From Variovorax sp. PAMC 28711 (lineage in GTDB: Bacteria; Pseudomonadota; Gammaproteobacteria; Burkholderiales; Burkholderiaceae_C), in NCBI RefSeq assembly GCF_001577265.1, contig NZ_CP014517.1, positions 549,001 through 613,000 of the forward strand: a stretch of DNA of 64,000 bases, written 5' to 3'. Positions within the stretch are counted from its first letter, which is position 1. Every line of letters starts with the position of its first letter. Below are positions 1 through 64,000 of the stretch, one piece after another. Below the pieces are notes generated by a model that worked only from the letters and a program-made list of their open reading frames with translations, made no database searches and was not told where the DNA came from. The position numbers and the translations under genes are program-made.

Positions 1-221
1 GACGCGGAAGATGCGGACTGTTCGTCCCGCGGACGACATGTGGTCCTTTGGTTTACATGCTTCATCCAACGTCACCAAATGTGAACTTCTACACAGTCGG
101 TGTTGGCTGAAACGGCCTGTCCCCTGGCTACTTTTGCTAGCAAACCGGTCTCCGGATTGAAAAATCAATCACGCGTCGGCCGAGTCCTACGCGCTTTTTC
201 AACCCTTGTCTGGAGATCGAT

Positions 222-1691
222 ATGAAGACTTCTCAACCAACGCGCTTTCGCGCAGTGCTGTGCGGCGCAGCCGTGGCAGCTGCACTCTCGGTGCTGAGCG
301 GCTGTGCGTCCGACGGCAAAGCCGGCTTCGGATTCGGCGGCACCAGCGCTGCGACGCCAGGCGGATTGGGCGGCGCGGGCACCGACGGCACGAGCGGCGG
401 GGTCGCCGCGGACGGCAGCGGCGCGAACGGTGGCACGGGCGCCGCGGGCGGCGGTGAAGTCGTCGCTGGGGGCGGCGGCACGGGTGGCGGCACCGGCGGG
501 ACCGGCGGCACGGGTGGAACGGGCGGCGGTGGAACGGGCGGTGGCGGCACGGGTGGTGGTGGCACCGGCGGTGGCGGCACGGGTGGTGGCACGGTCACTC
601 CGATCAGCCCCGCGCTTGGCGCGAGCAACGGCCTGCTCGGCGGCGTCGGCCAGACGGTCAGTGCCACCGGGCAACTGGTCGGCGGCCTCAATGCCGGCCC
701 CGCGACCGGACTGGTCAGCAACACGGGTGGCGCGATCGATACGCTCGGCAAGGGCGTGACCAACGGCATCGGTCAACTGCAGCAACCCAATGCGCTGGGC
801 GTTACCGTCGACAGCGTGCCGGTGGCGGTCGGGCAGCTCGGCGACGGGGTCGCCAGCGTGGGCGCCGGAACGGCGCTCGCGCCGGTGACAGGCACCGTCG
901 GCGGCATCGTCAACAAGGCATCGGACGTGGTTGGCGGCGTGACGGGCAACGGCGCGGTGCGCCAGGTGACGACCGGCGTCAGCACGGTGGTCGCACGCAT
1001 CGACGACGGGCTGCTCACGACAACGCAAAAAGTGGGTGCGGCAACAGGCCTGGGCGCCCCGATCGACGGCCTGACCAACAAGGTCGGTGCCGGCATTGCG
1101 CAGCTCGGCGGCAAGCTGCCGGGCAACCAGACCAACGGCCTCACCAGCGCACTTGGCACCACCGTCGCCAGCGTCGGCGGCCTGGTCAATGCACCGGGCA
1201 GCACGCCCTCGGGCCTCGGCGGCTTGAGCGGTGGCCTGGGCGGCGTTCTCGGTGGCGGCCTGAGCGGCGGCAGCAGCAGCGGTGGCAGCGGCCTCGGCGC
1301 CGTCACGGCCGGTCTCGGCGTGGGTGCCGGCGCAGGTGTCTCGGCCGGCTCCGGCGGCGTCAGCGCAGGCGTCGGCCTGGGTGCAGTGGCCGGCATCACC
1401 GCGCCGATCAACTCGGTCCTGAGCCCGGTGCTCTCGCCCGTCACCGCCATCGCAAGCCCGGTCCTGGCGCCGGTCGTGGCCGTCGTCACGCCGGTGGTCG
1501 GTACCGTCGTGCAGACGACCGGGACCGTGGTCGCGACTGCGGGCACCGTGGTGGGCGGCGTGGTGAATGGCACGACCGGTGCCGTCAGCAACGTGGGCGG
1601 TGGCGTGGGCACCGTGGTGGGCGGCACGGTCGCGACGGTGGGCGGCGTGGCCGGCGGCCTGATCGGCGGCCTGGGTCTGGGCCGCAGATGA
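222..1691 (+). CDS. Glycine-rich low-complexity lipoprotein, collagen-like repeat type
   Basis: The 489-residue product begins with a lipoprotein signal: a basic N-terminus, a hydrophobic core and the lipobox LSGC with the lipidated Cys near residue 28. Residues about 80-125 are almost pure Gly/Thr (GGTGG-type units). The rest is a Gly/Val/Ala/Thr-rich chain with recurring VGG, TVV and SPVL blocks and almost no aromatic or charged residues. A ribosome binding site (TGGAG) lies 7 bases before the ATG. Its stop codon overlaps the start of the TpsB-type gene (ATGA), so the two are translationally coupled. Such proteins are often labelled collagen-like. I see no haemagglutinin-type TPS domain. 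A surface-anchored structural or adhesive role is inference. Confidence 0.8.
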   Translation: MKTSQPTRFRAVLCGAAVAAALSVLSGCASDGKAGFGFGGTSAATPGGLGGAGTDGTSGGVAADGSGANGGTGAAGGGEVVAGGGGTGGGTGGTGGTGGTGGGGTGGGGTGGGGTGGGGTGGGTVTPISPALGASNGLLGGVGQTVSATGQLVGGLNAGPATGLVSNTGGAIDTLGKGVTNGIGQLQQPNALGVTVDSVPVAVGQLGDGVASVGAGTALAPVTGTVGGIVNKASDVVGGVTGNGAVRQVTTGVSTVVARIDDGLLTTTQKVGAATGLGAPIDGLTNKVGAGIAQLGGKLPGNQTNGLTSALGTTVASVGGLVNAPGSTPSGLGGLSGGLGGVLGGGLSGGSSSGGSGLGAVTAGLGVGAGAGVSAGSGGVSAGVGLGAVAGITAPINSVLSPVLSPVTAIASPVLAPVVAVVTPVVGTVVQTTGTVVATAGTVVGGVVNGTTGAVSNVGGGVGTVVGGTVATVGGVAGGLIGGLGLGRR

Positions 1692-3394
1692 GCACTGGGC
1701 TTCCGCACCCGATGCGCCGTGTGAGTGTGGTGGTGGCCCTGGCGCTGGCCACCACCGCCACCGGACTGCACGCGCAGTCCGGTGGCGGCAATCCGCTCGA
1801 CCAGTTGCCGGCGACGCGTCCGCTGCAGCCGGTTCCGCCGCCGCGGACGACGGTCGATGTGCAGGCTCCGGCCGGCCCGGCCGAAGCCAAGCTGGCGCGC
1901 AGCGTGACGCCCTCGCGTTTCGACATCGAGGGCGTCAACGCGATCCCCTTCGCCGATGTGGCGAACCTGTTTGCGCCGCTGGCCGGGCAACCGGTGACGG
2001 TGGCCCGCCTGGTGGCGCTGTCGCGCGATGCAACCGCGCTCTATCGCGAGCGCGGCCATCCGCTGTCCTTCGTTTTCGTGCCCGACCAGAGTTTTGACGG
2101 CGGCGTGGTGCGCGTCGTCGCAGTCGAGGGCTACATCGCGAGCGTGCGCATCGAGGGCGACAGCGGCGCGGCCGAGCCCAAGCTGCGCGAGATCGCCGAG
2201 CGCCTGCAGGCTGACCGGCCGTTGTCGCAGGCGACTTTCGAGCGGGTGACGCAACTCCTCGCGCGCCTGCCCGGCGTCAAGGTCGACGCCACCGCGTCAC
2301 TGCCAGAGACGACCGACGGCGCCACCGTGCTGGTGCTCAAGGTGAAGCGCCAGCCCTACAACGTGTCACTCGGCGCCGACGTGCGCCAGCCGACACCGCG
2401 CGCCGTGCTGAGCGGCGTGCTCAACGACCCGTTCGGGTCCGGTGGACAGCTGAGCGCCTCGACGCTGCTCGGCAACTTCGAGCGCGAGAAACTGCTCACG
2501 CTCGGCTACACCCAACTGGTCGGCGCCGACGGCTTGCAGCTCAAGACCAGTTTCTCGACCTATCGCGGCTACCCCGACGAGCAACTGGGCCGCGGCGAGC
2601 CGCTGGAGCGCTTCAACACCAACCGCCGCTTCGAGCTGTCGGCCAGCTACCCGCTCTACCTGAGCGCCCGCAGCAGCGTCACGCTGAACGGCGGCTTCTA
2701 CGCGGTCGACAACGTGGACGACTACCGCGAACGTTCGACCGGCGGCCGGCTGGCCGACGACACCCGCGTGCGCGCGCTCTTCGCCCAACTCGCGTATGCC
2801 GACGCACAGCCTGACCGCAGCCGCAGCGCCAGCGTGCTCGTCGCGCAAGGGATCGACGGCGTCGGCGCGCAGGCCGAGGTGCGCAGCAACATCGCCGGAC
2901 TCTCCGGCCCCGGCAGCGCCAGTCTCGACTTCACGCGCATCGCGTTCGACGCGAGCCAGCGCGACCGCTTTGCCAACCAGTGGGGCACCGGCGTGTCGTT
3001 CGGCGCGCAGTACAGCGGCCACACGCTGGCGGCGTCGGAGCGCATTTCATTCGGCGGCGCGCGCTTCGGCCGTGGCTATGCGGCAGGCGATGCCGCGGGC
3101 GACGCGGGCTGGGGCGTGGGACTGGAACTCAACCGGCTCTTCAAGTTCGATGGCGTGTGGCTCAACCAGGTCGAGCCCTACCTGCTGGTCGAAGCGGCGC
3201 GCGTGTCGAACCACGTGGGCACGCCGGCGCCGGAAAAACTGCGCTCGGTCGCGCTCGGGGTGCGGCTGTCGGACAGCCGCTACTACAGCGTCGACATCGC
3301 CGTCGCCAAACCGACGGGCGATGCCTCAGCGACCAACCCGGCCCGCAAACCGCGCCTCAGCCTGATGCTGAGCTACCAGCTCGCGGCCAACTGA
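1688..3394 (+). CDS. ShlB/FhaC/HecB (TpsB) family outer-membrane transporter
   Basis: This 568-residue protein has an N-terminal signal peptide (mature after HAQ near residue 30), a proline-rich linker, a POTRA-like region (about residues 75-150, beginning SRFDIEGVNAIPF) and a C-terminal beta-barrel of alternating polar and hydrophobic strands. The FGGARFGRGY segment near residue 455 matches the conserved loop-6 Arg-Gly-Tyr/Phe motif of TpsB/Omp85 transporters. TpsB proteins secrete a partner protein across the outer membrane. The start codon overlaps the stop of the preceding glycine-rich lipoprotein gene, which is the obvious candidate client although it lacks a recognisable TPS signal domain. 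The family call is firm; the client is inferred. Confidence 0.9.
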   Translation: MSTGLPHPMRRVSVVVALALATTATGLHAQSGGGNPLDQLPATRPLQPVPPPRTTVDVQAPAGPAEAKLARSVTPSRFDIEGVNAIPFADVANLFAPLAGQPVTVARLVALSRDATALYRERGHPLSFVFVPDQSFDGGVVRVVAVEGYIASVRIEGDSGAAEPKLREIAERLQADRPLSQATFERVTQLLARLPGVKVDATASLPETTDGATVLVLKVKRQPYNVSLGADVRQPTPRAVLSGVLNDPFGSGGQLSASTLLGNFEREKLLTLGYTQLVGADGLQLKTSFSTYRGYPDEQLGRGEPLERFNTNRRFELSASYPLYLSARSSVTLNGGFYAVDNVDDYRERSTGGRLADDTRVRALFAQLAYADAQPDRSRSASVLVAQGIDGVGAQAEVRSNIAGLSGPGSASLDFTRIAFDASQRDRFANQWGTGVSFGAQYSGHTLAASERISFGGARFGRGYAAGDAAGDAGWGVGLELNRLFKFDGVWLNQVEPYLLVEAARVSNHVGTPAPEKLRSVALGVRLSDSRYYSVDIAVAKPTGDASATNPARKPRLSLMLSYQLAAN

Positions 3395-3397
3395 CGT

Positions 3398-3811
3398 TCA
3401 GCGGGCGGCGGCCATGTCGCGGCAGAGTTTCAGATTGCTGTTGAAGCGCGGTGCCAGGCCGGGTTCGCACACGTCGCCCGACGGGATCAGCCGGCACAGG
3501 CCGACCACGATGTAGTCGGACACCGCATCGGAGCAGGGCTTGTAGCGCGCGAGCGCCGGGTTGGCCTTCGTCTTGAAGCCCCACTGCTCCGAAAAGACCA
3601 TCGCGCGGCCCATCGATTCCTCGAAGTAGTCGCGATCGCGCTCGGCCACCGCGGTTTCCATCCGTGGCAATTCCTCGTTGAGGAAGCCGGTGGCGGCGAG
3701 CGGAAACTCCGAGGCCGGCGCCTGCGCAGAGGCCAGCGGCGCCACGAGGGCCAGCGTCAGGGCAAGGAGGATGCGATGGCATGTCATGGCGGTGATTTTC
3801 GCGCCCTTCAT
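3398..3811 (-). CDS. Putative exported protein of unknown function
   Basis: The 137-residue product carries a signal peptide (hydrophobic LLALTLALVAPLASAQA, cleavage after AQA about residue 31). The mature part of about 105 residues has four cysteines spread through its second half, compatible with disulfides in the periplasm. I do not recognise the family. The ATG overlaps the stop of the upstream DUF2164 gene by four bases (ATGA), which supports this start and translational coupling. A second in-frame ATG eight codons later would also leave a complete signal peptide. It is convergent with the TpsB-type gene, with three bases between the stops. Confidence 0.7.
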   Translation of the reverse strand: MKGAKITAMTCHRILLALTLALVAPLASAQAPASEFPLAATGFLNEELPRMETAVAERDRDYFEESMGRAMVFSEQWGFKTKANPALARYKPCSDAVSDYIVVGLCRLIPSGDVCEPGLAPRFNSNLKLCRDMAAAR

Positions 3812-4080
3812 CGCTTGCCTCGCGCCTTGTCGAACTTGCGCCAGTAGGCGAACTCGTCTTCGTGCACGTCGATGTCCAGTTCGGAGATGCGCGCCTGCAG
3901 CCGATCCTGCACATCGGCGACGGCTTTGTTGTAGACCAGCGGACCCATCTCTTCAAGGAAGAAACCCAGCAACGCGCCGGCGGCGACGTTCCCGATTTTC
4001 TCTTCGATGTTCTCGCGGAAGTAGCGTTCGATGGAGGCGATGGCTTCTTGCCGCGCCTCCCTGGAAATTTCGATGGTCAT
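3808..4080 (-). CDS. DUF2164 family protein
   Basis: This 90-residue, charged protein begins MTIEISREARQEAIASIERYF and continues with an NVAAGALLGFFLEEMGPLVYNKAVADVQDRL segment typical of the small DUF2164 family, whose function is unknown. No signal peptide or membrane span is present, so it is probably cytoplasmic. It is the first gene of a two-gene unit with the exported protein downstream (ATGA overlap). It is divergent from the beta-propeller lipoprotein gene across a 95-base spacer that must hold both promoters. Confidence 0.8.
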   Translation of the reverse strand: MTIEISREARQEAIASIERYFRENIEEKIGNVAAGALLGFFLEEMGPLVYNKAVADVQDRLQARISELDIDVHEDEFAYWRKFDKARGKR

Positions 4081-4175
4081 GCGTGGGTTCCGGCAAAAAC
4101 GTGTCGGCGATTGTGCCGTTGCTCGCTACCATGCCCCACCCGGCACGGCCGGTCCCCACAACAGGAGACAACAAA

Positions 4176-5369
4176 ATGAACACCCTGACCGGCAGCCTCG
4201 CCGCCCTCACGCTGGCCGCGCTCGCCGCCCTCGGCGGCTGCACGAACATGACGCCGACCGTGCCGCAGCGCCAGCTGATGCTGGTCGCCAACGACGAAAA
4301 GCAGGCGTGGAACGACGCCGGCGGCGTCGTCCTCAGTCCGCAGGGCAAGGACACCGTGCAGATCCTCGACATCGGCACCGACCCGCTCGCGCCGAAGGTG
4401 CTTGGCACGCTGCAGCTCGACAACACCATCGCCGGCCCGCCGACCAACCTGGCGATCACGCCCGGCGAAACGCTGGCGCTGGTCGCCAACTCGCTCAACG
4501 TGGTCGAAGAAAACGGCGTGCGAAAGCAAGTGCCCGACAACCGGCTTTTCGTGATCGACCTGACGACCGTGCCGCCGAAGTTGATCGACACGCTCACGAT
4601 CGGCAAGCAACCTTCCGGCCTCACGATCAATCGCGCGGGCAACCTCGCGCTGGTCGCGAACCGCGCCGACAACTCGGTCAGCGTGCTGCGCATCGCCGGC
4701 AAGCAGGTGTCGCTGATCGACACCGTGCCGATGGGCGATTCGGTCGCGCACGTGCGCTTCACGCCCGATGGCAAGCGCGCGCTCGCCGCCAAGTTCACGA
4801 CGCACAAGATCGCGTTGCTCGAAGTCAACGGCGAGAAGGTCAGCTACAACAAGGTCGACATGGCCGCCGGCCTGTGGCCGTACAACGTCGATGTGACGCC
4901 CGACGGCAAACTCGCGCTCACCGCGGACAACGGCAACTCGGGCGCCTCCGACGGCCAGGTCGACACGGTGAGCGTGATCGACATGGAAGCGATGCCGCCG
5001 CGCGTGGTCGACAAGGTGGTGGTCGGCGACGGCCCCGAAGGTCTTGCGATCAGCCCGACGGGCAAGCACGCGGTGGCCGTGATCCTGCGCGGCAGCAACG
5101 CCGCGAAGAGCGCGTACTTCCACCACCGCGAAGGCTCGGTGGTGCTGCTGAAGATCGACGGCAAGAAGGTGACGCGCGGCAACGAAGTCGTGGTGCGCGG
5201 CCTGCCGGAAGGGGCGGTGTGGAGCGCTGACGGCCGGTATCTGTATGTCGGCAATTTCATCGACCAGGACATCAGCATCCTGCGGCTCGACGGCGACACG
5301 CTGGTGCCCACCGGCAAGTCGTTCGCGCTGCAGGGCCACCCGGCCGCGATGCGCAGCAAAATCAACTGA
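4176..5369 (+). CDS. YncE/YVTN-type beta-propeller lipoprotein
   Basis: The product of 397 residues starts with a lipoprotein signal (LAALGGC, Cys near 22) followed by repeated blades such as GKQPSGLTINRAGNLALVAN, LTADNGNSG and GDGPEGLAISPTGKHAVAV. These are characteristic of YncE-like, seven-bladed YVTN beta-propellers, also grouped with 3-carboxymuconate-cyclase-like lactonases. A strong Shine-Dalgarno (AGGAG, 4163-4167) precedes the ATG. The reading frame stays open well upstream, but this ATG gives the signal peptide. It probably acts in the periplasm, anchored to a membrane. The substrate is unknown, and a catalytic role cannot be read from the sequence. Confidence 0.82.
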   Translation: MNTLTGSLAALTLAALAALGGCTNMTPTVPQRQLMLVANDEKQAWNDAGGVVLSPQGKDTVQILDIGTDPLAPKVLGTLQLDNTIAGPPTNLAITPGETLALVANSLNVVEENGVRKQVPDNRLFVIDLTTVPPKLIDTLTIGKQPSGLTINRAGNLALVANRADNSVSVLRIAGKQVSLIDTVPMGDSVAHVRFTPDGKRALAAKFTTHKIALLEVNGEKVSYNKVDMAAGLWPYNVDVTPDGKLALTADNGNSGASDGQVDTVSVIDMEAMPPRVVDKVVVGDGPEGLAISPTGKHAVAVILRGSNAAKSAYFHHREGSVVLLKIDGKKVTRGNEVVVRGLPEGAVWSADGRYLYVGNFIDQDISILRLDGDTLVPTGKSFALQGHPAAMRSKIN

Positions 5370-5397
5370 TGGCAAAGAAACAATCACGCCCCCGCGG

Positions 5398-5583
5398 ATG
5401 GTCGAGCGCGGCATTCTTTGTGTGCTCATCGGCGCGGCCGTGCTGGTGGCGCCGCATTTTCTCGGCGCCTCCGGCACGCGCGACATGATCGCGGGCGCGT
5501 CGGTGGTCGGCTGGTTCGCGGTGGTGCTGGGCATTGCGCTCATCGCGGTCGACCTGTTCAAGCGCGGCAAGGTGCGCAACTAG
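5398..5583 (+). CDS. Small two-helix membrane protein, probably N-terminally frameshifted
   Basis: The open part encodes 61 residues with two hydrophobic helices (GILCVLIGAAVLVAPHF and ASVVGWFAVVLGIALIAVDLF) and a basic tail. It has no convincing ribosome site at this ATG. An ATG overlapping the previous gene's stop at 5369 opens a different frame (MAKKQSRPR) that would join this one if a single C were added to the C5 run at 5389-5393, giving a 71-residue protein MAKKQSRPPRMVERG... . I therefore think the true gene is 5369-5583 and the start shown here is an artefact of a lost base. Function is unknown. Confidence 0.6.
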   Translation: MVERGILCVLIGAAVLVAPHFLGASGTRDMIAGASVVGWFAVVLGIALIAVDLFKRGKVRN

Positions 5584-5649
5584 GGCGCCCGACGGGGCGC
5601 ACTGCCCGCTCTACAATCGCGATCGTCATGTCGGCTGCCATCAGGCTGC

Positions 5650-5750
5650 CGGCGCGGCACCCGCTGGGGGTGTTGGCACGACCGCAAGGCGCGCCGACTG
5701 AGAGAGTCCCTTTGAACCTGATTGAGGTAATCCTCGCGCAGGGAAGCAAG
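5650..5750 (+). promoter_or_regulatory. TPP (THI-element) riboswitch
   Basis: The stretch carries the hallmark TPP aptamer elements in order: GGGGGTG at about 5665-5672, CTGAGAGAG at 5698-5706, and CCTGATTGAGGTAATCCTCG followed by CGCAGGGAAGCA at 5717-5748. CUGAGA is the pyrimidine-binding loop and the GAACCUGAU...GGAA segment the pyrophosphate side and closing strand. It sits 85 bases before the gene for an exported thiamine-binding-family protein. TPP binding normally lowers expression of thiamine biosynthesis or uptake genes, so the downstream gene is predicted to be repressed when thiamine is plentiful. Confidence 0.93.
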
Positions 5751-5753
5751 TTT

Positions 5754-5800
5754 CGAGGCCTGCCGGCTTTCTCCTTCTCGCGCCGGCAGAGCGACCTCGA
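5754..5800 (+). promoter_or_regulatory. Candidate riboswitch expression-platform hairpin
   Basis: A perfect 8-base inverted repeat (CTGCCGGC at 5760-5767 and GCCGGCAG at 5782-5789, 14-base loop) is flanked by a second complementary pair (TCGAGG 5754-5759, CCTCGA 5795-5800). Together they can form a long interrupted stem directly after the TPP aptamer. No U-tract follows, so a Rho-independent terminator is unlikely. Control by translation or by Rho is more plausible. Confidence 0.5.
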
Positions 5801-5834
5801 ACGCTCGCCGACCTGCTGTTTGCATGAATTGCAT

Positions 5835-6266
5835 ATGGCACATCCATCGTTTTCACTTTCGCGTCGCTTGCGGCTTTCGCTCGTCTCGCTGTCGCTCCTT
5901 GCCTGCGGCGCCGCCTGGGCGCAACAGGCGCCATCGAGCGCCACGGCGCCGGCCCCGACCCCGAGCGGGCACATGCTGGCCGAAATCCAGGTCATCCCGC
6001 GGCCAGCCGGCACGGCAGACGACCGCTACAAGCACGTCGACGCCGCCATTGCCGTCATTCAGGCGTCGGGCCTGCGCTACGAAGTCCACGGCCTGGGCAC
6101 CGTCGTCGAAGGCCCGCCCGAGAAGGTCTGGCCGCTCCTGCAGGCCGTCCACCAGGCCACGCTCGAAGCCGGCGCCGAACGCACGCTGAGCATCATCAAG
6201 GTCTCCAGCGGGGCACAGGCTGGCGGGCCACGCGTGGAAGACCTGGTTCGCAAGTTCCGGAACTGA
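5835..6266 (+). CDS. Exported thiamine-binding (MTH1187/YkoF-like) protein under TPP riboswitch
   Basis: The 143-residue product has a signal peptide (residues 1-25, ending AWAQQ) and then a single domain of about 95 residues: MLAEIQVIPRPAGTADDRYKHVDAAIAVIQASGLRYEVHGLGTVVEG. This matches the MTH1187/YkoF-like fold that binds thiamine-type ligands. Most family members are cytoplasmic, so the signal peptide suggests a periplasmic role. The upstream TPP riboswitch independently links it to thiamine. It is likely a periplasmic thiamine or thiamine-precursor binding factor. No permease gene lies next to it, so its transport partner, if any, is elsewhere. Confidence 0.85.
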   Translation: MAHPSFSLSRRLRLSLVSLSLLACGAAWAQQAPSSATAPAPTPSGHMLAEIQVIPRPAGTADDRYKHVDAAIAVIQASGLRYEVHGLGTVVEGPPEKVWPLLQAVHQATLEAGAERTLSIIKVSSGAQAGGPRVEDLVRKFRN

Positions 6267-6275
6267 CCCGGACCG

Positions 6276-6296
6276 CCGAAGGGCTCAGCCCTTCGG
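6276..6296. terminator. Hairpin between convergent genes
   Basis: A perfect 9-base stem (CCGAAGGGC / GCCCTTCGG) with a 3-base loop lies between the convergent stops of the thiamine-binding-family gene and the DUF808 gene. The loop is the stop codon of the DUF808 gene. There is no T-run on either side, so it may act as a 3' end stabiliser or a weak bidirectional terminator. Confidence 0.5.
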
Positions 6297-7190
6297 GCGC
6301 AACCGCTTCACGAGTTCCACCACGGCCAGCACCGCGGCACCGGCCACGAGGCCGACGACGGCGTTGGCAAGGTTCGATCCGACCACGCCGACAAATCCAC
6401 CGACGCCTTGCGCCCAGGCCTCGACCGCATGCCCGACCGCCGGCACGCCGTGCACCAGGATGCCGCCGCCGACCAGGAACATCGCGGCCGTGCCGACCAC
6501 CGACAGCGTCTTCATGAGCCATGGCGCTGCCGCCAGCAGGCCACGGCCGAGGGCCTGTTGGGCGTTGCTCGCGCGCCGGCTCAACCACAGACCGGCGTCG
6601 TCGAGCTTCACGATGCCCGCGACGAGGCCGTAGACGCCGACCGTCATCACGACGGCGATGAGCGCGAGCACCGTCAACTGCGTGGTGAAGGGCTGGCTGG
6701 CCACCGTGCCGAGCGTGATCACGATGATCTCGGCCGACAGGATGAAGTCGGTGCGCACGGCGCCCTTGATCTTGTCCTTTTCGACGGCGAGCACATCGAC
6801 GGCCGGATCGGCAATGGCGTTCACATGCTGCGCGACGCCTGCATCGTGTTCGTTCTTGTGCAGGAACTTGTGGGCCAGCTTTTCGAAGCCTTCGAAACAC
6901 AGGAATGCACCGCCGAGCATGAGCAAGGGCGTGACGGCCCATGGGATGAACGCGTTGATCGCCAGTGCCGCCGGCACCAGGATCGCCTTGTTGACGAACG
7001 ATCCTTTGGCGACGGCCCACACCACGGGAATTTCCCGATCGGCGCGCACGCCGGTCACTTGCTGCGCATTCAGCGCGAGGTCATCGCCGAGCACGCCCGC
7101 AGTCTTCTTGGCGGCGACCTTGGTGAGGATCGACACATCGTCGAGCACCGTTGCGATGTCGTCGAGCAGCAGGAAAAGACTGGCAGCCAC
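6285..7190 (-). CDS. DUF808 (YedI) family inner-membrane protein
   Basis: The 301-residue polytopic protein opens with [40 protein letters not shown], the very conserved DUF808/YedI signature, followed by an [14 protein letters not shown] segment and about six hydrophobic helices to the C-terminus. It is an inner-membrane protein of unknown function; YedI is the Escherichia coli homologue. It follows the GNAT acetyltransferase gene on the same strand with only four bases between them, so they are probably co-transcribed. Length and start are typical of the family. Confidence 0.9.
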
Positions 7191-7194
7191 GCGA

Positions 7195-7713
7195 TCAGAC
7201 CACCGCGCGCTTGAAGCGGATTTCTTCGACTTTGACCGTACCGACGCTGGTGGTCTTGAGCGTTTTCATGTCGCGCTTGAAACCGGCGAGGTCGTGAAAG
7301 CGCATGGCGCGCTCGTTGCGAATCGGCACCCAGATGGTCACCTCGGTGCAGCCCTCTTCTTCGAGGCCTTCGCGAGCCGCATCCCAGAGCGCCACGCCGA
7401 CACCCTTGTCCCAGTGTTCGGGCTTGACGTAGATCGACCAAATCTCGCCGGTCGTGGACTTGGTCTTGGGATCGCGCGAACGGTCGTAGCCGACGAAGCC
7501 GACGATTTCGTCGTCGAGCACCGCGACCTGCACCTGCGGCTCGCTGAATTCGATGGCTTCGCGCCATTTGGCTTCGCGGGTGGCGGGCGCCAGGGCGCGC
7601 AGCTGGTCTTCGGGCAGGATGCCCTCGTAGGCGGCGCGGGCGGAGGCGGCGTGAACTTCGGCGATGGCTTTGGCATCGCTCATTTCAGCGGGGCGGACTT
7701 CGTAATCGGACAT
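7195..7713 (-). CDS. GNAT family N-acetyltransferase
   Basis: The 172-residue protein shows the GNAT fold order: an N-terminal [25 protein letters not shown] strand-helix, a central [12 protein letters not shown] strand pair, [23 protein letters not shown] with the acetyl-CoA-binding loop (family pattern Q/RxxGxG/A, here DKGVGVAL), and a C-terminal YHDLAGF-like element ([11 protein letters not shown]). It transfers an acetyl group from acetyl-CoA to an amine. The acceptor cannot be deduced. It is the first gene of a two-gene unit with the DUF808 gene. Confidence 0.88.
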
Positions 7714-7821
7714 GGCGGCAGGTGAAACAAATGGACCGGCTATTGTCGCCGCGCCCGGCGTGCGCCACGCCCTTGCCCGCTAAACTCCCCGCTCGCATCG
7801 CACCATCACAGGAGAGTCGTC

Positions 7822-7971
7822 ATGGCCAAGAGTCAACAACGCAGCAGCAAAGAAACCAAGAAGCCCAAGAAAGACACCTCGCCCCCCAAGGCGCCGGTGC
7901 TGGGCGGCGAACCGGTGCGTGCCACCGTCACCACCGCGGTCATTCCGCGCGGCAAGCTCAAGAACAAGTGA
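7822..7971 (+). CDS. Small lysine-rich protein, 49 residues
   Basis: This short gene has a good Shine-Dalgarno (AGGAGAG, 7810-7816) five bases before its ATG. It encodes a very basic, disordered-looking peptide ([18 protein letters not shown] at the N-terminus, then a [11 protein letters not shown] turn and a GKLKNK tail). Its stop overlaps the GTG start of the VF530-type gene (GTGA), which supports both reading frames and suggests coupled translation. No domain is recognisable. Its charge and its pairing with a putative DNA-binding protein make nucleic-acid association a reasonable guess only. Confidence 0.7.
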
Positions 7972-8234
7972 CCGGGCCGGACCGGTCCGAGTCACCCGCG
8001 CAGGCGCGCAATCCGCTGCATGGGCTCACACTCGAGGCCATCGTGACTGCGCTGGCCGATTACTTCGGCTGGGAAGACCTCGGGCAGCGCATTCCGGTGC
8101 GCTGCTTCACGACCGACCCGAGCGTCGCGTCCAGCCTCAAATTCTTGCGCAAGACGCCCTGGGCGCGCGAAAAGGTCGAGAGCCTCTACCTCTTCATGCT
8201 GCGCGACCAGCGGCGCAATGCCCGCGGCGAATGA
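7968..8234 (+). CDS. VF530-type small DNA-binding family protein
   Basis: The 88-residue product contains [61 protein letters not shown] in overlapping form. This is the highly conserved VF530 domain (small helical proteins related to a Vibrio protein of known structure, with DNA binding proposed). A GTG start overlapping the previous stop is the only start that fits the domain plus a short leader. No in-frame ATG precedes the domain. It probably forms a unit with the small basic protein upstream and the ferredoxin gene seven bases downstream. Confidence 0.85.
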
Positions 8235-8241
8235 AGGGCCG

Positions 8242-8523
8242 ATGAAAGTGACGATCGCGCCGGCCGGCTTCGATTTCGAGGCCGAGCCCGACGCCACGCT
8301 GTTGCAGTCGGCCGAATCTGCCGGCATCGAACTGCCGAGCTCCTGCCGCAACGGCACTTGCCGCACCTGCCTCTGCCACATGACCGCCGGCGCGGTGCGC
8401 TACCGCATCGAGTGGCCAGGCGTCAGCTACGACGAAAAAGAAGACGGCTGGATCCTGCCGTGCGTGGCGGAGCCGCTCGGCGACGTGACGCTCGTCGTGC
8501 CGCACGCCAGGTCGGTTTTCTAG
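8242..8523 (+). CDS. 2Fe-2S plant-type ferredoxin
   Basis: The 93-residue protein has the plant-type ferredoxin cluster ligands Cys35, Cys40, Cys43 (pattern C-x4-C-x2-C in SSCRNGTCRTC) and Cys74 (LPC), plus an extra Cys45. The beta-grasp fold begins MKVTIAPAGFDFEAEPDATLL. It would carry electrons to an oxygenase or reductase that is not encoded beside it. An ATG eight codons earlier (8218), overlapping the VF530-type gene, is an alternative start. The chosen ATG begins the domain directly. Its stop overlaps the stop of the convergent MFS gene (CTAG). Confidence 0.9.
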   Translation: MKVTIAPAGFDFEAEPDATLLQSAESAGIELPSSCRNGTCRTCLCHMTAGAVRYRIEWPGVSYDEKEDGWILPCVAEPLGDVTLVVPHARSVF

Positions 8524-9761
8524 GTCATCCGGTCGCGCCGCGACAACGACGGAAAGAGCCGAAACCAGGTCAGCGCGACCAGCACCGTGCCGACCCCGCC
8601 CAGCACCACCGAACCGACCGGCCCGATCAGCGCCGCCGTCGCCCCCGACTCGAACTCGCCCAGTTGGTTGCTCGCGCCGATGAAGATCGAGTTGACCGCG
8701 CTCACCCGCCCCCGCATCGCGTCGGGCGTTTCGAGCTGCACCAGCGTCTGGCGGATCACCACGTTCACCATGTCCGCGCCGCCCGACACCGCCAGCGCGA
8801 TGAGCGACACCAGGAAGCTGCGCGAGAACCCGAACACCACCATGCACACGCCGAAGAGCGCGATCGCCAGCAGCAGCGTGCGCCCGACGTTGCGCTCGAT
8901 CGGCCGACGCGTGAGCGCGATCGACATCACCAGCGCACCGACCGCCGGAGCGCCGCGCAGCAGGCCGAGCCCCCACGGCCCGGTGTGCAGGATGTCCCGG
9001 GCATAGATCGGCAGCAGCGCCACCGCCCCGCCGAGCAGCACCGCGAACAGGTCGAGCGACACGGCACCGAGCACCGGCTTGCGCTTCCAGATGAAGTCGA
9101 CGCCCGCCAGCACCGTGGCGACGGTCACAGGCTCGCGCACCGCCGGCGTGTAGCTGTAGCGCAGCCGCGCGACCAGCATGCCACCGACCACGAAACACAG
9201 CACGCTGGCCCCGTAGACCGCACCCATGCCGAGGATGAAAAGCAGGCCGCCGAGGGCCGGCCCGCCGATGATCGCGCCTTGCATCCCGGCCGAACTGAAC
9301 GCCATGGCGCGCGGCAGCATGAGCGGCGCCACCAGCATCGGCGTGAGCGCCTGCTGCGCCGGCATCTGGAAGGCGCGCACCGCGCCCAGCACCAGCGACA
9401 TGCCGAGCAGCAGGCCGCGAGAGTCGTGCTGCGCCTGGTGCGCGACCAGAAGCCCGAGGGCGACGATGCCCTGCACCGCGAAACAGGCGGCGACGATGCG
9501 ACCCCGGTGATGCCGGTCGACGACGTGGCCCGCATAGAGCGCCAGCACCAGCGCCGGCGCGAACTGGTAGAGCCCCACGAGCCCCAGGTCCCATGCGCTG
9601 GAGGTGAGGTCGTACATGTGCCAACCGATGGCGACCAGCAACATCTGCGCTGCAGCCGTGCCGAACAGCCGCGCCACCCACAGTTGCATGAAGGGCTTGA
9701 CGCGGCGCAGATCGGAAAAACTGGACGGAGCAGGAGCAACGGAAGCGGCGTCGGCAGGCAT
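8520..9761 (-). CDS. MFS transporter, EntS/multidrug-exporter (MFS_3) type
   Basis: The 413-residue product has about 11-12 hydrophobic helices and the MFS_3 pattern: FMQLWVARLFGTAAAQMLLVAIGWHMYDLT at the start, GLVGLYQFAPALVLALYAGHVVDRHHRGRI with the MFS loop 2-3 motif (GHVVDRHHR), and GAVRAFQMPAQQALTP in the middle. This subgroup includes EntS-like siderophore exporters and drug exporters. The substrate is unknown. The ATG chosen starts MPADAAS; a longer open frame upstream overlaps the divergent pseudouridine synthase gene and is not needed. The 37-base gap to that gene must contain both promoters. Confidence 0.85.
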   Translation of the reverse strand: MPADAASVAPAPSSFSDLRRVKPFMQLWVARLFGTAAAQMLLVAIGWHMYDLTSSAWDLGLVGLYQFAPALVLALYAGHVVDRHHRGRIVAACFAVQGIVALGLLVAHQAQHDSRGLLLGMSLVLGAVRAFQMPAQQALTPMLVAPLMLPRAMAFSSAGMQGAIIGGPALGGLLFILGMGAVYGASVLCFVVGGMLVARLRYSYTPAVREPVTVATVLAGVDFIWKRKPVLGAVSLDLFAVLLGGAVALLPIYARDILHTGPWGLGLLRGAPAVGALVMSIALTRRPIERNVGRTLLLAIALFGVCMVVFGFSRSFLVSLIALAVSGGADMVNVVIRQTLVQLETPDAMRGRVSAVNSIFIGASNQLGEFESGATAALIGPVGSVVLGGVGTVLVALTWFRLFPSLSRRDRMT

Positions 9762-9798
9762 TCGGTCGAGGATAGCCGAGCCCCTAGACTGCTGCCCG

Positions 9799-10437
9799 AT
9801 GACGGTCTTGCACGCACTCCACGACGATGCGCACCTGCTGGTGTTCGATAAGCCCGCGGGCCTGCTGTGCGTGCCCGGGCGCGGCGACGACAAGCAGGAC
9901 TGCCTCAGCGCACGCGCGCAACGGCAATGGCCCGACGCGTTGATCGTGCACCGTCTCGACATGGCGACCAGCGGCCTGGTGGTGATGGCACGCAGCATCG
10001 CGGTCCAGCGGGCGCTCGGCGACGCCTTCGCGCGTCGCGAGGTCCACAAGCGCTACGAGGCCATCGTCGACGGGCGGGTGCCGTGCAACGACGCGTGGTC
10101 GGAGATCGATGCGCCACTGATGGCCGATTGGCCGAACCGTCCGCGGCAAAAGATCGACCCGGCGGGCAAGCCGAGCGTCACGCGCTGGATGGCGGTGGCG
10201 CCAAGCGCCGCGGGCGGCGCCACGCATGTGCTGCTGGAACCTGTCACGGGGCGGACGCACCAGTTGCGCGTTCACTTGCACTCCATCGGCCACGCGATCC
10301 TCGGAGATGCGCTGTACGGCGATGCACCCGTCCAAGCGCGCGCGACGAGGCTGCTGTTGCACGCCACCGCACTGGCGTTCGTGCATCCGGTCACGGGTGA
10401 GCCGATGCGCTTCGAGAGCGCTGCGCCGTTCGATTGA
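9799..10437 (+). CDS. RluA-family RNA pseudouridine synthase
   Basis: The 212-residue protein carries the RluA catalytic motif IVHRLDMATSGLVV with its aspartate near residue 55, the KPAGLLCVPG motif near residue 18 and the GRTHQLRVHLHSIGHAILGDALYG motif near residue 155. It isomerises uridine to pseudouridine in rRNA or tRNA. Length and the absence of an S4 domain fit the small RluA-type enzymes (23S rRNA U746 / tRNA U32). The exact target cannot be fixed from sequence alone. It is divergent from the MFS gene. Confidence 0.9.
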   Translation: MTVLHALHDDAHLLVFDKPAGLLCVPGRGDDKQDCLSARAQRQWPDALIVHRLDMATSGLVVMARSIAVQRALGDAFARREVHKRYEAIVDGRVPCNDAWSEIDAPLMADWPNRPRQKIDPAGKPSVTRWMAVAPSAAGGATHVLLEPVTGRTHQLRVHLHSIGHAILGDALYGDAPVQARATRLLLHATALAFVHPVTGEPMRFESAAPFD

Positions 10438-10449
10438 GGCGCGTCGGGC

Positions 10450-10890
10450 TCAGCCGCCCTTGACGACCAGCACCGGCATCGGTGCGTCCTGCAACACGCG
10501 TTGCGTCACGCTGCCGAGCAGCAGCTTTTCGATGCCCGTGCGGCCATGCGAGCCCATCACGATGAGGTCGGCACCCAGCGCGTTGGCGGTGTCGACGATG
10601 CCTTCGTGCACCACGTGCCCGTCGATCACCCGCTGGTCGCTGTGCAGGCCTTCCGCGGCCAGCGCCGTCACGCCGCGGGCGAGTGCCGCGTTGGCGCTGC
10701 TGGTCGCGGCGGCGAGGTATTCGTTCTGGCCCAGCGCGTAGTCCGCGCCCACGCCGATGAACGGGTAGTTGTCGATGACGTGAATCAGCGTGATGCGGCT
10801 GCCGAACGCGAGTGCCAGCCCGCTGGCTTTGCTGACCGCGAACATGGATGTTTCGGAGCCGTCGATCGGAACCAGGATGTGATTGAACAT
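10450..10890 (-). CDS. Universal stress protein (UspA family)
   Basis: The 146-residue single-domain protein has MFNHILVPIDGSETSMFAV at the N-terminus and the ATP-binding signature GSHGRTGIEKLLLGSVTQRV (G-2x-G-9x-G-S/T) near residues 115-135. The start is set by a near-perfect Shine-Dalgarno (AAGGAGGT) a few bases before this ATG, seven codons inside the longest open frame. It lies 25 bases after the 2OG-dioxygenase gene on the same strand, so it may be the last gene of the ergothioneine operon or have its own promoter. Role: stress survival through nucleotide binding, inferred from the family. Confidence 0.9.
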   Translation of the reverse strand: MFNHILVPIDGSETSMFAVSKASGLALAFGSRITLIHVIDNYPFIGVGADYALGQNEYLAAATSSANAALARGVTALAAEGLHSDQRVIDGHVVHEGIVDTANALGADLIVMGSHGRTGIEKLLLGSVTQRVLQDAPMPVLVVKGG

Positions 10891-10915
10891 GCGGACCTCC
10901 TTGTCATTCACAAAT

Positions 10916-11662
10916 TTACAGCGCGCCCTGAAAACCCTGAGCGCGGCACGTGACCACGAGCGTATCCCTGAAACCGGGCTGCGTGTCGTCTGCCGGCTGA
11001 ATCGGCGTCGATTCGTGGATCACGCGGGCGTCATCGAGCAAAAGCAGCGTCCAGGGCTCGGTCATGGTGAAGCGCTCGCCGCGCCGGCCGATGGCCTCGA
11101 AAACGCGCGTTTCGCCGCCCTTGACGTTGTGCCGGCCAATCAATGCCACGGCCACCAGGTCGACGCCGTCGCGGTGGGCGCCCTCGGGCGTGGGCCGGCC
11201 GATGCCGCCGGCTGTGTCGATGCGGAACTGGTGCGCCTCGACGAACCAGCGCTGCGGGCCTCGCAGGCCCGACGCCACGGCCGCCAGGCTGCGCATCAGA
11301 TGCTGCCAGGCCGGCTGGGCCACGGTGCCCGCCTCCATCGGCTCAAACCATCGCTGCATGCCGCCATGCAACGCGTTGTATTCGACCGGCTGCCAGTGCG
11401 CGCGGTGCGGCACCTGCGCGACCGCCTGGCCATCAACGGCAAAACACGCGTGCCGACGCTGCCGGTAACGGCCACCGTCTTTCAGGTACTCGTCGGGCGG
11501 GAGATGGTCCCAGTCGCCGTGCAGCGCTTCGAGCTGCGCAATCGGCGTGGCGAGCCACTCGGCCACGCCCGATGCGCTGAGCACGGCGTAGCCTTGCTCG
11601 CGCAGGAGCGGGATGGCGTGTTCGGGCGGGGTGAAAGGCGGTGAAAAAGCCGGGGCGCTCAC
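10916..11662 (-). CDS. 2OG-Fe(II) dioxygenase family protein (2OG-Fe_Oxy_2)
   Basis: The 248-residue product matches the family that contains free-amino-acid hydroxylases such as isoleucine dioxygenase (PF10014-type). It has PTPEGAHRDGVDLVAVALIGR with the metal-binding HxD (His-Arg-Asp) near residues 170-172, the GGETRVFE strand, and a distal histidine in DDARVIHESTP with a downstream Arg for 2-oxoglutarate. A GTG start overlaps the stop of the DUF427 gene (GTGA). Its place in the egtB-egtD run makes a small-molecule substrate related to histidine betaine or ergothioneine possible, but nothing in the sequence proves it. Confidence 0.85.
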   Translation of the reverse strand: MSAPAFSPPFTPPEHAIPLLREQGYAVLSASGVAEWLATPIAQLEALHGDWDHLPPDEYLKDGGRYRQRRHACFAVDGQAVAQVPHRAHWQPVEYNALHGGMQRWFEPMEAGTVAQPAWQHLMRSLAAVASGLRGPQRWFVEAHQFRIDTAGGIGRPTPEGAHRDGVDLVAVALIGRHNVKGGETRVFEAIGRRGERFTMTEPWTLLLLDDARVIHESTPIQPADDTQPGFRDTLVVTCRAQGFQGAL

Positions 11663-11940
11663 GCCTCGACCTTCACGCCCTTCCAGAAGGCGACGCGGTC
11701 CTTGATCTCCTCGGCCTCGAACTTCGGCTCGGGGTAGTACCAGGCGGCGTCCGCGTTGAGTTCGCCGTTGACCAGCAGCGAGTAATAGCTCGCCGAGCCC
11801 TTCCAGGCGCAGGTGGTCTTGTGGTTGCTGAACGTGACGTGCTCGCGCTTGAGCGAGCTCATCGGAAAGTAGTGATTGCCTTCGACGACCACGATGTCGT
11901 CGCTCTCGGCGATGGTGGCGCCGTTCCAGGTTGCTTTCAT
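11659..11940 (-). CDS. DUF427 domain protein
   Basis: The 93-residue protein is a single DUF427 beta-rich domain: MKATWNGATIAESDDIVVVEGNHYFP, then KTTCAWKGSASYYSLLVNGE and AAWYYPEPKFEAEEIKDRVAFW, all hallmarks of the family. Function is unknown. It lies 22 bases after the egtD stop and overlaps the dioxygenase gene, so it is firmly inside this operon. The ATG used starts exactly at the domain. The open frame extends upstream through egtD sequence and that part is not real. Confidence 0.9.
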   Translation of the reverse strand: MKATWNGATIAESDDIVVVEGNHYFPMSSLKREHVTFSNHKTTCAWKGSASYYSLLVNGELNADAAWYYPEPKFEAEEIKDRVAFWKGVKVEA

Positions 11941-11962
11941 ATCGGGTACTCCAGGGAGGCGT

Positions 11963-12966
11963 CTATTGTGCCGCCGGCGCGTGCAGCCAGTGCACGCTGA
12001 ACAGGCGCGCCTCGTCGGTCCACACCGGGCCCGGCCGGAAACCCGCGCGCGTGGCCAGTGTCCGAAACCCTTCGACGGTGAATTTGTGCGAGTTCTCGGT
12101 GTGGATGCTCTCGCCCTCTTCGAACGCGAAGCGCACGCCCGAGATGTGCACGACCTGGGCACGGCGGCTCACGAGATGCATCTCGATGCGCTGCAGCTGC
12201 AGGTTGTAGAACGCGTAGTGGTCGAATCCGTCCAGGTCGAAATCGGCGTCGAGTTCGAGTTTGGCACGGCGCAGCAGGTTGAGGTTGAAGGCGGCGGTCA
12301 CGCCCTGCGCGTCGTTGTAGGCCGCATGCAGCAGCGACGGCTCCTTCACGAGGTCGACACCGACCAGCATGCCGCCGCCGCGCAGCAGGCGCGCGGCGAG
12401 TTGCAGGAAAGAAAGCGCCTCCTCCGGGTGGAAATTGCCGATGGTCGAGCCGGGGAAAAAGCCCACGCGCTGGCCGACGCCCGCGCCCGTGGCCGGCAAC
12501 ACGAGCGGCATCGTGTAGTCGGCCACGATCGGCTGCACCACCATCGACGGATAGTCCGCACGCAGGCGCTCCGCAGCGCCTTCGAGGTGCTCTCCGGAAA
12601 TGTCGATCGGCAGGTAACGCTTGGGTGCCGACGCGGCATCGAACGCGTCGAACAGCAGCCGCACCTTGGTCAGCGACCCCGCGCCGAATTCGACAAGCTC
12701 GGCGTTGGGGCCGATCTGCTCGGCGATCTCGGGCGCACGCTCGGCGAGGATCTTGAGTTCAGTGCGCGTGGGTAGTACTCCGGCAGATCGCAGATGCCGT
12801 CGAACAGCGCAGAGCCCGCGGCATCGTAGAAATACTTGGGCGGCACGCTGCGCGGTGTGCGCGCGAGGCCGGCGAGCAGGTCGCGACCGAATTCGGAGGT
12901 CGCCAGACGGGGCGGCGCGGGCGGCACTTGCAGGTTGACAGCTGGATTTCTCATGTCGGGTCTCAC
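11963..12966 (-). pseudogene. egtD: egtD, histidine N-alpha-methyltransferase, with single-base frameshift
   Basis: EgtD trimethylates histidine to hercynine using S-adenosylmethionine. The N-terminal part ([26 protein letters not shown]) and the C-terminal part ([37 protein letters not shown] and on to GWRPGPVWTDEARLFSVHWL-like end) are both intact but in different frames. They join at a GGG run at 12770-12772 (CCC on the coding strand). Adding one C restores [15 protein letters not shown] and a 330-residue protein of normal length. The start is either GTG 12966, overlapping the egtB stop, or ATG 12954. An undercalled homopolymer is more likely than a dead gene, because everything else is conserved. 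Confidence 0.85.
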
Positions 12967-14213
12967 TCCACGTCGCGCGCCAGGCGCACGCCGGAAAACT
13001 GCCAGCGCGCGGCCGGCGGGAAGAAATTGCGATAGGTCGGGCGCGTGTGGTCGTCAGGCGTCGCCACACTGCCACCGCGCAGGATCAGCTGCCCCACCAT
13101 GAACTTGCCGTTGTACTCGGCGGCGATGCCGGGCAGAGGCCGGAAGCCGGGGTAAGGATCGTAGGAAGAGCGCGTCCACTGCCACACGTGGCCGGTGGTT
13201 TGCGTGATGCCGGGCGCGTGGCTCGCGGCCTCCCACTCGAACTCGGTCGGCAGGCGGGCGCCAGCCCATTCCGCATAGGCCGAGGCTTCGTAGAAGCTCA
13301 GCTGGGACACCGGCGCCTCCGGTTCCAGCGGACGCACGCCGTGCAGGCCGTACACATGCCAGCCTGCGGTCGAGCCCTGGTGCGCCAGCCGCGGATCGTC
13401 CGGTGCGAGCCAGTAAGCGGGCGCACGCCATCCGTTCGCCTTGACGGCCGCCCAGCCGTCGGAGAGCCACAGGTCGGCACGCTCATAACCGCCATCGGCG
13501 ATGAACTGGGCGTAGTCGGCGCAGCTCACCACGCGGTCGGCGATTTCGTAAGGACGCAGCAGCACTGAATGCCGCGGCGTCTCGTTGTCGAAGGCGAAGC
13601 CGTCGCCCTCGAACCCGACGTCGACGATGCCGCCCGTCTGCCGCAGCCAGCGCATCGGGGTCGCCACCGAGGCCAGGCGCAGCGCAGGGCCCGCCGGGGC
13701 GCGGTAGGCCGGCAGCAACGGGTTGCACGACAGCGCATGCAGGATGTCGGTGACGAGCAGTTCCTGGTGCTGCTGCTCGTGGTGCAGGCCGAGCGTCACG
13801 ATCGGTTCGATGGTCACCCACAGCCCGGCATCCGCGCGGTCGAACAGGGCCTGCACGGCGGCGTCGACATGCAGCCGATACGCGTGCACCTCATCGACCG
13901 ACGGGCGTGTCAGCAGCCCGCGCTGCGGTCGCGGGTGGCGCGGACCGAGCGCTTCGTAGTACGAATTGAAGAGGTAGTGAAACCGCTCGTCGAACGGACG
14001 GTAGCCACCCGCATGCATCTGCAAGAGCACCGTCTCGAAAAACCAGGTGGTGTGTGCAAGGTGCCACTTGGTCGGGCTGGCATCGGGCATCGACTGGATG
14101 CACTGGTCTTCGGCGGAGAGCGTCGCCGCCAGTGCAACGCTGTGCGCGCGAACCTCGCGAAAACGCGAGCGCAGTGCGTCGGCCGCCGGCGCCGTCGGGC
14201 GCGAAAAAGTCAT
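12963..14213 (-). CDS. egtB: Ergothioneine biosynthesis protein EgtB (sulfoxide synthase)
   Basis: The 416-residue protein has the two parts of EgtB: an N-terminal DinB-like iron-binding bundle with [12 protein letters not shown] (His51 region) and [11 protein letters not shown] (residues 143-152) supplying the three iron-binding histidines, and a C-terminal FGE-sulfatase domain with [28 protein letters not shown] and the closing [24 protein letters not shown]. It joins hercynine to a cysteine-type thiol donor with oxygen. It is the first gene of the run egtB-egtD-DUF427-dioxygenase. The ATG chosen starts MTFSRPT; upstream in-frame codons overlap the spacer shared with the NADH dehydrogenase gene. 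Confidence 0.95.
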
Positions 14214-14366
14214 GGGGTCTCCGCTCGGGCTTTTTGGAAAGTTGTTGTAGCCGAAGGTCGCTGGCGCCACGCGTAGGACAAGCCCGCGCAGCGCACCCGC
14301 CGGCGCGACCGCTCACTGTGGCACAACGCCCAGGTGCTTGCAGGGCGGCTGCGTATCATCCCCGGC

Positions 14367-15713
14367 ATGACCCTGCCCTCCCCCGCGGGCCGCCCGCACA
14401 TCGTGATCATCGGGTGTGGATTCGGTGGCCTGGAAGCCGCCCGGAAACTCGAGCGCGCCGACGTCGACGTCACGGTGATCGAGAAGACCAATCACCACCT
14501 GTTCCAGCCGCTGCTCTACCAAGTGGCGACCGCCGGACTCGCTGCGCCTTCGATCGCGGCGCCGGTGCGCCTCTTGTTTCGCAATCAGCCGAGCATCACC
14601 ACGTTGCTCGGCGAAGTGACCGCCATCCGCCCCGACACGCGCACGGTTGAACTCGCCGGCGGCACGCGCATCGGCTACGACCACCTGATCGTGGCGGCCG
14701 GCGCCACCCACAGCTATTTCGGGCACGACGAATGGGCACCGATGGCGCCGGGCCTCAAGACGCTGGCCGACGCGTTCGACATCCGGCGCCGCGTGTTGAT
14801 GTCGTTCGAAATGGCAGAAAACGCAAGGCACCCCGCGCAGCGTCGCGCGCTGCTCACCTTCTGCGTGATCGGCGCCGGGCCGACCGGCGTCGAGTTGGCC
14901 GGCACGCTGGCCGAAATCGCGCGCCACACGTTGGCCGGCGAGTTCCGCCGCATCGATCCGAGCACCGCGCAGATCTTGCTGATCGAAGGCGGTCCGCGCG
15001 TGTTGCAGGCGATGCCGGAAAGCCTCAGCCAGAAGGCGCTGCGGCAACTCGAAAAACTCGGCGTCGAGGTGCGCTTGAATGCACGGGTCACCGCCATCGA
15101 CGCGGAAGGTTTGCAGGTCGAATCAGCTCACGGTGCCGACGCAACCGCCGCGACGGGTTATCGCATCGACAGCCACTGCATCGTGTGGGCGGCGGGTGTG
15201 GCCGCATCGCCGCTGGGTCGACTGCTCGGCACCGCGACCGGCATCGCGTGTGATCGCGCCGGTCGCATTGCCGTCGAGCCGGACCTGAGTCTCGTCGGCC
15301 ATCCGGAGATCAGCGTGGTCGGCGACCTCGCCGCAGCGCAAAGCCATGCGCCCGGCAAGGAACCCCAGCCGGTGCCCGGCGTGTCACCCGCCGCCAAGCA
15401 GATGGGCCGCGCGGCGGCCGCCAACATCCTGCGCCGCATCGCCGGGCAGCCGACCCAGGCGTTCCGCTACGCCGACTACGGCAACCTCGCGACCATCGGC
15501 CGCAACGCCGCCGTCGTCGACCTCGGCACGCCCTTCGGCCCGTTGCGCTTCAGCGGCAAGTCGGCGTGGTTGTTCTGGCTTTTCGCCCACGTCTACTTCC
15601 TGATCGGCTTCCGCAACCGCTTCGTGGTGCTGATGGATTGGGCCAGCGCGTACTGGAGTTTTCGGCGAAATGCGCGGGTGGTGGCGGATGTGGCTGGGAA
15701 GGAAGAGTCCTGA
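14367..15713 (+). CDS. Type II NADH dehydrogenase (NAD(P)/FAD-dependent oxidoreductase)
   Basis: The 448-residue product has an FAD-binding Rossmann motif at the N-terminus (IVIIGCGFGGLEAARKLERADV), a second NADH-binding Rossmann motif (FCVIGAGPTGVELAGTLAEIA) near residue 170, the HHLFQPLLYQVATAGL motif of NDH-2 and an SVVGDLAAA-type FAD contact near residue 320. The C-terminal WLFWLFAHVYFLIGFRNRF amphipathic segment would attach it to the inner membrane. It oxidises NADH with quinone reduction and no proton pumping. It is divergent from egtB. Confidence 0.92.
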   Translation: MTLPSPAGRPHIVIIGCGFGGLEAARKLERADVDVTVIEKTNHHLFQPLLYQVATAGLAAPSIAAPVRLLFRNQPSITTLLGEVTAIRPDTRTVELAGGTRIGYDHLIVAAGATHSYFGHDEWAPMAPGLKTLADAFDIRRRVLMSFEMAENARHPAQRRALLTFCVIGAGPTGVELAGTLAEIARHTLAGEFRRIDPSTAQILLIEGGPRVLQAMPESLSQKALRQLEKLGVEVRLNARVTAIDAEGLQVESAHGADATAATGYRIDSHCIVWAAGVAASPLGRLLGTATGIACDRAGRIAVEPDLSLVGHPEISVVGDLAAAQSHAPGKEPQPVPGVSPAAKQMGRAAAANILRRIAGQPTQAFRYADYGNLATIGRNAAVVDLGTPFGPLRFSGKSAWLFWLFAHVYFLIGFRNRFVVLMDWASAYWSFRRNARVVADVAGKEES

Positions 15714-15725
15714 GGGTTCTTGCTT

Positions 15726-16025
15726 TCGCAGAAGACTCAACGACCCGTACAGTTTGAGATGACGCCAGCAGCGAAAGAAGCCCTTCTGGCATGGATCAAT
15801 TTGGCCGAGCTGAAGTCGGAAGACTTCCTGTTTCCCAGCCGGCTTCACGACTCTGCCCACTCGGGGACCCGGCAGTACGCCCGGATCCTGGAGCATTGGG
15901 TGGATGATTTGGGGCTGGATCGCGCCGACGATGGAACACACTCGATGCGCAGGACGACGGCCTTTGATCTGTGGGCGTACCCAGAATCTGCGCGCCGTTC
16001 AGTTGCTGCTCGTACATCGAGCTAG
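15726..16025 (+). pseudogene. Remnant of a tyrosine-recombinase (integrase) gene
   Basis: About 100 codons encode the catalytic C-terminal part of a site-specific tyrosine recombinase: QKTQRPVQFEMTPAAKEAL, DFLFPSRLHDSAHSGTRQYARIL and DGTHSMRRTTAF, which holds the conserved His-x-x-Arg box. Right after this the frame is lost: an adjacent frame reads RTQNLRAVQLLL, the expected next segment, and then homology fades before the final catalytic Tyr. There is no start signal and no N-terminal domain. It is a decayed fragment, sitting between the NADH dehydrogenase gene and the copper module, and hints that a mobile element once inserted here. Confidence 0.75.
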
Positions 16026-16063
16026 TCGGCTTGCGTCCTTCCTTGTGCGCCGCGGACGTCGGA

Positions 16064-18463
16064 TCAGTCAGACTTGAGCGCCGTGATCCTCAGCCGCAGC
16101 GCGTTGCCGATCACCGACACCGAGCTGAGGCTCATCGCCACCGCGCCCACCATCGGCGACAGGAGCCAGCCCGTGAATGGAAACAGCACACCGGCCGCGA
16201 GGGGCACGCCGACCAGGTTGTAGACGAAGGCAAAACCCAGGTTCTGCTTCATGTTGGCGACCGTGGCGACCGACAAAGCCCGCGCCGTCGCGATGCCGCG
16301 CAGATCGCCTTTCACCAGGGTGAGCTGGGCACTGTTCATCGCCACGTCGGTGCCCGTGCCCATTGCGATGCCGACATCCGCTTTGGCCAATGCGGGCGCG
16401 TCGTTGATGCCGTCACCGGCCATCGCGACGATGCGCCCCTCTTTCTGCAGGCGTTCGACAAGTTGCAGTTTGTCCTGCGGCTTGACTTCGCCATGAACCT
16501 CGTCGATCCCCAGGCGCTTGCCGACAGCCTGAGCCGTGGTGAGCCCGTCGCCTGTAGCCATGATGATGCGAAGGCCGGACTTGCGAAGCATCGTGAGCGC
16601 CTCTTGCGTGCTGGCCTTCACCGGATCGGACACGGCGAGCAGCCCGGCCAGCTTGCCGTCTGCGGCCAGGTGCATCACGCTGGCACCTTGCGCGCGCAGT
16701 GCTTCGGCCTGGTCCGCCAGCGGCGCCACATCGATGCCCAACTGCTGCATCAACGTCGCGTTGCCGATCGCAAGGGACTTGCCGCCCACAACGCCCTTGA
16801 CCCCGATGCCCGACGCGGAGTCGAATTGTTCGGCTTTCTCCAGCGTCAGCTTGCGATCCCGCGCTGCATGGACGATGGCCGCGGCCAGCGGGTGCTCGCT
16901 GCCCTGGTCCAGAGAGGCCGCCAAACGCAACACCTCGTCTTCGCTGAAGCCATTGATTCCCACCGCCTGCTCGAAGGCCGGCTTGCCCTCGGTCAGCGTG
17001 CCGGTCTTGTCGACGATGAGGGTGTCGACCTTGCAAAGGTTTTCGATCGCGGCGGCATCGCGGAACAGCACGCCCTGCGTGGCGGCGCGACCGGTGGCGA
17101 CCATGATCGACATGGGCGTGGCCAGCCCCAGTGCGCAGGGGCAGGCAATGATCAGCACCGTGACGGCCGTGATCAGACCGTAGACCCAGCTCGGCTGCGG
17201 GCCGAAGACGCCCCATGCAAAAAAGGTCAGCAGTGCGATGCCCACGACCCCATAGACGAAGTACGCGGCCACCACATCCGCCATGCGCTGCATGGGCGCT
17301 TTGGAACGCTGGGCCTGCGCCACCATCTGGACGATCTGGGACAGTACTGTTGCCGACCCGACGTGTTCCGATCGCATCACCAAGGCACCGCTGGTGTTGA
17401 GCGTGGCGCCGATGAGTTTGTCGCCGATGCGCTTGGTCACTGGCACCGGCTCGCCGGTCAGCATCGATTCGTCGACCGCACTGCTGCCTTCCAGGACTAC
17501 ACCGTCGACCGGCACCTTCTCGCCGGGACGCACGCGCAGGCTGTCGCCTTCGTGCACATTGGCGAGCGGGATGTCTTCTTCGCTGCCGTCTGCTTTCACG
17601 CGGCGAGCCGTCTTGGGCGCCAGGCCGAGCAGGGACTTGATGGCTGCTGAGGTCTTCGAGCGCGCTTTCAATTCGAGCAGCTGCCCGAACAGCGTCAGCG
17701 AGATGATGACCACGGCCGCCTCGAAGTAGACCGCCACGCGTCCCATCGAGATGAAGGAGGCCGGAAAGACGCCAGGGGCCAGCGTCGCCACCACGCTGTA
17801 GACGAAGGCGGCACCCGTGCCCAGGCTGATCAGCGTCCACATGTTGGGGCTGCGGTTCATCACCGATTGCGCACCACGTACAAAGAACGGCCAGCCGGCC
17901 CAGAGCACGACGGGCAGAGACAGAACCAACTCGATCCAGCTCTGCGTGGCCATGTCGAACCAACCCAACGAGTGGCCGAACATGGAAAGCGACGCGACGA
18001 TGGCGGTCAGCGGCAGCGTCCACCAGAAGCGATGGGTGAAGGAGGCGAGCTCAGGGCTCTCATCGTCGTCGTCGAGCGTCGGCATGACGGGCTCCAGGGT
18101 CATGCCGCACTTCGGGCAGTTGCCTGGATGGTCCTGCCGGATCTCGGGGTGCATCGGACAGGTGTAGATCGCGGCTGCTGGCTGCGCATTCGACGGCGCA
18201 CTGGGGCCGGGCGTGGTGGCCGGCGCGTCGGGTCCAGTCATCTTGGCGATGTAGCGCGAGGGATCGGCTGCGAACTTCGATTGGCAGCCCGCACTGCAGA
18301 AGTAATACGGTCTGCCTTCATGCTCGGGACGGTGAGCGGCCTCCGCCGTCACGGCCATCCCGCAGACCGGGTCCTTCAGCTTCTCGGGTCCTTCGGGCGC
18401 ATCGTTGGCGCCGCCGGCCTTCTCTGGCTTCACATCGCGCCGGTGTTCCAAAAGTGTGCTCAT
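16064..18463 (-). CDS. copA: Copper/silver-translocating P1B-type ATPase with YHS and CxMHP metal-binding N-terminus
   Basis: The 799-residue pump has a YHS-type metal domain ([20 protein letters not shown]...[12 protein letters not shown], residues about 30-75), a second metal-binding module ([22 protein letters not shown], about 110-130), eight membrane helices, the CPC translocation motif (Cys441-Pro-Cys443), [11 protein letters not shown] with phosphorylated Asp485, and [12 protein letters not shown]. These features are those of Cu+/Ag+ exporters of the CopA/SilP type. It lies 159 bases after copZ on the same strand and is probably co-transcribed from the MerR-type promoter upstream of copZ. 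The gene symbol is by class. Confidence 0.93.
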
Positions 18464-18622
18464 TGATCTGTCTTTCTGAATGTGCGCGTCGGTCCAGCGC
18501 TGCGTGATCCAAGAGGCTCGGTTTGTGAATGCGGTGCCGCTCACAGAGCTTTGCTTCTAGGCCTTGAGCTTTCATGCGTCTGTGCGCTGGCAAACCAACG
18601 CAACAGACCGTCAATGGAAAGA

Positions 18623-18883
18623 TCAGCCGCAGCAACAGCCGCTTCGCCGCATCCCGGTACCTGCCGTCTCCGGTTTGGCGACGGAATCGATTTCGATGGG
18701 TGGGTAGCCAGCTTCTTTGAGCGCAGCCTCGATGCTCGCGCTTTCCTGGTTGCTGTCGACCCGCACCGTCTTGTTCGGGAGGTCCACTTCAACCATCGCG
18801 CTGGCATCCAAGTTGTGGAGCGTCTGCGCAATACGGCTCGCGCAACCGCCGCAGGACATCGAAGGGATAAGGAACTCTTGCAT
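18623..18883 (-). CDS. copZ: CopZ-like heavy-metal-associated (HMA) copper chaperone
   Basis: The 86-residue protein is one HMA ferredoxin-like domain. MQEFLIPSMSCGGCASRIAQTL carries the MxCxxC copper site (Cys11, Cys14), and AALKEAGYPPIEI follows the usual second half. A non-standard tail of about 20 residues ends GCCCG, adding three cysteines that may bind more metal. The chosen ATG begins the domain; in-frame upstream codons lie over the promoter. It would deliver Cu(I) to the P-type ATPase encoded next. Confidence 0.9.
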   Translation of the reverse strand: MQEFLIPSMSCGGCASRIAQTLHNLDASAMVEVDLPNKTVRVDSNQESASIEAALKEAGYPPIEIDSVAKPETAGTGMRRSGCCCG

Positions 18884-18901
18884 GAGGAACTCCAAAAGTG
18901 A

Positions 18902-18939
18902 GAGACACAGTCTCATCCCTGACATCATGTGAAGGTCAA
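18902..18939 (-). promoter_or_regulatory. CueR/MerR-type promoter of copZ-copA
   Basis: On the minus strand a -35 TTGACC (18939-18934) is separated from a -10 GAGACT (18914-18909) by exactly 19 bases. The spacer begins TTCACATGATGTCAGGGAT, a degenerate form of the CueR operator. The overlong 19-base spacer is the hallmark of MerR-family activated promoters. It would start transcription about 20 bases before the copZ ATG. No MerR-family gene lies near, so the activator must act from elsewhere. Confidence 0.65.
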
Positions 18940-19435
18940 GCGCTGGCTGGACAAGACCGTTGGGAATGCCATTGGCTTTGACGCTATGCGCCGCTTGCGC
19001 GCCAGCGATTCGTCGGTTCCGACAGGGTCACTTCGATTCCAGATCCTTGATCGGCGCCTTCATCCAAAACACCTCGCCCACGGTGGCCTGGCTGCGCACC
19101 AACCAAAGCGCAGCCGCAAATACCACGACGCTCCCGATCAGGATCGCCGCGTTGGCACAGGGGTCGCCGCCCACAGGTCGACCATGGTTTCGGTCCGACG
19201 GAGCCCAAACCTGACCGGCTGCTCCTCGCCGAAAGCGAAAGTCAACGGTGGGCGCTTCCGCGTCGGCAATGGACTGACGGCGGTCGATCACGAGGCGAAC
19301 TCGCGACGGCAGCCTTCCAGCCACCAGTGGCCGTTCAACGCAGCGCAGCAGCACATCCCAAAGCCGCCCATGAGCCTTGTCGCCGGTCAACGGTGCAGAC
19401 GTGGCGGTACCGAGCCTCCATCCGCGTGCCCGACG
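18940..19435. other. Gap of about 500 bases without a supported gene
   Basis: Between the copZ promoter and the amidohydrolase operator I find no gene that I can support. A minus-strand frame ending at 19028 has a hydrophobic stretch (AAILIGSVVVFAAALWLV) followed by a short polar tail, which looks like a one-helix membrane protein. It lacks a convincing start codon or ribosome site and may be the remnant of a longer gene. Other open frames on both strands have unlikely composition. Confidence 0.35.
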
Positions 19436-19454
19436 GCATAAGTACCGCTTATGC
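19436..19454. promoter_or_regulatory. Dyad operator with LysR-type T-N11-A box
   Basis: The 19-base sequence GCATAAGTACCGCTTATGC is a perfect inverted repeat (7-base arms, 5-base centre) and contains ATAAG-N5-CTTAT, that is, T-N11-A, the consensus geometry of LysR-type regulator boxes. It lies 72 bases before the amidohydrolase start, at the distance expected for a regulatory binding site of that promoter. The LysR-type gene just downstream of the two structural genes is the likely binder. Confidence 0.65.
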
Positions 19455-19526
19455 AAACACAACGCCTGAAGACTGACGAAACCGCGGGGGGTTTTGGATA
19501 CTTGGCCGAACGCCATACGCATCCGA

Positions 19527-20351
19527 ATGACATCCTCCCTTTCTCACAGCGAGCACCCCGTCCGCGCAGTCGACAGTCATGCACACGTCTTCCGCCGCGA
19601 CCTGAGATTTGCCGAGGGCCGGCGGCATTCTCCCGACTTCGATGCACTGCTCGCGGACTACGTCGGGCTGCTGGACGCGAACGGGGTCTCGCACGCGCTC
19701 CTGATTCAGCCGAGCTTCCTTGGAACCGACAACACCTTCCTGCTTGCCGCGCTGGATGCGTGCCCTGATCGCTTGCGCGGGGTCGCAGTCATCGACCCGT
19801 CATTCACCGAGGCCGACCTGCGTCGATTCGCAAGTCGAGGGGTCTGCGGCATCCGCCTGAACCTCATTGGTGCTGCAGTACGCGATTTTTCCAGCGATGC
19901 CTGGACAGCTTTGCTCGAGTGCGTCCGAGTGCTGGGGTGGCATGTGGAGGTTCACATCGAGCTGGCCGAACTGCCTCCGGTGGGTCAGGCGGTAATTGAC
20001 AGCGGCTGTCCGCTCGTCGTCGATCATTTCGGGCGGCCGGCTGCAGATGACGCTGCAAGCCGGACCTGGCTGATGAGTGCGGCAAAGACGGGCCACGTTT
20101 GGGTCAAGCTCTCTGCCGCGTATCGCAACTGGCCGCCCTCGACGGCGGACAAGGCCGCCGCCGCTGCCGCCGAACTGCTCGACGCATTCGGTCCCGAGCG
20201 CCTGTTGTGGGGCAGCGACTGGCCACACACCCAGCATCGCGAACTCGCTTCATTTCCATCCACCCTCGCGGCCCTGCACGCCTGGGTGCCCGACGCCGCA
20301 GTGCGGCACACCATCCTTGTCGACACGCCCCGTCGCTTATTCAAATTTTAA
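19527..20351 (+). CDS. Amidohydrolase, COG3618/LigI-type TIM-barrel hydrolase
   Basis: The 274-residue protein has the metal-dependent hydrolase pattern VDSHAHVF (HxH) at about residue 16, an LVVDHFGRP strand-end histidine near residue 170 and LLWGSDWPHTQ with the catalytic Asp near residue 232. This is the lactonase-like branch that includes 2-pyrone-4,6-dicarboxylate lactonase. It opens a lactone or hydrolyses a related carboxylic ester in a catabolic pathway. The gene is followed after 11 bases by a TTT receptor gene, which suggests that the substrate or a precursor is a carboxylate brought in by that receptor. An ATG 11 codons upstream is possible but has no leader advantage. Confidence 0.85.
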   Translation: MTSSLSHSEHPVRAVDSHAHVFRRDLRFAEGRRHSPDFDALLADYVGLLDANGVSHALLIQPSFLGTDNTFLLAALDACPDRLRGVAVIDPSFTEADLRRFASRGVCGIRLNLIGAAVRDFSSDAWTALLECVRVLGWHVEVHIELAELPPVGQAVIDSGCPLVVDHFGRPAADDAASRTWLMSAAKTGHVWVKLSAAYRNWPPSTADKAAAAAAELLDAFGPERLLWGSDWPHTQHRELASFPSTLAALHAWVPDAAVRHTILVDTPRRLFKF

Positions 20352-20362
20352 AGGAGACAACA

Positions 20363-21346
20363 ATGACCCCATCTCAGACTTATCGCCCTCTGCGCCTCAT
20401 TGGCTTCGCGGCCACGTGCCTGTTTGCATCCAGCTGCGTCATGGCCCAGGCATGGCCCTCCAAGCCGATTAAGCTGGTCGTGAGCTATCCGCCCGGAGGC
20501 ACGGTCGACGCGGTCGCGCGCGTCATCGCACCTCGATTGTCTGAACGCTTGAAGCAACCCGTGGTGGTGGACAACCGGGCCGGCGCCGGCGGCGCCATTG
20601 GCGGCGATGCCGTCGCGAAGGCCCCCGGCGATGGCTACACTTTTCTCCTAGACGCATCCAACCACGCACAGAACCCTGCGCTGCGCAGCAAAATGCCATT
20701 CGACACCCTGCGCGACCTGACGCCGGTGTCGCTGCTCGTCAAGGTTCCGAACGTCCTGGTGGTCACGCCATCCACGTCCTATCGAAGCGTGAAGGATGTG
20801 CTTGCTCAGGCCAAGGCGAAGCCCGGCGAGATCAATTTCGCATCCTCCGGCAACGGCTCGGCGCAGCACCTCGCCGGCGAGCTGTTCCAGACGATGGGTG
20901 CTGTGCGCATGACGCATGTGGCATACAAAGGCGGTGGTCCGGCATTGACCGACGTTATGGCAGGCCAGGTGCCCGTGTTCTTTGCGAGCCTTGCTTCCAG
21001 TCTTCCGTACATCCAGAGCGACAAGCTCCGGGCGATCGCAGTGACGGGCAAAGCACGATCGCCGGTGTTGCCACAACTGCCCACCGTGGCGGAATCTGGC
21101 TTGCCAGGCTACGAGGTCTATGAATGGAACGCCATCTTCGCGCCTGGTGGCACACCCCCAGCAGTGATAGAACGTCTCTCAACCGAGTTGGCCGCTGTCG
21201 TGCAGGAGCCCGCCGTGAAGAGCCGCCTGGAAGCCATGGGTGCCGAAGTGATCGGATCCGGGAGTGCGGAACTGGATCGCTTCCGTCGCACCGAAATTGA
21301 CAAGTGGACGAAACTCGCAAAAGACAACAAGATCAGCCTTGACTGA
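20363..21346 (+). CDS. Tripartite tricarboxylate transporter (Bug-type) substrate-binding protein
   Basis: The 327-residue protein has a signal peptide (cleavage after VMAQA near residue 29) and the Bug signature: WPSKPIKLVVSYPPGGTVDAVAR, then VVVDNRAGAGGAIGGDAVAKAPGDGYTFLL and LPTVAESGLPGYEVYEWNAIFAPGGTP. These receptors bind organic acids in the periplasm. A strong ribosome site (AAGGAG) precedes the ATG. No TctA/TctB membrane subunits are in the window, so it must share them with another system or act as a sensor. It is co-transcribed with the amidohydrolase. Confidence 0.93.
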   Translation: MTPSQTYRPLRLIGFAATCLFASSCVMAQAWPSKPIKLVVSYPPGGTVDAVARVIAPRLSERLKQPVVVDNRAGAGGAIGGDAVAKAPGDGYTFLLDASNHAQNPALRSKMPFDTLRDLTPVSLLVKVPNVLVVTPSTSYRSVKDVLAQAKAKPGEINFASSGNGSAQHLAGELFQTMGAVRMTHVAYKGGGPALTDVMAGQVPVFFASLASSLPYIQSDKLRAIAVTGKARSPVLPQLPTVAESGLPGYEVYEWNAIFAPGGTPPAVIERLSTELAAVVQEPAVKSRLEAMGAEVIGSGSAELDRFRRTEIDKWTKLAKDNKISLD

Positions 21347-21353
21347 GATCTGC

Positions 21354-22244
21354 TCAGGTGCCGCGTTTGTCAAGAAGCGCTGCGAAGGAATCTGCGAAAC
21401 CTGGCCTTGATCGCACGCGCCACATGGCGGCAAGTTCGTACGACGGCAGACCATCACCGTCTCTCACCTCTGCATAGCGCACTCCGTCATGGTGCAAGGC
21501 GCGCACGGACTGCGGGAGCAACGACCATCCCAGACCTGCAGCCACGGCGGCGAGCACCGTCAAAGTACGATTGGCTTCCTGCGTCACGCTCACATGATGT
21601 CCGGCGCTGCGAATCGCGCTGAGCATCTCGTTTCGAAGGCCCGACACCTGGTTCTCTGGGAACCACACCAGCCCGTGCTGTGCCAGTTCGGCCAACGAGA
21701 CGCGCCCATCGTCTGCCAGCTTGAACGCGGAAGGAAGCGCTGCCACCATGCCTTCCGCACCGAGTTTGAGTTCGTGAACCTTGGCGTTGACCGAAACAGG
21801 CGGATGGAGAAGCGCGACGTCGATGTGACCGCGCTCCAACGCCTCGACCTGCTCGGCGTTGTTCATCTCCCGCAGGCGGAATTTGACTTCGGGATAAAGG
21901 GCTCTGAATCCCCGGAGCGCTCGCGGCAGCACTTCGTACAAAGCATGCGACACGAAGCTGATGGTTAATTCGCCACCCGTGCCGGTGCCTATGGAACGAG
22001 CACGGGCCAGCGCAACGTCGCCATAAGCCAAGCTCGCACGCACGTCGTCGATGATGGCGTGCCCTGCATCGGTCAATGTGGCTCCTCGCCGCGAGCGGAC
22101 GAAGAGCCGGGTGCCGATTTCCGCTTCAAGTCGATTGACGGTCTGCGTCAGTGCGGGCTGTGCCAGACCCAGAATCTCTGCAGCGCGGGTCAAGCTCCCG
22201 CTGTCGGCAATCGCGACGACGCAGCGCATTTGCCGTGTATCCAT
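21354..22244 (-). CDS. LysR-family transcriptional regulator
   Basis: The 296-residue product has the N-terminal winged helix-turn-helix (MDTRQMRCVVAIADSGSLTRAAEILGLAQPALTQTVNRLEAEIGTRLF) and a C-terminal periplasmic-binding-like effector domain beginning GELTISFVSHALYEVLPRALRGF. It is convergent with the TTT receptor gene (seven bases between stops). The dyad T-N11-A box lies before the amidohydrolase gene, not beside lysR, so this regulator probably acts at the far end of the two-gene operon. Its effector is presumably the substrate or product of the amidohydrolase. Confidence 0.92.
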   Translation of the reverse strand: MDTRQMRCVVAIADSGSLTRAAEILGLAQPALTQTVNRLEAEIGTRLFVRSRRGATLTDAGHAIIDDVRASLAYGDVALARARSIGTGTGGELTISFVSHALYEVLPRALRGFRALYPEVKFRLREMNNAEQVEALERGHIDVALLHPPVSVNAKVHELKLGAEGMVAALPSAFKLADDGRVSLAELAQHGLVWFPENQVSGLRNEMLSAIRSAGHHVSVTQEANRTLTVLAAVAAGLGWSLLPQSVRALHHDGVRYAEVRDGDGLPSYELAAMWRVRSRPGFADSFAALLDKRGT

Positions 22245-22579
22245 TGAAGAATTATCAGTGCCGCGCTGCTTTTTTCCCCGCGCAACTCAGTACATAGGGC
22301 AGAGAAACAGGTGCAAAAGCCAAAAGTTGAGTTTCATTGAGGCGCCGCTTCGGAGCGATGTGTACTTCCGCTTGTGGACCACAAAGCGGACATTTCAAGC
22401 GCGAACTTGAACGGCAGCTACCGCTGCACAGCGGTCGCTCACGCCGCATCTCGATGAGCGGCTTTAGGCATACGCGGCCATTCAGAGAAGCAGCGCCTTC
22501 CCGTTTCATCGGTGCCTGTGCACGCTCCTCTGCGCCCACCCACGATCAGGCCGGCGCAGCGACCCAGAGCCCTCGCCTT
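22245..22579. other. Gap of about 335 bases without a supported gene
   Basis: Nothing coding is supported between the lysR start and the stop of the acyl-CoA ligase gene. An imperfect hairpin (CCGCTTGTGG at 22368-22377 and CCACAAAGCGG at 22379-22389) is the only visible structure. The base composition is slightly less GC-rich than the flanks. The left part must hold the lysR promoter. The short open frames present have no ribosome site and resemble no family that I know. Confidence 0.4.
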
Positions 22580-24274
22580 TCAGCCCGCCTTCTCCTCCGC
22601 CTCCTGCAGAAACCGCCACATCACCTTGCCGCTACCACTCTTGGGCAGCGAGTCGACGAACTGCACCTTGCGCGGGATCTTGTAGACCGCCATGTTCTCG
22701 CGGCACCAGTCGATGATGTCCTGCTCGGTCGTGTCCTTGTGGGTCGGGCGCAGCACGACCACGGCCTTGACCGATTCGCCGCGGTAGGCGTCTTTCATCG
22801 AAATGATGCAGGCCTCCTGGATCGCGGGGTGGCGGAACATCAGCAGCTCGACCTCGGCGGGCCACACCTTGAAGCCGCTCGCGTTGATCATCCGCTTGAG
22901 CCGGTCGGTCATGAAGAAGTAGCCGTCTTCGTCCACGCGACCCATGTCGCCGGTGCGGAAGAAGCGCTTGCCTTCGAACTCGACAAAGGCGGCGGCCGTG
23001 GCGTCGGGCCGCTTCCAGTAGCCCTGAAAAACCTCGGGGCCGTGCGTGATGATTTCGCCGGATTCGCCCATCGGCAATTCCTTCAGCGTGTCGGGGTCGA
23101 CCACGCGTGAATCGGTGCTCATGTAGGGAATGCCGAGGCACTGCTGCTTCGGGTTTTCATACGGGTTGGCGTGCGACGGCGCGGCCGTCTCGGTGAGGCC
23201 GTAGCCCTCGAGGTACTTCAGGCCGTACTGCTCGAGCAGGCGCTGCGCGATGGCTTGCGGCATCGCGGCGCCGCCACCGCCGATGTAGGTGAGGCTGCTG
23301 AGGTCGTAGCTCGCGAAGTTCGGGCTCGCGAGCAGGTCGATCACCATGGTCGGGATGTTGGTCCAGCTCGTCACCTTCCAGCGTGAGATGAGACGGCCCG
23401 CCACGTCGCGGTCCCAGCGCGGCATGATGACCAGCGTGCCGCCGAACACGATCGACGTGTGCATCATGCTCACCGTGCCGGTGATGTGGAACATCGGCAC
23501 GACCGCCAGCACCACCGCCTCGGACGAGCCCAGGCCCCAGAGGTGGCCGGCGAAGGCGTTGTGGTTCAGGCTCGAATGGTTGTGGATGCAGCCCTTGGGC
23601 AGGCCGGTGGTGCCGCTGGTGTACGGCAGCAACGCCATGTCGTTCGCGCCGACCACGTGCTCGGGCGGCGCGTGGCCGGCGTTGAGCGCGTCGGTCCACG
23701 CCATGGTCTTTCCGCCATCCAGTTGCGGCATCGGATGGCGGGTCAGCAGCCAGTCGCGCCAGGCCGCAGCGGGCGCTTCGTCGCCGCTCACCCCGGCGTC
23801 GAAGGTGTCGGTGAACTGGGTGACGATCAGGTGCGCCAGCCGGTCTTGTGGCGCCAGCGCATTGCTGGCCTTGGCGAGTTCGTGCGCGAGGTCGCCGGTG
23901 GTGATGGCCACCTTGGCATCCGGATCGGTGATGTAGTGCTTGAGCTCCTCGGCCCGGTTCATCGGGTTGACGGGCACGACGACCGCATTGGCGCGCAGGA
24001 TCGCGAAATGCGCGATCACGAGCTGCGGGCAGTTCTGCATGTCGAGCACCACGCGGTCGCCGCGCTGCACGCCCAACGCGTGCAACGTGCCGGCCAGCCG
24101 CTCGGTCTGCGCCAGGAAATCGCGGTAGGTGATGACGGTGCCGAAGAAAACGAGGGCAGCCTTGTCGGGAAAGCGCGCCGCGCTGGTGGCGAGGTTGTGC
24201 CAGAGCGAGGTGGCAGGGACGGTGATCGAATGCGGAAGGCGCTTTGGCCAGAACTTGTAATGCGGGCGGTCCAT
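22580..24274 (-). CDS. Long-chain acyl-CoA ligase family (AMP-binding) enzyme
   Basis: The 564-residue protein carries the ANL-superfamily motifs in order: LLPYTSGTTGLPKGCIH (P-loop-like, about residue 200), YGLTETAAP (about 350), FFRTGDMGRVDEDGYFFMTDRLKRMINASGFKVWPAEVE (hinge, about 440-480) and the C-terminal catalytic lysine in LPKSGSGKVMWRFL. It activates a carboxylic acid as the acyl-AMP and then the CoA thioester. Substrate preference (fatty or aromatic acid) cannot be read. The gene stands alone, divergent from osmC-like. The ATG at MDRPHYKFWPKRL begins the conserved region. Confidence 0.9.
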   Translation of the reverse strand: MDRPHYKFWPKRLPHSITVPATSLWHNLATSAARFPDKAALVFFGTVITYRDFLAQTERLAGTLHALGVQRGDRVVLDMQNCPQLVIAHFAILRANAVVVPVNPMNRAEELKHYITDPDAKVAITTGDLAHELAKASNALAPQDRLAHLIVTQFTDTFDAGVSGDEAPAAAWRDWLLTRHPMPQLDGGKTMAWTDALNAGHAPPEHVVGANDMALLPYTSGTTGLPKGCIHNHSSLNHNAFAGHLWGLGSSEAVVLAVVPMFHITGTVSMMHTSIVFGGTLVIMPRWDRDVAGRLISRWKVTSWTNIPTMVIDLLASPNFASYDLSSLTYIGGGGAAMPQAIAQRLLEQYGLKYLEGYGLTETAAPSHANPYENPKQQCLGIPYMSTDSRVVDPDTLKELPMGESGEIITHGPEVFQGYWKRPDATAAAFVEFEGKRFFRTGDMGRVDEDGYFFMTDRLKRMINASGFKVWPAEVELLMFRHPAIQEACIISMKDAYRGESVKAVVVLRPTHKDTTEQDIIDWCRENMAVYKIPRKVQFVDSLPKSGSGKVMWRFLQEAEEKAG

Positions 24275-24445
24275 GGTTCTTTCGGTCGGTCTCGGGAAGG
24301 CGGTCAGCCTAAGCCGCACAACCTGACTGCCCAATCGGGGAAGCCCGGGCCGAGTCACCTTGGCGACGTAGCCGACGGCCGACAGACACGGTCGCTTCGC
24401 TGCCGTAGCCTGAGACGCTTCATCCACCACTTCGAAGGAATACCC

Positions 24446-24886
24446 ATGGCAGCCGACAAGCACGCAAGCGTTCACTGGGAAGGCGCCGGCAAGACCGGCA
24501 AGGGCAAAATCAGCACCGAAACCGGCGCTCTCAAAAGCTACCCTTACGGCTTTGCAAGCCGCTTCGAAGACGACAAGCGCGGCACCAATCCGGAAGAGAT
24601 CGTCGGCGCTGCGCATGCCGCCTGTCTGACGATGGCATTTGCCTTCGCGCTCGAAGCCGCAGGCCTGGCGGCCACGTCCATCGACACCAAAGCGGCCGTG
24701 CGACTGGCCAAGGACGGCGCCGGCTTCAAGATCGACCGCATTCAGCTCGAACTCGATGCCGCCGTGCCGGGCCTGGACGAAGCCAAGTTTCAGGAAATCG
24801 CCAAGGGGGCCAAGGAAGGCTGCCCGTTGTCGAAGGCGCTCGCCAGCGTGCCCGAGATCACGCTGAAGGCCACGCTCAAGTCCTGA
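24446..24886 (+). CDS. OsmC-family hydroperoxide reductase
   Basis: The 146-residue protein has the OsmC features: an N-terminal HWEGAGKTGKGKISTETG beta-hairpin and the two redox cysteines in AHAACLTMAFAFALE (about Cys58) and GCPLSKALASVP (about Cys126). It reduces organic hydroperoxides with a thiol partner. The length matches OsmC rather than Ohr, and the alternating TETGALKSYPYGFASRFEDDK loop is also of the OsmC subgroup. Its stop is separated by a single base from the stop of the convergent SnoaL-like gene. Confidence 0.92.
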   Translation: MAADKHASVHWEGAGKTGKGKISTETGALKSYPYGFASRFEDDKRGTNPEEIVGAAHAACLTMAFAFALEAAGLAATSIDTKAAVRLAKDGAGFKIDRIQLELDAAVPGLDEAKFQEIAKGAKEGCPLSKALASVPEITLKATLKS

Positions 24887-24887
24887 G

Positions 24888-25298
24888 CTAACCCGGCTGC
24901 TGTTGCTGCTGCTGCGCCGCCTGCAACATCGCGCCCATGTGCTGGTGGACCAGGTTCACGGCCTTCAGCGGCCGCAGCATCACCTTGAATTCGGTGATGA
25001 GGCCGGCGTCGTTCCAGCGAATGATGTCGACGCCGTTCACCGTCAGGCCGTCGATCACGGTTTCGAATTCGAGCATCGCATCGCGCGGCCCCTCGATCTC
25101 CCGCGTGTAGCGAAAGGTGGGATTGAACAACACGTCGAAGGCGGATGCCAGGTACTTGAAGGTGATCGGCTTGCCAACCTGCGGCGTGTGCACCACGGGC
25201 GAATAGAACACGGCGTCGTCGGCCAGCATGGCCTCGATGCCGGCTGCGTGGCGATTCATGACGAGTCGATGCCATGCGGCGATCGGGGAAGCGCTCAT
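24888..25298 (-). CDS. SnoaL/NTF2-like fold protein
   Basis: The 136-residue product is a single cone-shaped alpha+beta domain of the nuclear transport factor 2-like superfamily: AWHRLVMNRHAAGIEAMLADDAVFYSPVVHTPQVGK, then LEFETVIDGLTVNGVDIIRWNDAGLITEFKVMLRPL. It has no signal peptide. The C-terminus carries six consecutive glutamines (CAG/CAA repeat) before a final PG, which may vary in length between strains. The family includes isomerases and binding proteins; function here is unknown. Confidence 0.82.
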   Translation of the reverse strand: MSASPIAAWHRLVMNRHAAGIEAMLADDAVFYSPVVHTPQVGKPITFKYLASAFDVLFNPTFRYTREIEGPRDAMLEFETVIDGLTVNGVDIIRWNDAGLITEFKVMLRPLKAVNLVHQHMGAMLQAAQQQQQQPG

Positions 25299-25422
25299 CG
25301 CGTTGTCTCCTGAGTCGAAAGGCGCCATTCTGGACCTTCGGCACACCTCTTGCTTATCCCTTCGGGCACCCCCGGCGCACCGTTTTGCGCTGGTCCGATC
25401 ACACGCCAAGGGAATCCTGTTC

Positions 25423-26214
25423 ATGACTTTCACCCGTCGCGCCGCTTCGCTGGCCGTCCTCGCCACCGCCGCCTTCCTCGCCACCGGCAGCCATGCCCAG
25501 AACGTGCTGGACAACGTCATGAAGGCCAAGACGATCCGCATCGGCATCCCGACCGACTATCCGCCCTACGGTTTCGTCGGCCCCGACATGGCGCCGCAGG
25601 GCCTGGACATCGACACCGCACGGCTCATTGCCGCGAAGCTGGGCGTCAAGCTCGAACTGCTGCCAGTGACCAGCGCCAACCGCATCCCGTACCTGCAGAC
25701 CAAGAAAGCCGACCTCGTGATCTCCACCATCGGCAAGAACGCCGAGCGCGAGAAAGTCATGGACTTCTCGTCGGCCTACGCGCCGTTCTTTCAGGGCGTG
25801 TTCGCTTCCAAGTCGCTCAAGCTCACCGACTTCAAGGAAATGGCCGGCAAGACGGTCGCCGTGACGCGCGGCGCGATGGAAGACCAGGAACTGAACAAGG
25901 TGGCGCCGGCCAACGTCGACTATCGCCGCTTCGAGGACAACAACGCGACCATCGCCGCCTTCGTGGCCGGCCAGACGCAGACCATCGCCATGAGCGGCGC
26001 GGTCGCGGCCGAGATGATCCGCAAGAACCCGAAGATCAACGCCGAGTACAAGCTGCTGCTCAAGGACAGCCCGTGCTTCGTCGGCATCCCGAAGGGCGAA
26101 GACGCACTCAAGGCCAAGGTGAACGAGATCATCGCGGCGGCCAAGAAGGACGGCACGCTCGACGCCATGTCCAAGAAGTGGCTCGGCAAGGGCATCGGCG
26201 ACCTTCCGGTCTGA
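25423..26214 (+). CDS. Polar amino-acid ABC transporter, substrate-binding protein
   Basis: The 263-residue product is a family 3 solute-binding protein with a signal peptide (cleavage after SHAQ near residue 26), then IRIGIPTDYPPYGFVGPDMAPQGLDIDTARLIAAKLGVKLELLPV and ADLVISTIGKNAEREKVMDFSSAY. Sequence KTVAVTRGAMEDQELN marks the second lobe. Such receptors bind amino acids or opine-like compounds in the periplasm. It is the first gene of a four-gene operon with two permeases and an ATPase. The start is the ATG that opens the signal peptide, five bases after a weak ribosome site. Confidence 0.92.
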   Translation: MTFTRRAASLAVLATAAFLATGSHAQNVLDNVMKAKTIRIGIPTDYPPYGFVGPDMAPQGLDIDTARLIAAKLGVKLELLPVTSANRIPYLQTKKADLVISTIGKNAEREKVMDFSSAYAPFFQGVFASKSLKLTDFKEMAGKTVAVTRGAMEDQELNKVAPANVDYRRFEDNNATIAAFVAGQTQTIAMSGAVAAEMIRKNPKINAEYKLLLKDSPCFVGIPKGEDALKAKVNEIIAAAKKDGTLDAMSKKWLGKGIGDLPV

Positions 26215-26218
26215 TCCG

Positions 26219-26875
26219 ATGGAGTTCGATTTCGGCGCCATCCTTGTCGATTGGCGCCTGCTGGCCAAGGGCATCGTCTGGACCATCGGCCTCACGGCCA
26301 TCGCGACCGTGGTCGGGATGGTGGTGGGGGTGGCGTGTGCATGGGCGCGATCGAGCGGACCGACCTGGCTGCGCTGGACCGTCGGCGCCTATGTGGAGCT
26401 CATCCGCAACACGCCGTTCATCGTGCAGCTCTTTTTCATCTTCTTCGGGCTGCCGGCCGCCGGGGTGAAACTGACGCCGGAAACGGCATCGATCATCGCC
26501 ATGGTCGCCAACCTCGGCGCCTATTCGACCGAGATCATCCGTGCCGGCATCGAGGCCACACCCAGGGGCCAGATCGAAGCCGCGATCAGCCTCGCGCTGA
26601 ACAAGGTTCAGGTGTTCCTGCGCGTGGTGCTGCCGCCCGCGCTCAAGAAGGTGTGGCCGGCCATGGTGAGCCAGATCATCATCGTGATGCTCGGCTCGGC
26701 GGTGTGCAGCCAGATCTCCGTCGAGGAACTGAGCTACGCGGCCAACCTGATCCAGAGCCGCAACTTCCGCGCGTTCGAAGCCTTCATCGTCGCCACGCTG
26801 ATCTACCTTGCACTGTCGGTCGCCCTGCGCCGCCTGCTCGACTGGGCCGGGCCCCGATGGTTTTTCGGCCGTTGA
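26219..26875 (+). CDS. Amino-acid ABC transporter permease (HisM/GlnP type), first copy
   Basis: The 218-residue protein has about five membrane helices and the His/Glu/Gln/Arg permease family signature: YVELIRNTPFIVQLFFIFFGLPAAGV, IVAMVANLGAYSTEIIRAGIEATPRGQIEAAISLALNK (the EAA loop that contacts the ATPase) and ILSAVCSQISVEELSYAA-like C-terminus. It starts four bases after the receptor gene. It pairs with the second permease to form the heterodimeric channel. Confidence 0.92.
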   Translation: MEFDFGAILVDWRLLAKGIVWTIGLTAIATVVGMVVGVACAWARSSGPTWLRWTVGAYVELIRNTPFIVQLFFIFFGLPAAGVKLTPETASIIAMVANLGAYSTEIIRAGIEATPRGQIEAAISLALNKVQVFLRVVLPPALKKVWPAMVSQIIIVMLGSAVCSQISVEELSYAANLIQSRNFRAFEAFIVATLIYLALSVALRRLLDWAGPRWFFGR

Positions 26876-26890
26876 ACCCGAGACAGACAC

Positions 26891-27544
26891 GTGCAGGAAT
26901 TCACTCTCTGGGACATCGTCCGCAACCTCCTGATGGCATTGCGCTGGACCGTCGTGCTGTCGCTCATCGCTTTTGTCGGCGGCGGGCTGGTCGGTGCCCT
27001 GCTGCTGTTCTTTCGATTGCGGGCGGGCAAGTGGCTCGAACGCGCAATCAGTGTCTATGTGCAGCTGTTCCAGGGCACGCCGTTGCTGATGCAGCTGTTC
27101 CTCGCGTACTTCGGCATCGCGCTGATGGGCATCGACGTGTCTGCCTGGACGGCCGCCACCCTGGCGCTCACGCTCTACACCAGCGCTTACCTCACCGAAA
27201 TCTGGCGCGGCTGCGTGGCCTCGATCCCCAAGGGCCAGTGGGAAGCGTCGAGCAGCCTCGCGCTGACCTTTCGCGAACAGCTGCGCCACGTGATCCTGCC
27301 GCAGGCCGTCAAGATCGCGACCGCGCCAACGGTTGGCTTTCTGGTACAGGTGGTCAAGGGCACGGCACTGGCCTCGGTGATCGGCTTCGTCGAGCTCACC
27401 AAGGCGGGCAGCATGATTTCGAACGCCACCTTCCAGCCGTTTGTGGTGTTCAGCTGCGTCGCGCTGCTGTACTTCGCGCTGTGCTTCCCGATCAGCCTGT
27501 ACGCCAAGCATCTTGAAAGAAAACTCAATGTCCAACGTCGCTGA
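26891..27544 (+). CDS. Amino-acid ABC transporter permease, second copy
   Basis: The 217-residue partner has the same fold: VQLFQGTPLLMQLFLAYFGIALMGIDVSAW and the EAA loop AYLTEIWRGCVASIPKGQWEASSSLALT, followed by LPQAVKIATAPTVGFLVQVVKGTALASVIGFVELTKAG, typical of the polar amino-acid permease family. It starts with GTG, 15 bases after the first permease, and its 3' end overlaps the ATPase gene by 17 bases, so translation of the two is likely coupled. Confidence 0.92.
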   Translation: MQEFTLWDIVRNLLMALRWTVVLSLIAFVGGGLVGALLLFFRLRAGKWLERAISVYVQLFQGTPLLMQLFLAYFGIALMGIDVSAWTAATLALTLYTSAYLTEIWRGCVASIPKGQWEASSSLALTFREQLRHVILPQAVKIATAPTVGFLVQVVKGTALASVIGFVELTKAGSMISNATFQPFVVFSCVALLYFALCFPISLYAKHLERKLNVQRR

Positions 27545-28313
27545 AGCAGTTCCCGTCCAGGCGAGCGTGGCGCACGGCGCCGCCATTGTGCAGATCACCG
27601 CGCTGCGCAAGTCCTACGGCACGAACGAGGTGCTCAAGGGCATCGACCTCTCGGTCAAGCGCGGCGAGGTCATTGCGATCATCGGCAAGAGCGGCTCGGG
27701 CAAGAGCACGCTGCTGCGATGCATCAACGGGCTCGAGGTGTTCCAGGAAGGCGCCCTCACCGTCGACGGCAAGCCGCTGCTCCAGGAAAGTGCCATGGCC
27801 ATGCGCGAGCTGCGCCAGCGCGTCGGCATGATCTTTCAGGGGTTCAATCTGTTTCCGCACCTCACGGTCGGCAAGAACGTGATGCTGGCCCCGACGCTGG
27901 TCAAGAAGCGGAGCACGGCGGATGCGAGTGCACAGGCCAAAAAGCTGTTGCTGCGCGTCGGGCTGGCGGAAAAATTCGATGCGATGCCAGACCAACTCTC
28001 GGGTGGTCAACAGCAGCGCGTTGCCATTGCGCGTGCGCTGGCGATGGAACCCGCTGTGCTGTTGTGCGACGAGATCACGTCGGCGCTCGACCCTGAGCTG
28101 GTCGGCGAGGTGCTGCGCGTGATGGAGTCACTGGCCGCAGAAGGCATGACGTTGCTGATGGTCACGCACGAGATGAGTTTTGCCCGCAAGGTGAGCGATC
28201 GGCTGATCTTCATGCACCAGGGCAAGGTTCACGAGATGGGCCCGCCAACGGAGCTTTTCAGCAATCCCCAGACGCCGGAACTCAAACAGTTCCTGTCGTC
28301 CCTCCACGACTGA
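27528..28313 (+). CDS. Amino-acid ABC transporter ATP-binding protein
   Basis: The 261-residue ATPase has Walker A (IIGKSGSGKSTLLRCINGLE), the Q-loop (GMIFQGFNLFPHLTV), signature LSGGQQQRVAIARALAMEP, Walker B (VLLCDEITSALDPELVGEV) and the switch histidine (MTLLMVTHEMSFARKVSDRLIFMHQGKVHEMGPP). It is of the GlnQ/HisP type. An N-terminal extension of about 15 residues precedes the core. It closes the operon. The stop abuts the stop of the convergent gene (TGATCA). Confidence 0.93.
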   Translation: MSNVAEAVPVQASVAHGAAIVQITALRKSYGTNEVLKGIDLSVKRGEVIAIIGKSGSGKSTLLRCINGLEVFQEGALTVDGKPLLQESAMAMRELRQRVGMIFQGFNLFPHLTVGKNVMLAPTLVKKRSTADASAQAKKLLLRVGLAEKFDAMPDQLSGGQQQRVAIARALAMEPAVLLCDEITSALDPELVGEVLRVMESLAAEGMTLLMVTHEMSFARKVSDRLIFMHQGKVHEMGPPTELFSNPQTPELKQFLSSLHD

Positions 28314-28676
28314 TCAGGCGATCGCAATTCCCCGAAGGGCCTGGGTTGCATCGGCAAAGCGGCTCGCGTTGGCCGGACCAGCAGCCGGCGGCTGCACGGC
28401 GGTCCGGCGCATGACGTGGAATGAAAAGTCGTCGGTCACCAGGTTGAGGCTGCCACGAGGCACCGCGCGATAGTGTTCGAGCGCGCGCGCCTCGATCGCA
28501 CTGAAGTGCATCTTGCAGGCTTCGACCAAGCTCTCGCCGTTGCCGCGCGCGCCGAACACGTCGCGCAACGCGTCTTCCGAAATTTCAGCCAGCACGCGCG
28601 TACCGTCGAAACCATCGGGGTAAAGGGCAAAGCGAACACTCGCCTTGTCGAAGCAATGAACCGCTTCGCATGTCAT
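28314..28676 (-). CDS. DUF1488-like small protein
   Basis: The 120-residue product starts MTCEAVHCFDKASVRFALYPDG and continues with VLAEISEDALRDVFGARGNGESLVEACKMHFSAIEARALEHY, which resembles the DUF1488 family (short cytoplasmic proteins of unknown function: strand, then an EISxEALxDxFGA helix). The C-terminal 45 residues are less conserved. The stop abuts that of the amino-acid transporter ATPase gene, so it belongs to a separate minus-strand transcript. A longer frame upstream adds 13 implausible codons. The family match is moderate. Confidence 0.6.
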   Translation of the reverse strand: MTCEAVHCFDKASVRFALYPDGFDGTRVLAEISEDALRDVFGARGNGESLVEACKMHFSAIEARALEHYRAVPRGSLNLVTDDFSFHVMRRTAVQPPAAGPANASRFADATQALRGIAIA

Positions 28677-28828
28677 GAGATGTCTCCTTCTGTGTATTTC
28701 TGAAAGCCGATGCAATCTGACATTGCGCTCGGCGGGCGCATGGCAGGCTTATGCGGAACGCTTTGACGGACACCGCCTACACCACGCCACGCGAGCGATG
28801 GGCAAGCGTGTTCTGGCACTATCGACCC

Positions 28829-29689
28829 ATGACGACGAGCACGACACGGCCCGGCATCGCCGACAAGCGCCGCACGTTCCACCAGCTGCACGTGGCCGGA
28901 TGCTTCGTGCTTCCCAACCCCTGGGACATCGGCAGTGCGCGCTACTTGCAGGGACTCGGTTTCAAGGCGCTGGCAACCACCAGTTCGGGCTTCGCCTGGT
29001 CGCAGGGCCAGCCCGACGGTGCGACCTCGCGCGACGCGGTGCTCGCGCACCTGTACGAGTTGGTCGCCGCGACCGATCTGCCCGTCAACGCCGATTTGGA
29101 GAACGGCTTCGCGCCCGACGCGGCCGGCGTCACGCAAAGCGTGCGCCTCGCCATCGAGACCGGCGTCGCCGGCCTCTCGATCGAAGACGCGACGGGCGAC
29201 GCCGCGCACCCGCTCTACGACATCGACACCGCTGTGACGCGCCTGCGTGCCGCGCGCACCGCCATCGACAAGAAAGGCGGCGACACCTTGCTGGTCGGAC
29301 GCGCCGAAGGCTTCTTCGCCGGCCGCCCCGACCTCGACGAAACGATCGCGCGGCTGAAGGCGTATGCCGATGCGGGCGCCGACTGCCTCTACGCGCCCGG
29401 CCTCCGCACCCGCGAACAAATCGCCGCGGTGGTCGACGCGGTCGCGCCCAAGCCCTTCAACCTGCTGATCGGATCGGCCGGCGGCCTCACGCTGAAGGAC
29501 GCTGCCGACTTGGGCGTGCGCCGCGTCAGCGTCGGCGGCGGACTGGCGCGAGCCGCCTGGGGCGCCTTCATGCGCAGCGCGCAACTGATCGCGGAGCAAG
29601 GCAGCTTCGAAGGCTTCGCCGATGCGGCGCCGGGCGATGAACTGAACGTATTTTTTCGTGACGACCTGACCCGGCGCGAGGGCGCATGA
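28829..29689 (+). CDS. Isocitrate lyase / PEP mutase superfamily enzyme
   Basis: The 286-residue TIM-barrel protein has ALATTSSGFAWSQGQPDG, DLPVNADLENGFAPDAAGVT (the metal-binding Asp and Glu), GLSIEDATGD and a VGRAEGFF strand followed by RLKAYADAGADCLYAPGL. These are the features of the PEP-mutase/ICL family, whose members make or break C-C or C-P bonds next to a 2-oxoacid. The isocitrate-lyase KKCGH catalytic loop is not present, so it is not isocitrate lyase itself; a lyase for a short-chain 2-hydroxyacid-type substrate is possible. It overlaps the DUF1439 gene by four bases. Confidence 0.85.
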   Translation: MTTSTTRPGIADKRRTFHQLHVAGCFVLPNPWDIGSARYLQGLGFKALATTSSGFAWSQGQPDGATSRDAVLAHLYELVAATDLPVNADLENGFAPDAAGVTQSVRLAIETGVAGLSIEDATGDAAHPLYDIDTAVTRLRAARTAIDKKGGDTLLVGRAEGFFAGRPDLDETIARLKAYADAGADCLYAPGLRTREQIAAVVDAVAPKPFNLLIGSAGGLTLKDAADLGVRRVSVGGGLARAAWGAFMRSAQLIAEQGSFEGFADAAPGDELNVFFRDDLTRREGA

Positions 29690-30252
29690 CACCGATGATG
29701 TCCCGACGCACCGCCCTTCGCACTGCGTTCGCCGCCGCCGTGTTGCCCGCTGCCAGTGCGTGGGCAGGCTTCAACTTTTTCACCAACGAATACACAGCCA
29801 CGCGGGCCGAGTTGCAGGCGCAGATCGAGCGCCACTTTCCGGTGGCGCAGCGCTATGCCGAAATCTTCACCGTCGGCCTGCGCGAGCCACAACTCGGCCT
29901 CGATGCGCGCACCAACCGCGCGGCGCTGACGGCCGTGCTGTCGATCGCGAGCCCCCTCTTGCAGCCGGCCGCCATCCAGGGCGTCGTCACGGTCAGCAGC
30001 GCGTTGAAATACGACGCCGCCACGCGCACGCTGCGGCTCGACCAGCCCAAGGCCGAGCGCCTCGAACTGCAGGGCATCACCGGGCGCGACGCGGAGCGGC
30101 TGCAGCAGATCGGCGCCGTGGTCGCGCAGGAACTGCTGCGCGACCAGGCGCTGCGCACCTTCAAGCCCGAAGAACTCACGGTCGGTCGCAAGACCTACGA
30201 GATCGGCGACATCACCGTCGTCGGCGACGGCATCAAGGTGCAGCTGCGCTAG
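29686..30252 (+). CDS. DUF1439 (YceB-like) exported protein
   Basis: The 188-residue product begins with a twin-arginine-like N-terminus (MMSRRTALRTAFAAAVLPAASAWAG) and then a DUF1439 domain: FFTNEYTATRAELQAQIERHFPVAQRYAEIFTVGLREPQLGLDARTNRAALTAVLSIASP and a final VGRKTYEIGDITVVGDGIKVQLR. YceB-type proteins are small periplasmic or membrane-attached proteins with a cystatin-like fold and unknown function. There is no lipobox cysteine here. It follows the PEP-mutase-like gene with a 4-base overlap and precedes the glycerophosphodiesterase by 10 bases. Confidence 0.78.
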   Translation: MTPMMSRRTALRTAFAAAVLPAASAWAGFNFFTNEYTATRAELQAQIERHFPVAQRYAEIFTVGLREPQLGLDARTNRAALTAVLSIASPLLQPAAIQGVVTVSSALKYDAATRTLRLDQPKAERLELQGITGRDAERLQQIGAVVAQELLRDQALRTFKPEELTVGRKTYEIGDITVVGDGIKVQLR

Positions 30253-30262
30253 GCGCGCACGC

Positions 30263-31282
30263 ATGACCACAATGAACACCTTGCGTTTCTTGCTCGCCGC
30301 GCTGGCTTTCTCACTCGGCGCGCCCGCCCTCGCCTTCGATTTGCAGGCGCACCGCGGCGGGCGCGGCCTCGCGCCTGAAAACACGCTGGCGGCGTTCGCC
30401 CAAGCGATGGACCTCGGCGTGACCACGCTCGAACTCGACATCGGCCTCACCGCCGACGACGTGGTCGTTATCTCGCACGACACCGCGCTCAACCCCGACC
30501 ACACACGCGATGCGGCCGGCGCGTGGCTGGGTGCCACCGGGCCCGCCATCCGCTCGCTCACGCTGGCGCAACTGCAGGCCTACGACGTGGGCCGGCTCAA
30601 CCCGTCGAGCGCCTACGGCAAGCCTTTCGCGGGCCAGCAGCCGCGCGATGGCGAACGCATCCCGACGTTGGCCGCGCTGTTCGCGCTGGTCAAGTCGCGC
30701 GGCGACGGCGGCGCAGCCAACGTGCGCTTCAACATCGAGACCAAGATCGACCCGACCCGGCCCGACGACACCGCCGCGCCGGAGCCGATGGTGCGTGCGT
30801 TGCTGGCCGAAATCGACAAGGCCGGCATGGCATCGCGCGTGACGGTGCAGAGCTTCGACTGGCGCACGCTCGCGATCGTCGGCCAGCGCGCACCGCAACT
30901 GCCGCGTGCCTACCTCAGCAGCCCGCGCACCCTCAAGGATCCGCGCTGGACCGCAGGCCTGGATGTGGGCACGGTGGGCGGCTCGGCGCCGCAACTGGTC
31001 AAGCAGGCAGCGGGCGACGCCAGGACGCCCGTGACCTGGTCGCCCGCCTTCGCCGACCTGCGCGCCGAGCAGGTCACCGAGGCGCACCAGCTCGGCCTCC
31101 TGGTTCTGCCGTGGACGGTGAACCAGCGCGCCGACATGGCCCGCCTGGTCGAGATGCGGGTGGACGGCGTCATCACCGATTTCCCCGATGTGCTGCGCGC
31201 GGTACAGCAGGAACGCGGCATGCCGCTGCCGGCGGGCGCTGCGCGCGAGACGTGGCCTGAACGTGGCCTAAACATGACGTGA
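30263..31282 (+). CDS. Periplasmic glycerophosphodiester phosphodiesterase
   Basis: The 339-residue product has a signal peptide (residues 1-24, ending ALAFDLQ) followed directly by the GDPD TIM-barrel signature: QAHRGGRGLAPENTLAAFAQAMDLGVTTLELDIGLTADDVVVISHD, with catalytic histidines in AHRGG and SHD and metal-binding Glu and Asp in LELDIG. A WTVNQRADMARLVEMRVDGVITDFPD motif closes the barrel. It hydrolyses glycerophosphodiesters to glycerol-3-phosphate and an alcohol. It probably ends the three-gene unit; its last 15 bases overlap the end of convergent cadR. Confidence 0.92.
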   Translation: MTTMNTLRFLLAALAFSLGAPALAFDLQAHRGGRGLAPENTLAAFAQAMDLGVTTLELDIGLTADDVVVISHDTALNPDHTRDAAGAWLGATGPAIRSLTLAQLQAYDVGRLNPSSAYGKPFAGQQPRDGERIPTLAALFALVKSRGDGGAANVRFNIETKIDPTRPDDTAAPEPMVRALLAEIDKAGMASRVTVQSFDWRTLAIVGQRAPQLPRAYLSSPRTLKDPRWTAGLDVGTVGGSAPQLVKQAAGDARTPVTWSPAFADLRAEQVTEAHQLGLLVLPWTVNQRADMARLVEMRVDGVITDFPDVLRAVQQERGMPLPAGAARETWPERGLNMT

Positions 31283-31735
31283 GGCGGGCGTGCCCCGCTC
31301 GCCGGTTACCGGCTGGGCATCCGCCCGGGCGTGCAGCGTTTCGATGATGTGGCATTGCGCGTCGGTGCCGTCGCAACTGTCGCGCAGCGCGACGAGGTCT
31401 TTTTCGAGCGAGCGCAGTTCGCGCAGCCGCTCGCGCACATGGCCCAGATGCGAATCCAGCGCAACGCAAGCGGCCTCGCAATCGGCCTTGCTGCGCAGGT
31501 CGAGCGCGAGCAGCGTGCGCACCTCGTCGAGCGACATGTCCATTGCGCGGCACAGGCGCACGAAGCGCAGCCGGTGCACGTCGGCATCGCTGTAGACGCG
31601 GTAGCTGTTGTCACCGCGCGCCGGCGGCGCGATCAGCCCCTGCTGCTCGTAGTAGCGGATGTTGGCAGCGCTCACGCCGCTGGCCGTGGCGGCTTCGCCG
31701 ATGCGGTAAATGAGAGGTGCAGGGACATTGCGCAT
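31268..31735 (-). CDS. cadR: Cd(II)/Pb(II)-responsive MerR-family regulator CadR
   Basis: The 155-residue regulator has a MerR N-terminal DNA-binding domain (YRIGEAATASGVSAANIRYYEQQGLIAPPARGDNSYRVY), a long dimerisation helix and a metal site with the CadR/PbrR cysteines in DCEAACVALDSHLGHV (first Cys about residue 84) and LRDSCDGTDAQCHI (third and fourth Cys about residues 119 and 127). It is divergent from the cadA gene across a spacer that holds a MerR-type promoter. When bound to Cd(II) or Pb(II) it should twist that promoter and turn the pump on. The 3' end overlaps the phosphodiesterase gene by 15 bases. Confidence 0.93.
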   Translation of the reverse strand: MRNVPAPLIYRIGEAATASGVSAANIRYYEQQGLIAPPARGDNSYRVYSDADVHRLRFVRLCRAMDMSLDEVRTLLALDLRSKADCEAACVALDSHLGHVRERLRELRSLEKDLVALRDSCDGTDAQCHIIETLHARADAQPVTGERGTPASRHV

Positions 31736-31740
31736 GGGGC

Positions 31741-31771
31741 TTGACCTTCGAGTGACTTCAACGTTTCCAAT
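31741..31771 (+). promoter_or_regulatory. CadR-controlled promoter of cadA
   Basis: A -35 TTGACC (31741-31746) and a -10 TCCAAT (31766-31771) are spaced by 19 bases, the overlong spacing that MerR-family activators correct. The spacer carries an imperfect dyad centred at 31754 (TTCGAGTGACTTCAA, arms AGT/ACT and TT/AA). It begins five bases from the divergent cadR start, as in other cadR-cadA pairs. Predicted transcription start is near 31778. Confidence 0.72.
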
Positions 31772-31809
31772 CGTGGCACATGTTGAGAACCACCGAAAAC
31801 CAAAGCCCG

Positions 31810-33840
<2,031 letters not shown>

Positions 33841-33850
33841 AATCCGGGCC

Positions 33851-34237
33851 ATGCGCGTTCTCATCCTCGCCCTCGCGATCCTGCTGCTGCCCTTGCGCGG
33901 CTGGCTGGGTGACGCGATGGCGATTGAAGCGATGGCGATCGAGGCGGTGGCGCTGTCCGCCACCGGCCATGCGACGCATTCGATGGCCGGTGCCACGCAG
34001 GACGGCCACGATGGCCATGACGCACATCAAGGCCATGGCGCGCCGGCCGAAACAAGCCAGCCACCGCACGACTGCCACAGCACCTGCGGTGACTGCCAGC
34101 TCTGTCATTCCGTCGCGGTGACGCTGTGGCCCGCCCTGGCCACGCCTGTCGAGGCGCCACGCACCGCGCCGGCGTTCGCCACCGCCGCGTTCGCCAGCGC
34201 CGAGCCGGCGCCGGGCCTGAAACCGCCCATTTCCTGA
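33851..34237 (+). CDS. His/Cys-rich exported protein in metal resistance cluster
   Basis: The 128-residue product begins with a signal-like segment (MRVLILALAILLLPLRGWLG) and carries a histidine-rich stretch (GQDGHDGHDAHQGHGA-like) followed by a CHSTCGDCQLCHS cluster with four cysteines and two histidines within 13 residues. These are plausible ligands for Cd(II), Cu(I) or Zn(II). A short direct repeat (AMAIEAMAIEAVAL) sits just after the signal. It starts ten bases after cadA and precedes the TolC-like gene. Family unknown to me; similar small proteins occur near heavy-metal efflux genes. Confidence 0.7.
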   Translation: MRVLILALAILLLPLRGWLGDAMAIEAMAIEAVALSATGHATHSMAGATQDGHDGHDAHQGHGAPAETSQPPHDCHSTCGDCQLCHSVAVTLWPALATPVEAPRTAPAFATAAFASAEPAPGLKPPIS

Positions 34238-34312
34238 TCTCCGTGCCCGTAGTCCGTCCGCCTGAAGCGCTCGCGCGCCGGTCGGCCGTTTCCTTGCCCG
34301 TGGAGATCTGTC

Positions 34313-35665
34313 TTGAAATTCCTTTTACTTGCCGCCGCCATGGCGGTCACCGGCTGCGCCAGCCTGTCACCTGACGGCGGCAGCGCCGACGTGCAGGCAC
34401 TGGTCGGCGACAACCCGCTGACCCGCGGCGCCTCGCCACAACGCACACCCGACGACGCCTCGGCCCGCGCCGTCGAGGCCTTGCTCGCGAAACCCCTCGA
34501 TGTCGAAGCCGCCGTGCGCATCGCGCTCGTCAACAGCCCGCGCGTGCAGGATGCCTTTGCGACCCTGCAGCTGAGCGACGCCGAGCGCGTGCAGGCGTCG
34601 AGCCTGCCGAACCCGGTGTTCGCCTTCAGCCGGCTGCGGGAGAGCAGCGCCCTGGAGATCGACCGCGCGCTGAGCTTCAACGTCATCAACCTGATCGCAC
34701 TGCCGTGGCAGGCGCGTTGGGCCGGTCAACGGCACGAGGTCGCCCGCCTCGAGGCCGCGCAGCGCGTGTTGCTGCTCGCCGCCGACACCCGCCGCGCCTG
34801 GGTGCGCGCGGTGGCGGCGCAACAGAGCGTGGTGTACCTGCGCGACGCGAAGGACGCGGCCGAAGCCGGCGCCGAACTCGCACATCGCATGGCGAAGGTC
34901 GGCAACTGGAGCACGCTGCAGCGCACGCGCGAACAGCTGCTGCTGGCCGACGCCGCCGCGCAATTGGCGCGCGCCGAACAGACCGCAGTCGAGAGCCGCG
35001 AACAACTGACGCGCACCCTCGGCCTCGTCGGTGCACAGGCCGCGTCGTACACCCTGCCCGACCGCCTGCCCGCGCTGCCGACGGCCGCGCCCGCGCTCGG
35101 CGACGTGCAGGCGCTGGCGTTGCGCGACCGGCTCGACGTGCGCGCTGCCCAGGCGCAAAACGCCGCCACCGCCGATGCGCTCGGCCTCACGCGCGCGACA
35201 CGCGTCGTCAACGCGCTGGAACTCGGCGCGGTGCGCAACACCGTGTTCGGCAACGGCCCCGACCGGTCACGCACGACCGAACGCGGCGTCGAGCTCGCGC
35301 TGCCGATCCCGCTGTTCGACTGGGGCCAGGCCGGCAACGCGCGTGCCGAAGCGCTCTACCTTCAATCTGCAGCGCGGGTGCGCGACACCGGCGTGCGGGC
35401 CGCCAGCGAAGCGCGCGAATCGCTCGCCCGCTGGAACAGCGCGTACGCCATCGCCTTGCGCTACCAGACCGAGGTGTTGCCGCTGCGCCGCCAGGTCAAC
35501 GACGAGATGGTGCTGCGCTACAACGGCATGCTCGCGAGCGTGTGGGAACTGCTCGGCGAAACGCGCGCCTCGATGCTGGCCGTGAACGCCGCGATGGACG
35601 CGCAACGCGACTTCTGGCTGGCCGATGTCGACCTCCAGTTGACGCTCACCGGGAGCGCGACATGA
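34313..35665 (+). CDS. TolC-family outer-membrane lipoprotein, CzcC/CusC-like
   Basis: The 450-residue product has a lipoprotein signal (LLLAAAMAVTGC) and two TolC-type repeats of helices (ARWAGQRHEVARLEAAQRVLLLAADTRRAWVRAVAAQQSVVYLRDA near residue 140 and LFDWGQAGNARAEALYLQSAARVRDTG near 335) separated by beta strands. It forms the outer-membrane exit channel of an efflux or secretion system. A TTG start is set by a GGAGATC ribosome site and gives the signal peptide; no ATG or GTG lies at a suitable position. Its stop overlaps the multicopper oxidase start (ATGA). Confidence 0.88.
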   Translation: MKFLLLAAAMAVTGCASLSPDGGSADVQALVGDNPLTRGASPQRTPDDASARAVEALLAKPLDVEAAVRIALVNSPRVQDAFATLQLSDAERVQASSLPNPVFAFSRLRESSALEIDRALSFNVINLIALPWQARWAGQRHEVARLEAAQRVLLLAADTRRAWVRAVAAQQSVVYLRDAKDAAEAGAELAHRMAKVGNWSTLQRTREQLLLADAAAQLARAEQTAVESREQLTRTLGLVGAQAASYTLPDRLPALPTAAPALGDVQALALRDRLDVRAAQAQNAATADALGLTRATRVVNALELGAVRNTVFGNGPDRSRTTERGVELALPIPLFDWGQAGNARAEALYLQSAARVRDTGVRAASEARESLARWNSAYAIALRYQTEVLPLRRQVNDEMVLRYNGMLASVWELLGETRASMLAVNAAMDAQRDFWLADVDLQLTLTGSAT

Positions 35666-37053
35666 ACCGCCGCAACTTCTTCGCCGGCGCCACCGCCGCC
35701 GTGGCCGCGACCTCGGTGAGCCGCGTCGCGATGGCCGCGCTGCCCGAGCCGGTGATCCAGACGTCGACCACCACTGCCGCGCCGTTGATGCCACCGACCG
35801 GCCGGCCGTACAACCCCGTCGTCACGCTCAACGGCTGGACGCTGCCCTGGCGCATGAACAACGGGGTGAAGGAATTCCATCTCGTCGCCGAGCCCGTGGT
35901 GCGCGAGATGGCGCCGGGCTTCAAGGTCAACATGTGGGGCTACAACGGACAGTCGCCGGGGCCGACGATCGAGGTGGTCGAAGGCGACCGCGTGCGCATC
36001 TTCGTCACCAACCGGCTGCCCGAGCACACCACCGTGCACTGGCACGGCCAGCGCCTGCCGAACGGCATGGACGGCGTGGGCGGCATCACGCAGCCGCACA
36101 TCCCGCCGGGCAAGACCTTCGTCTACGAGTTCACCGCGCGGCGACCCGGCACCTTCATGTACCACCCGCATGCCGACGAGATGGTGCAGATGGCGATGGG
36201 GATGATGGGCTTCTGGGTGACGCACCCGAAGGCGGCGCACCCGCTCATCGACAAGGTCGACCGCGACTTCTGCTTCCTGCTCGGCAGCTTCGACGTCGAG
36301 CCCGGCAGCAAGACGCCCAAGGTCAACACCATGACCGACTTCAACATCTGGAGCTTCAACAGCCGCGTGTACCCGGCCATCGACACGCTCAACGTGCGCA
36401 GGAACGACCGCGTGCGCATCCGCGTCGGCAACCTCACGATGACGAACCACCCGATCCACATCCACGGCCACGAATACGAGGTCACCGGCACCGACGGCGG
36501 CCCGGTGCCGAAGAGCGCGCGCTGGCCCGAGGTGTCGGTCGACATCGCCGTCGGCCAGATGCGCCAGATGGAATTCGTCGCCGACGAGGAAGGCGACTGG
36601 TCCTTGCATTGCCACAAGGCGCACCACACGATGGGACCGATGGGCCACGAGGTGCCCACCATGATCGGCGTCGACCACCAGAACGTGGCCGACAAGATCA
36701 GAAAACTCGTGCCCGACTACATGGTGATGGGCGACAAGGGCATGGCCGACATGGGCGCGATGGAAATGCCCTTACCCGACAACACGCTGCCGATGATGAG
36801 CGGGCAAGGCCCGTTCGGCCCGGCCGAAATGGGCGGCATGTTCACCTTGCTGAAAGTGCGGCGCGACCAGAAGCCGGGCGACTACACCGACCCCGGCTGG
36901 TTCAGGCACCCGGCCGGCACGGTGGCCCGCGAAGTCGTCGACGCCGCGCCGCCGGCACCGTCGCGCGCGGCGCCCCCGGCGGCGACCGGGCCGACCGGCG
37001 CGCCCGATGCGACGGTCCGCAAACCTTCGGGCCATGGCGCCCACAACCATTGA
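35662..37053 (+). CDS. Tat-exported multicopper oxidase, copper-resistance type
   Basis: The 463-residue product has a twin-arginine-like signal (MNRRNFFAGATAAVAATSVSRVAMA) and the four copper motifs: HWHGQRLP (His126 onwards), MYHPHADE, HPIHIHGHE and HCHKAHHTMGPM (His316, Cys317), which supply the type 1 and trinuclear sites. A methionine-rich region near residues 350-390 (MVMGDKGMADMGAMEMPLP, then PMMSG and MGGMF) resembles the Cu(I)-binding part of CueO-type cuprous oxidases. It would oxidise Cu(I) to Cu(II) in the periplasm. The C-terminal 60 residues are proline- and alanine-rich. Confidence 0.92.
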   Translation: MNRRNFFAGATAAVAATSVSRVAMAALPEPVIQTSTTTAAPLMPPTGRPYNPVVTLNGWTLPWRMNNGVKEFHLVAEPVVREMAPGFKVNMWGYNGQSPGPTIEVVEGDRVRIFVTNRLPEHTTVHWHGQRLPNGMDGVGGITQPHIPPGKTFVYEFTARRPGTFMYHPHADEMVQMAMGMMGFWVTHPKAAHPLIDKVDRDFCFLLGSFDVEPGSKTPKVNTMTDFNIWSFNSRVYPAIDTLNVRRNDRVRIRVGNLTMTNHPIHIHGHEYEVTGTDGGPVPKSARWPEVSVDIAVGQMRQMEFVADEEGDWSLHCHKAHHTMGPMGHEVPTMIGVDHQNVADKIRKLVPDYMVMGDKGMADMGAMEMPLPDNTLPMMSGQGPFGPAEMGGMFTLLKVRRDQKPGDYTDPGWFRHPAGTVAREVVDAAPPAPSRAAPPAATGPTGAPDATVRKPSGHGAHNH

Positions 37054-37073
37054 TGACGAAAAGCAAACACACC

Positions 37074-37379
37074 ATGAACACCCGCAAATTCATCACCGCC
37101 TGCGCCCTGCTGCTGGGCGCCGCCAACGCTGTGTCGCAAACGGCCGGTGCGCTGCCGCGCGTCGAGGGCGAAGTCCGCAAAGTCGACGTCGACGCGCAGA
37201 AGATCACGCTGCGGCATGGCGAGATTCCGAACATCGACATGGGCGCGATGACGATGGTCTTCCGCCTGAAAGACCCGGCGTTGCTGCAGCAGGTGAAGGC
37301 CGGCGACAAGGTGACCTTCACCGCCGACAAGGTCGACGGGGCGCTGACCGTGATGTCGATGGACCCGGTCAAACCGTGA
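37074..37379 (+). CDS. CusF-like periplasmic copper-binding protein
   Basis: The 101-residue product has a signal peptide (to AVSQTAGA near residue 25) and a CusF OB-fold: VEGEVRKVDVDAQKITLRHGEIPNIDMGAMTMVFRLKDPALLQQVKAGDKVTFTAD in overlapping form. In CusF the metal site is His, Met, Met and a capping Trp. Here the His (LRHGEIP) and two Met (GAMTMVF) are kept, but the Trp position (usually W in NWPEMTM) is Met (IDMGAMTM). An ATG at 37053 overlaps the multicopper oxidase stop and adds seven residues; it is equally possible. It would carry Cu(I) or Ag(I) in the periplasm. Confidence 0.88.
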   Translation: MNTRKFITACALLLGAANAVSQTAGALPRVEGEVRKVDVDAQKITLRHGEIPNIDMGAMTMVFRLKDPALLQQVKAGDKVTFTADKVDGALTVMSMDPVKP

Positions 37380-37457
37380 CCACGAGGCCGCTCGTCCGAC
37401 AGCGCGTGGCCGGCCTTCCCTACTTCGTCGCGGATGGCGTCTCCCTACCGTTGCCGG

Positions 37458-39749
37458 ATGAGCACCGTCCCCGAGATCAAGCCCAATGACCATCCTGCCT
37501 GCGGATGGGGTTCAGTCAAGGCCGTGACGACGTATCTGCTGCGCGAAGAGGCGCTGGTCGCGGGCACCAAGGCACTGTTGGTGCAAAACAAGCCCGGTGG
37601 CTTTTCCTGCGTCAGTTGCGCATGGGCCAAGCCGGCGAAGCCTCACTTTGCCGAGTTCTGCGAAAACGGCGCCAAGGCCACCGCGTGGGAACTCACGGGC
37701 AAGCGCATGCCGGCAGGTTTCTTTGCGGACAACACGGTGACCAGCCTCCTTCGGTGGAGCGACCACGATCTCGAAGCCGGTGGGCGGCTGACGGTTCCGC
37801 TGCGCTACGACGCGGCGAGCGACTGCTACCTCGAAGTGTCGTGGGACGAGGCGTTCGCCGGCATCGGTGCCGAGCTGCGTCGGCTGCGCGCGGTCGATCC
37901 GAAATCGGTGGTGTTCTATGCCTCGGGCCGCGCGTCGCTGGAGACCAGCTACATGTACCAGTTGCTGGCGCGCCTCTACGGCAACAACAACCTGCCGGAC
38001 AGTTCGAACATGTGCCACGAGAGCACTTCGGTGGCCTTGCCGGCGACGATCGGCGTGCCGGTCGGCACCGTCACGCTGGACGATTTCGAGCAGACCGATG
38101 CCATCTTTTTCTTCGGCCAGAACACGGGCGTCAACAGCCCGCGCATGCTGCATCCGCTGCAGGACGCCCGCAAGCGCGGCGTCCCGATCGTCACGTTTAA
38201 CCCGTTGCGCGAACGCGGGCTGGTGAGCTTCGCCAACCCGCAGTCACCGATCGACATGCTCACGCCCGCACAGACGCAGATCAGCACGCAGTACCTGCAG
38301 CTGAAGATCGGCGGCGACATCGCTGCACTCACCGGCATGTGCAAGTGGCTGGTCGAGGCCGACGATGCCGCGCAGCGCGAGGGCGCCGGGCGCGTGCTGG
38401 ACGCGGACTTCCTGGCCGAACACACGAGCGGCTTCGATGCGTTCGCGCAAGCGATGCGTGACGCGTTGTGGCCCGACATTGAACGGGAGTCGGGCCTGTC
38501 GCGCGCCGACATCGAGGAAGCGGCCGGCGTCTATGCCGCAGCGCGTGCGGTGATCGCCGTCTACGGCATGGGCCTGACCCAGCACCGCAAGGGCGTGCAG
38601 AACGTGCAGATGGTGTCGAACTTGCTGCTGCTGCGCGGCAACATCGGCCGCCCCGGCGCGGGCATCTGCCCGGTGCGCGGCCACTCGAACGTGCAGGGGC
38701 AGCGCACCGTCGGCATCACCGAAAAGCCGGAACTCGCGCCCCTCGACAAGCTCGCCGCGCTGTACGCGTTCGAGCCGCCGCGCGACGAGGGCCTGAACAC
38801 CGTCGAAGCCTGCCGGGGCGTGCTCGACGGCTCGGTACGCGCGTTCATCGGGCTCGGCGGCAACTTCGTGCGCGCGGTGCCAGAAACGCAGCTCATCGAG
38901 GCGGCCTGGCAGCGCTTGCGGCTCACTGTCAACATCGCCACCAAGCTCAACCGCAGCCACCTGGTGCACGGCGAGGTGTCGTATCTGCTGCCGTGCCTCG
39001 GCCGGATCGAGATCGACCGGCAGGCCAGCGGCGAGCAGACGGTGGCACTGGAAGACTCGACGGGCTTCATCCATGCCTCCAAGGGCGTGGCCGAGCCCGC
39101 CGCGGCCACACTCCGTTCGGAAGCCGCCATCGTCGCGGGCATCGCGCGCGCCGCGCTCGATGCCAACGCCCTTGTGCCCTGGGAAGCCTGGGCGGGCGAC
39201 TACGCGCTGGTGCGCCAGGCGATCGAAGCGACCTACCCCGATGTGTTCCGCGATTTCGAAGCACGCTTTGTTCACCCCGGCGGCTTCCAGCGGCCCATCC
39301 CGGCACGCGAGCGCGTGTGGAAAACGGCCAGCGGGAAGGCGACCTTCATCGCCGAGGCCGGCCTGGTGGCGGACCCCGACACACCCGAGACCGGACCGGA
39401 CGTGCTGCGCCTGATGACGATGCGCAGCGACGACCAGTTCAACACGACGATCTACAGCCTGGACGACCGCTTTCGCGGCGTTTACGGCACGCGCATGGTG
39501 CTGCTGATGAACGACGGGGACATCGTCCGGCTGGGTCTCGAAGACGGCGCCATCGTCACGGCGAGCACCGCGGTGGCCGACGACACGCTGCGCGAAGTGA
39601 CGGGCCTGCGCGTGACCCGCTTTGACATTCCGCCGGGCTGCGTCGCAGGCTACTACCCCGAGTGCAACCCGCTCATGCCGCTCGCGCACCATGCGGAAAA
39701 AAGCCAAGTGCCCGCAGCCAAATCGATCCCGATACGCCTCCGGCGCTAG
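37458..39749 (+). CDS. FdhF/YdeP-family molybdopterin oxidoreductase
   Basis: The 763-residue protein carries the FdhF/YdeP-type N-terminus (ACGWGSVKAVTTYLLREE, then GGFSCVSCAWAKPAKPHFAEFCENG, whose cysteines can hold a 4Fe-4S cluster) and the molybdopterin-guanine-dinucleotide binding domains (FFGQNTGVNSPRMLHPLQ, GRPGAGICPVRGHSNVQG and a C-terminal TMRSDDQFNTTIYS). YdeP has been linked to acid resistance and is formate-dehydrogenase-like, but substrates for the family are mostly unknown. Neither an FdhD-like sulfur carrier nor an electron-transfer subunit lies beside it. The stop overlaps that of the convergent metallopeptidase (CTAG). Confidence 0.9.
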   Translation: MSTVPEIKPNDHPACGWGSVKAVTTYLLREEALVAGTKALLVQNKPGGFSCVSCAWAKPAKPHFAEFCENGAKATAWELTGKRMPAGFFADNTVTSLLRWSDHDLEAGGRLTVPLRYDAASDCYLEVSWDEAFAGIGAELRRLRAVDPKSVVFYASGRASLETSYMYQLLARLYGNNNLPDSSNMCHESTSVALPATIGVPVGTVTLDDFEQTDAIFFFGQNTGVNSPRMLHPLQDARKRGVPIVTFNPLRERGLVSFANPQSPIDMLTPAQTQISTQYLQLKIGGDIAALTGMCKWLVEADDAAQREGAGRVLDADFLAEHTSGFDAFAQAMRDALWPDIERESGLSRADIEEAAGVYAAARAVIAVYGMGLTQHRKGVQNVQMVSNLLLLRGNIGRPGAGICPVRGHSNVQGQRTVGITEKPELAPLDKLAALYAFEPPRDEGLNTVEACRGVLDGSVRAFIGLGGNFVRAVPETQLIEAAWQRLRLTVNIATKLNRSHLVHGEVSYLLPCLGRIEIDRQASGEQTVALEDSTGFIHASKGVAEPAAATLRSEAAIVAGIARAALDANALVPWEAWAGDYALVRQAIEATYPDVFRDFEARFVHPGGFQRPIPARERVWKTASGKATFIAEAGLVADPDTPETGPDVLRLMTMRSDDQFNTTIYSLDDRFRGVYGTRMVLLMNDGDIVRLGLEDGAIVTASTAVADDTLREVTGLRVTRFDIPPGCVAGYYPECNPLMPLAHHAEKSQVPAAKSIPIRLRR

Positions 39750-40934
39750 GCCGGGACAGAGCTCGGCGCGGGCTGCTCCACCGGCGTCATGTTGACCACG
39801 ACCGGGTTGCTGGCCGAGCGCACCACCTCGTGGATGAACTGCAGTTTGGCAATCGCATCGCGCGGCAGCACGAAGGGGTAATAGTCCGCTTGGCCCATGC
39901 TGCGCGTGAGTTCGTTCAGCACGTGCGTCAACAGCACCCAAGAATTCAGGAATGCGAGGAAAGCCTCCGCATCCGGATGGTCGGGTTGCCAGAGGTCGTC
40001 GACCGTGTAGGGATCGCTGTCGATGTCGACCGAATTCGAATCGATGCCGAAGCTCACCGCCGTGTCGACCGTATCGGCCATGTGCAGGTAGTGCGCCCAC
40101 GTCTCGGCCCAGTCCTCCACGGGTGGGTGGTGGCGTAGCTGGTGACGTAATGCAGCGGCCAGTCTTGCGGCGGCCCGTTCTCGTAATGGCGCTTGAGGAC
40201 TCGCCGTAATCGACGGTTTCGTCGCCGAACAGTTCGCGGTAAGCAGTCAGCCACTGGCTGTCTTTCACGAGACGGTCCCAGTAGTAATGGCCGATCTCGT
40301 GGCGGTAGTGGCCGAGCAGCGTGCGATACGACTCGTGCATGGCCGCGCGGATCTTTTCGCGCTCGGCATCGTCGGCCTCGGCAATGTTCAGCGTGATGAG
40401 GCCGTCGTCGTGGCCGGTCAGCACCGGGGGGCCGTCGGGCAGGTTTTCCAGCATGTCGAAGGCGATGCCGTTCGGCTTTTCGAGGCGGGTCTCGATCGGC
40501 AGCGCGAGCGACAGCAACTGCGACAGCAGACGCCGTTTGGCGATTTCGAGCTTGCGCCACAACGCCTGGTTTTCCGGCGTCGACAGATCAGGGATCGTGC
40601 GCGTCAGGCTGCAGGCCAGGCACAGCCCGGGCGCGAGATTGGTTGGCGACTGGCGCAGTTCTGCCGTCCCGCCTGGCACCAGCCAGTTGCACGCCGACGG
40701 TGTTTCGAGGTTGTTGCAGCGATGAAAAATCTGGCCGTCGGTCGTGCCGGGCACCAGCCAGTCCATCGGCTCGGGACCGGGCTCGATGGCGACCATCGTG
40801 CGCAGGCCGACGTCGTAGCCCAGCTGGCGCGCGCAATGCAGGCATTGCGTGTTGCGCAGGAACACGGGCTTGCCGCAAATGCAGCGGTAGGCGCGACTGG
40901 TCGTCGGGCCGAGGGCGGTGGTGAGTTGAGACAT
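39746..40934 (-). pseudogene. Zinc-binding metallopeptidase-like protein, two single-base frameshifts
   Basis: The gene encodes a zinc-ribbon N-terminus (YRCICGKPVFLRNTQCLHCARQLGYD), a central metallopeptidase motif LLGHYRHEIGHYYWDRLV (HExxH) and a C-terminal EDWAETWAHYLHMADTVDTA segment, in three different frames. The breaks are near 40197-40201 (after DYGES, before LKRHYENGPPQDWPLHY) and at 40117-40118 (after TTHPW, before EDWAETW). Adding one C on the coding strand at the first break and one G at the second restores a single frame of 396 residues with perfect sense. Both lie in short C/G runs, so sequencing loss is the likely cause. Function unknown; a cytoplasmic zinc protease is inferred. 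Confidence 0.82.
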
Positions 40935-41073
40935 GCGCGGGCGTGTGGAATCCGAGGAGGCCAGCACTGTCGCCGCGCGGGCCGTGCGCCGGTGTACGGC
41001 GTTCCCGGTCAAGTCTGTCAGTGGAATTCCCGGCGTCTGGCGACAACGAAGGTGCGCCTTATCATGGCCGCCG

Positions 41074-42102
41074 ATGTCACACGCCCCCACCCCCAATACG
41101 GCCGCCGCAGGCACCATCACCGATGTCGCCGGCCTCGAGGTCGGCCACTTCACGGACACGCGCCGGCCGACGGGGTGCACGGTGATCGTCACCCGCGACG
41201 GCGCGGTCGGTGGCGTCGATGTCCGCGGCGCGGCGCCCGGCACGCGCGAGACCGATCTGCTCGCGCCCGGCAACCTGGTGGAACGGGTGCACGGGATCAT
41301 GCTGGCCGGCGGCAGCGCCTGGGGCCTGGCCGCCACCGAAGGCGCGATGCAGTGGCTCGAAGAGCGCGGCATCGGCATGGACGTGCGCTTCGGCACCCTG
41401 CCGATCGTGCCCGCCGCGGTGCTGTTCGACCTGCCGATGGGCGATGCACGCATCCGGCCCGACGCCGCAGCCGGCTACGCGGCCTGCGAAGCCGCATCGA
41501 CGCACGCCCCGGCCGAGGGCAACGTGGGTGCCGGCACCGGGGCGCTGGTCGGCAAGCTGTTTGGCGTCGACCGCGCGATGAAGGGCGGCGTCGGCACCGC
41601 GTCCATCACGGTCGGCGGCGTCACGGTCGGCGCCCTGATCGCCTGCAACGCACTGGGCGACGTGATCGACCCCGAGACCGCACAGGTGGTGGCGGGTGCG
41701 CGCACCGCCGATGGCAAGGCGCTGCTCGACACGCGCCGCGCGCTGATGCGCGGCGAATTGCCCAAGCCGCTGCTGGCAGGCACCAACACCACGATCGGCG
41801 TGGTCGCGACCGACGCCGTGCTGACCAAGGTGCAGGCGAACCGCCTCGCCATGGTGGCGCACGACGGGTTGGCGCGCAGCATCAACCCGGTGCACACGAT
41901 GAGCGACGGCGACACGCTCTTCACGCTCGCCACCTGCCGCGTGCCGCTCGACGACTCGACGCCCGGCATGACCGTGCTCGGTGCGATGGCGGCCGAAGTC
42001 GTCGCGCGCGCCACGGTGCGCGCGGTGCGCGCTGCCCGCTCCGTGACGGTCGGCACGCTGCACATCCCGTGCGCCGCCGATCTGGCCGGCGCACCGCAAT
42101 AA
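41074..42102 (+). CDS. P1-family peptidase (DmpA-like, Ntn hydrolase)
   Basis: The 342-residue protein has the P1/S58 family pattern: ITDVAGLEVGHFTDTRRPTGCTVIVTRDGAVGGVDVRGAAPGTRE, IMLAGGSAWGLAATEGAMQWLEERG and the autocleavage region KPLLAGTNTTIGVVATDAVLTKVQANRLA, where the conserved Thr or Ser-type nucleophile follows an Asn (TNTTIG). These enzymes cut themselves into two chains and act as aminopeptidases, including L-aminopeptidase D-amidase/D-esterase. It is divergent from the metallopeptidase gene. The ATG is the one that opens MSHAPTP; the open frame upstream is not supported. Confidence 0.9.
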   Translation: MSHAPTPNTAAAGTITDVAGLEVGHFTDTRRPTGCTVIVTRDGAVGGVDVRGAAPGTRETDLLAPGNLVERVHGIMLAGGSAWGLAATEGAMQWLEERGIGMDVRFGTLPIVPAAVLFDLPMGDARIRPDAAAGYAACEAASTHAPAEGNVGAGTGALVGKLFGVDRAMKGGVGTASITVGGVTVGALIACNALGDVIDPETAQVVAGARTADGKALLDTRRALMRGELPKPLLAGTNTTIGVVATDAVLTKVQANRLAMVAHDGLARSINPVHTMSDGDTLFTLATCRVPLDDSTPGMTVLGAMAAEVVARATVRAVRAARSVTVGTLHIPCAADLAGAPQ

Positions 42103-42118
42103 AAGGTAGAAGGCCCCG

Positions 42119-43495
42119 ATGCAAATGCCCAAGACCCTCAAGCTGATCCTGCTGTCGATCCGCGACCTCATCGTGTCGGCCGGCCCGGTCGTGTTCATCG
42201 TGATCGGTGCGCTGATCGCGGCGTACTGGTATCTCGATCCGCAACCCCCGCAGAAAGTCACGCTCGCCACCGGCCCGGCGGGCAGCGCGTACGCCGGCTT
42301 CGGCGAGCGCTATGCGCGCGCCCTGCGGGCGAACGGCATCGAGGTCGAGCTGAAGGCCACGGCGGGCTCGTCGGACAACCTGCAGCTGCTGCGCAGCGGC
42401 GAGGCGGATGTGGGTTTCGTGCGCGGCGGCAGCGCCGACACGCTGGCCGACGAAGAGGCCGGCCTGACCTCGCTCGGCAGCCTGTTTTACGAACCGCTGT
42501 GGTTGTTCTACCGCACCGACGTCGCGCAGAAGATCGATCGCAAGACCGGCGTGTTGAGTTCGATGGCGCAGCTCAAGGGCTTGCGCGTCAACGTCGACAA
42601 GGCGGGCAGCGGTGTGCCCGACATCATGGAGAAACTGCTCAAGGCGAACCATATCGACGCCAGCACGCTGCAGCTGTCGAACCTCGAACCCGCGCCCGCC
42701 ACCGAGGCGCTCGAAGCGGGCATGCTCGATGCCGTCGTGCTCGCCTCGGCGCCGCAGTCGCCGCTGGTGCAGCGCCTGCTGCGCGCGCCCGGCATCCAGT
42801 TGATGGACTTCGGCCAGAGCGATGCCTACGCGCGCCGCTTCCCCTTCCTGCAGGCGGTGACGCTGCCGCGCGGCGTGGTCGACCTTGCCGCCGATGTCCC
42901 ACCGCACGACGTGTCGCTGGTGGCCGCGACGACCTCGCTGATCTCGCGCGACCAGACGCACCCGGCCTTGCGCCAGCTTTTTGCACAGACCGCGCAGACC
43001 GTGCACAGCGACGCCGGCTGGTTCAACCGGGCACGCGACTTTCCCAACACGAAGACCAGCGAACTTCCCGTGAGCCCCGAAGGCGACCGCGCCATCAACG
43101 GCACGCCGCCCTTCTGGCAACGCTACCTGCCCTTCTGGGCCAGCAACCTCGTGGAGCGCATGTGGCTGGTGCTCGGCGGCCTGATCGTGCTGATGTTGCC
43201 GCTCAGCAAAATCGTGCCGCCGCTCTACCAGTTCCGCGTGCGCAGCCGGGTGTTCCGCTGGTATGCGCGGCTGCGCGACATCGAAGCGAAAGTCGATACG
43301 CGCAAGGGCGACCGCGACGCGCTGCTCGACGAACTCGACGAGCTCGATCGCGTGACGCACCGCATCACCGTGCCGCTGTCGTACACCGACGAGCTCTATG
43401 CGCTGCGCAACAACATCTACGCCGTGCGCAAGCGCTTGCTGGGCACGTGGCCCAAGGCGGCGCCGCCGGTTTCTTCGGCCACCGCCTCCCCATGA
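42119..43495 (+). CDS. TAXI-family TRAP-type solute-binding protein with membrane anchors
   Basis: The 458-residue protein has an N-terminal membrane helix (IVSAGPVVFIVIGALIAAYWYL), a TAXI receptor domain (KVTLATGPAGSAYAGFGERYARALRANGIEVELKATAGSSDNLQLLRSGEADVGFV) and a second helix near residue 350 (MWLVLGGLIVLMLPLSKIVPPLY), then a charged cytoplasmic tail of about 80 residues with a coiled-coil look (RLRDIEAKVDTRKGDRDALLDELDELD). This anchored form differs from free TAXI receptors. No TRAP permease gene lies nearby. It starts 16 bases after the P1 peptidase gene, so the two are probably one unit. Confidence 0.85.
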   Translation: MQMPKTLKLILLSIRDLIVSAGPVVFIVIGALIAAYWYLDPQPPQKVTLATGPAGSAYAGFGERYARALRANGIEVELKATAGSSDNLQLLRSGEADVGFVRGGSADTLADEEAGLTSLGSLFYEPLWLFYRTDVAQKIDRKTGVLSSMAQLKGLRVNVDKAGSGVPDIMEKLLKANHIDASTLQLSNLEPAPATEALEAGMLDAVVLASAPQSPLVQRLLRAPGIQLMDFGQSDAYARRFPFLQAVTLPRGVVDLAADVPPHDVSLVAATTSLISRDQTHPALRQLFAQTAQTVHSDAGWFNRARDFPNTKTSELPVSPEGDRAINGTPPFWQRYLPFWASNLVERMWLVLGGLIVLMLPLSKIVPPLYQFRVRSRVFRWYARLRDIEAKVDTRKGDRDALLDELDELDRVTHRITVPLSYTDELYALRNNIYAVRKRLLGTWPKAAPPVSSATASP

Positions 43496-43522
43496 AAAAA
43501 GCCCGCGACTCGCGGCTTTTTC
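43495..43522. terminator. Bidirectional intrinsic terminator
   Basis: AAAAAAGCCCGCG-ACT-CGCGGCTTTTT forms a GC-rich stem of about six pairs (one bulged C) flanked by an A-run on one side and a T-run on the other. It lies directly between the convergent TAXI gene and ettA, and can stop transcripts from both directions. Confidence 0.85.
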
Positions 43523-43537
43523 CTTTGGCGGCGAACC

Positions 43538-45199
<1,662 letters not shown>

Positions 45200-45503
45200 C
45201 TGTGTACTTGCGTTGGGTCAGGGTGGTTGCGCGGGCGGTCCGGAAAATATCCGGCCGCGGCAAACCGTCGATTATCGTCTCGTGCGACAATTGCCTCCGT
45301 TGCCGGGTCCAGTTGCCCGCAACACCGGCTCTCTGCCGGGGACGAAGAAGCCCGCTTTCCTTGCGACTGCTTGCGATAGACGGTCTTCCGGCTCCCACTC
45401 CTGACTCTCATCTGCCTTGACTGGCTCTGCGTTGCTTCCTCCGAAGGAATGGGCGCGAAGCGGGCCGATACCACTGCGCCGTGTAGGGCGCTTATTGATT
45501 CCA
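45200..45503. other. Long leader between ettA and the DEAD-box gene
   Basis: This 304-base spacer separates divergent ettA and the RhlE-type gene and codes for nothing that I can support. It contains a small perfect hairpin (CCGGC 45325-45329, TCTCT loop, GCCGG 45335-45339). A long structured 5' leader is common for cold-induced DEAD-box helicase genes and would give a place for autoregulation, but this is inference. Confidence 0.45.
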
Positions 45504-47285
45504 ATGAATTTTGAAGAACTGAAGTTGGCTCCTGCCATCTTGAAGGCAGTGCTTGAGCACGGCTACGACACCCCCACCCCCATCCAGGCCCAGGCGATCC
45601 CCGTCGTGCTCGATGGTCACGACCTGTTGGGCGGCGCCCAGACCGGTACCGGCAAGACGGCGGCTTTCACGCTGCCGATGCTGCACAAGCTCACCATGAG
45701 CCGCAGCGCGACCAACAAGTTCGGCGGCACCGGCATCCGTGCCCTGGTGCTCACCCCCACCCGCGAACTCGCCGCACAGGTCGAGGAATCGGTTCGCACG
45801 TACGGCAAGTACTTGCAACTCGAGTCGACCGTGATCTTCGGCGGCGTCGGCATGAACCCGCAGATCAGCAAACTCAAGAAGGGTGTCGACATCCTCGTGG
45901 CGACGCCGGGCCGCCTGCTCGACCTGCAGCAGCAAGGCATGCTCGACCTGTCGCAAGTGCAGATTCTCGTGCTCGACGAAGCCGACCGCATGCTCGACAT
46001 GGGCTTCATCCACGACGTGAAGAAGATCCTCGCGCTGGTGCCCAAGGAAAAGCAGAGCCTGCTGTTCTCCGCCACCTTCAGCGACGAGATTCGCGACCTG
46101 GCTGCGCAGCTGCTCAAGAACCCGCAAAGCGTGCAGGTCACGCCGCGCAACACAACCGTCCAGCGCATCACGCAGGTGATCCATCCGGTCGGCCGCGGCA
46201 AGAAGAAGGCGCTGCTCGCGCACATCATCAACGAGCACAAGTGGAGCCAGGTGCTCGTGTTCACGCGCACCAAGTTCGGCGCCAACAGCGTGGCTGAATT
46301 CCTGACCAAGAACGGCATCGAGGCCATGGCCCTGCACGGCAACAAGAGCCAGAGCGCGCGCACGCAGGCACTCGCCGGCTTCAAGAGCGGTGACATCCGC
46401 GCCCTGGTGGCCACCGACATCGCGGCCCGCGGCATCGACATCGACGAGCTGCCGCACGTCGTCAACTTCGAAATCCCGAACGTCAGCGAAGACTACGTGC
46501 ACCGCATCGGCCGCACCGGCCGCGCGGGCAACAGCGGCGAGGCCGTGAGCTTCGTCTGCCTGGACGAAGAAGGCTTCATGCAGGAGATCGAGCGCTTCAC
46601 CAAGCAGCAGATCCCGGTGCAGATCGTCGAAGGCTTCGGCCCCGAAGAAGGCGAACGCGCCGAACCGATCGCCATGGGTCGCCAGACCATCTGGGGCGGT
46701 GCAGGCCGTCCGCCAAGCCGCGACGTGATGCAGGCGGCTGCCAAGGCCGCCCGCACCGAAATGCTCACCCGCGTTCGCGAGAACAAGGCAGGCCAAGGCG
46801 GCGGCGGTGCGCGTCCGAACAACGGCGGTGGCGGTGCGCCGCGCCGTGGGCCTGCGGGCGGTGGCGCCGGCAACGGTGGCAATGGTGGCAACGGCGGTCG
46901 CAATGCCGCCGGCCGAGGCCCGGCGCCGCGTGGCCCCGGCGGCCCGCGCGGTCCCGGCGGCCCGGGTGCGCCTCGCGCGCCCCAGGGACAAGGCCAGCGT
47001 CCTCCGGCGCGCCACAACCCGGCGCAGGGCGGCAGCGCCCATGCGCTGTACGACGAGCGTCAGCCCAGCTATCACGGCAACAGCCACAGCCCGACGCAGG
47101 CCAATCAGGTCGCGCATCTGCGCGCCGAAGCCGGCGAAAGCATGGCCCAGGGCCAGCCGGATCCGTTGCGCACCAGCGTCGACAGCATGGGCGGCGGCCG
47201 CGGTCGTCGCCAGGGCGGCGGCGGCGGTGGTGGCTACGGCGGCAACCGTTCGGGCGGCGGTGGCCGGTCGTTCAACAACCGCTGA
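45504..47285 (+). CDS. rhlE: DEAD-box RNA helicase, RhlE type, with glycine-rich tail
   Basis: The 593-residue protein has all the DEAD-box motifs: [16 protein letters not shown] (I), [11 protein letters not shown] (Ia), TPGRLLDL (Ib), [11 protein letters not shown] (II), LFSATFSDE (III), [18 protein letters not shown] (V) and [14 protein letters not shown] (VI). The C-terminal 200 residues are low-complexity and Gly/Pro/Arg-rich with [16 protein letters not shown] runs, an RNA-binding tail. It unwinds RNA in ribosome assembly or decay. The first conserved residues [16 protein letters not shown] start at this ATG. Assignment to RhlE is by motif spacing and the tail. Confidence 0.93.
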
Positions 47286-47290
47286 TACCG

Positions 47291-47309
47291 ACCGCTGATC
47301 TTCAGCGGT
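47291..47309 (+). other. Perfect short hairpin after the DEAD-box gene
   Basis: ACCGCTGA (47291-47298), a TCT loop and TCAGCGGT (47302-47309) make an 8-base perfect stem just after the stop codon and before the main terminator. It may pause polymerase or protect the transcript's 3' end. Confidence 0.5.
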
Positions 47310-47314
47310 ACACA

Positions 47315-47347
47315 CAAAAAAAGGGCGCCTCGGCGCCCTTTTTTCGT
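47315..47347. terminator. Bidirectional intrinsic terminator
   Basis: An A-run, GGGCGC, a CTCG tetraloop, GCGCCC and a T-run form a textbook bidirectional Rho-independent terminator between the convergent DEAD-box gene and the idonate dehydrogenase-like gene. It also ends the long minus-strand sugar-acid operon. Confidence 0.92.
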
Positions 47348-47387
47348 ACGTAGCCGGGAATGCCTGTTGCGGCTGCCAGCGTGGCGA

Positions 47388-48422
47388 TCAGTCGAAGTTC
47401 AGGATCACCTTCATGGCCTGCGACCGGTCGGCGGCCAGTGCGAAGGCACGGGCCGAATCGCGATACGACAGCGTTGCGGAAATGAGCGGCTTCACGTCGA
47501 CCAGCCCCTTGTTGAGCAAGCCCACCGCCATGGCGAACTCCTCGTGAAAACGGAACGCGCCGCGCAGATCGAATTCCTTGGCCACGATGGTGTTGATCGG
47601 CAGCGTCATCTCGCCACCCAGACCGAGCTGAACGATGATGCCGCGAGGACGCAACGCGTCGAAGGCACCGACCAGCGCGCGGGCGTTTCCGCTGGCCTCG
47701 AACAGCACATCGAAGCTGCCTTTGTCGGCAGTGAAGCGCTGAAGGCCGTCCGGCTCGTCCGCCACGTTGACGACCTCGTCGGCCCCGACCTTGAGCGCCT
47801 TGCCCAAAGTATGCGCGCCGACGTCCGTGGCCACGATGTGCGCGGCGCCCGCCCTTCGCGCGGCAATGATGGCCAGCGCGCCGATCGGGCCGCAGCCGGT
47901 GACCAGCACCCGCTTGCCGAGCAGCGAGCCGGCGCGGCGCACCGCGTGCAGCGCGACCGACAGCGGCTCGGCCATCGAGCCTTCGCCGTCGCTCACCGAA
48001 TCTGCGAGCAGGTGCGCCTGATGCGTTTCGACCACGATCTGCTGCCGGAAAGCGCCCTGCACGTGCGGCGTGCGCATCGCGCTGCCGTAGTAGCGCATGT
48101 CGAGGCAATGGTTTTGCAGGCCCTGCTGACAGTACCGACAAGTTCCGCACGGGCGGCTCGGGCTCACCGCCACGCGTTGCCCTGCAGCGAACCCGGTCAC
48201 CGACGAACCGACCGCCTCGATGACACCGGCGATCTCGTGGCCCAGCACCATCGGTTCCTTGATGCGAATCGTGCCAAAGCCGCCATGCTGGTAGTAGTGC
48301 AGGTCCGATCCGCAGATGCCACCACAGCGCACGCGCACCTGCAGCTGGTCGGCGCCGAGTGCGGGTGTCGGAACCTCCTCGACGCGCAGGTCGCCGGGGG
48401 CATGAATGACAAGGGCTTCCAT
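47388..48422 (-). CDS. Zinc-dependent L-idonate 5-dehydrogenase-like enzyme
   Basis: The 344-residue medium-chain dehydrogenase has catalytic and structural zinc motifs: VRCGGICGSDLHYYQHGGFG (catalytic Cys), MVLGHEIAGVIEAVG (His and Glu) and SRPCGTCRYCQQGLQNHC (four structural cysteines). Then VLVTGCGPIGALAIIAARRAGA is the NAD(P)-binding Rossmann motif. It is closest to L-idonate 5-dehydrogenase, which oxidises idonate at C5 to 5-ketogluconate. It is the last gene of the minus-strand operon. An alternative is a polyol or xylitol dehydrogenase of the same family. Confidence 0.85.
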   Translation of the reverse strand: MEALVIHAPGDLRVEEVPTPALGADQLQVRVRCGGICGSDLHYYQHGGFGTIRIKEPMVLGHEIAGVIEAVGSSVTGFAAGQRVAVSPSRPCGTCRYCQQGLQNHCLDMRYYGSAMRTPHVQGAFRQQIVVETHQAHLLADSVSDGEGSMAEPLSVALHAVRRAGSLLGKRVLVTGCGPIGALAIIAARRAGAAHIVATDVGAHTLGKALKVGADEVVNVADEPDGLQRFTADKGSFDVLFEASGNARALVGAFDALRPRGIIVQLGLGGEMTLPINTIVAKEFDLRGAFRFHEEFAMAVGLLNKGLVDVKPLISATLSYRDSARAFALAADRSQAMKVILNFD

Positions 48423-48433
48423 GGTGCTTTCTT

Positions 48434-49207
48434 TCAAAGGGTGGCGGTGACGCCGCCATCCACGTAGAGGATGTGGCCGTTGACGAAGTTCGAGGCATCG
48501 CTGGAAAGAAAAACGGCTGCGCCGATCAGGTCTTCCACATCGCCCCAGCGCCGCGACGGCGTGCGTCCGACCAGCCACTGCGTGAACTCTTCGTTCTCGA
48601 CCAGCGCTTCGGTCAGTTCGGTCTTGAAGTAGCCCGGCCCGAGGCCGTTGACCTGGATCCCGTGCGGCCCCCAGTCGATCGCCATGCCCTTGGTGAGCAT
48701 CTTCACGGCGCCCTTGCTGGCGGTGTAGGGCGCGATGCCGGGCCGGCCGAGCTCGCTCTGCACCGAGCAGATGTTGACGATCTTGCCGCGCCCACGCGGA
48801 ATCATGCAGCGCGCCACGGCCTGGCCGACCAGGAACACGCTGTCGAGGTTGGTCTTCATGAGCTCGTGCCAGTCGGCCTCGGCGAACTGCTCGAGCGGCG
48901 CGCGGCGCTGCATGCCGGCGTTGTTGACCAGGATGTCGATCGCGCCGACCTCGGATTCGATGCGCGCGATGGCGTCGGCCACCGCCTGCCCCGATGTCAC
49001 GTCGAATGCCGCCGTGAGCACTTGCAGGCCCTCGTTTCGCAGCACCTCGGCGGCGCTCTCGAGTTTGGCGGCATTGCGGGCATTGAGGATGACACGTGCC
49101 CCGGCCCCCGCGAGTCCGCGTGCCAGGGCGAAGCCGATGCCCGAACTCGATCCGGTGATCAAGGCCGTGCGGCCGGTGAGGTCGAAGCTTTTCAGAACGG
49201 GATTCAA
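48434..49207 (-). CDS. SDR oxidoreductase, gluconate 5-dehydrogenase-like
   Basis: The 257-residue short-chain dehydrogenase has TGSSSGIGFALARGLAGAG (cofactor), NNAGMQRR, and the catalytic triad Ser-Tyr-Lys in NICSVQSELGRPGIAPYTASKGAVKML. It ends DASNFVNGHILYVDGGVTATL. Family resemblance is to gluconate 5-dehydrogenase (IdnO-type), which reduces 5-ketogluconate to gluconate. The TTG start is chosen because an AAGAGA ribosome site precedes it and it begins exactly at NPVLKSFDLTGRTALITG; longer upstream options have none. It lies 11 bases before the idonate dehydrogenase-like gene, giving the classical pair for C5 oxidation and reduction. Confidence 0.85.
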   Translation of the reverse strand: MNPVLKSFDLTGRTALITGSSSGIGFALARGLAGAGARVILNARNAAKLESAAEVLRNEGLQVLTAAFDVTSGQAVADAIARIESEVGAIDILVNNAGMQRRAPLEQFAEADWHELMKTNLDSVFLVGQAVARCMIPRGRGKIVNICSVQSELGRPGIAPYTASKGAVKMLTKGMAIDWGPHGIQVNGLGPGYFKTELTEALVENEEFTQWLVGRTPSRRWGDVEDLIGAAVFLSSDASNFVNGHILYVDGGVTATL

Positions 49208-49281
49208 GACGGTGTCTCTTTCAATCAAGGGTGTGGTGTGCGATATCACGTGGGTCGGCTGGGAACTCGGAGCCGCCCGAT

Positions 49282-50352
<1,071 letters not shown>

Positions 50353-50364
50353 GTTTCTCCCCGG

Positions 50365-51222
50365 TCAGCTCTTCACGGCACCGGCGGTCAGGCCGCCCAC
50401 CATGTAGCGCTTGAAGGCGTAATAGATTGCCGCCGGCGGCAGCGCGTAGATCAGGCCCGTGGCCATCAGCAGTTCCCAGGGCGAGTCGTCGGCCGAAAGG
50501 AAGTTGCCGAGCGCCACCGCAAGGGTGATCTGTCTGTCGTTCGACAGCAGCAGGAAGGCGTAGAGGTATTCGTTCCAGGCGAGCAGCAGCGCGTAGGTGC
50601 CAACGGCCACCAACGACGGCACCATGAGCGGCAGGTACACGAGGCGGAACAGCTGCAGAGGCGACGCGCCATCCATCCGGGCCGCCTCGTCCAGTTCGTA
50701 GGGCAGCTTGTCGGACGCCTGTTTCAACACCCAGATGCAATAGGGCGAAGCGATCGTCACCATGGCGAGGATCAGCGCCCATTGGCTGTTGAGCAGCCCG
50801 TAGTTGCCCATGGTCTTGTACATCGGCACCGCCAGGAATGCGGCAGGAATGAAGTACGTGAACAGCGCCAGGTTCATGACCGTGCGCCCTCCGTTGACGC
50901 GCAACCGGCTGATGGCGAACGCTGCGGTGGTCGACACAAACAGCGTCAGCACGCTCACCGTCACCGCGATCAACAGCGAGTTGCCCAGCTGCGTCCAGAA
51001 GTGGTTCAGGTAGAAGTGCTTCTGCTGGAACACGGTCGCGAAGTTGCCCAGCGTCGGGTGATCCGGCCAGAGCCGGCCGGAGGTCGCCGAGTCCTTCGGA
51101 GAAATCGCGAACAGCACCATGTGGTAGATCGGGATCAGCGTCCACAACACCACCGGGATGCCGATCAGGACCAGCTTTGCCTCGGTGCCGACGCTTTTGG
51201 CAGTCCAGCGTTTGCGGCTCAT
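50365..51222 (-). CDS. Carbohydrate ABC transporter permease, MalG type
   Basis: The 285-residue protein has six membrane helices and the MalG-family ATPase-contact loop LPYELDEAARMDGASPLQLFRLVYLPLMVPSL (EAA motif). It opens with a basic N-terminus and a long first helix (VLIGIPVVLWTLIPIYHMVLFAISP). Together with the other permease it makes the membrane channel. The ATG overlaps the 3' end of the upstream permease gene by four bases, so translation is likely coupled. Confidence 0.92.
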   Translation of the reverse strand: MSRKRWTAKSVGTEAKLVLIGIPVVLWTLIPIYHMVLFAISPKDSATSGRLWPDHPTLGNFATVFQQKHFYLNHFWTQLGNSLLIAVTVSVLTLFVSTTAAFAISRLRVNGGRTVMNLALFTYFIPAAFLAVPMYKTMGNYGLLNSQWALILAMVTIASPYCIWVLKQASDKLPYELDEAARMDGASPLQLFRLVYLPLMVPSLVAVGTYALLLAWNEYLYAFLLLSNDRQITLAVALGNFLSADDSPWELLMATGLIYALPPAAIYYAFKRYMVGGLTAGAVKS

Positions 51223-52085
51223 TTGGACAACCTCTTCATCATGAAATAAACCAGTGGCAGCACGAGCGGCATCGCCACCACGATCGATGCCATCGACAAG
51301 TCGACCTGGTCGAGCCGCAGGTAACGGATGCCCAGCGTGGCCAGCACATGCGTCATGTCGGCCGGGCCCCCGCCGGTGAGCAGATAGACGCTGTTGAAGT
51401 CTCCGAGCGTCCAGATCATCGACAGGATGGTGGAGGTGATGTAGAGCGTCTTGAGCGCCGGCCAGCTGATGAACCGGAACTTCTGCCATGACGTCGCGCC
51501 ATCGACCGAGGCCGCCTCGTACTGATCGCTCGGAATCGCAAGGCGACCGGCCACGAGAATCAGCGTCCAGAACGGCAACGACTTCCAGACATGCATCAAC
51601 ATGGCGAAGGTCAGCGCCAGCATCGGATCGTTGAGCCAATTGGGACCGTCCAGGCCGGTCAACCGGAAAATGGTCGTGTTGATCACGCCCCACTCGGGGT
51701 TGAGCATGAAACGCACCGAAAGGATGGTGGGAATCGACGGCATCGCCCAGGGCAGGATGAAGAGCGCCGAGACGATCTTGATCCACCAGCGCGACGTGAC
51801 GAAGAAGCCCGACAGCACCAGTGCCAGGATCATCTTGACGTTGATGGCGACGACCAGGAACACCAGCGTGTTGATCACCGACCTGAAGAAGATCGGGTCC
51901 TCGACCAGGTGCACGTAGCTTTGCGGGTGCCGCGCCAGCCAGAGGCCGTAGCACACCGGGTAGACCACGAACACCAGAAAGATGATGAGGTAGGGGACGA
52001 CCATCAGTCGGCCCCAGTGCTGCCAGCGGTCTTTGCGCTGCAGTGGCGGCGCGCTGGCGGCCGCAGTGGTGGCAATGCTGTTCAT
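51219..52085 (-). CDS. Carbohydrate ABC transporter permease, MalF type
   Basis: The 288-residue partner has six helices and the EAA loop AIPSDQYEAASVDGATSWQKFRFISWPALKTL. The N-terminal 30 residues are polar (ATTAAASAPPLQRKDRW), then a first helix VVPYLIIFLVFVVYPVCYGLWL. The start is the ATG at MNSIATTAAA; ten codons of open frame upstream lack a ribosome site. It follows the sugar-binding protein gene after 133 bases, a gap that may hold an mRNA-processing signal. Confidence 0.9.
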   Translation of the reverse strand: MNSIATTAAASAPPLQRKDRWQHWGRLMVVPYLIIFLVFVVYPVCYGLWLARHPQSYVHLVEDPIFFRSVINTLVFLVVAINVKMILALVLSGFFVTSRWWIKIVSALFILPWAMPSIPTILSVRFMLNPEWGVINTTIFRLTGLDGPNWLNDPMLALTFAMLMHVWKSLPFWTLILVAGRLAIPSDQYEAASVDGATSWQKFRFISWPALKTLYITSTILSMIWTLGDFNSVYLLTGGGPADMTHVLATLGIRYLRLDQVDLSMASIVVAMPLVLPLVYFMMKRLSK

Positions 52086-52218
52086 GCACCCCCCTTTTTC
52101 TTTTGGACGGTTCATTCGAGAAACACCGCGGAACCGGCTTCGCCGGGCCGCAGGTGTCGCCCCCGGTAGGGGAAAGGCGTCGCGGACACGACGTGCCGCG
52201 CAGCCTGGGGGCGAGCTT

Positions 52219-53601
52219 CTACTTCGCCACCACCTTGATCCGCTCGATCATCTCGTCCACCGCCTTGTCGACCGGCACCTTGTCGGTCACGACACGGCTC
52301 ATGGCCTTGGCCCAGACGTTCTCGTTGTTCAGGATCGTGAACTTGTAGTTCTTGGTGAATTCGAACGTGACGGTGCCGGACGCGTATTGATTGAACACCG
52401 ACTTGCGGTGCGTGTTGGCCTGCCAGAACGGGCTGGCCTGTCCGGCCTTGGTGACCGGAAACCAGCGTCCCAGGGAGCCTTCCACATACGGCGTCAGGTT
52501 TTCCTCCTGCATCAAAAACGTGACGAAGTCCTTCGCGAGCGCCTTGTTCTTGGCTTCCCTGAAGATCACGCCGGTCTTGACGGCGGTGCGGTAAACCATC
52601 TTGCCGCCATCGGGCTTGTTCGGGAAGCCGGCCGTGTGGATGCGCTCCTCGAAGTTCTTCTTGGCTTCCTCGCGCTGTTCGGGGGTCAGCGTCGCGTTGT
52701 TCATGTCGTCCAGCCACTTCGCGGCGATCGAGATCGTCGCGTTGTGCGTCATCACCGTCGTCTTGTTGTGGAAGGCGACGTTGTTGTCCGGGTCTTTCCA
52801 GCTGGTCGACGACGGCGGCGTGCAGCCCGTCATGTAGGGACGGGTGTAGTCGGTCAGCGCACCGACGAGGCCGGCCTTGACCTTCGGATCGTCGACCAGC
52901 AGCTTGCCGCTGTCGTCCACCAGCTTCACGTTGTAGGCGTCCATGAAAGTCAGGAACGAATAGAACGCATCGCTCGAATCCACGCCCATCGGCATGCCGA
53001 TGCCGAACGTGCGCTTGCCGCTGGCCTTGCGGCTCGCCGGCTGGACCTTCTCGCACCAGAACGACCAGTAGTCGCTCCACTTTGTCGGAATATCCGAATC
53101 CTTGAAGCCCGCTTCCTTGAGCATGTCGTCCCAGTACTCGATGTGCATGGTCTGCTGCTTGATCGGGAACGCGTAATAGGCCTTGGCCTTGGCCTGATCG
53201 TTGTAGAGATAGGTCGTCTCCACCGTGTTGGGCGCGAAGCGGGCTTTCATGGGCGTGATCACGCTGCTGATGTCTTCGAGCTTGTTCTCGAAGGCCCATT
53301 TCCCCGTGACCTGGAAGTCGTACACGTCGGCGTACGCCACATCGGGCGGGCTGCCCGAATCGAGCGCCGACACGGTCTTGGGAATCATGTCCTGAACGGG
53401 ATACTGCGACAGCTCGACCTTCACACCCTTGTGCTTTTCCTCGAACTTCTTGATCGCCGCGAACAGCGCGTCGTCCTCGGCCTTGTAGAAGCCTTTGACC
53501 CACCAGACGGTGAGTGTTTGCTGCGCGCTCGCCTGACCGGCGACTGTCAGCCCCAGCGCCATCAGCGTCGGGGCGATCAGCGATTTCAGTTTGAATTTCA
53601 T
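52219..53601 (-). CDS. Carbohydrate ABC transporter, extracellular sugar-binding protein (family 1)
   Basis: The 460-residue protein has a signal peptide (residues 1-26, ending ASAQQ) and the family 1 pattern: TLTVWWVKGFYKAEDDALFAAIKKFEEKHKGVKVELSQYPVQDMIPKTVSALDSGSPPDVAYADVYDFQ, with mid-protein WDDMLKEAGF and YASGTVTFEF. It is larger than the average of this family (400-430), because of a central insertion. It binds a sugar, sugar acid or polyol in the periplasm. The gene lies 59 bases after the GntR regulator on the same strand. Confidence 0.92.
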   Translation of the reverse strand: MKFKLKSLIAPTLMALGLTVAGQASAQQTLTVWWVKGFYKAEDDALFAAIKKFEEKHKGVKVELSQYPVQDMIPKTVSALDSGSPPDVAYADVYDFQVTGKWAFENKLEDISSVITPMKARFAPNTVETTYLYNDQAKAKAYYAFPIKQQTMHIEYWDDMLKEAGFKDSDIPTKWSDYWSFWCEKVQPASRKASGKRTFGIGMPMGVDSSDAFYSFLTFMDAYNVKLVDDSGKLLVDDPKVKAGLVGALTDYTRPYMTGCTPPSSTSWKDPDNNVAFHNKTTVMTHNATISIAAKWLDDMNNATLTPEQREEAKKNFEERIHTAGFPNKPDGGKMVYRTAVKTGVIFREAKNKALAKDFVTFLMQEENLTPYVEGSLGRWFPVTKAGQASPFWQANTHRKSVFNQYASGTVTFEFTKNYKFTILNNENVWAKAMSRVVTDKVPVDKAVDEMIERIKVVAK

Positions 53602-53660
53602 GGTCGGTTGTCTCCTTCTTTGGGAATCACGGGGAACACGTGGAAAAAATCAGCAGCGGC

Positions 53661-54404
53661 TCAGATCGCCTGGAGGCGTGGCGGTGGGCGGCTCAGTCTT
53701 GGAAGGCTCCTGCGCGAGCCCAATACGCCTTCGATGTCCGCGCGTGCACCATCGATCAATTTCAAAATGGCGCGCTCGGCGGCCGCCGGGTCGTGCACCT
53801 TGACGGCGTCGAGCACGGCACGATGCATCGGCAGCGACAGCGCCGGGCCATTCCTGCGGGCAGTGGAAATTTCAAAGCTCGTGCGCAGCAACGCGTTCAA
53901 CGCCTTGCTCATTTGAGTGAGCATGCGATTGCGCGCGGCGCGCAGCAGGCCATGGTGAAAGCGCAGGTCGCTGGTCACGTAGTCCCCGCCATGCTCGATG
54001 GCGTGCTTCATGCCCGCGTAGGCCGCCTCGATCTCGGCGATGTCGACATCGCTGGCGCGCTCGGCAGCCAGTCGCACCGCGGCCGGCTCGACGACGCGTC
54101 GCAGGTCCTGCAGATCCCGCAAGAACTCCGGAGTGAGTCCGGCGTGGGCCTGCCAAGCGATCACGTCCGGATCGAACCAGTTCCAGACGTCTTGCGGCAG
54201 CACACGGCTGCCCACCTTGGGGCCGGTGACGATCAGACCCTTGGCGGCCAGCGCCTTGATGGCCTCGCGCACCACGGTTCGGCTCACACCGAGCTCCTCG
54301 CCGAGGATGGGCTCCGGCGGGATGATCGCGCCTTCGCCGTACCGCCCGGAAACGATGGCTTCGCCCAACAGGTCGACGGTTTGGCCGTGGGCGTTCTTGC
54401 TCAT
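53661..54404 (-). CDS. FadR/GntR-family transcriptional regulator
   Basis: The 247-residue regulator has an N-terminal winged-helix domain (ETVDLLGEAIVSGRYGEGAIIPPEPILGEELGVSRTVVREAIKALAAKGLIVTGPKVGSRV-like) and an FCD effector domain with the metal-site pattern (DLRFHHGLLRAARN and LPMHRAVLDAV, His and Asp residues). FadR-group regulators with FCD domains respond to hexuronates and sugar acids. It lies between the hydroxyacid dehydrogenase and the binding-protein gene, so it probably controls its own operon and the divergent dgoK operon. Confidence 0.9.
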   Translation of the reverse strand: MSKNAHGQTVDLLGEAIVSGRYGEGAIIPPEPILGEELGVSRTVVREAIKALAAKGLIVTGPKVGSRVLPQDVWNWFDPDVIAWQAHAGLTPEFLRDLQDLRRVVEPAAVRLAAERASDVDIAEIEAAYAGMKHAIEHGGDYVTSDLRFHHGLLRAARNRMLTQMSKALNALLRTSFEISTARRNGPALSLPMHRAVLDAVKVHDPAAAERAILKLIDGARADIEGVLGSRRSLPRLSRPPPRLQAI

Positions 54405-54412
54405 CGCAGCGT

Positions 54413-55357
54413 TCAGGCGTCGACCGGCGTGAGCAGCGGCTCGCCCGCAAAATGTGCGCGCAGGTTGTTGAAGGTCAAGTCGGCCATCGCCTCGCGCGTC
54501 TGCCGCGTCCCGCTGCCGACATGGGGGGTGAGCACGACGTTGTCCAGCCGGCTCAGTTCGATCGGCACATTGGGCTCGTCGATGAACACGTCGAGCGCCG
54601 CGCCGGCGATCACGCCTTGCTGCAGCGCCTCGATCAGCGCCGGCTGGTCGACCACGGTGCCCCGCGCCACGTTCACGAGATAGCCCTGCGGCCCGAGCGC
54701 CTTGAGCACGCTCGCATCGATCAAGCCGCGCGTTGCGGCACCGCCCGGCGTGATGACGACAAGGAAATCGACCGCTTCGGCCAGCGCCGCGGCATCCGGG
54801 TAGTAGGTGTAGGGCACGTTGTCGCGCGGCGAACGCGCCGTGTACGACACCTCCATGCGAAAAGCGAGCGCCCGGTGGGCGATGGCCTGACCGATGCGTC
54901 CCATGCCGACGATGCCCACACGGGCGCCGGTCACCTTGCGCGCCAGGGCGATGGGGCCCTTCAACCACTCGCCGCCGCGCACGAAGCGGTCGGCCTGCGG
55001 AATGCGCCGTGCGATCGAAATCAGCAGTCCGATGGCCAGGTCGGCCACATCGTCGTTCAGCACTTCGGGCGTGTTGGTGACCGGCACGCCGCGCTCGCGG
55101 GCCGCGGACACATCGACCCCGTCGTAGCCGACCCCGAACACCGAGATCATCTCGAGCGCTGGCAGCTGCGCGATCAGGGCGCGCGGCACCTTGGCTTCGC
55201 CGTTCGCGACGATGGCACGAATGCGCGGCGCCGCCGCGGCGAACGCGGCCGGATCTCCGGCGTGGATGCGGTCATGCACGGTGTATTGGCCGCGCAGCGC
55301 TTCCATCAAGAATGGCATCAGCGGCGCGACGACGAGGACTTCGACCTTGTCACTCAT
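54413..55357 (-). CDS. D-isomer-specific 2-hydroxyacid dehydrogenase
   Basis: The 314-residue protein has a catalytic-domain N-terminus and the NAD(P)-binding motif ARVGIVGMGRIGQAIAHRALAFRMEVSYTARSP, the substrate Arg in VNVARGTVVDQPALIEAL and the Glu-His pair in DVFIDEPNVPIELSRLDNVVLTPHVGSGT. Family members reduce glyoxylate, hydroxypyruvate or keto-gluconate-type acids. In this locus a 2-ketoaldonate reductase role is plausible. It is first in the minus-strand operon and stands nine bases before the GntR gene. Confidence 0.9.
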   Translation of the reverse strand: MSDKVEVLVVAPLMPFLMEALRGQYTVHDRIHAGDPAAFAAAAPRIRAIVANGEAKVPRALIAQLPALEMISVFGVGYDGVDVSAARERGVPVTNTPEVLNDDVADLAIGLLISIARRIPQADRFVRGGEWLKGPIALARKVTGARVGIVGMGRIGQAIAHRALAFRMEVSYTARSPRDNVPYTYYPDAAALAEAVDFLVVITPGGAATRGLIDASVLKALGPQGYLVNVARGTVVDQPALIEALQQGVIAGAALDVFIDEPNVPIELSRLDNVVLTPHVGSGTRQTREAMADLTFNNLRAHFAGEPLLTPVDA

Positions 55358-55445
55358 GACGCAGCGGTCTTCAGGGTGTGTTGCACGAAGTTTTCTCCAG
55401 ATGAGTGAATGGAAACCCCCGCGTTGCAGACGGCTTCCGGGTCTT

Positions 55446-55455
55446 ATCATATGAT
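55446..55455. promoter_or_regulatory. Palindromic candidate operator between divergent sugar-acid operons
   Basis: ATCATATGAT is a perfect 10-base palindrome within TTATCATATGATGA, in the 172-base spacer between the hydroxyacid dehydrogenase and dgoK genes. A symmetric AT-rich half-site in this GC-rich spacer fits an operator for the adjacent FadR/GntR-type regulator controlling both divergent units. Assignment is inferred from position. Confidence 0.55.
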
Positions 55456-55529
55456 GATTGAAAAGGTCGATCTCGCGGGACAAACCCTGACAGGTCGACC
55501 TCGAAAGCACAAAATTCGGAGACATTTCA

Positions 55530-56414
55530 ATGCGTCTGGTCGCAGTGGATTGGGGCACCACATCGTTGCGGGGTGCGCTGCTCGATGCAGACGGTGCCGT
55601 GCTCGAAACGCAGAGCCATCCGCGTGGCATTCTGAGCGTTTCGAAGGGTGGATTCGGCGAAGTATTCGATTCGCTGTTCGGGGCATGGATGCAACCGCCG
55701 AACACGCGGTGCCTGATCTCCGGCATGGCCGGCAGCCAGCAGGGCTGGATCGAAGCGCCCTACTGCGCCTGCCCTGCGACGCCTGCCGACGTCGGCCATG
55801 CGATCGTCGACATCGAGCACGGTCGCATCGCGATCGTGCCCGGCCTGCAGTGCGAGCACGACGGGGTGCCCGATGTCATGCGCGGCGAAGAGGTGCAGAT
55901 CTTCGGCGCGATGGCGCTGGCGGGCCTGGAAGACGGTGTGTTCGTGCTGCCCGGCACGCACAACAAATGGGTCACCGTGCAGCGCGGTCGCGTGACCGGA
56001 TTCCGCACCTTCATGACGGGCGAGTTCTATGCGCTGCTCGGCCAACACTCCATCTTGGCGCGCATGCTCGACGCCGACGCGCCGCTCGACGGAGCGGCTT
56101 TCCTGCAAGGCGTGACGCAGTCCGGCAACGGCGAAGGGCTGCTGCACAACGCGTTCAGCGCGCGCACCCTGCCGCTCTTCCAACGCATGCCGGTCGCCGA
56201 GGTGGCGAGCTATCTTTCCGGCGTGCTGATCGGCGAGGAACTGCGCACCCAGTCGCTGCGTGCAACCGGCGACGTCGTGCTCATCGGCACCCCGTCGCTC
56301 ACCGACCGCTACGCGCTGGCGTTGCGCAGCAAGGGCGTCGCGACGCGCACCTTCGGCGCCGAAGCCACCTGGGCCGGGCTGTATGCGCTGTCCGGTTTTC
56401 TCGACAACCCATGA
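55530..56414 (+). CDS. dgoK: 2-dehydro-3-deoxygalactonokinase
   Basis: The 294-residue kinase starts MRLVAVDWGTTSLRGALLDADGAVLE, a phosphate-binding ASKHA-type motif, and carries the family signature GVPDVMRGEEVQIFGAMAL and VLPGTHNKWVTVQRGRVTGFRTFMTGEFYALL. It phosphorylates 2-dehydro-3-deoxy-D-galactonate at C6. Its stop overlaps the start of the aldolase gene (ATGA), so the two successive enzymes are made together. The ATG is preceded by a GGAGA site (55518-55522). Confidence 0.94.
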   Translation: MRLVAVDWGTTSLRGALLDADGAVLETQSHPRGILSVSKGGFGEVFDSLFGAWMQPPNTRCLISGMAGSQQGWIEAPYCACPATPADVGHAIVDIEHGRIAIVPGLQCEHDGVPDVMRGEEVQIFGAMALAGLEDGVFVLPGTHNKWVTVQRGRVTGFRTFMTGEFYALLGQHSILARMLDADAPLDGAAFLQGVTQSGNGEGLLHNAFSARTLPLFQRMPVAEVASYLSGVLIGEELRTQSLRATGDVVLIGTPSLTDRYALALRSKGVATRTFGAEATWAGLYALSGFLDNP

Positions 56415-57070
56415 ACCGCATGACACCTCTCGAAAAATTCACCGGCGCGATGCACACGCTGCCACTCGTCGCCATCCTGCGCGGCCTGACGCCCGGCGAA
56501 GCCGCCGCCATCGGCGACGCGATCGTCCAGCCGGGCTTCCGACTGCTCGAGGTGCCACTCAACTCGCCCGATCCGTACGCGAGCATCGCGTCGATGCGCG
56601 ACCGCTTTCCCGATGCGCTGGTCGGGGCCGGCACCGTGCTCGACGCGCGCCGGGTGCGCGAGGTGCACGCGGCGGGCGGCGAACTCATCGTCTCGCCGAA
56701 CTTCGATGCCGACGTGGTTCGCGAAGCCGTGAATCTCGGCATGGTCTGCCTGCCCGGCGTGATGACGCCGACCGAGGCCTTCGGCGCCGTGGCCGCCGGC
56801 GCGACGGGGCTCAAGCTGTTCCCGGCCGAGCTGGCTTCGCCGGCGGTCGTGAAAGCGCTGCTCGCGGTCCTGCCGAAGGGCACGCCGCTCATGCCGGTGG
56901 GCGGCATCACGCCACACAACATGGCCGAATGGCGCGCTGCGGGGGCAGTCGGTTTCGGCATCGGCTCGGCGCTCTACAAACCGGGAAAGAGCGCGGTCGC
57001 CGTGCGAGAAAGCGCGCTCGAATTCATCGCGGCGCACGAAGGCACAACGCCGATTCCCCATGTCCGCTGA
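56411..57070 (+). CDS. dgoA: 2-dehydro-3-deoxy-6-phosphogalactonate aldolase
   Basis: The 219-residue class I aldolase is a KDPG/KDPGal-type TIM barrel: VAILRGLTPGEAAAIGDAIVQPGFRLLEVPLNSPDPYASIASMRDRFPDALVGAGTVLDARRV (Glu in the LEVPLN strand), ELIVSPNFDADVVREAV, and the Schiff-base lysine in TGLKLFPAELASPAV. It cleaves the phosphorylated acid to pyruvate and glyceraldehyde-3-phosphate. It overlaps the next gene by 11 bases. LNSP in the second motif (TNSP in KDPG aldolases) supports the galactonate form. Confidence 0.93.
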   Translation: MNRMTPLEKFTGAMHTLPLVAILRGLTPGEAAAIGDAIVQPGFRLLEVPLNSPDPYASIASMRDRFPDALVGAGTVLDARRVREVHAAGGELIVSPNFDADVVREAVNLGMVCLPGVMTPTEAFGAVAAGATGLKLFPAELASPAVVKALLAVLPKGTPLMPVGGITPHNMAEWRAAGAVGFGIGSALYKPGKSAVAVRESALEFIAAHEGTTPIPHVR

Positions 57071-57788
57071 ATCCGACTACGCCAGCCCCTCGGTGCGCCG
57101 CCTGCGGGACGACCTCGCCCTGGCCCTGCGCGCCGCCGCGCACCACGGCTTGTCCGAAGGCGTCTGCAACCACTTCAGCGTGGCACTGCCGGGCGCGCAA
57201 GACCGCTATCTCATCAATCCCCGCGGGCTGCACTGGAGCGAGATCGGTCTCGACGACATCGTGCTGATCGACGTGCAGGGCAACGTCCTGGCGGGCCGGC
57301 ATCGCGTGGAGCCGACGGCGCTCTTCATCCACGGCGCGGTGCATCGCCTCACCGGCCACGCGGTGGTGCTGCATTGCCACATGCCCTACGCGACAGCACT
57401 CACGCTCACTGTCGACCGCGCGCTCGATCCGACGCTCAGCCAGAACGCGATGCGTTTCATGCACCGTATCGCGATCGATCACGACTACAACGGACTCGCG
57501 CTCGACGATGCCGAAGGGGAGCGTCTCGCGCACGCGATGGCCGGCAAGGATGTCGCGTTCCTCGGCAACCACGGCGTCATCGTCGCGGGCGCGACCGTCG
57601 CGCATGCCTACGACGATCTCTACTACCTCGAACGCGCGTGCATGCACCAGGTGATCGCGCAGTCGACGGGCCGGCCGCTGGCCCCGGTGAACGCCGCGTT
57701 GGCGGCGCGCGTCGCCGCGCAGGTGCAAAGCGAGCGCGAGCAATCCGATCTGTTTTTCGAAGCCCTCCGACGCCTGCTTCCGATCTAG
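57060..57788 (+). CDS. Class II aldolase/adducin family protein
   Basis: The 242-residue protein has the aldolase II pattern: HGLSEGVCNHFSVALPGAQDRYLINPRGLHWSEI, the metal-binding His pair in VVLHCHMPYATAL and a third His in VAFLGNHGVIVAGATVAHAYDDLYYLERACM. Class II aldolases use zinc to cleave phosphorylated or free ketoses. Length fits the decarboxylase/aldolase subgroup that is often found with sugar-acid genes. Its role beside KDPGal aldolase is unclear; it may act on an alternative ketose or a 4-carbon acid. Confidence 0.85.
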   Translation: MSAESDYASPSVRRLRDDLALALRAAAHHGLSEGVCNHFSVALPGAQDRYLINPRGLHWSEIGLDDIVLIDVQGNVLAGRHRVEPTALFIHGAVHRLTGHAVVLHCHMPYATALTLTVDRALDPTLSQNAMRFMHRIAIDHDYNGLALDDAEGERLAHAMAGKDVAFLGNHGVIVAGATVAHAYDDLYYLERACMHQVIAQSTGRPLAPVNAALAARVAAQVQSEREQSDLFFEALRRLLPI

Positions 57789-57961
57789 CGTAAACCACTA
57801 TCAAACAGCATTCCACGGTTTGACGACAACTGTCTACACTTTGCTCGGCACACGAAAACGGCACTGAAAAGCGCCGTGCGACGCGTGCTGGGTGCAGACG
57901 ATTTGCTTCATAAAAAATCTCGCATCGACGATTCCATCTATCCACAGAAGGAGCGAGACAA

Positions 57962-59188
57962 ATGACTTTTTTCCCCCGTCAGACGACATGGGCGTGCGGG
58001 CTGGCAATGGCTGCGGGCATGCTCGCCGGCACTGCGCAAGCGCAAGACAAGCCGATCAAGCTCGGCATCACCACACCCATCCAACTGCAGGTCGGACGCG
58101 ACACGCAGGACGCCATCAAGATCGCGATGGACGAGATCAACGCCAAGGGTGGTGTGCGCGGGCGCAAGCTCGAGATGACCGTTGCGGACGAAACCGAAAA
58201 CCCCGAAGCCGGCATCAACGCGATCAAGAAACTCACGGCCGATGAAAAGGTTGATGTGCTCATCGGCGGCTACACCAGCGGCGTGACGCTCGCGCAACTG
58301 CCGCACATCACCGCGTCCAAGACCATTTACCTGGGCGTCGGCGCGGCCTCGCCGTCGATCACCGCCGGTGTGAGAAAAGACTACGACAAGAACAAGTACA
58401 TCTTCCGCACCGGCCCGATCAACGCAGCGCACCAGGCGCGTGGCTTGGTCGACTTCATCTCGGGCCTCGTGATCGGCGAGATGGGTCTGAAGAAGATCGC
58501 GATCGTCGGCGAAAACGCGAAGTGGGTGCAAGACCTCGTGCCGATCCTGAAGAAGGGCGCCGGCGAAGTCGGTGCCGACGTGCGCATCACCGAGCTGTTC
58601 GACGCGAGCACCTCCGACTTCTCGCCGCTGCTCTCCAAGGTGAAAGCCAGCGAGGCGCAGTTCATGATCGTGATCCTGTCGCACGGCTCGAGCGACACCT
58701 TCGCCAAGCAGTGGCACGACGCGCGCTTCCCGATTCCCTACGGCGGCATCGACGTGAAGAGCATGGACGGTGACTTCTACGAGCGCGTCGGGGGCAAGGC
58801 GATCAGCGAGATCGCCGCCAACTTCGCGGTGCGCGCACCACTGACGCCCAAGACCATTCCGTTCTTCGACGAGTTCAAGAAGCGCACGAACCGCGTGCCG
58901 GTCTACACCGCCTACGGCGCGTACGACAGCGTGTACGCCTATGCGGCCGCCGTCGAGGAAGCCAAGAGCTTCGACACCGACGCCATCATCAAGGCGCTGG
59001 AGAAGACGTCGATGCCCGGCATCGCCGGCAAGCTTGAGTACGACGAAAACCATGACGTCAAGGCCGGCCCCGGCTTCAACAACCTGCTGTTCGCGCAATG
59101 GCAGGACAAGGGCAACCGCGTCGTCGTGTGGCCCAAGGCGCTGCGCACCGGCCCGGTGATCAGCCCGCCGTGGCTGGCGAAGAAGTAG
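57962..59188 (+). CDS. Liv-type (branched-chain) ABC transporter, substrate-binding protein
   Basis: The 408-residue family 4/5 receptor has a signal peptide (cleavage after TAQAQ near residue 28), then PIKLGITTPIQLQVGRDTQDAIKIAMDEINAKGGVRGRKLEMTVADETENPEAGINAIKKL, the usual first lobe of LivJ-type proteins. SPSITAGVRKDYDKNKYIFRT and VPVYTAYGAYDSVYAYAAAVEEA follow. It binds amino acids, amides or aromatic acids. A GGAG ribosome site lies just before the ATG. It starts the five-gene liv-type operon. Confidence 0.93.
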   Translation: MTFFPRQTTWACGLAMAAGMLAGTAQAQDKPIKLGITTPIQLQVGRDTQDAIKIAMDEINAKGGVRGRKLEMTVADETENPEAGINAIKKLTADEKVDVLIGGYTSGVTLAQLPHITASKTIYLGVGAASPSITAGVRKDYDKNKYIFRTGPINAAHQARGLVDFISGLVIGEMGLKKIAIVGENAKWVQDLVPILKKGAGEVGADVRITELFDASTSDFSPLLSKVKASEAQFMIVILSHGSSDTFAKQWHDARFPIPYGGIDVKSMDGDFYERVGGKAISEIAANFAVRAPLTPKTIPFFDEFKKRTNRVPVYTAYGAYDSVYAYAAAVEEAKSFDTDAIIKALEKTSMPGIAGKLEYDENHDVKAGPGFNNLLFAQWQDKGNRVVVWPKALRTGPVISPPWLAKK

Positions 59189-59289
59189 CGGTCATGCCGC
59201 CTGGCCCGCGTGCGCTGCACCGGGCCTTCTTTCTTTCCCTTTTCATCTGACCGTTGAGTCGCCGCATGGCGGGGGCTCGGGAGTTGCAC

Positions 59290-60144
59290 GTGGCAGAGAT
59301 TCTCATCTTCGGCGCCATCACGGGCTCGATCTACGCGATGCTCGCGGTCGGGTTCACGCTGATCTTCGGCGTGGCGCGCATCCTCAATCTCGCGCATGGC
59401 TCGTTCTATGCGCTCGGCGCCTACGGGGCCTACACGCTGACGGCGGTGGCCGGCCTGCCGCTCTGGGCGGCCGCCATCTTGTCGGTGCTGTTCGTCGCGA
59501 TCTTCGGCATGCTGGTCGAGCGGGTACTGATCCGGCCGATGCGGGCCTCACAGCTCGCGGTGCTCATGATGTCGCTCGCCGTCGCGCTGGTGGTCGAGCA
59601 GACCCTCTTCCTCACCTTCGGTTCGGAGTACCGCAACGTGCCCGCCTTCTCGGACGTGAAGTACACGATCGCCGGCGTCGACGTGGCCGGCTCCCGCCTT
59701 CTCGCGCTCGTGGTCGGCGTGATTGCGATCGTCGCGGTGTACGTGTTCATCCGCACCACGCGCCTCGGCAGCGCGATCCTCGCCATCTCGCAGGATCCGG
59801 AAGCCGCGCAGTACATGGGCATCCCGAGTGACCGCATCTTCTCGGTGGTGATGGGCATCTCGGCCGCGCTCGCGGGCCTCGCTGGTGTGATGGCCGGGCC
59901 GTTCCTCTCGGTCAATCCGTCGATGCACCTGCTGCCGCTGGTCAAGGCTTTCGCGATCGTGGTGCTGGGCGGGCTGGGCTCGATTCCGGGCAGCATCATC
60001 GCGGCGTTCATGCTCGGCTACGCCGAGACGATCGTCAGCTACCTCGTGTCGACCGCTTGGACCGAAATCCTGTCGGTGCTGATCACGCTGGTGGTGCTCG
60101 TGGTCCGGCCGGCCGGCCTGTTCGGCCGCCGGGCGGCGTTCTGA
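59290..60144 (+). CDS. livH: Branched-chain ABC transporter permease LivH
   Basis: The 284-residue protein opens MAEILIFGAITGSIYAMLAVGFTLIFGVARILNLAHGSFYALGAYGAY, characteristic of LivH, and has eight to nine hydrophobic segments with the loop AISQDPEAAQYMGIPSDRIF that contacts the ATPase. The GTG start is preferred: a GGGAG ribosome site stands just before it and it starts exactly at the conserved sequence. An ATG at 59266 or a TTG at 59254 would add 8 or 12 residues. Confidence 0.9.
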   Translation: MAEILIFGAITGSIYAMLAVGFTLIFGVARILNLAHGSFYALGAYGAYTLTAVAGLPLWAAAILSVLFVAIFGMLVERVLIRPMRASQLAVLMMSLAVALVVEQTLFLTFGSEYRNVPAFSDVKYTIAGVDVAGSRLLALVVGVIAIVAVYVFIRTTRLGSAILAISQDPEAAQYMGIPSDRIFSVVMGISAALAGLAGVMAGPFLSVNPSMHLLPLVKAFAIVVLGGLGSIPGSIIAAFMLGYAETIVSYLVSTAWTEILSVLITLVVLVVRPAGLFGRRAAF

Positions 60145-60159
60145 GGCGGAGCACTGCAC

Positions 60160-61107
60160 ATGGAACACAGAAAACTCCGAAAACTCGACGCTGCGGCATG
60201 CGTCCTCGTGCTCGCGCTCTTCATCGCGCTGCCGCTGGTCATTCAAAGCACTTACCTGATCGGCGTCCTCACGGTCGCGGCGATCTACGGGATCTGGGCC
60301 GTGAGCTGGGATTTCATGTCCGGCCTCACCGGCCGCGAGAACTTCGGCCACTCGCTTTTCATCGGCGTGGGCGCCTATGCGGCCGGCTTCCTCAACACCA
60401 GCATGGGCCTCGGACCCTGGTGGGGGCTGCCGGCCGGCATGCTGGTCGCGGTCTTTTTCTCGCTTGTGATGGGCTTTCCCACGCTGCGGCTCAAGGGCCC
60501 CTATTTCGCGCTGGCGATGCTGTCGGGCGCGGTCATCATGCAGCGGCTCATGCTGATCTTCTGGGAGTACACCGGTGGTGAAGAAGGCATCCAGGGCATC
60601 GAACCCCTGCTGTCGTCCCCGCTGCATTTCTACTGGTTCGTGATCGGGGTGCTCGCGCTCACGACCGCGCTGCTGGCCTGGATCGCGCGCTCCAACTGGG
60701 GCCTGATCCTGCGTGCGATCCGCGGCGACGAAGCCACTTGCCTGGCCGCTGGCCTCAACATCACGTTCTACAAACTGGCGTCGCTCGCGATCAGCGCGGC
60801 CTTCGCCGGGCTGGGCGGCGCGCTGTATGCGCACTACCAGCTGCAGGTGAGCCCGCAGTTGTTCGCGGTCGTCACCTCGGTCACCATCATCACGATGGTC
60901 TACGTCGGCGGCATGACGTCGATCTACGGCGCGATCGGCGGCGCCCTGCTGCTCACGCTCATGACCGAGCTGCTGCGCGACTTCGGCGAGTGGCGCCTGA
61001 TGATCTATAGCGTGGTGTTGATCCTCATCCTGTTCTTCTTGCCCAAGGGCATCGTGGCACCGGGCTGGCAGTGGCTGCGCGCGCGCCTCGGAAAGGCCTC
61101 GGCATGA
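60160..61107 (+). CDS. livM: Branched-chain ABC transporter permease LivM
   Basis: The 315-residue permease has ten hydrophobic segments and the LivM pattern: GIWAVSWDFMSGLTGRENFGHSLFIGVGAYAAGF near residue 50 and the cytoplasmic loop LILRAIRGDEATCLAAGLNITFYKLASLAISAAFAGLGGALYAHYQ. It pairs with LivH. A charged N-terminus (MEHRKLRKLD) precedes the first helix. Its stop overlaps the LivG start (ATGA). Confidence 0.93.
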   Translation: MEHRKLRKLDAAACVLVLALFIALPLVIQSTYLIGVLTVAAIYGIWAVSWDFMSGLTGRENFGHSLFIGVGAYAAGFLNTSMGLGPWWGLPAGMLVAVFFSLVMGFPTLRLKGPYFALAMLSGAVIMQRLMLIFWEYTGGEEGIQGIEPLLSSPLHFYWFVIGVLALTTALLAWIARSNWGLILRAIRGDEATCLAAGLNITFYKLASLAISAAFAGLGGALYAHYQLQVSPQLFAVVTSVTIITMVYVGGMTSIYGAIGGALLLTLMTELLRDFGEWRLMIYSVVLILILFFLPKGIVAPGWQWLRARLGKASA

Positions 61108-61838
61108 CGCTCCTCACCGTTCGCAACCTGAACAAGCACTTCGGCGGCCTGCATGCGGTCAAGAACATCAGCATGGACGTGGAGAAGGGCGAGATCGTCG
61201 GCATCCTCGGGCCCAATGGCGCCGGCAAGACCACGCTTTACAACCTGCTGACCGGCTTCATCCCGGCCGACAGCGGCGAGGTGCTGCTCAATGGCAAATC
61301 GATTCGCGGCGTGCGGCCGCACCGAATCGTCGGCCTGGGCATCGCGCGCACCTTCCAGCTGTGCCGGCCCTTCGTCGGCATGTCGGTGCTGGAGAACGTG
61401 CTGGTCGGCAGCCTCGGGCCGCGCGTGCCCGCCGGCGACCGCGAAGCGCGCGCGCACCGGCTGCTCGCCGACACCGGCCTCGCCGCGAAGGCGCACTACC
61501 CGTCGGAGCAGCTTTCCTACGGGGACTTGCGGCGCCTGGAGATCGCGCGCGCGCTCGCAACCGAACCCGACCTGCTGCTGCTCGACGAGCCGTTCGCCGG
61601 CCTCGGCTCGGGCGAGATCGAAGAGGTGTCGGTGCTCATCCGCCACCTGCACCGCGAAAAGGGGCTGACCATCATCCTCATCGAGCACAAGCTGCGCGAA
61701 TTCATGAAACTGGTGTCGCGTGTGGTGGCGATCGATTTCGGCGAGGTGATCGGCATGGGATCGCCCGAAGACATCGTGAAGAACCCGCGCGTCGTCGAGG
61801 CCTACATCGGCCGTCAGGAGGTGGAACATGCTGCTTGA
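61104..61838 (+). CDS. livG: Branched-chain ABC transporter ATPase LivG
   Basis: The 244-residue ATPase has Walker A (ILGPNGAGKTTLYNLLTGF), IGLGIARTFQLCRPF-like LivG Q-loop, signature LSYGDLRRLEIARALATEP (LSYGxQRRLE type), Walker B (DLLLLDEPFAGLGSGEIEEVS) and the switch His (TIILIEHKLREF). It starts at the ATG overlapping the LivM stop. It ends overlapping LivF by 11 bases. Confidence 0.93.
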   Translation: MTLLTVRNLNKHFGGLHAVKNISMDVEKGEIVGILGPNGAGKTTLYNLLTGFIPADSGEVLLNGKSIRGVRPHRIVGLGIARTFQLCRPFVGMSVLENVLVGSLGPRVPAGDREARAHRLLADTGLAAKAHYPSEQLSYGDLRRLEIARALATEPDLLLLDEPFAGLGSGEIEEVSVLIRHLHREKGLTIILIEHKLREFMKLVSRVVAIDFGEVIGMGSPEDIVKNPRVVEAYIGRQEVEHAA

Positions 61839-62535
61839 GATCGAACACCTCCAGGCGTTCTATGGCAAGGCCATGGCGCTGGAAGACATCACGCTGGGCG
61901 TCGAACGCGGCGAACTGGTCGCGGTGCTCGGGCCGAACGGCGCAGGCAAGACGACGTTGCTCAAGGCGATTTCGCGCACGGTACAGGGCATCGGCAAACT
62001 CCAACTGGAGGGCGTGTCTCTGCAGAACCTGCCGGCGCATGCGGTGGTCGGCCGCGGCGTGTGCCACTGCCCGGAAGGGCGGCGCCTGTTCGGCGAGCTC
62101 ACGGTGCGCAAAAACCTGATGTTGGGCGCGTACCTGCGGACCGACCGCGACGCGATCAACAAAGACTACGACTGGGTGCTGAACCTCTTTCCGGTGCTGC
62201 ACGAACGCGGCAGCCAGATCGTCAGCACGATGTCGGGCGGCCAGCAGCAGATGGTCGCCATCGGCCGGGCGCTCATGGGTGCGCCGAAGTTGCTGCTGCT
62301 CGACGAGCCCTCGGTGGGCATCGCGCACAAGCTCAAGCAGCAGATCTTCGAGGCCATCTGCGCGATCCGCGATCGAGGCGTGGCAATCCTGATGGCGGAG
62401 CAGGACGCGCTGTCGGCGCTGCGCATCGCCGACCGCGTGTACGTGCTCGAGCACGGCAAGGTCGCGCAATGCGGCACGTCGGCCGAGATGGCTGCCGACA
62501 ACCGCATCCAGCAGATCTATCTCGGGGTGGCCTAA
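61828..62535 (+). CDS. livF: Branched-chain ABC transporter ATPase LivF
   Basis: The 235-residue ATPase has Walker A (VLGPNGAGKTTLLKAISRTV), the LivF CPEGRRLFGELTVRKNLMLGAY motif, signature MSGGQQQMVAIGRALMGAP, Walker B (LLLLDEPSVGIAHKLKQQIFEA) and VAILMAEQDALSALRIADRVYVLEHGKV. The usual EQN in the switch region is replaced here by EQD. It closes the liv operon. Confidence 0.93.
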   Translation: MLLEIEHLQAFYGKAMALEDITLGVERGELVAVLGPNGAGKTTLLKAISRTVQGIGKLQLEGVSLQNLPAHAVVGRGVCHCPEGRRLFGELTVRKNLMLGAYLRTDRDAINKDYDWVLNLFPVLHERGSQIVSTMSGGQQQMVAIGRALMGAPKLLLLDEPSVGIAHKLKQQIFEAICAIRDRGVAILMAEQDALSALRIADRVYVLEHGKVAQCGTSAEMAADNRIQQIYLGVA

Positions 62536-62548
62536 GACTCAAAGTGGC

Positions 62549-62568
62549 GGCGCTGAAACTTCAGCGCC
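62549..62568. terminator. Hairpin terminator between livF and the IOR gene
   Basis: GGCGCTGA-AACT-TCAGCGCC is a perfect 8-base stem with a 4-base loop, placed between the convergent stops. A pyrimidine-rich but not purely T stretch (CCGCCCCTTCTTG) follows, so it is a plausible but not textbook terminator. Confidence 0.65.
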
Positions 62569-62595
62569 CGCCCCTTCTTGTGGTGACCCGCAGGT

Positions 62596-64000
62596 TCAGG
62601 CAGCCCGCTTCAGCGGGATCACGCGGCGCTGCAGCGCGGCGATCAGGTCCTGCTCGCGCAGGCGGGTCGCGGCCAGTGCCTTGGCACGCACATGGCCGTA
62701 GCCGCGGATCTCTTCCGGCAGCGAGGCCAACGCCACGGCGGCTTCGTGGTGGACCGGGTCGGCGTGCGCCTCGAGGGTCAGCAGCGCCTGGGCGATCGTA
62801 GTCTCGTAGCGCGCCAGCACCGCGCGCTCGCTGCGCCGCTCCTCGCTGTAGCCGAAGATGTCGAAGGCGGTGCCACGCAACGAGCGCAGCTTCGCCAACA
62901 CGCGGAACACCGGGATGACCCAGGCGCCAAACTCCTGCTTCTTGAGTTCGCCGGTGACCGCATCGCGCTTCGACAGGAGCGGCGGCGCGAGGTTGAACAC
63001 CAGCTTGTAGTCGCCCTCGAATTGCTGCGCCACGTTGTCGAGGAAGCCGCTGTTCACATGAAGGCGGGCCACTTCGTATTCGTCCTTGATCGCGAGCAGC
63101 TTGAAGTGATAGCGCGCCACGGCCTCGGTCAGCGCGGTGCTGCCACCGAACGTCCTGGCCTCGACGGCGCGCACCTTGCCGACCAGATCGACATAGCGCT
63201 GTGCGTAGGCCGCATCCTGGTAGCCGGTGAGGAAGGTCTTGCGCAGCGCGATCGTTTCGTCGAGCGTCTTGACCGGCGAAGGCGACACGCCGGCCTCCGA
63301 GGTGGCGCGGCGCGAGGCCAGCAACCGTTCGACCGCCTTCGCGTCGACCGCCGTGCGACGGCCCCAGAGGAAGGCGTCCTTGTTCATTTTTTTCGCCGCA
63401 CCGTTGAGGTCGATGGCCGCGTCGATCGACTCCGCCGCGATCGGGATGAGGCCACGCTGGTACGCGAAGCCGAGCATGAACATGTTGGCCGCGATGCTGT
63501 CGCCCAGCAGCGCCGTCGCGATGCGGCCGGCATCGACGAATTCGGCATGGTCTTCACCGACCGCGTCGATCACGTTGCCGCGCAAGCCATCGCGCGGGAA
63601 CTGCATGTTCGCGTTGCGCGAGAACTCGCCGGGCATGAACTCTTTCGTGTTGACCAGCATGCGCGTGCTGCCGCGGCGCGCCGCGGCCAGCGTCTTGGAG
63701 TTGCCCGCCACGATCACGTCGCAGCCCAGCACGAGGTCGGCGCCGCCGGCCGCGATGCGGATCGTCTTGATCGACTCCGGCGACGGACCGAAGCGCAGGT
63801 GGCTCCACACCGAGCCGCCCTTCTGTGCCAGCCCCGCCATGTCGAGCAGGCCGCAGCCGCGCCCTTCGAGGTGCGCGGCCATGCCGAGGATCGCGCCGAT
63901 CGTGACGACGCCCGTGCCGCCCATGCCCGTCACGAGCACGCTGTAGACCTTCTCGTCGATCGACGGGCGCACCGGTTCCGGCAGCACCGGGAACAGCGTG
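62596..64000 (-). CDS. Indolepyruvate ferredoxin oxidoreductase family protein, C-terminal part
   Basis: Only the last 468 residues are inside the window; the gene continues past the right edge. They contain the gamma-type oxidoreductase domain (VLVTGMGGTGVVTIGAILGMAAHLEGRGCGLLDMAGLAQKGGSVWSHLRFG) and the conserved C-terminal domain (KRDAVTGELKKQEFGAWVIPVFRVLAKLRSLRGTAFDIFGYSEERRSERAVL) of the long fused enzymes. These convert aryl- or branched 2-oxoacids to acyl-CoA with thiamine diphosphate and iron-sulfur clusters. Its N-terminal TPP and ferredoxin domains should lie beyond the edge. It faces the liv operon convergently. Confidence 0.9.
   Translation of the reverse strand, partial: TLFPVLPEPVRPSIDEKVYSVLVTGMGGTGVVTIGAILGMAAHLEGRGCGLLDMAGLAQKGGSVWSHLRFGPSPESIKTIRIAAGGADLVLGCDVIVAGNSKTLAAARRGSTRMLVNTKEFMPGEFSRNANMQFPRDGLRGNVIDAVGEDHAEFVDAGRIATALLGDSIAANMFMLGFAYQRGLIPIAAESIDAAIDLNGAAKKMNKDAFLWGRRTAVDAKAVERLLASRRATSEAGVSPSPVKTLDETIALRKTFLTGYQDAAYAQRYVDLVGKVRAVEARTFGGSTALTEAVARYHFKLLAIKDEYEVARLHVNSGFLDNVAQQFEGDYKLVFNLAPPLLSKRDAVTGELKKQEFGAWVIPVFRVLAKLRSLRGTAFDIFGYSEERRSERAVLARYETTIAQALLTLEAHADPVHHEAAVALASLPEEIRGYGHVRAKALAATRLREQDLIAALQRRVIPLKRAA

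Follow-up and report, generated by a model that had tools for sequence, protein, structure and literature searches.

A Collagen_mid-family lipoprotein gene paired with a distinct clade of TpsB-type transporters: a putative surface-display operon

Overlapping lipoprotein and TpsB genes

The window, by which we mean the whole stretch of 64,000 nucleotides of Variovorax sp. PAMC 28711 DNA that was analysed, contains a gene for a lipoprotein of the Collagen_mid family followed on the same strand by a gene for an outer-membrane transporter of the TpsB/FhaC family. The sequence-only reading had described a 489-residue lipoprotein joined by an ATGA overlap to a full TpsB, with a lipobox and no TPS domain in the lipoprotein, and all of this was confirmed. 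The features are:

222..1691, + strand: Collagen_mid-family lipoprotein gene, 489 aa, proposed surface client (ORF, Pfam match, alignment)
222..302, + strand: lipoprotein signal peptide, residues 1-27, with the lipobox LSG at its end (sequence)
303..305, + strand: codon of the lipidated Cys28 (+1) (sequence)
306..605, + strand: Gly/Thr-rich low-complexity linker, residues 29-128 (sequence; limits approximate, by eye)
708..1199, + strand: Collagen_mid core, Pfam PF15984, residues 163-326 (Pfam match)
1647..1688, + strand: lipoprotein C-terminal tail VAGGLIGGLGLGRR, candidate recognition signal suggested by the GG pattern in the family
1688..1691, + strand: ATGA, the TpsB start overlapping the lipoprotein stop (sequence)
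1688..3394, + strand: TpsB/FhaC-family outer-membrane transporter gene, 568 aa, proposed translocon (Pfam, FhaC alignment)
1910..2131, + strand: POTRA_2 domain, TpsB residues 75-148 (Pfam)
2492..3268, + strand: ShlB barrel match, TpsB residues 269-527 (Pfam)
3071..3079, + strand: RGY of the L6-type loop motif, TpsB residues 462-464 (alignment of the clade, by eye)

A GGAG at 212-215 lies ahead of the lipoprotein ATG at 222. When the two genes were compared with those of a Variovorax relative (L003), the differences fell mostly at codon position 3 (positions 1/2/3: 98/92/189 for the lipoprotein, whose L003 copy is cut and was compared over 348 codons, and 57/34/184 for TpsB), so both frames look coding. 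Long antisense ORFs are also present at the locus and were taken as by-products of high GC. We rejected a phage origin, as nothing in PHROG matched at E up to 0.001.

The window TpsB matched POTRA_2 with 57.8 bits and ShlB with 41.4 bits, each above the Pfam cut-off, and thus has the transporter architecture of type Vb secretion; a second POTRA was weakly seen by Pfam (E 0.13). The TpsB subfamily profile covered almost all of FhaC (chain residues 33-541) with an E value of 7.7e-12. The Arg of the RGY motif was found in 18 of 23 TpsBs of the clade, with Leu in four (L021, L023, L024, L025) and Ala in L090 (by eye); we take the motif of the window TpsB to be the counterpart of the FhaC L6 loop, with which the FhaC profile alignment agrees. 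No SlipAM match was obtained in the window TpsB at E up to 1 (Pfam).

The lipoprotein and its family

The mature lipoprotein has 462 aa, of which Gly accounts for 32% and Gly, Val, Thr and Ala together for 69% by composition count; the earlier description of a nearly pure Gly/Val/Thr/Ala composition is thus overstated. The Collagen_mid match scored 73.3 bits against a Pfam cut-off of 31.1, which places the protein in PF15984, and a Pfam scan at E up to 1 returned Collagen_mid alone, with no TPS domain. A lipobox was present in all 25 family members examined, including LSG-C28 of the window, none of which has a Cys beyond +1, and the lipobox Cys was invariant across the 20 rows of lipoprotein alignment A2. 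Four members of this set of 25 are extra copies rather than direct TpsB partners (L021:6529, L022, L091, L112:2531), and the set excludes the start-cut proteins of L003, L004, L010 and the first of L008, as well as those of L026, L090 and L098. An Asp at +2 would hold a lipoprotein at the inner membrane in E. coli. Residue +2 of the window lipoprotein is Ala, and it therefore has no Asp Lol-avoidance signal; Asp occupies this position in two of the 25 (L087 and L088, from one family), which speaks against surface display of those two. At the other end, 19 of the 25 have a GG-L/I/V motif within the last 14 residues (by eye), a pattern that could be a chance product of low complexity.

The term collagen-like, also used in the sequence-only reading, holds for the family name only. 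We rejected the identification of the window lipoprotein as a true collagen, since Gly occurs at every third residue for at most 9 consecutive triplets, Pro makes up 4% and long Pro-rich Gly-X-Y repeats are absent. Longer Gly-triplet runs were seen in relatives (23 triplets in L024, 35 in L089), and 1 of 20 relatives matched Pfam Collagen. Relatives in the PDB were rejected too: the 19 matches to profile A2 (E up to 1) resemble low-complexity matches, the top one (E 8.4e-6) being named as a construct of IL-2 and an antibody light chain. The lipoprotein profile can likewise pick up Gly-rich lipoproteins from outside the family with E values near 1e-5, as at L112:9634-10374.

Recurrence of the gene pair

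A search of related genomes, proposed together with the original observation, yielded 26 cassettes, distributed over 25 genomes or records, in which the lipoprotein gene is upstream of a TpsB gene and has the same orientation. In three of these 25 the lipoprotein is only distantly related. The pairing spans at least seven families of the class, and the 4-nt overlap is present in 6 of the 26 cassettes, the window's included. At the family level, Collagen_mid was above the cut-off in 8 of 200 genomes, and the same eight carried a TpsB of the cassette type (at least 294 bits; next best 218), while among the matches listed neither passed the threshold in the other 192. Five of 200 genomes exceeded the Collagen_mid cut-off at the order level, and the same five topped the TpsB search. 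Up to the best six TpsB and best 15 Collagen_mid candidates were scored per genome (four and eight at the class level). The class-level samples differed, with 369 genomes in one search and 339 in another; G559 belongs to the former only, and inspection of the neighbourhood revealed its TpsB.

Five matches to Collagen_mid fell short of the cut-off and were set aside (G058, G241, G337, G580, G595); the three such loci that were read (L027, L044, L045) contained no TpsB; one weak lipoprotein-profile match was seen in L027 (E 5.7e-5). Some Collagen_mid genes had no adjoining TpsB in the stretch read (L022, L026, L091), though their genomes carry one. L090, whose lipoprotein and TpsB genes are about 2.4 kb apart on opposite strands, carries the weakest of the tree labels. 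A contig end truncates the upstream side of the top-scoring unlinked TpsB (244 bits, in G219). TpsB matches in Azospirillum were at about 26%, with different neighbours at the one locus read. Lipoproteins outnumber cassette-type TpsBs in G634, G007 and G158, a surplus that has the pattern of clients. No conserved third gene was common to the cassettes of all clades. Flp/Tad pilus genes were observed near 5 of the 19 loci compared.

The cassette TpsBs formed a single clade (99/98) in a midpoint-rooted tree, separate from the 23 other TpsBs sampled, which were only those drawn in by the search with TpsB alignment A1; no lipoprotein of this family occurs in the surroundings retrieved for these 23, of which 18 were checked only after tree building, mostly with a flank of about 1.5 kb. 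Twenty-eight control loci with a TpsB, corresponding to 24 places of which four were seen twice, were scanned with the lipoprotein profile at E up to 1, and none had a match.

TPS-domain matches were absent from 5 of the 17 cassette genomes searched, and in four of these five the cassette TpsB was the sole ShlB match. The other 12 genomes contained 33 TPS-domain matches. The genome of the window has a single one, with a TpsB of its own at a distance of 330 bp and the window TpsB 2 Mb away. This genome is one of eight in which all TPS clients are accompanied, within 6 kb, by a TpsB of their own. Eleven of the 33, distributed over four genomes (G158, G662, G668, G119), lacked any other ShlB match on their contig within 6 kb.

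A putative system for lipoprotein display

The two genes probably form an operon that displays the lipoprotein at the cell surface, a variant of type Vb secretion whose client would be a lipid-anchored surface adhesin. Three findings favour the proposal that this transporter deals with a lipidated client lacking a TPS domain: the recurrence in 25 genomes or records, the separate clade and the five of 17 genomes without a TPS-domain match; the translocation itself we infer. With its low complexity, near absence of aromatic residues and lack of Cys beyond +1, the lipoprotein would stay unfolded and could be threaded to the surface by the neighbouring TpsB, for which the recognition signal is probably not a TPS domain but the Collagen_mid core or the C-terminal tail. 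Held at the surface by its lipid and the flexible Gly-rich linker, the lipoprotein may then act in cell-cell or surface adhesion. A more specific version, which we put forward tentatively and rate as somewhat doubtful, is that the clade represents a dedicated surface-lipoprotein translocon, invented separately from Slam, that recognises the core or the tail, serves several lipoproteins per genome and moves them, lipid included, to the outer leaflet via a lateral opening.

The main alternative, which we judge unlikely, is that the lipoprotein assists the TpsB from the periplasm as an accessory, similar to BcpO or the BAM lipoproteins, and that both serve an unlinked client. BcpO of Burkholderia bcpAIOB provides a precedent: it is a predicted inner-leaflet lipoprotein of 73-74 aa, needed for full function and accessory to a CDI protein, and its gene lies just 5' of the TpsB gene (PMC3415462, sections covered), the order also seen here. 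Over 17 pairs the mean identity of conserved columns was 37% for the lipoprotein and 40% for TpsB, which does not clearly mark the lipoprotein as the partner that evolves faster and would suit an accessory; a Mantel-type correlation of the identities gave r 0.64 (0 of 5000 permutations as high), a value that could be explained by common species ancestry alone. In near pairs, however, the lipoprotein has changed faster (61% vs 87% identity for L003, 51% vs 69% for L006). A length of 489 aa with low complexity, several lipoprotein copies per TpsB in three genomes and the cassette genomes without a TPS-domain match also argue against an accessory, as does the adhesion-type phenotype of the relative BCAL1524 itself (PMC10303873, sections covered).

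It is very unlikely that surface export of the lipoprotein takes a different path, through BAM or without assistance, with the TpsB doing something else in the same function. BAM, type II secretion, Slam and NalP-type autotransport are known surface-lipoprotein routes (PMC7857515, sections covered), but the pairing is with one TpsB clade, and a Slam match was absent in 13 of 17 cassette genomes (this one and 12 of the other 16); Slam as a general route for the cassette lipoproteins was rejected, with a match in 4 of 17. That the true client is an ordinary TPS-domain protein encoded elsewhere, the second possibility raised in the sequence-only reading, with the lipoprotein gene an incidental neighbour, is very unlikely: the 11 unaccompanied TPS matches in four genomes would suit it, but five genomes have no TPS match, eight have a TpsB beside every TPS client and the pairing extends across families.

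If surface display by the TpsB is correct, a TpsB clade tied to lipoproteins would add a surface-lipoprotein route, and a TPS domain would cease to be a requirement for every TpsB client. In our literature search, no paper was found linking the Collagen_mid lipoprotein family to TpsB, and a lipoprotein route to the surface via the TpsB family was not described in the papers searched; the term 'two-partner' is absent from the main text of the surface-lipoprotein review PMC7857515.

Comparison with known systems

Members of the lipoprotein family have already been published: the collagen-like proteins of the Bcc (BCAL1523, BCAL1524 and others) share PF15984 with the window lipoprotein and are mostly predicted lipoproteins (PMC10224339, sections covered). 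According to PMC10303873, BCAL1524 is present in outer-membrane vesicles and promotes autoaggregation, which speaks for the surface-adhesin reading; location in vesicles is no proof of surface exposure. BCAL1522 lies in the same possible operon as these collagen-like genes; it is 561 residues long (1,686 bases), is predicted to be an outer-membrane protein and is called heme utilisation-related in PMC10224339, the main text of which contains neither 'two-partner' nor 'ShlB'. Judging from its size, place and order, BCAL1522 may be a TpsB of the type described here. Our reading, if true, would also supply a likely transporter for a family of Burkholderia proteins related to adhesion, the export of which the literature sections covered do not explain.

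In Slam systems the lipoprotein gene often lies beside the gene of a dedicated outer-membrane protein (PMC5449769), Slam1 serves two lipoproteins, and Slam combines an N-terminal TPR part with a barrel predicted to have 14 strands (PMC7857515; sections covered for both). The cassettes resemble them in the adjoining genes, and one TpsB here may likewise serve several lipoproteins; they differ in that the window TpsB has POTRA_2 and ShlB in place of SlipAM, and no Slam match (SlipAM/DUF560) was found in this genome at E up to 0.001. NalP and SphB1, lipidated classical autotransporters of type Va, are also lipobox-bearing type V substrates, whose lipid, according to PMC8151025 (sections covered), has yet to be assigned to a leaflet; passenger and barrel form one polypeptide in NalP (PMC7857515), whereas two are involved here, and the leaflet question would become testable with two separate genes. 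The bcpAIOB locus shares the succession of lipoprotein and TpsB genes, with a BcpO of 73-74 aa instead of 489 aa.

The cassettes are like FhaC/FHA and CdiB/CdiA of two-partner secretion (type Vb) in having a TpsB with POTRA_2 and ShlB and adjoining client and transporter genes, linked here by the ATGA overlap and in 26 cassettes, with the lipoprotein as the putative client. TPS clients are defined by the TPS domain. The partner described here differs in being a lipoprotein of 489 aa without an N-terminal TPS domain, and its TpsB belongs to a clade of its own.

Organization of the gene pair

The sequence-only reading had joined a lipoprotein gene to a transporter gene of the ShlB/FhaC family through an ATGA overlap. 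Both ORFs were confirmed, with exact boundaries:

222-1691, + strand, lipoprotein
1688-3394, + strand, TpsB transporter

The lipobox that had been read in the lipoprotein is present at Cys28 and is followed by a Gly/Thr-rich linker, a Collagen_mid (PF15984) core at residues 163-326, which scored 73.3 bits where Pfam requires 31.1, and a C-terminal part of low complexity. The family assignment of the transporter was upheld by POTRA_2 and ShlB domains, each above its Pfam cut-off. CdiB, FhaC and TpsB4 were among the solved structures that a sequence comparison related to this TpsB, and the alignment of the TpsB subfamily profile (A1) covered FhaC residues 33-541. Both frames showed a coding substitution pattern when compared with a Variovorax relative. 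Since a glutathione S-transferase-like ORF, recognized by eye on the same strand, ends 219 bases upstream of the lipoprotein gene (locus L047), and since all genes 3' of TpsB up to position 4080 lie on the opposite strand, the pair looks like a two-gene operon. Convergent with it are two small overlapping minus-strand genes (3398-3811 and 3808-4080), one encoding a DUF2164 protein and the other a product without a Pfam match. The beta-propeller protein of the Lactonase family encoded at 4176-5369 has an N-terminus that can also be read as a lipoprotein signal (LGGC).

Recurrence of the cassette

A Gly-rich ORF was found directly 5' of TpsB in all eight loci from named genome contigs (Variovorax, Xenophilus and other Burkholderiales), which represent seven organisms, as L005 and L007 come from one Xenophilus. 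In L003, L004, L010 and the first cassette of L008 the contig or locus begins inside this ORF, so that the lipobox is out of view there. When the pair was sought in other genomes it recurred; together with the named loci and two records from a plasmid collection (Cupriavidus metallidurans CH34 and Caballeronia insecticola p1), these genomes bring the total to 26 cassettes from 25 genomes or records. L005, L007 and L092 were merged as one organism in this count, which may include further repeats of named genomes. The order was lipoprotein then TpsB, on the same strand, in 26 of 26. The pairing is real and conserved. The 4-nt overlap occurs in six cassettes (the window, L003, L005, L009, L093 and L094). 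A second, apparently secreted, protein sits between lipoprotein and TpsB in two loci:

L024:5672-6508, non-lipoprotein signal peptide (by eye), similar LAPVTGL repeats
L089:4362-5099, non-lipoprotein signal peptide (by eye)

Neither had a Pfam match above the cut-off, and this protein is possibly a released client. Variovorax sp. KK3 (L008) carries a tandem pair of cassettes, the second TpsB being cut by the locus end. The cassette TpsB of genome G567 (L098), an assembly of one contig, is scattered across several reading frames and is thus a pseudogene or a sequencing error; the adjoining lipoprotein ORF has 477 residues, the last of which read unlike those of its relatives. The G668 TpsB is an intact ORF of 576 residues, although the search passed through one TGA.

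Co-occurrence of lipoprotein and TpsB

Among 200 genomes of the family, Collagen_mid scored above the cut-off in eight and below it in two more (G580 and G595). The A1 search of these genomes placed the same eight at 294 bits or more, the value of 294 being that of one fragment of the split G567 gene, with the next genome at 218; the window TpsB scored 919.6. Five of 200 order genomes had Collagen_mid above the cut-off (G058 matched below it), and the same five had a TpsB of at least 684 bits. The next-ranked order TpsBs were those of G025, G072 and G191 (484-520 bits), where an adjoining lipoprotein missed by the Pfam search was found with the family profile (E 6e-14 to 3e-17), and then that of G166 (360 bits), where a lipoprotein on the opposite strand, at a distance of about 2.4 kb, has similar repeats and no clear core. 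Of 369 class genomes, three including the window's exceeded the Collagen_mid cut-off, and G241 and G337 matched below it; a TpsB of this type was also alongside in G358 and G559 (310-321 bits).

At lower-scoring TpsBs the family profile gave no match in 28 control loci at E up to 1; these loci correspond to 24 places (four were fetched twice), mostly with only about 1.5 kb of flank. L115 to L119 gave none either, at E up to 0.01. The highest-scoring of these TpsBs, in G219 (244 bits), lies at a contig end that removes its upstream side, and so does not count either way; the next is in G291 (230 bits). Carriage is patchy, as neither a Collagen_mid lipoprotein nor a TpsB of this type was matched in G684, a member of the window organism's genus.

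A tree of 46 TpsBs placed those linked to a lipoprotein, 23 in number, together on one side of a branch with 99/98 support, and the linked and unlinked labels required one change, against an average of 15.6 with shuffled labels. The linked label denotes adjacency to a lipoprotein, except for L090, labelled from proximity only; 5 of the 23 other TpsBs were checked for a lipoprotein beforehand and 18 afterwards. By-eye counts in the 46-sequence alignment showed that the RGY-type motif has kept its Arg in 18 of 23 clade TpsBs, and that on the strand after this motif 22 of 23 clade sequences carry E/D-x-A and 16 of the 23 others D-x-G.

Search for another TPS client

TPS-domain clients were sought in the 17 of 25 cassette genomes or records searchable as genomes. 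No TPS-domain match was found in five (G567, G582, G121, G191 and G358); the cassette TpsB was the sole ShlB match in the last four, and G567, whose cassette TpsB is broken, gave no ShlB match. The other 12 genomes gave 33 TPS-domain matches. Another ShlB match lay no more than 6 kb away for 22 of these, and for every match in eight genomes, including the window's. In the window's genome the client, at C1:2554943, lies 330 bp from a second TpsB; apart from the cassette, this canonical TpsB and its downstream client (L046, C1:2553675-2555737) are the sole two-partner system matched there. The remaining 11 matches came from G158 (three on contigs without ShlB, at bases 1440, 2838 and 7519, and a fourth 9.3 kb from ShlB), G662 (an array of five, with a ShlB match at 10-37 kb), G668 (one) and G119 (one).

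The lipoprotein as client or accessory

One clade TpsB each was found in G634, G007 and G158, together with two, two and three Collagen_mid lipoproteins, an excess that we counted in favour of a client rather than an accessory. The lipoprotein diverges faster than TpsB in near pairs (61% versus 87% identity, and 51% versus 69%), but this argument for a client is weak, since mean identity over conserved columns of 17 pairs was 37% and 40%, respectively. In each of the 25 lipoproteins examined the lipobox Cys is the only Cys, and in 24 the mature part contains six aromatic or His residues at most (21 in L043); Asp occupies +2 in two. The lack of Cys and scarcity of aromatic and His residues would be as expected of a chain that needs to stay unfolded, although low complexity alone could explain them. 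The pairing most likely represents a variant of type Vb secretion that serves surface lipoproteins, with transport by TpsB as its predicted step.

Comparison with known systems

The lipoprotein family and an adhesion phenotype are already published. Passages of PMC10303873, where deletion mutant and wild type were compared, place BCAL1524, of the same Pfam family, in outer-membrane vesicles and report that it promotes autoaggregation and affects Galleria infection; location in vesicles does not prove surface exposure. According to a passage of PMC7970998, contact with host membrane vesicles induces BCAL1520, BCAL1523 and BCAL1524. Among the papers listed from the open-access literature searched, which most subscription papers lie outside, we found neither a link between Collagen_mid lipoproteins and TpsB nor a lipidated TpsB client, and as far as this search extends the pairing is undescribed. 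A passage search of the TPS/Omp85 papers PMC5422565 and PMC4104836 showed that neither contains the word 'collagen' and that their lipoprotein passages deal with other proteins, and passages of PMC9090332 compare Slam translocation to two-partner secretion.

A distant TpsB of Azospirillum ramasamyi (L114) lies 3' of a cyclase-domain gene and upstream of a gene for a parallel beta-helix protein, a neighbourhood that differs from the cassette's. Flp/Tad genes, including prepilin peptidase, TadE and RcpC/CpaB, occur near five cassettes (L021, L023, L024, L025 and L096; Pfam was run on five ORFs, from L021, L023, L024 and L096), resembling the Flp/Tad genes beside BCAL1525 in PMC10224339. The same source describes BCAL1523, BCAL1524, BCAL1522 and BCAL1520 as a possible single operon beside Flp pilus genes, which, if BCAL1522 is a TpsB, would have the order of the window, lipoprotein then TpsB.
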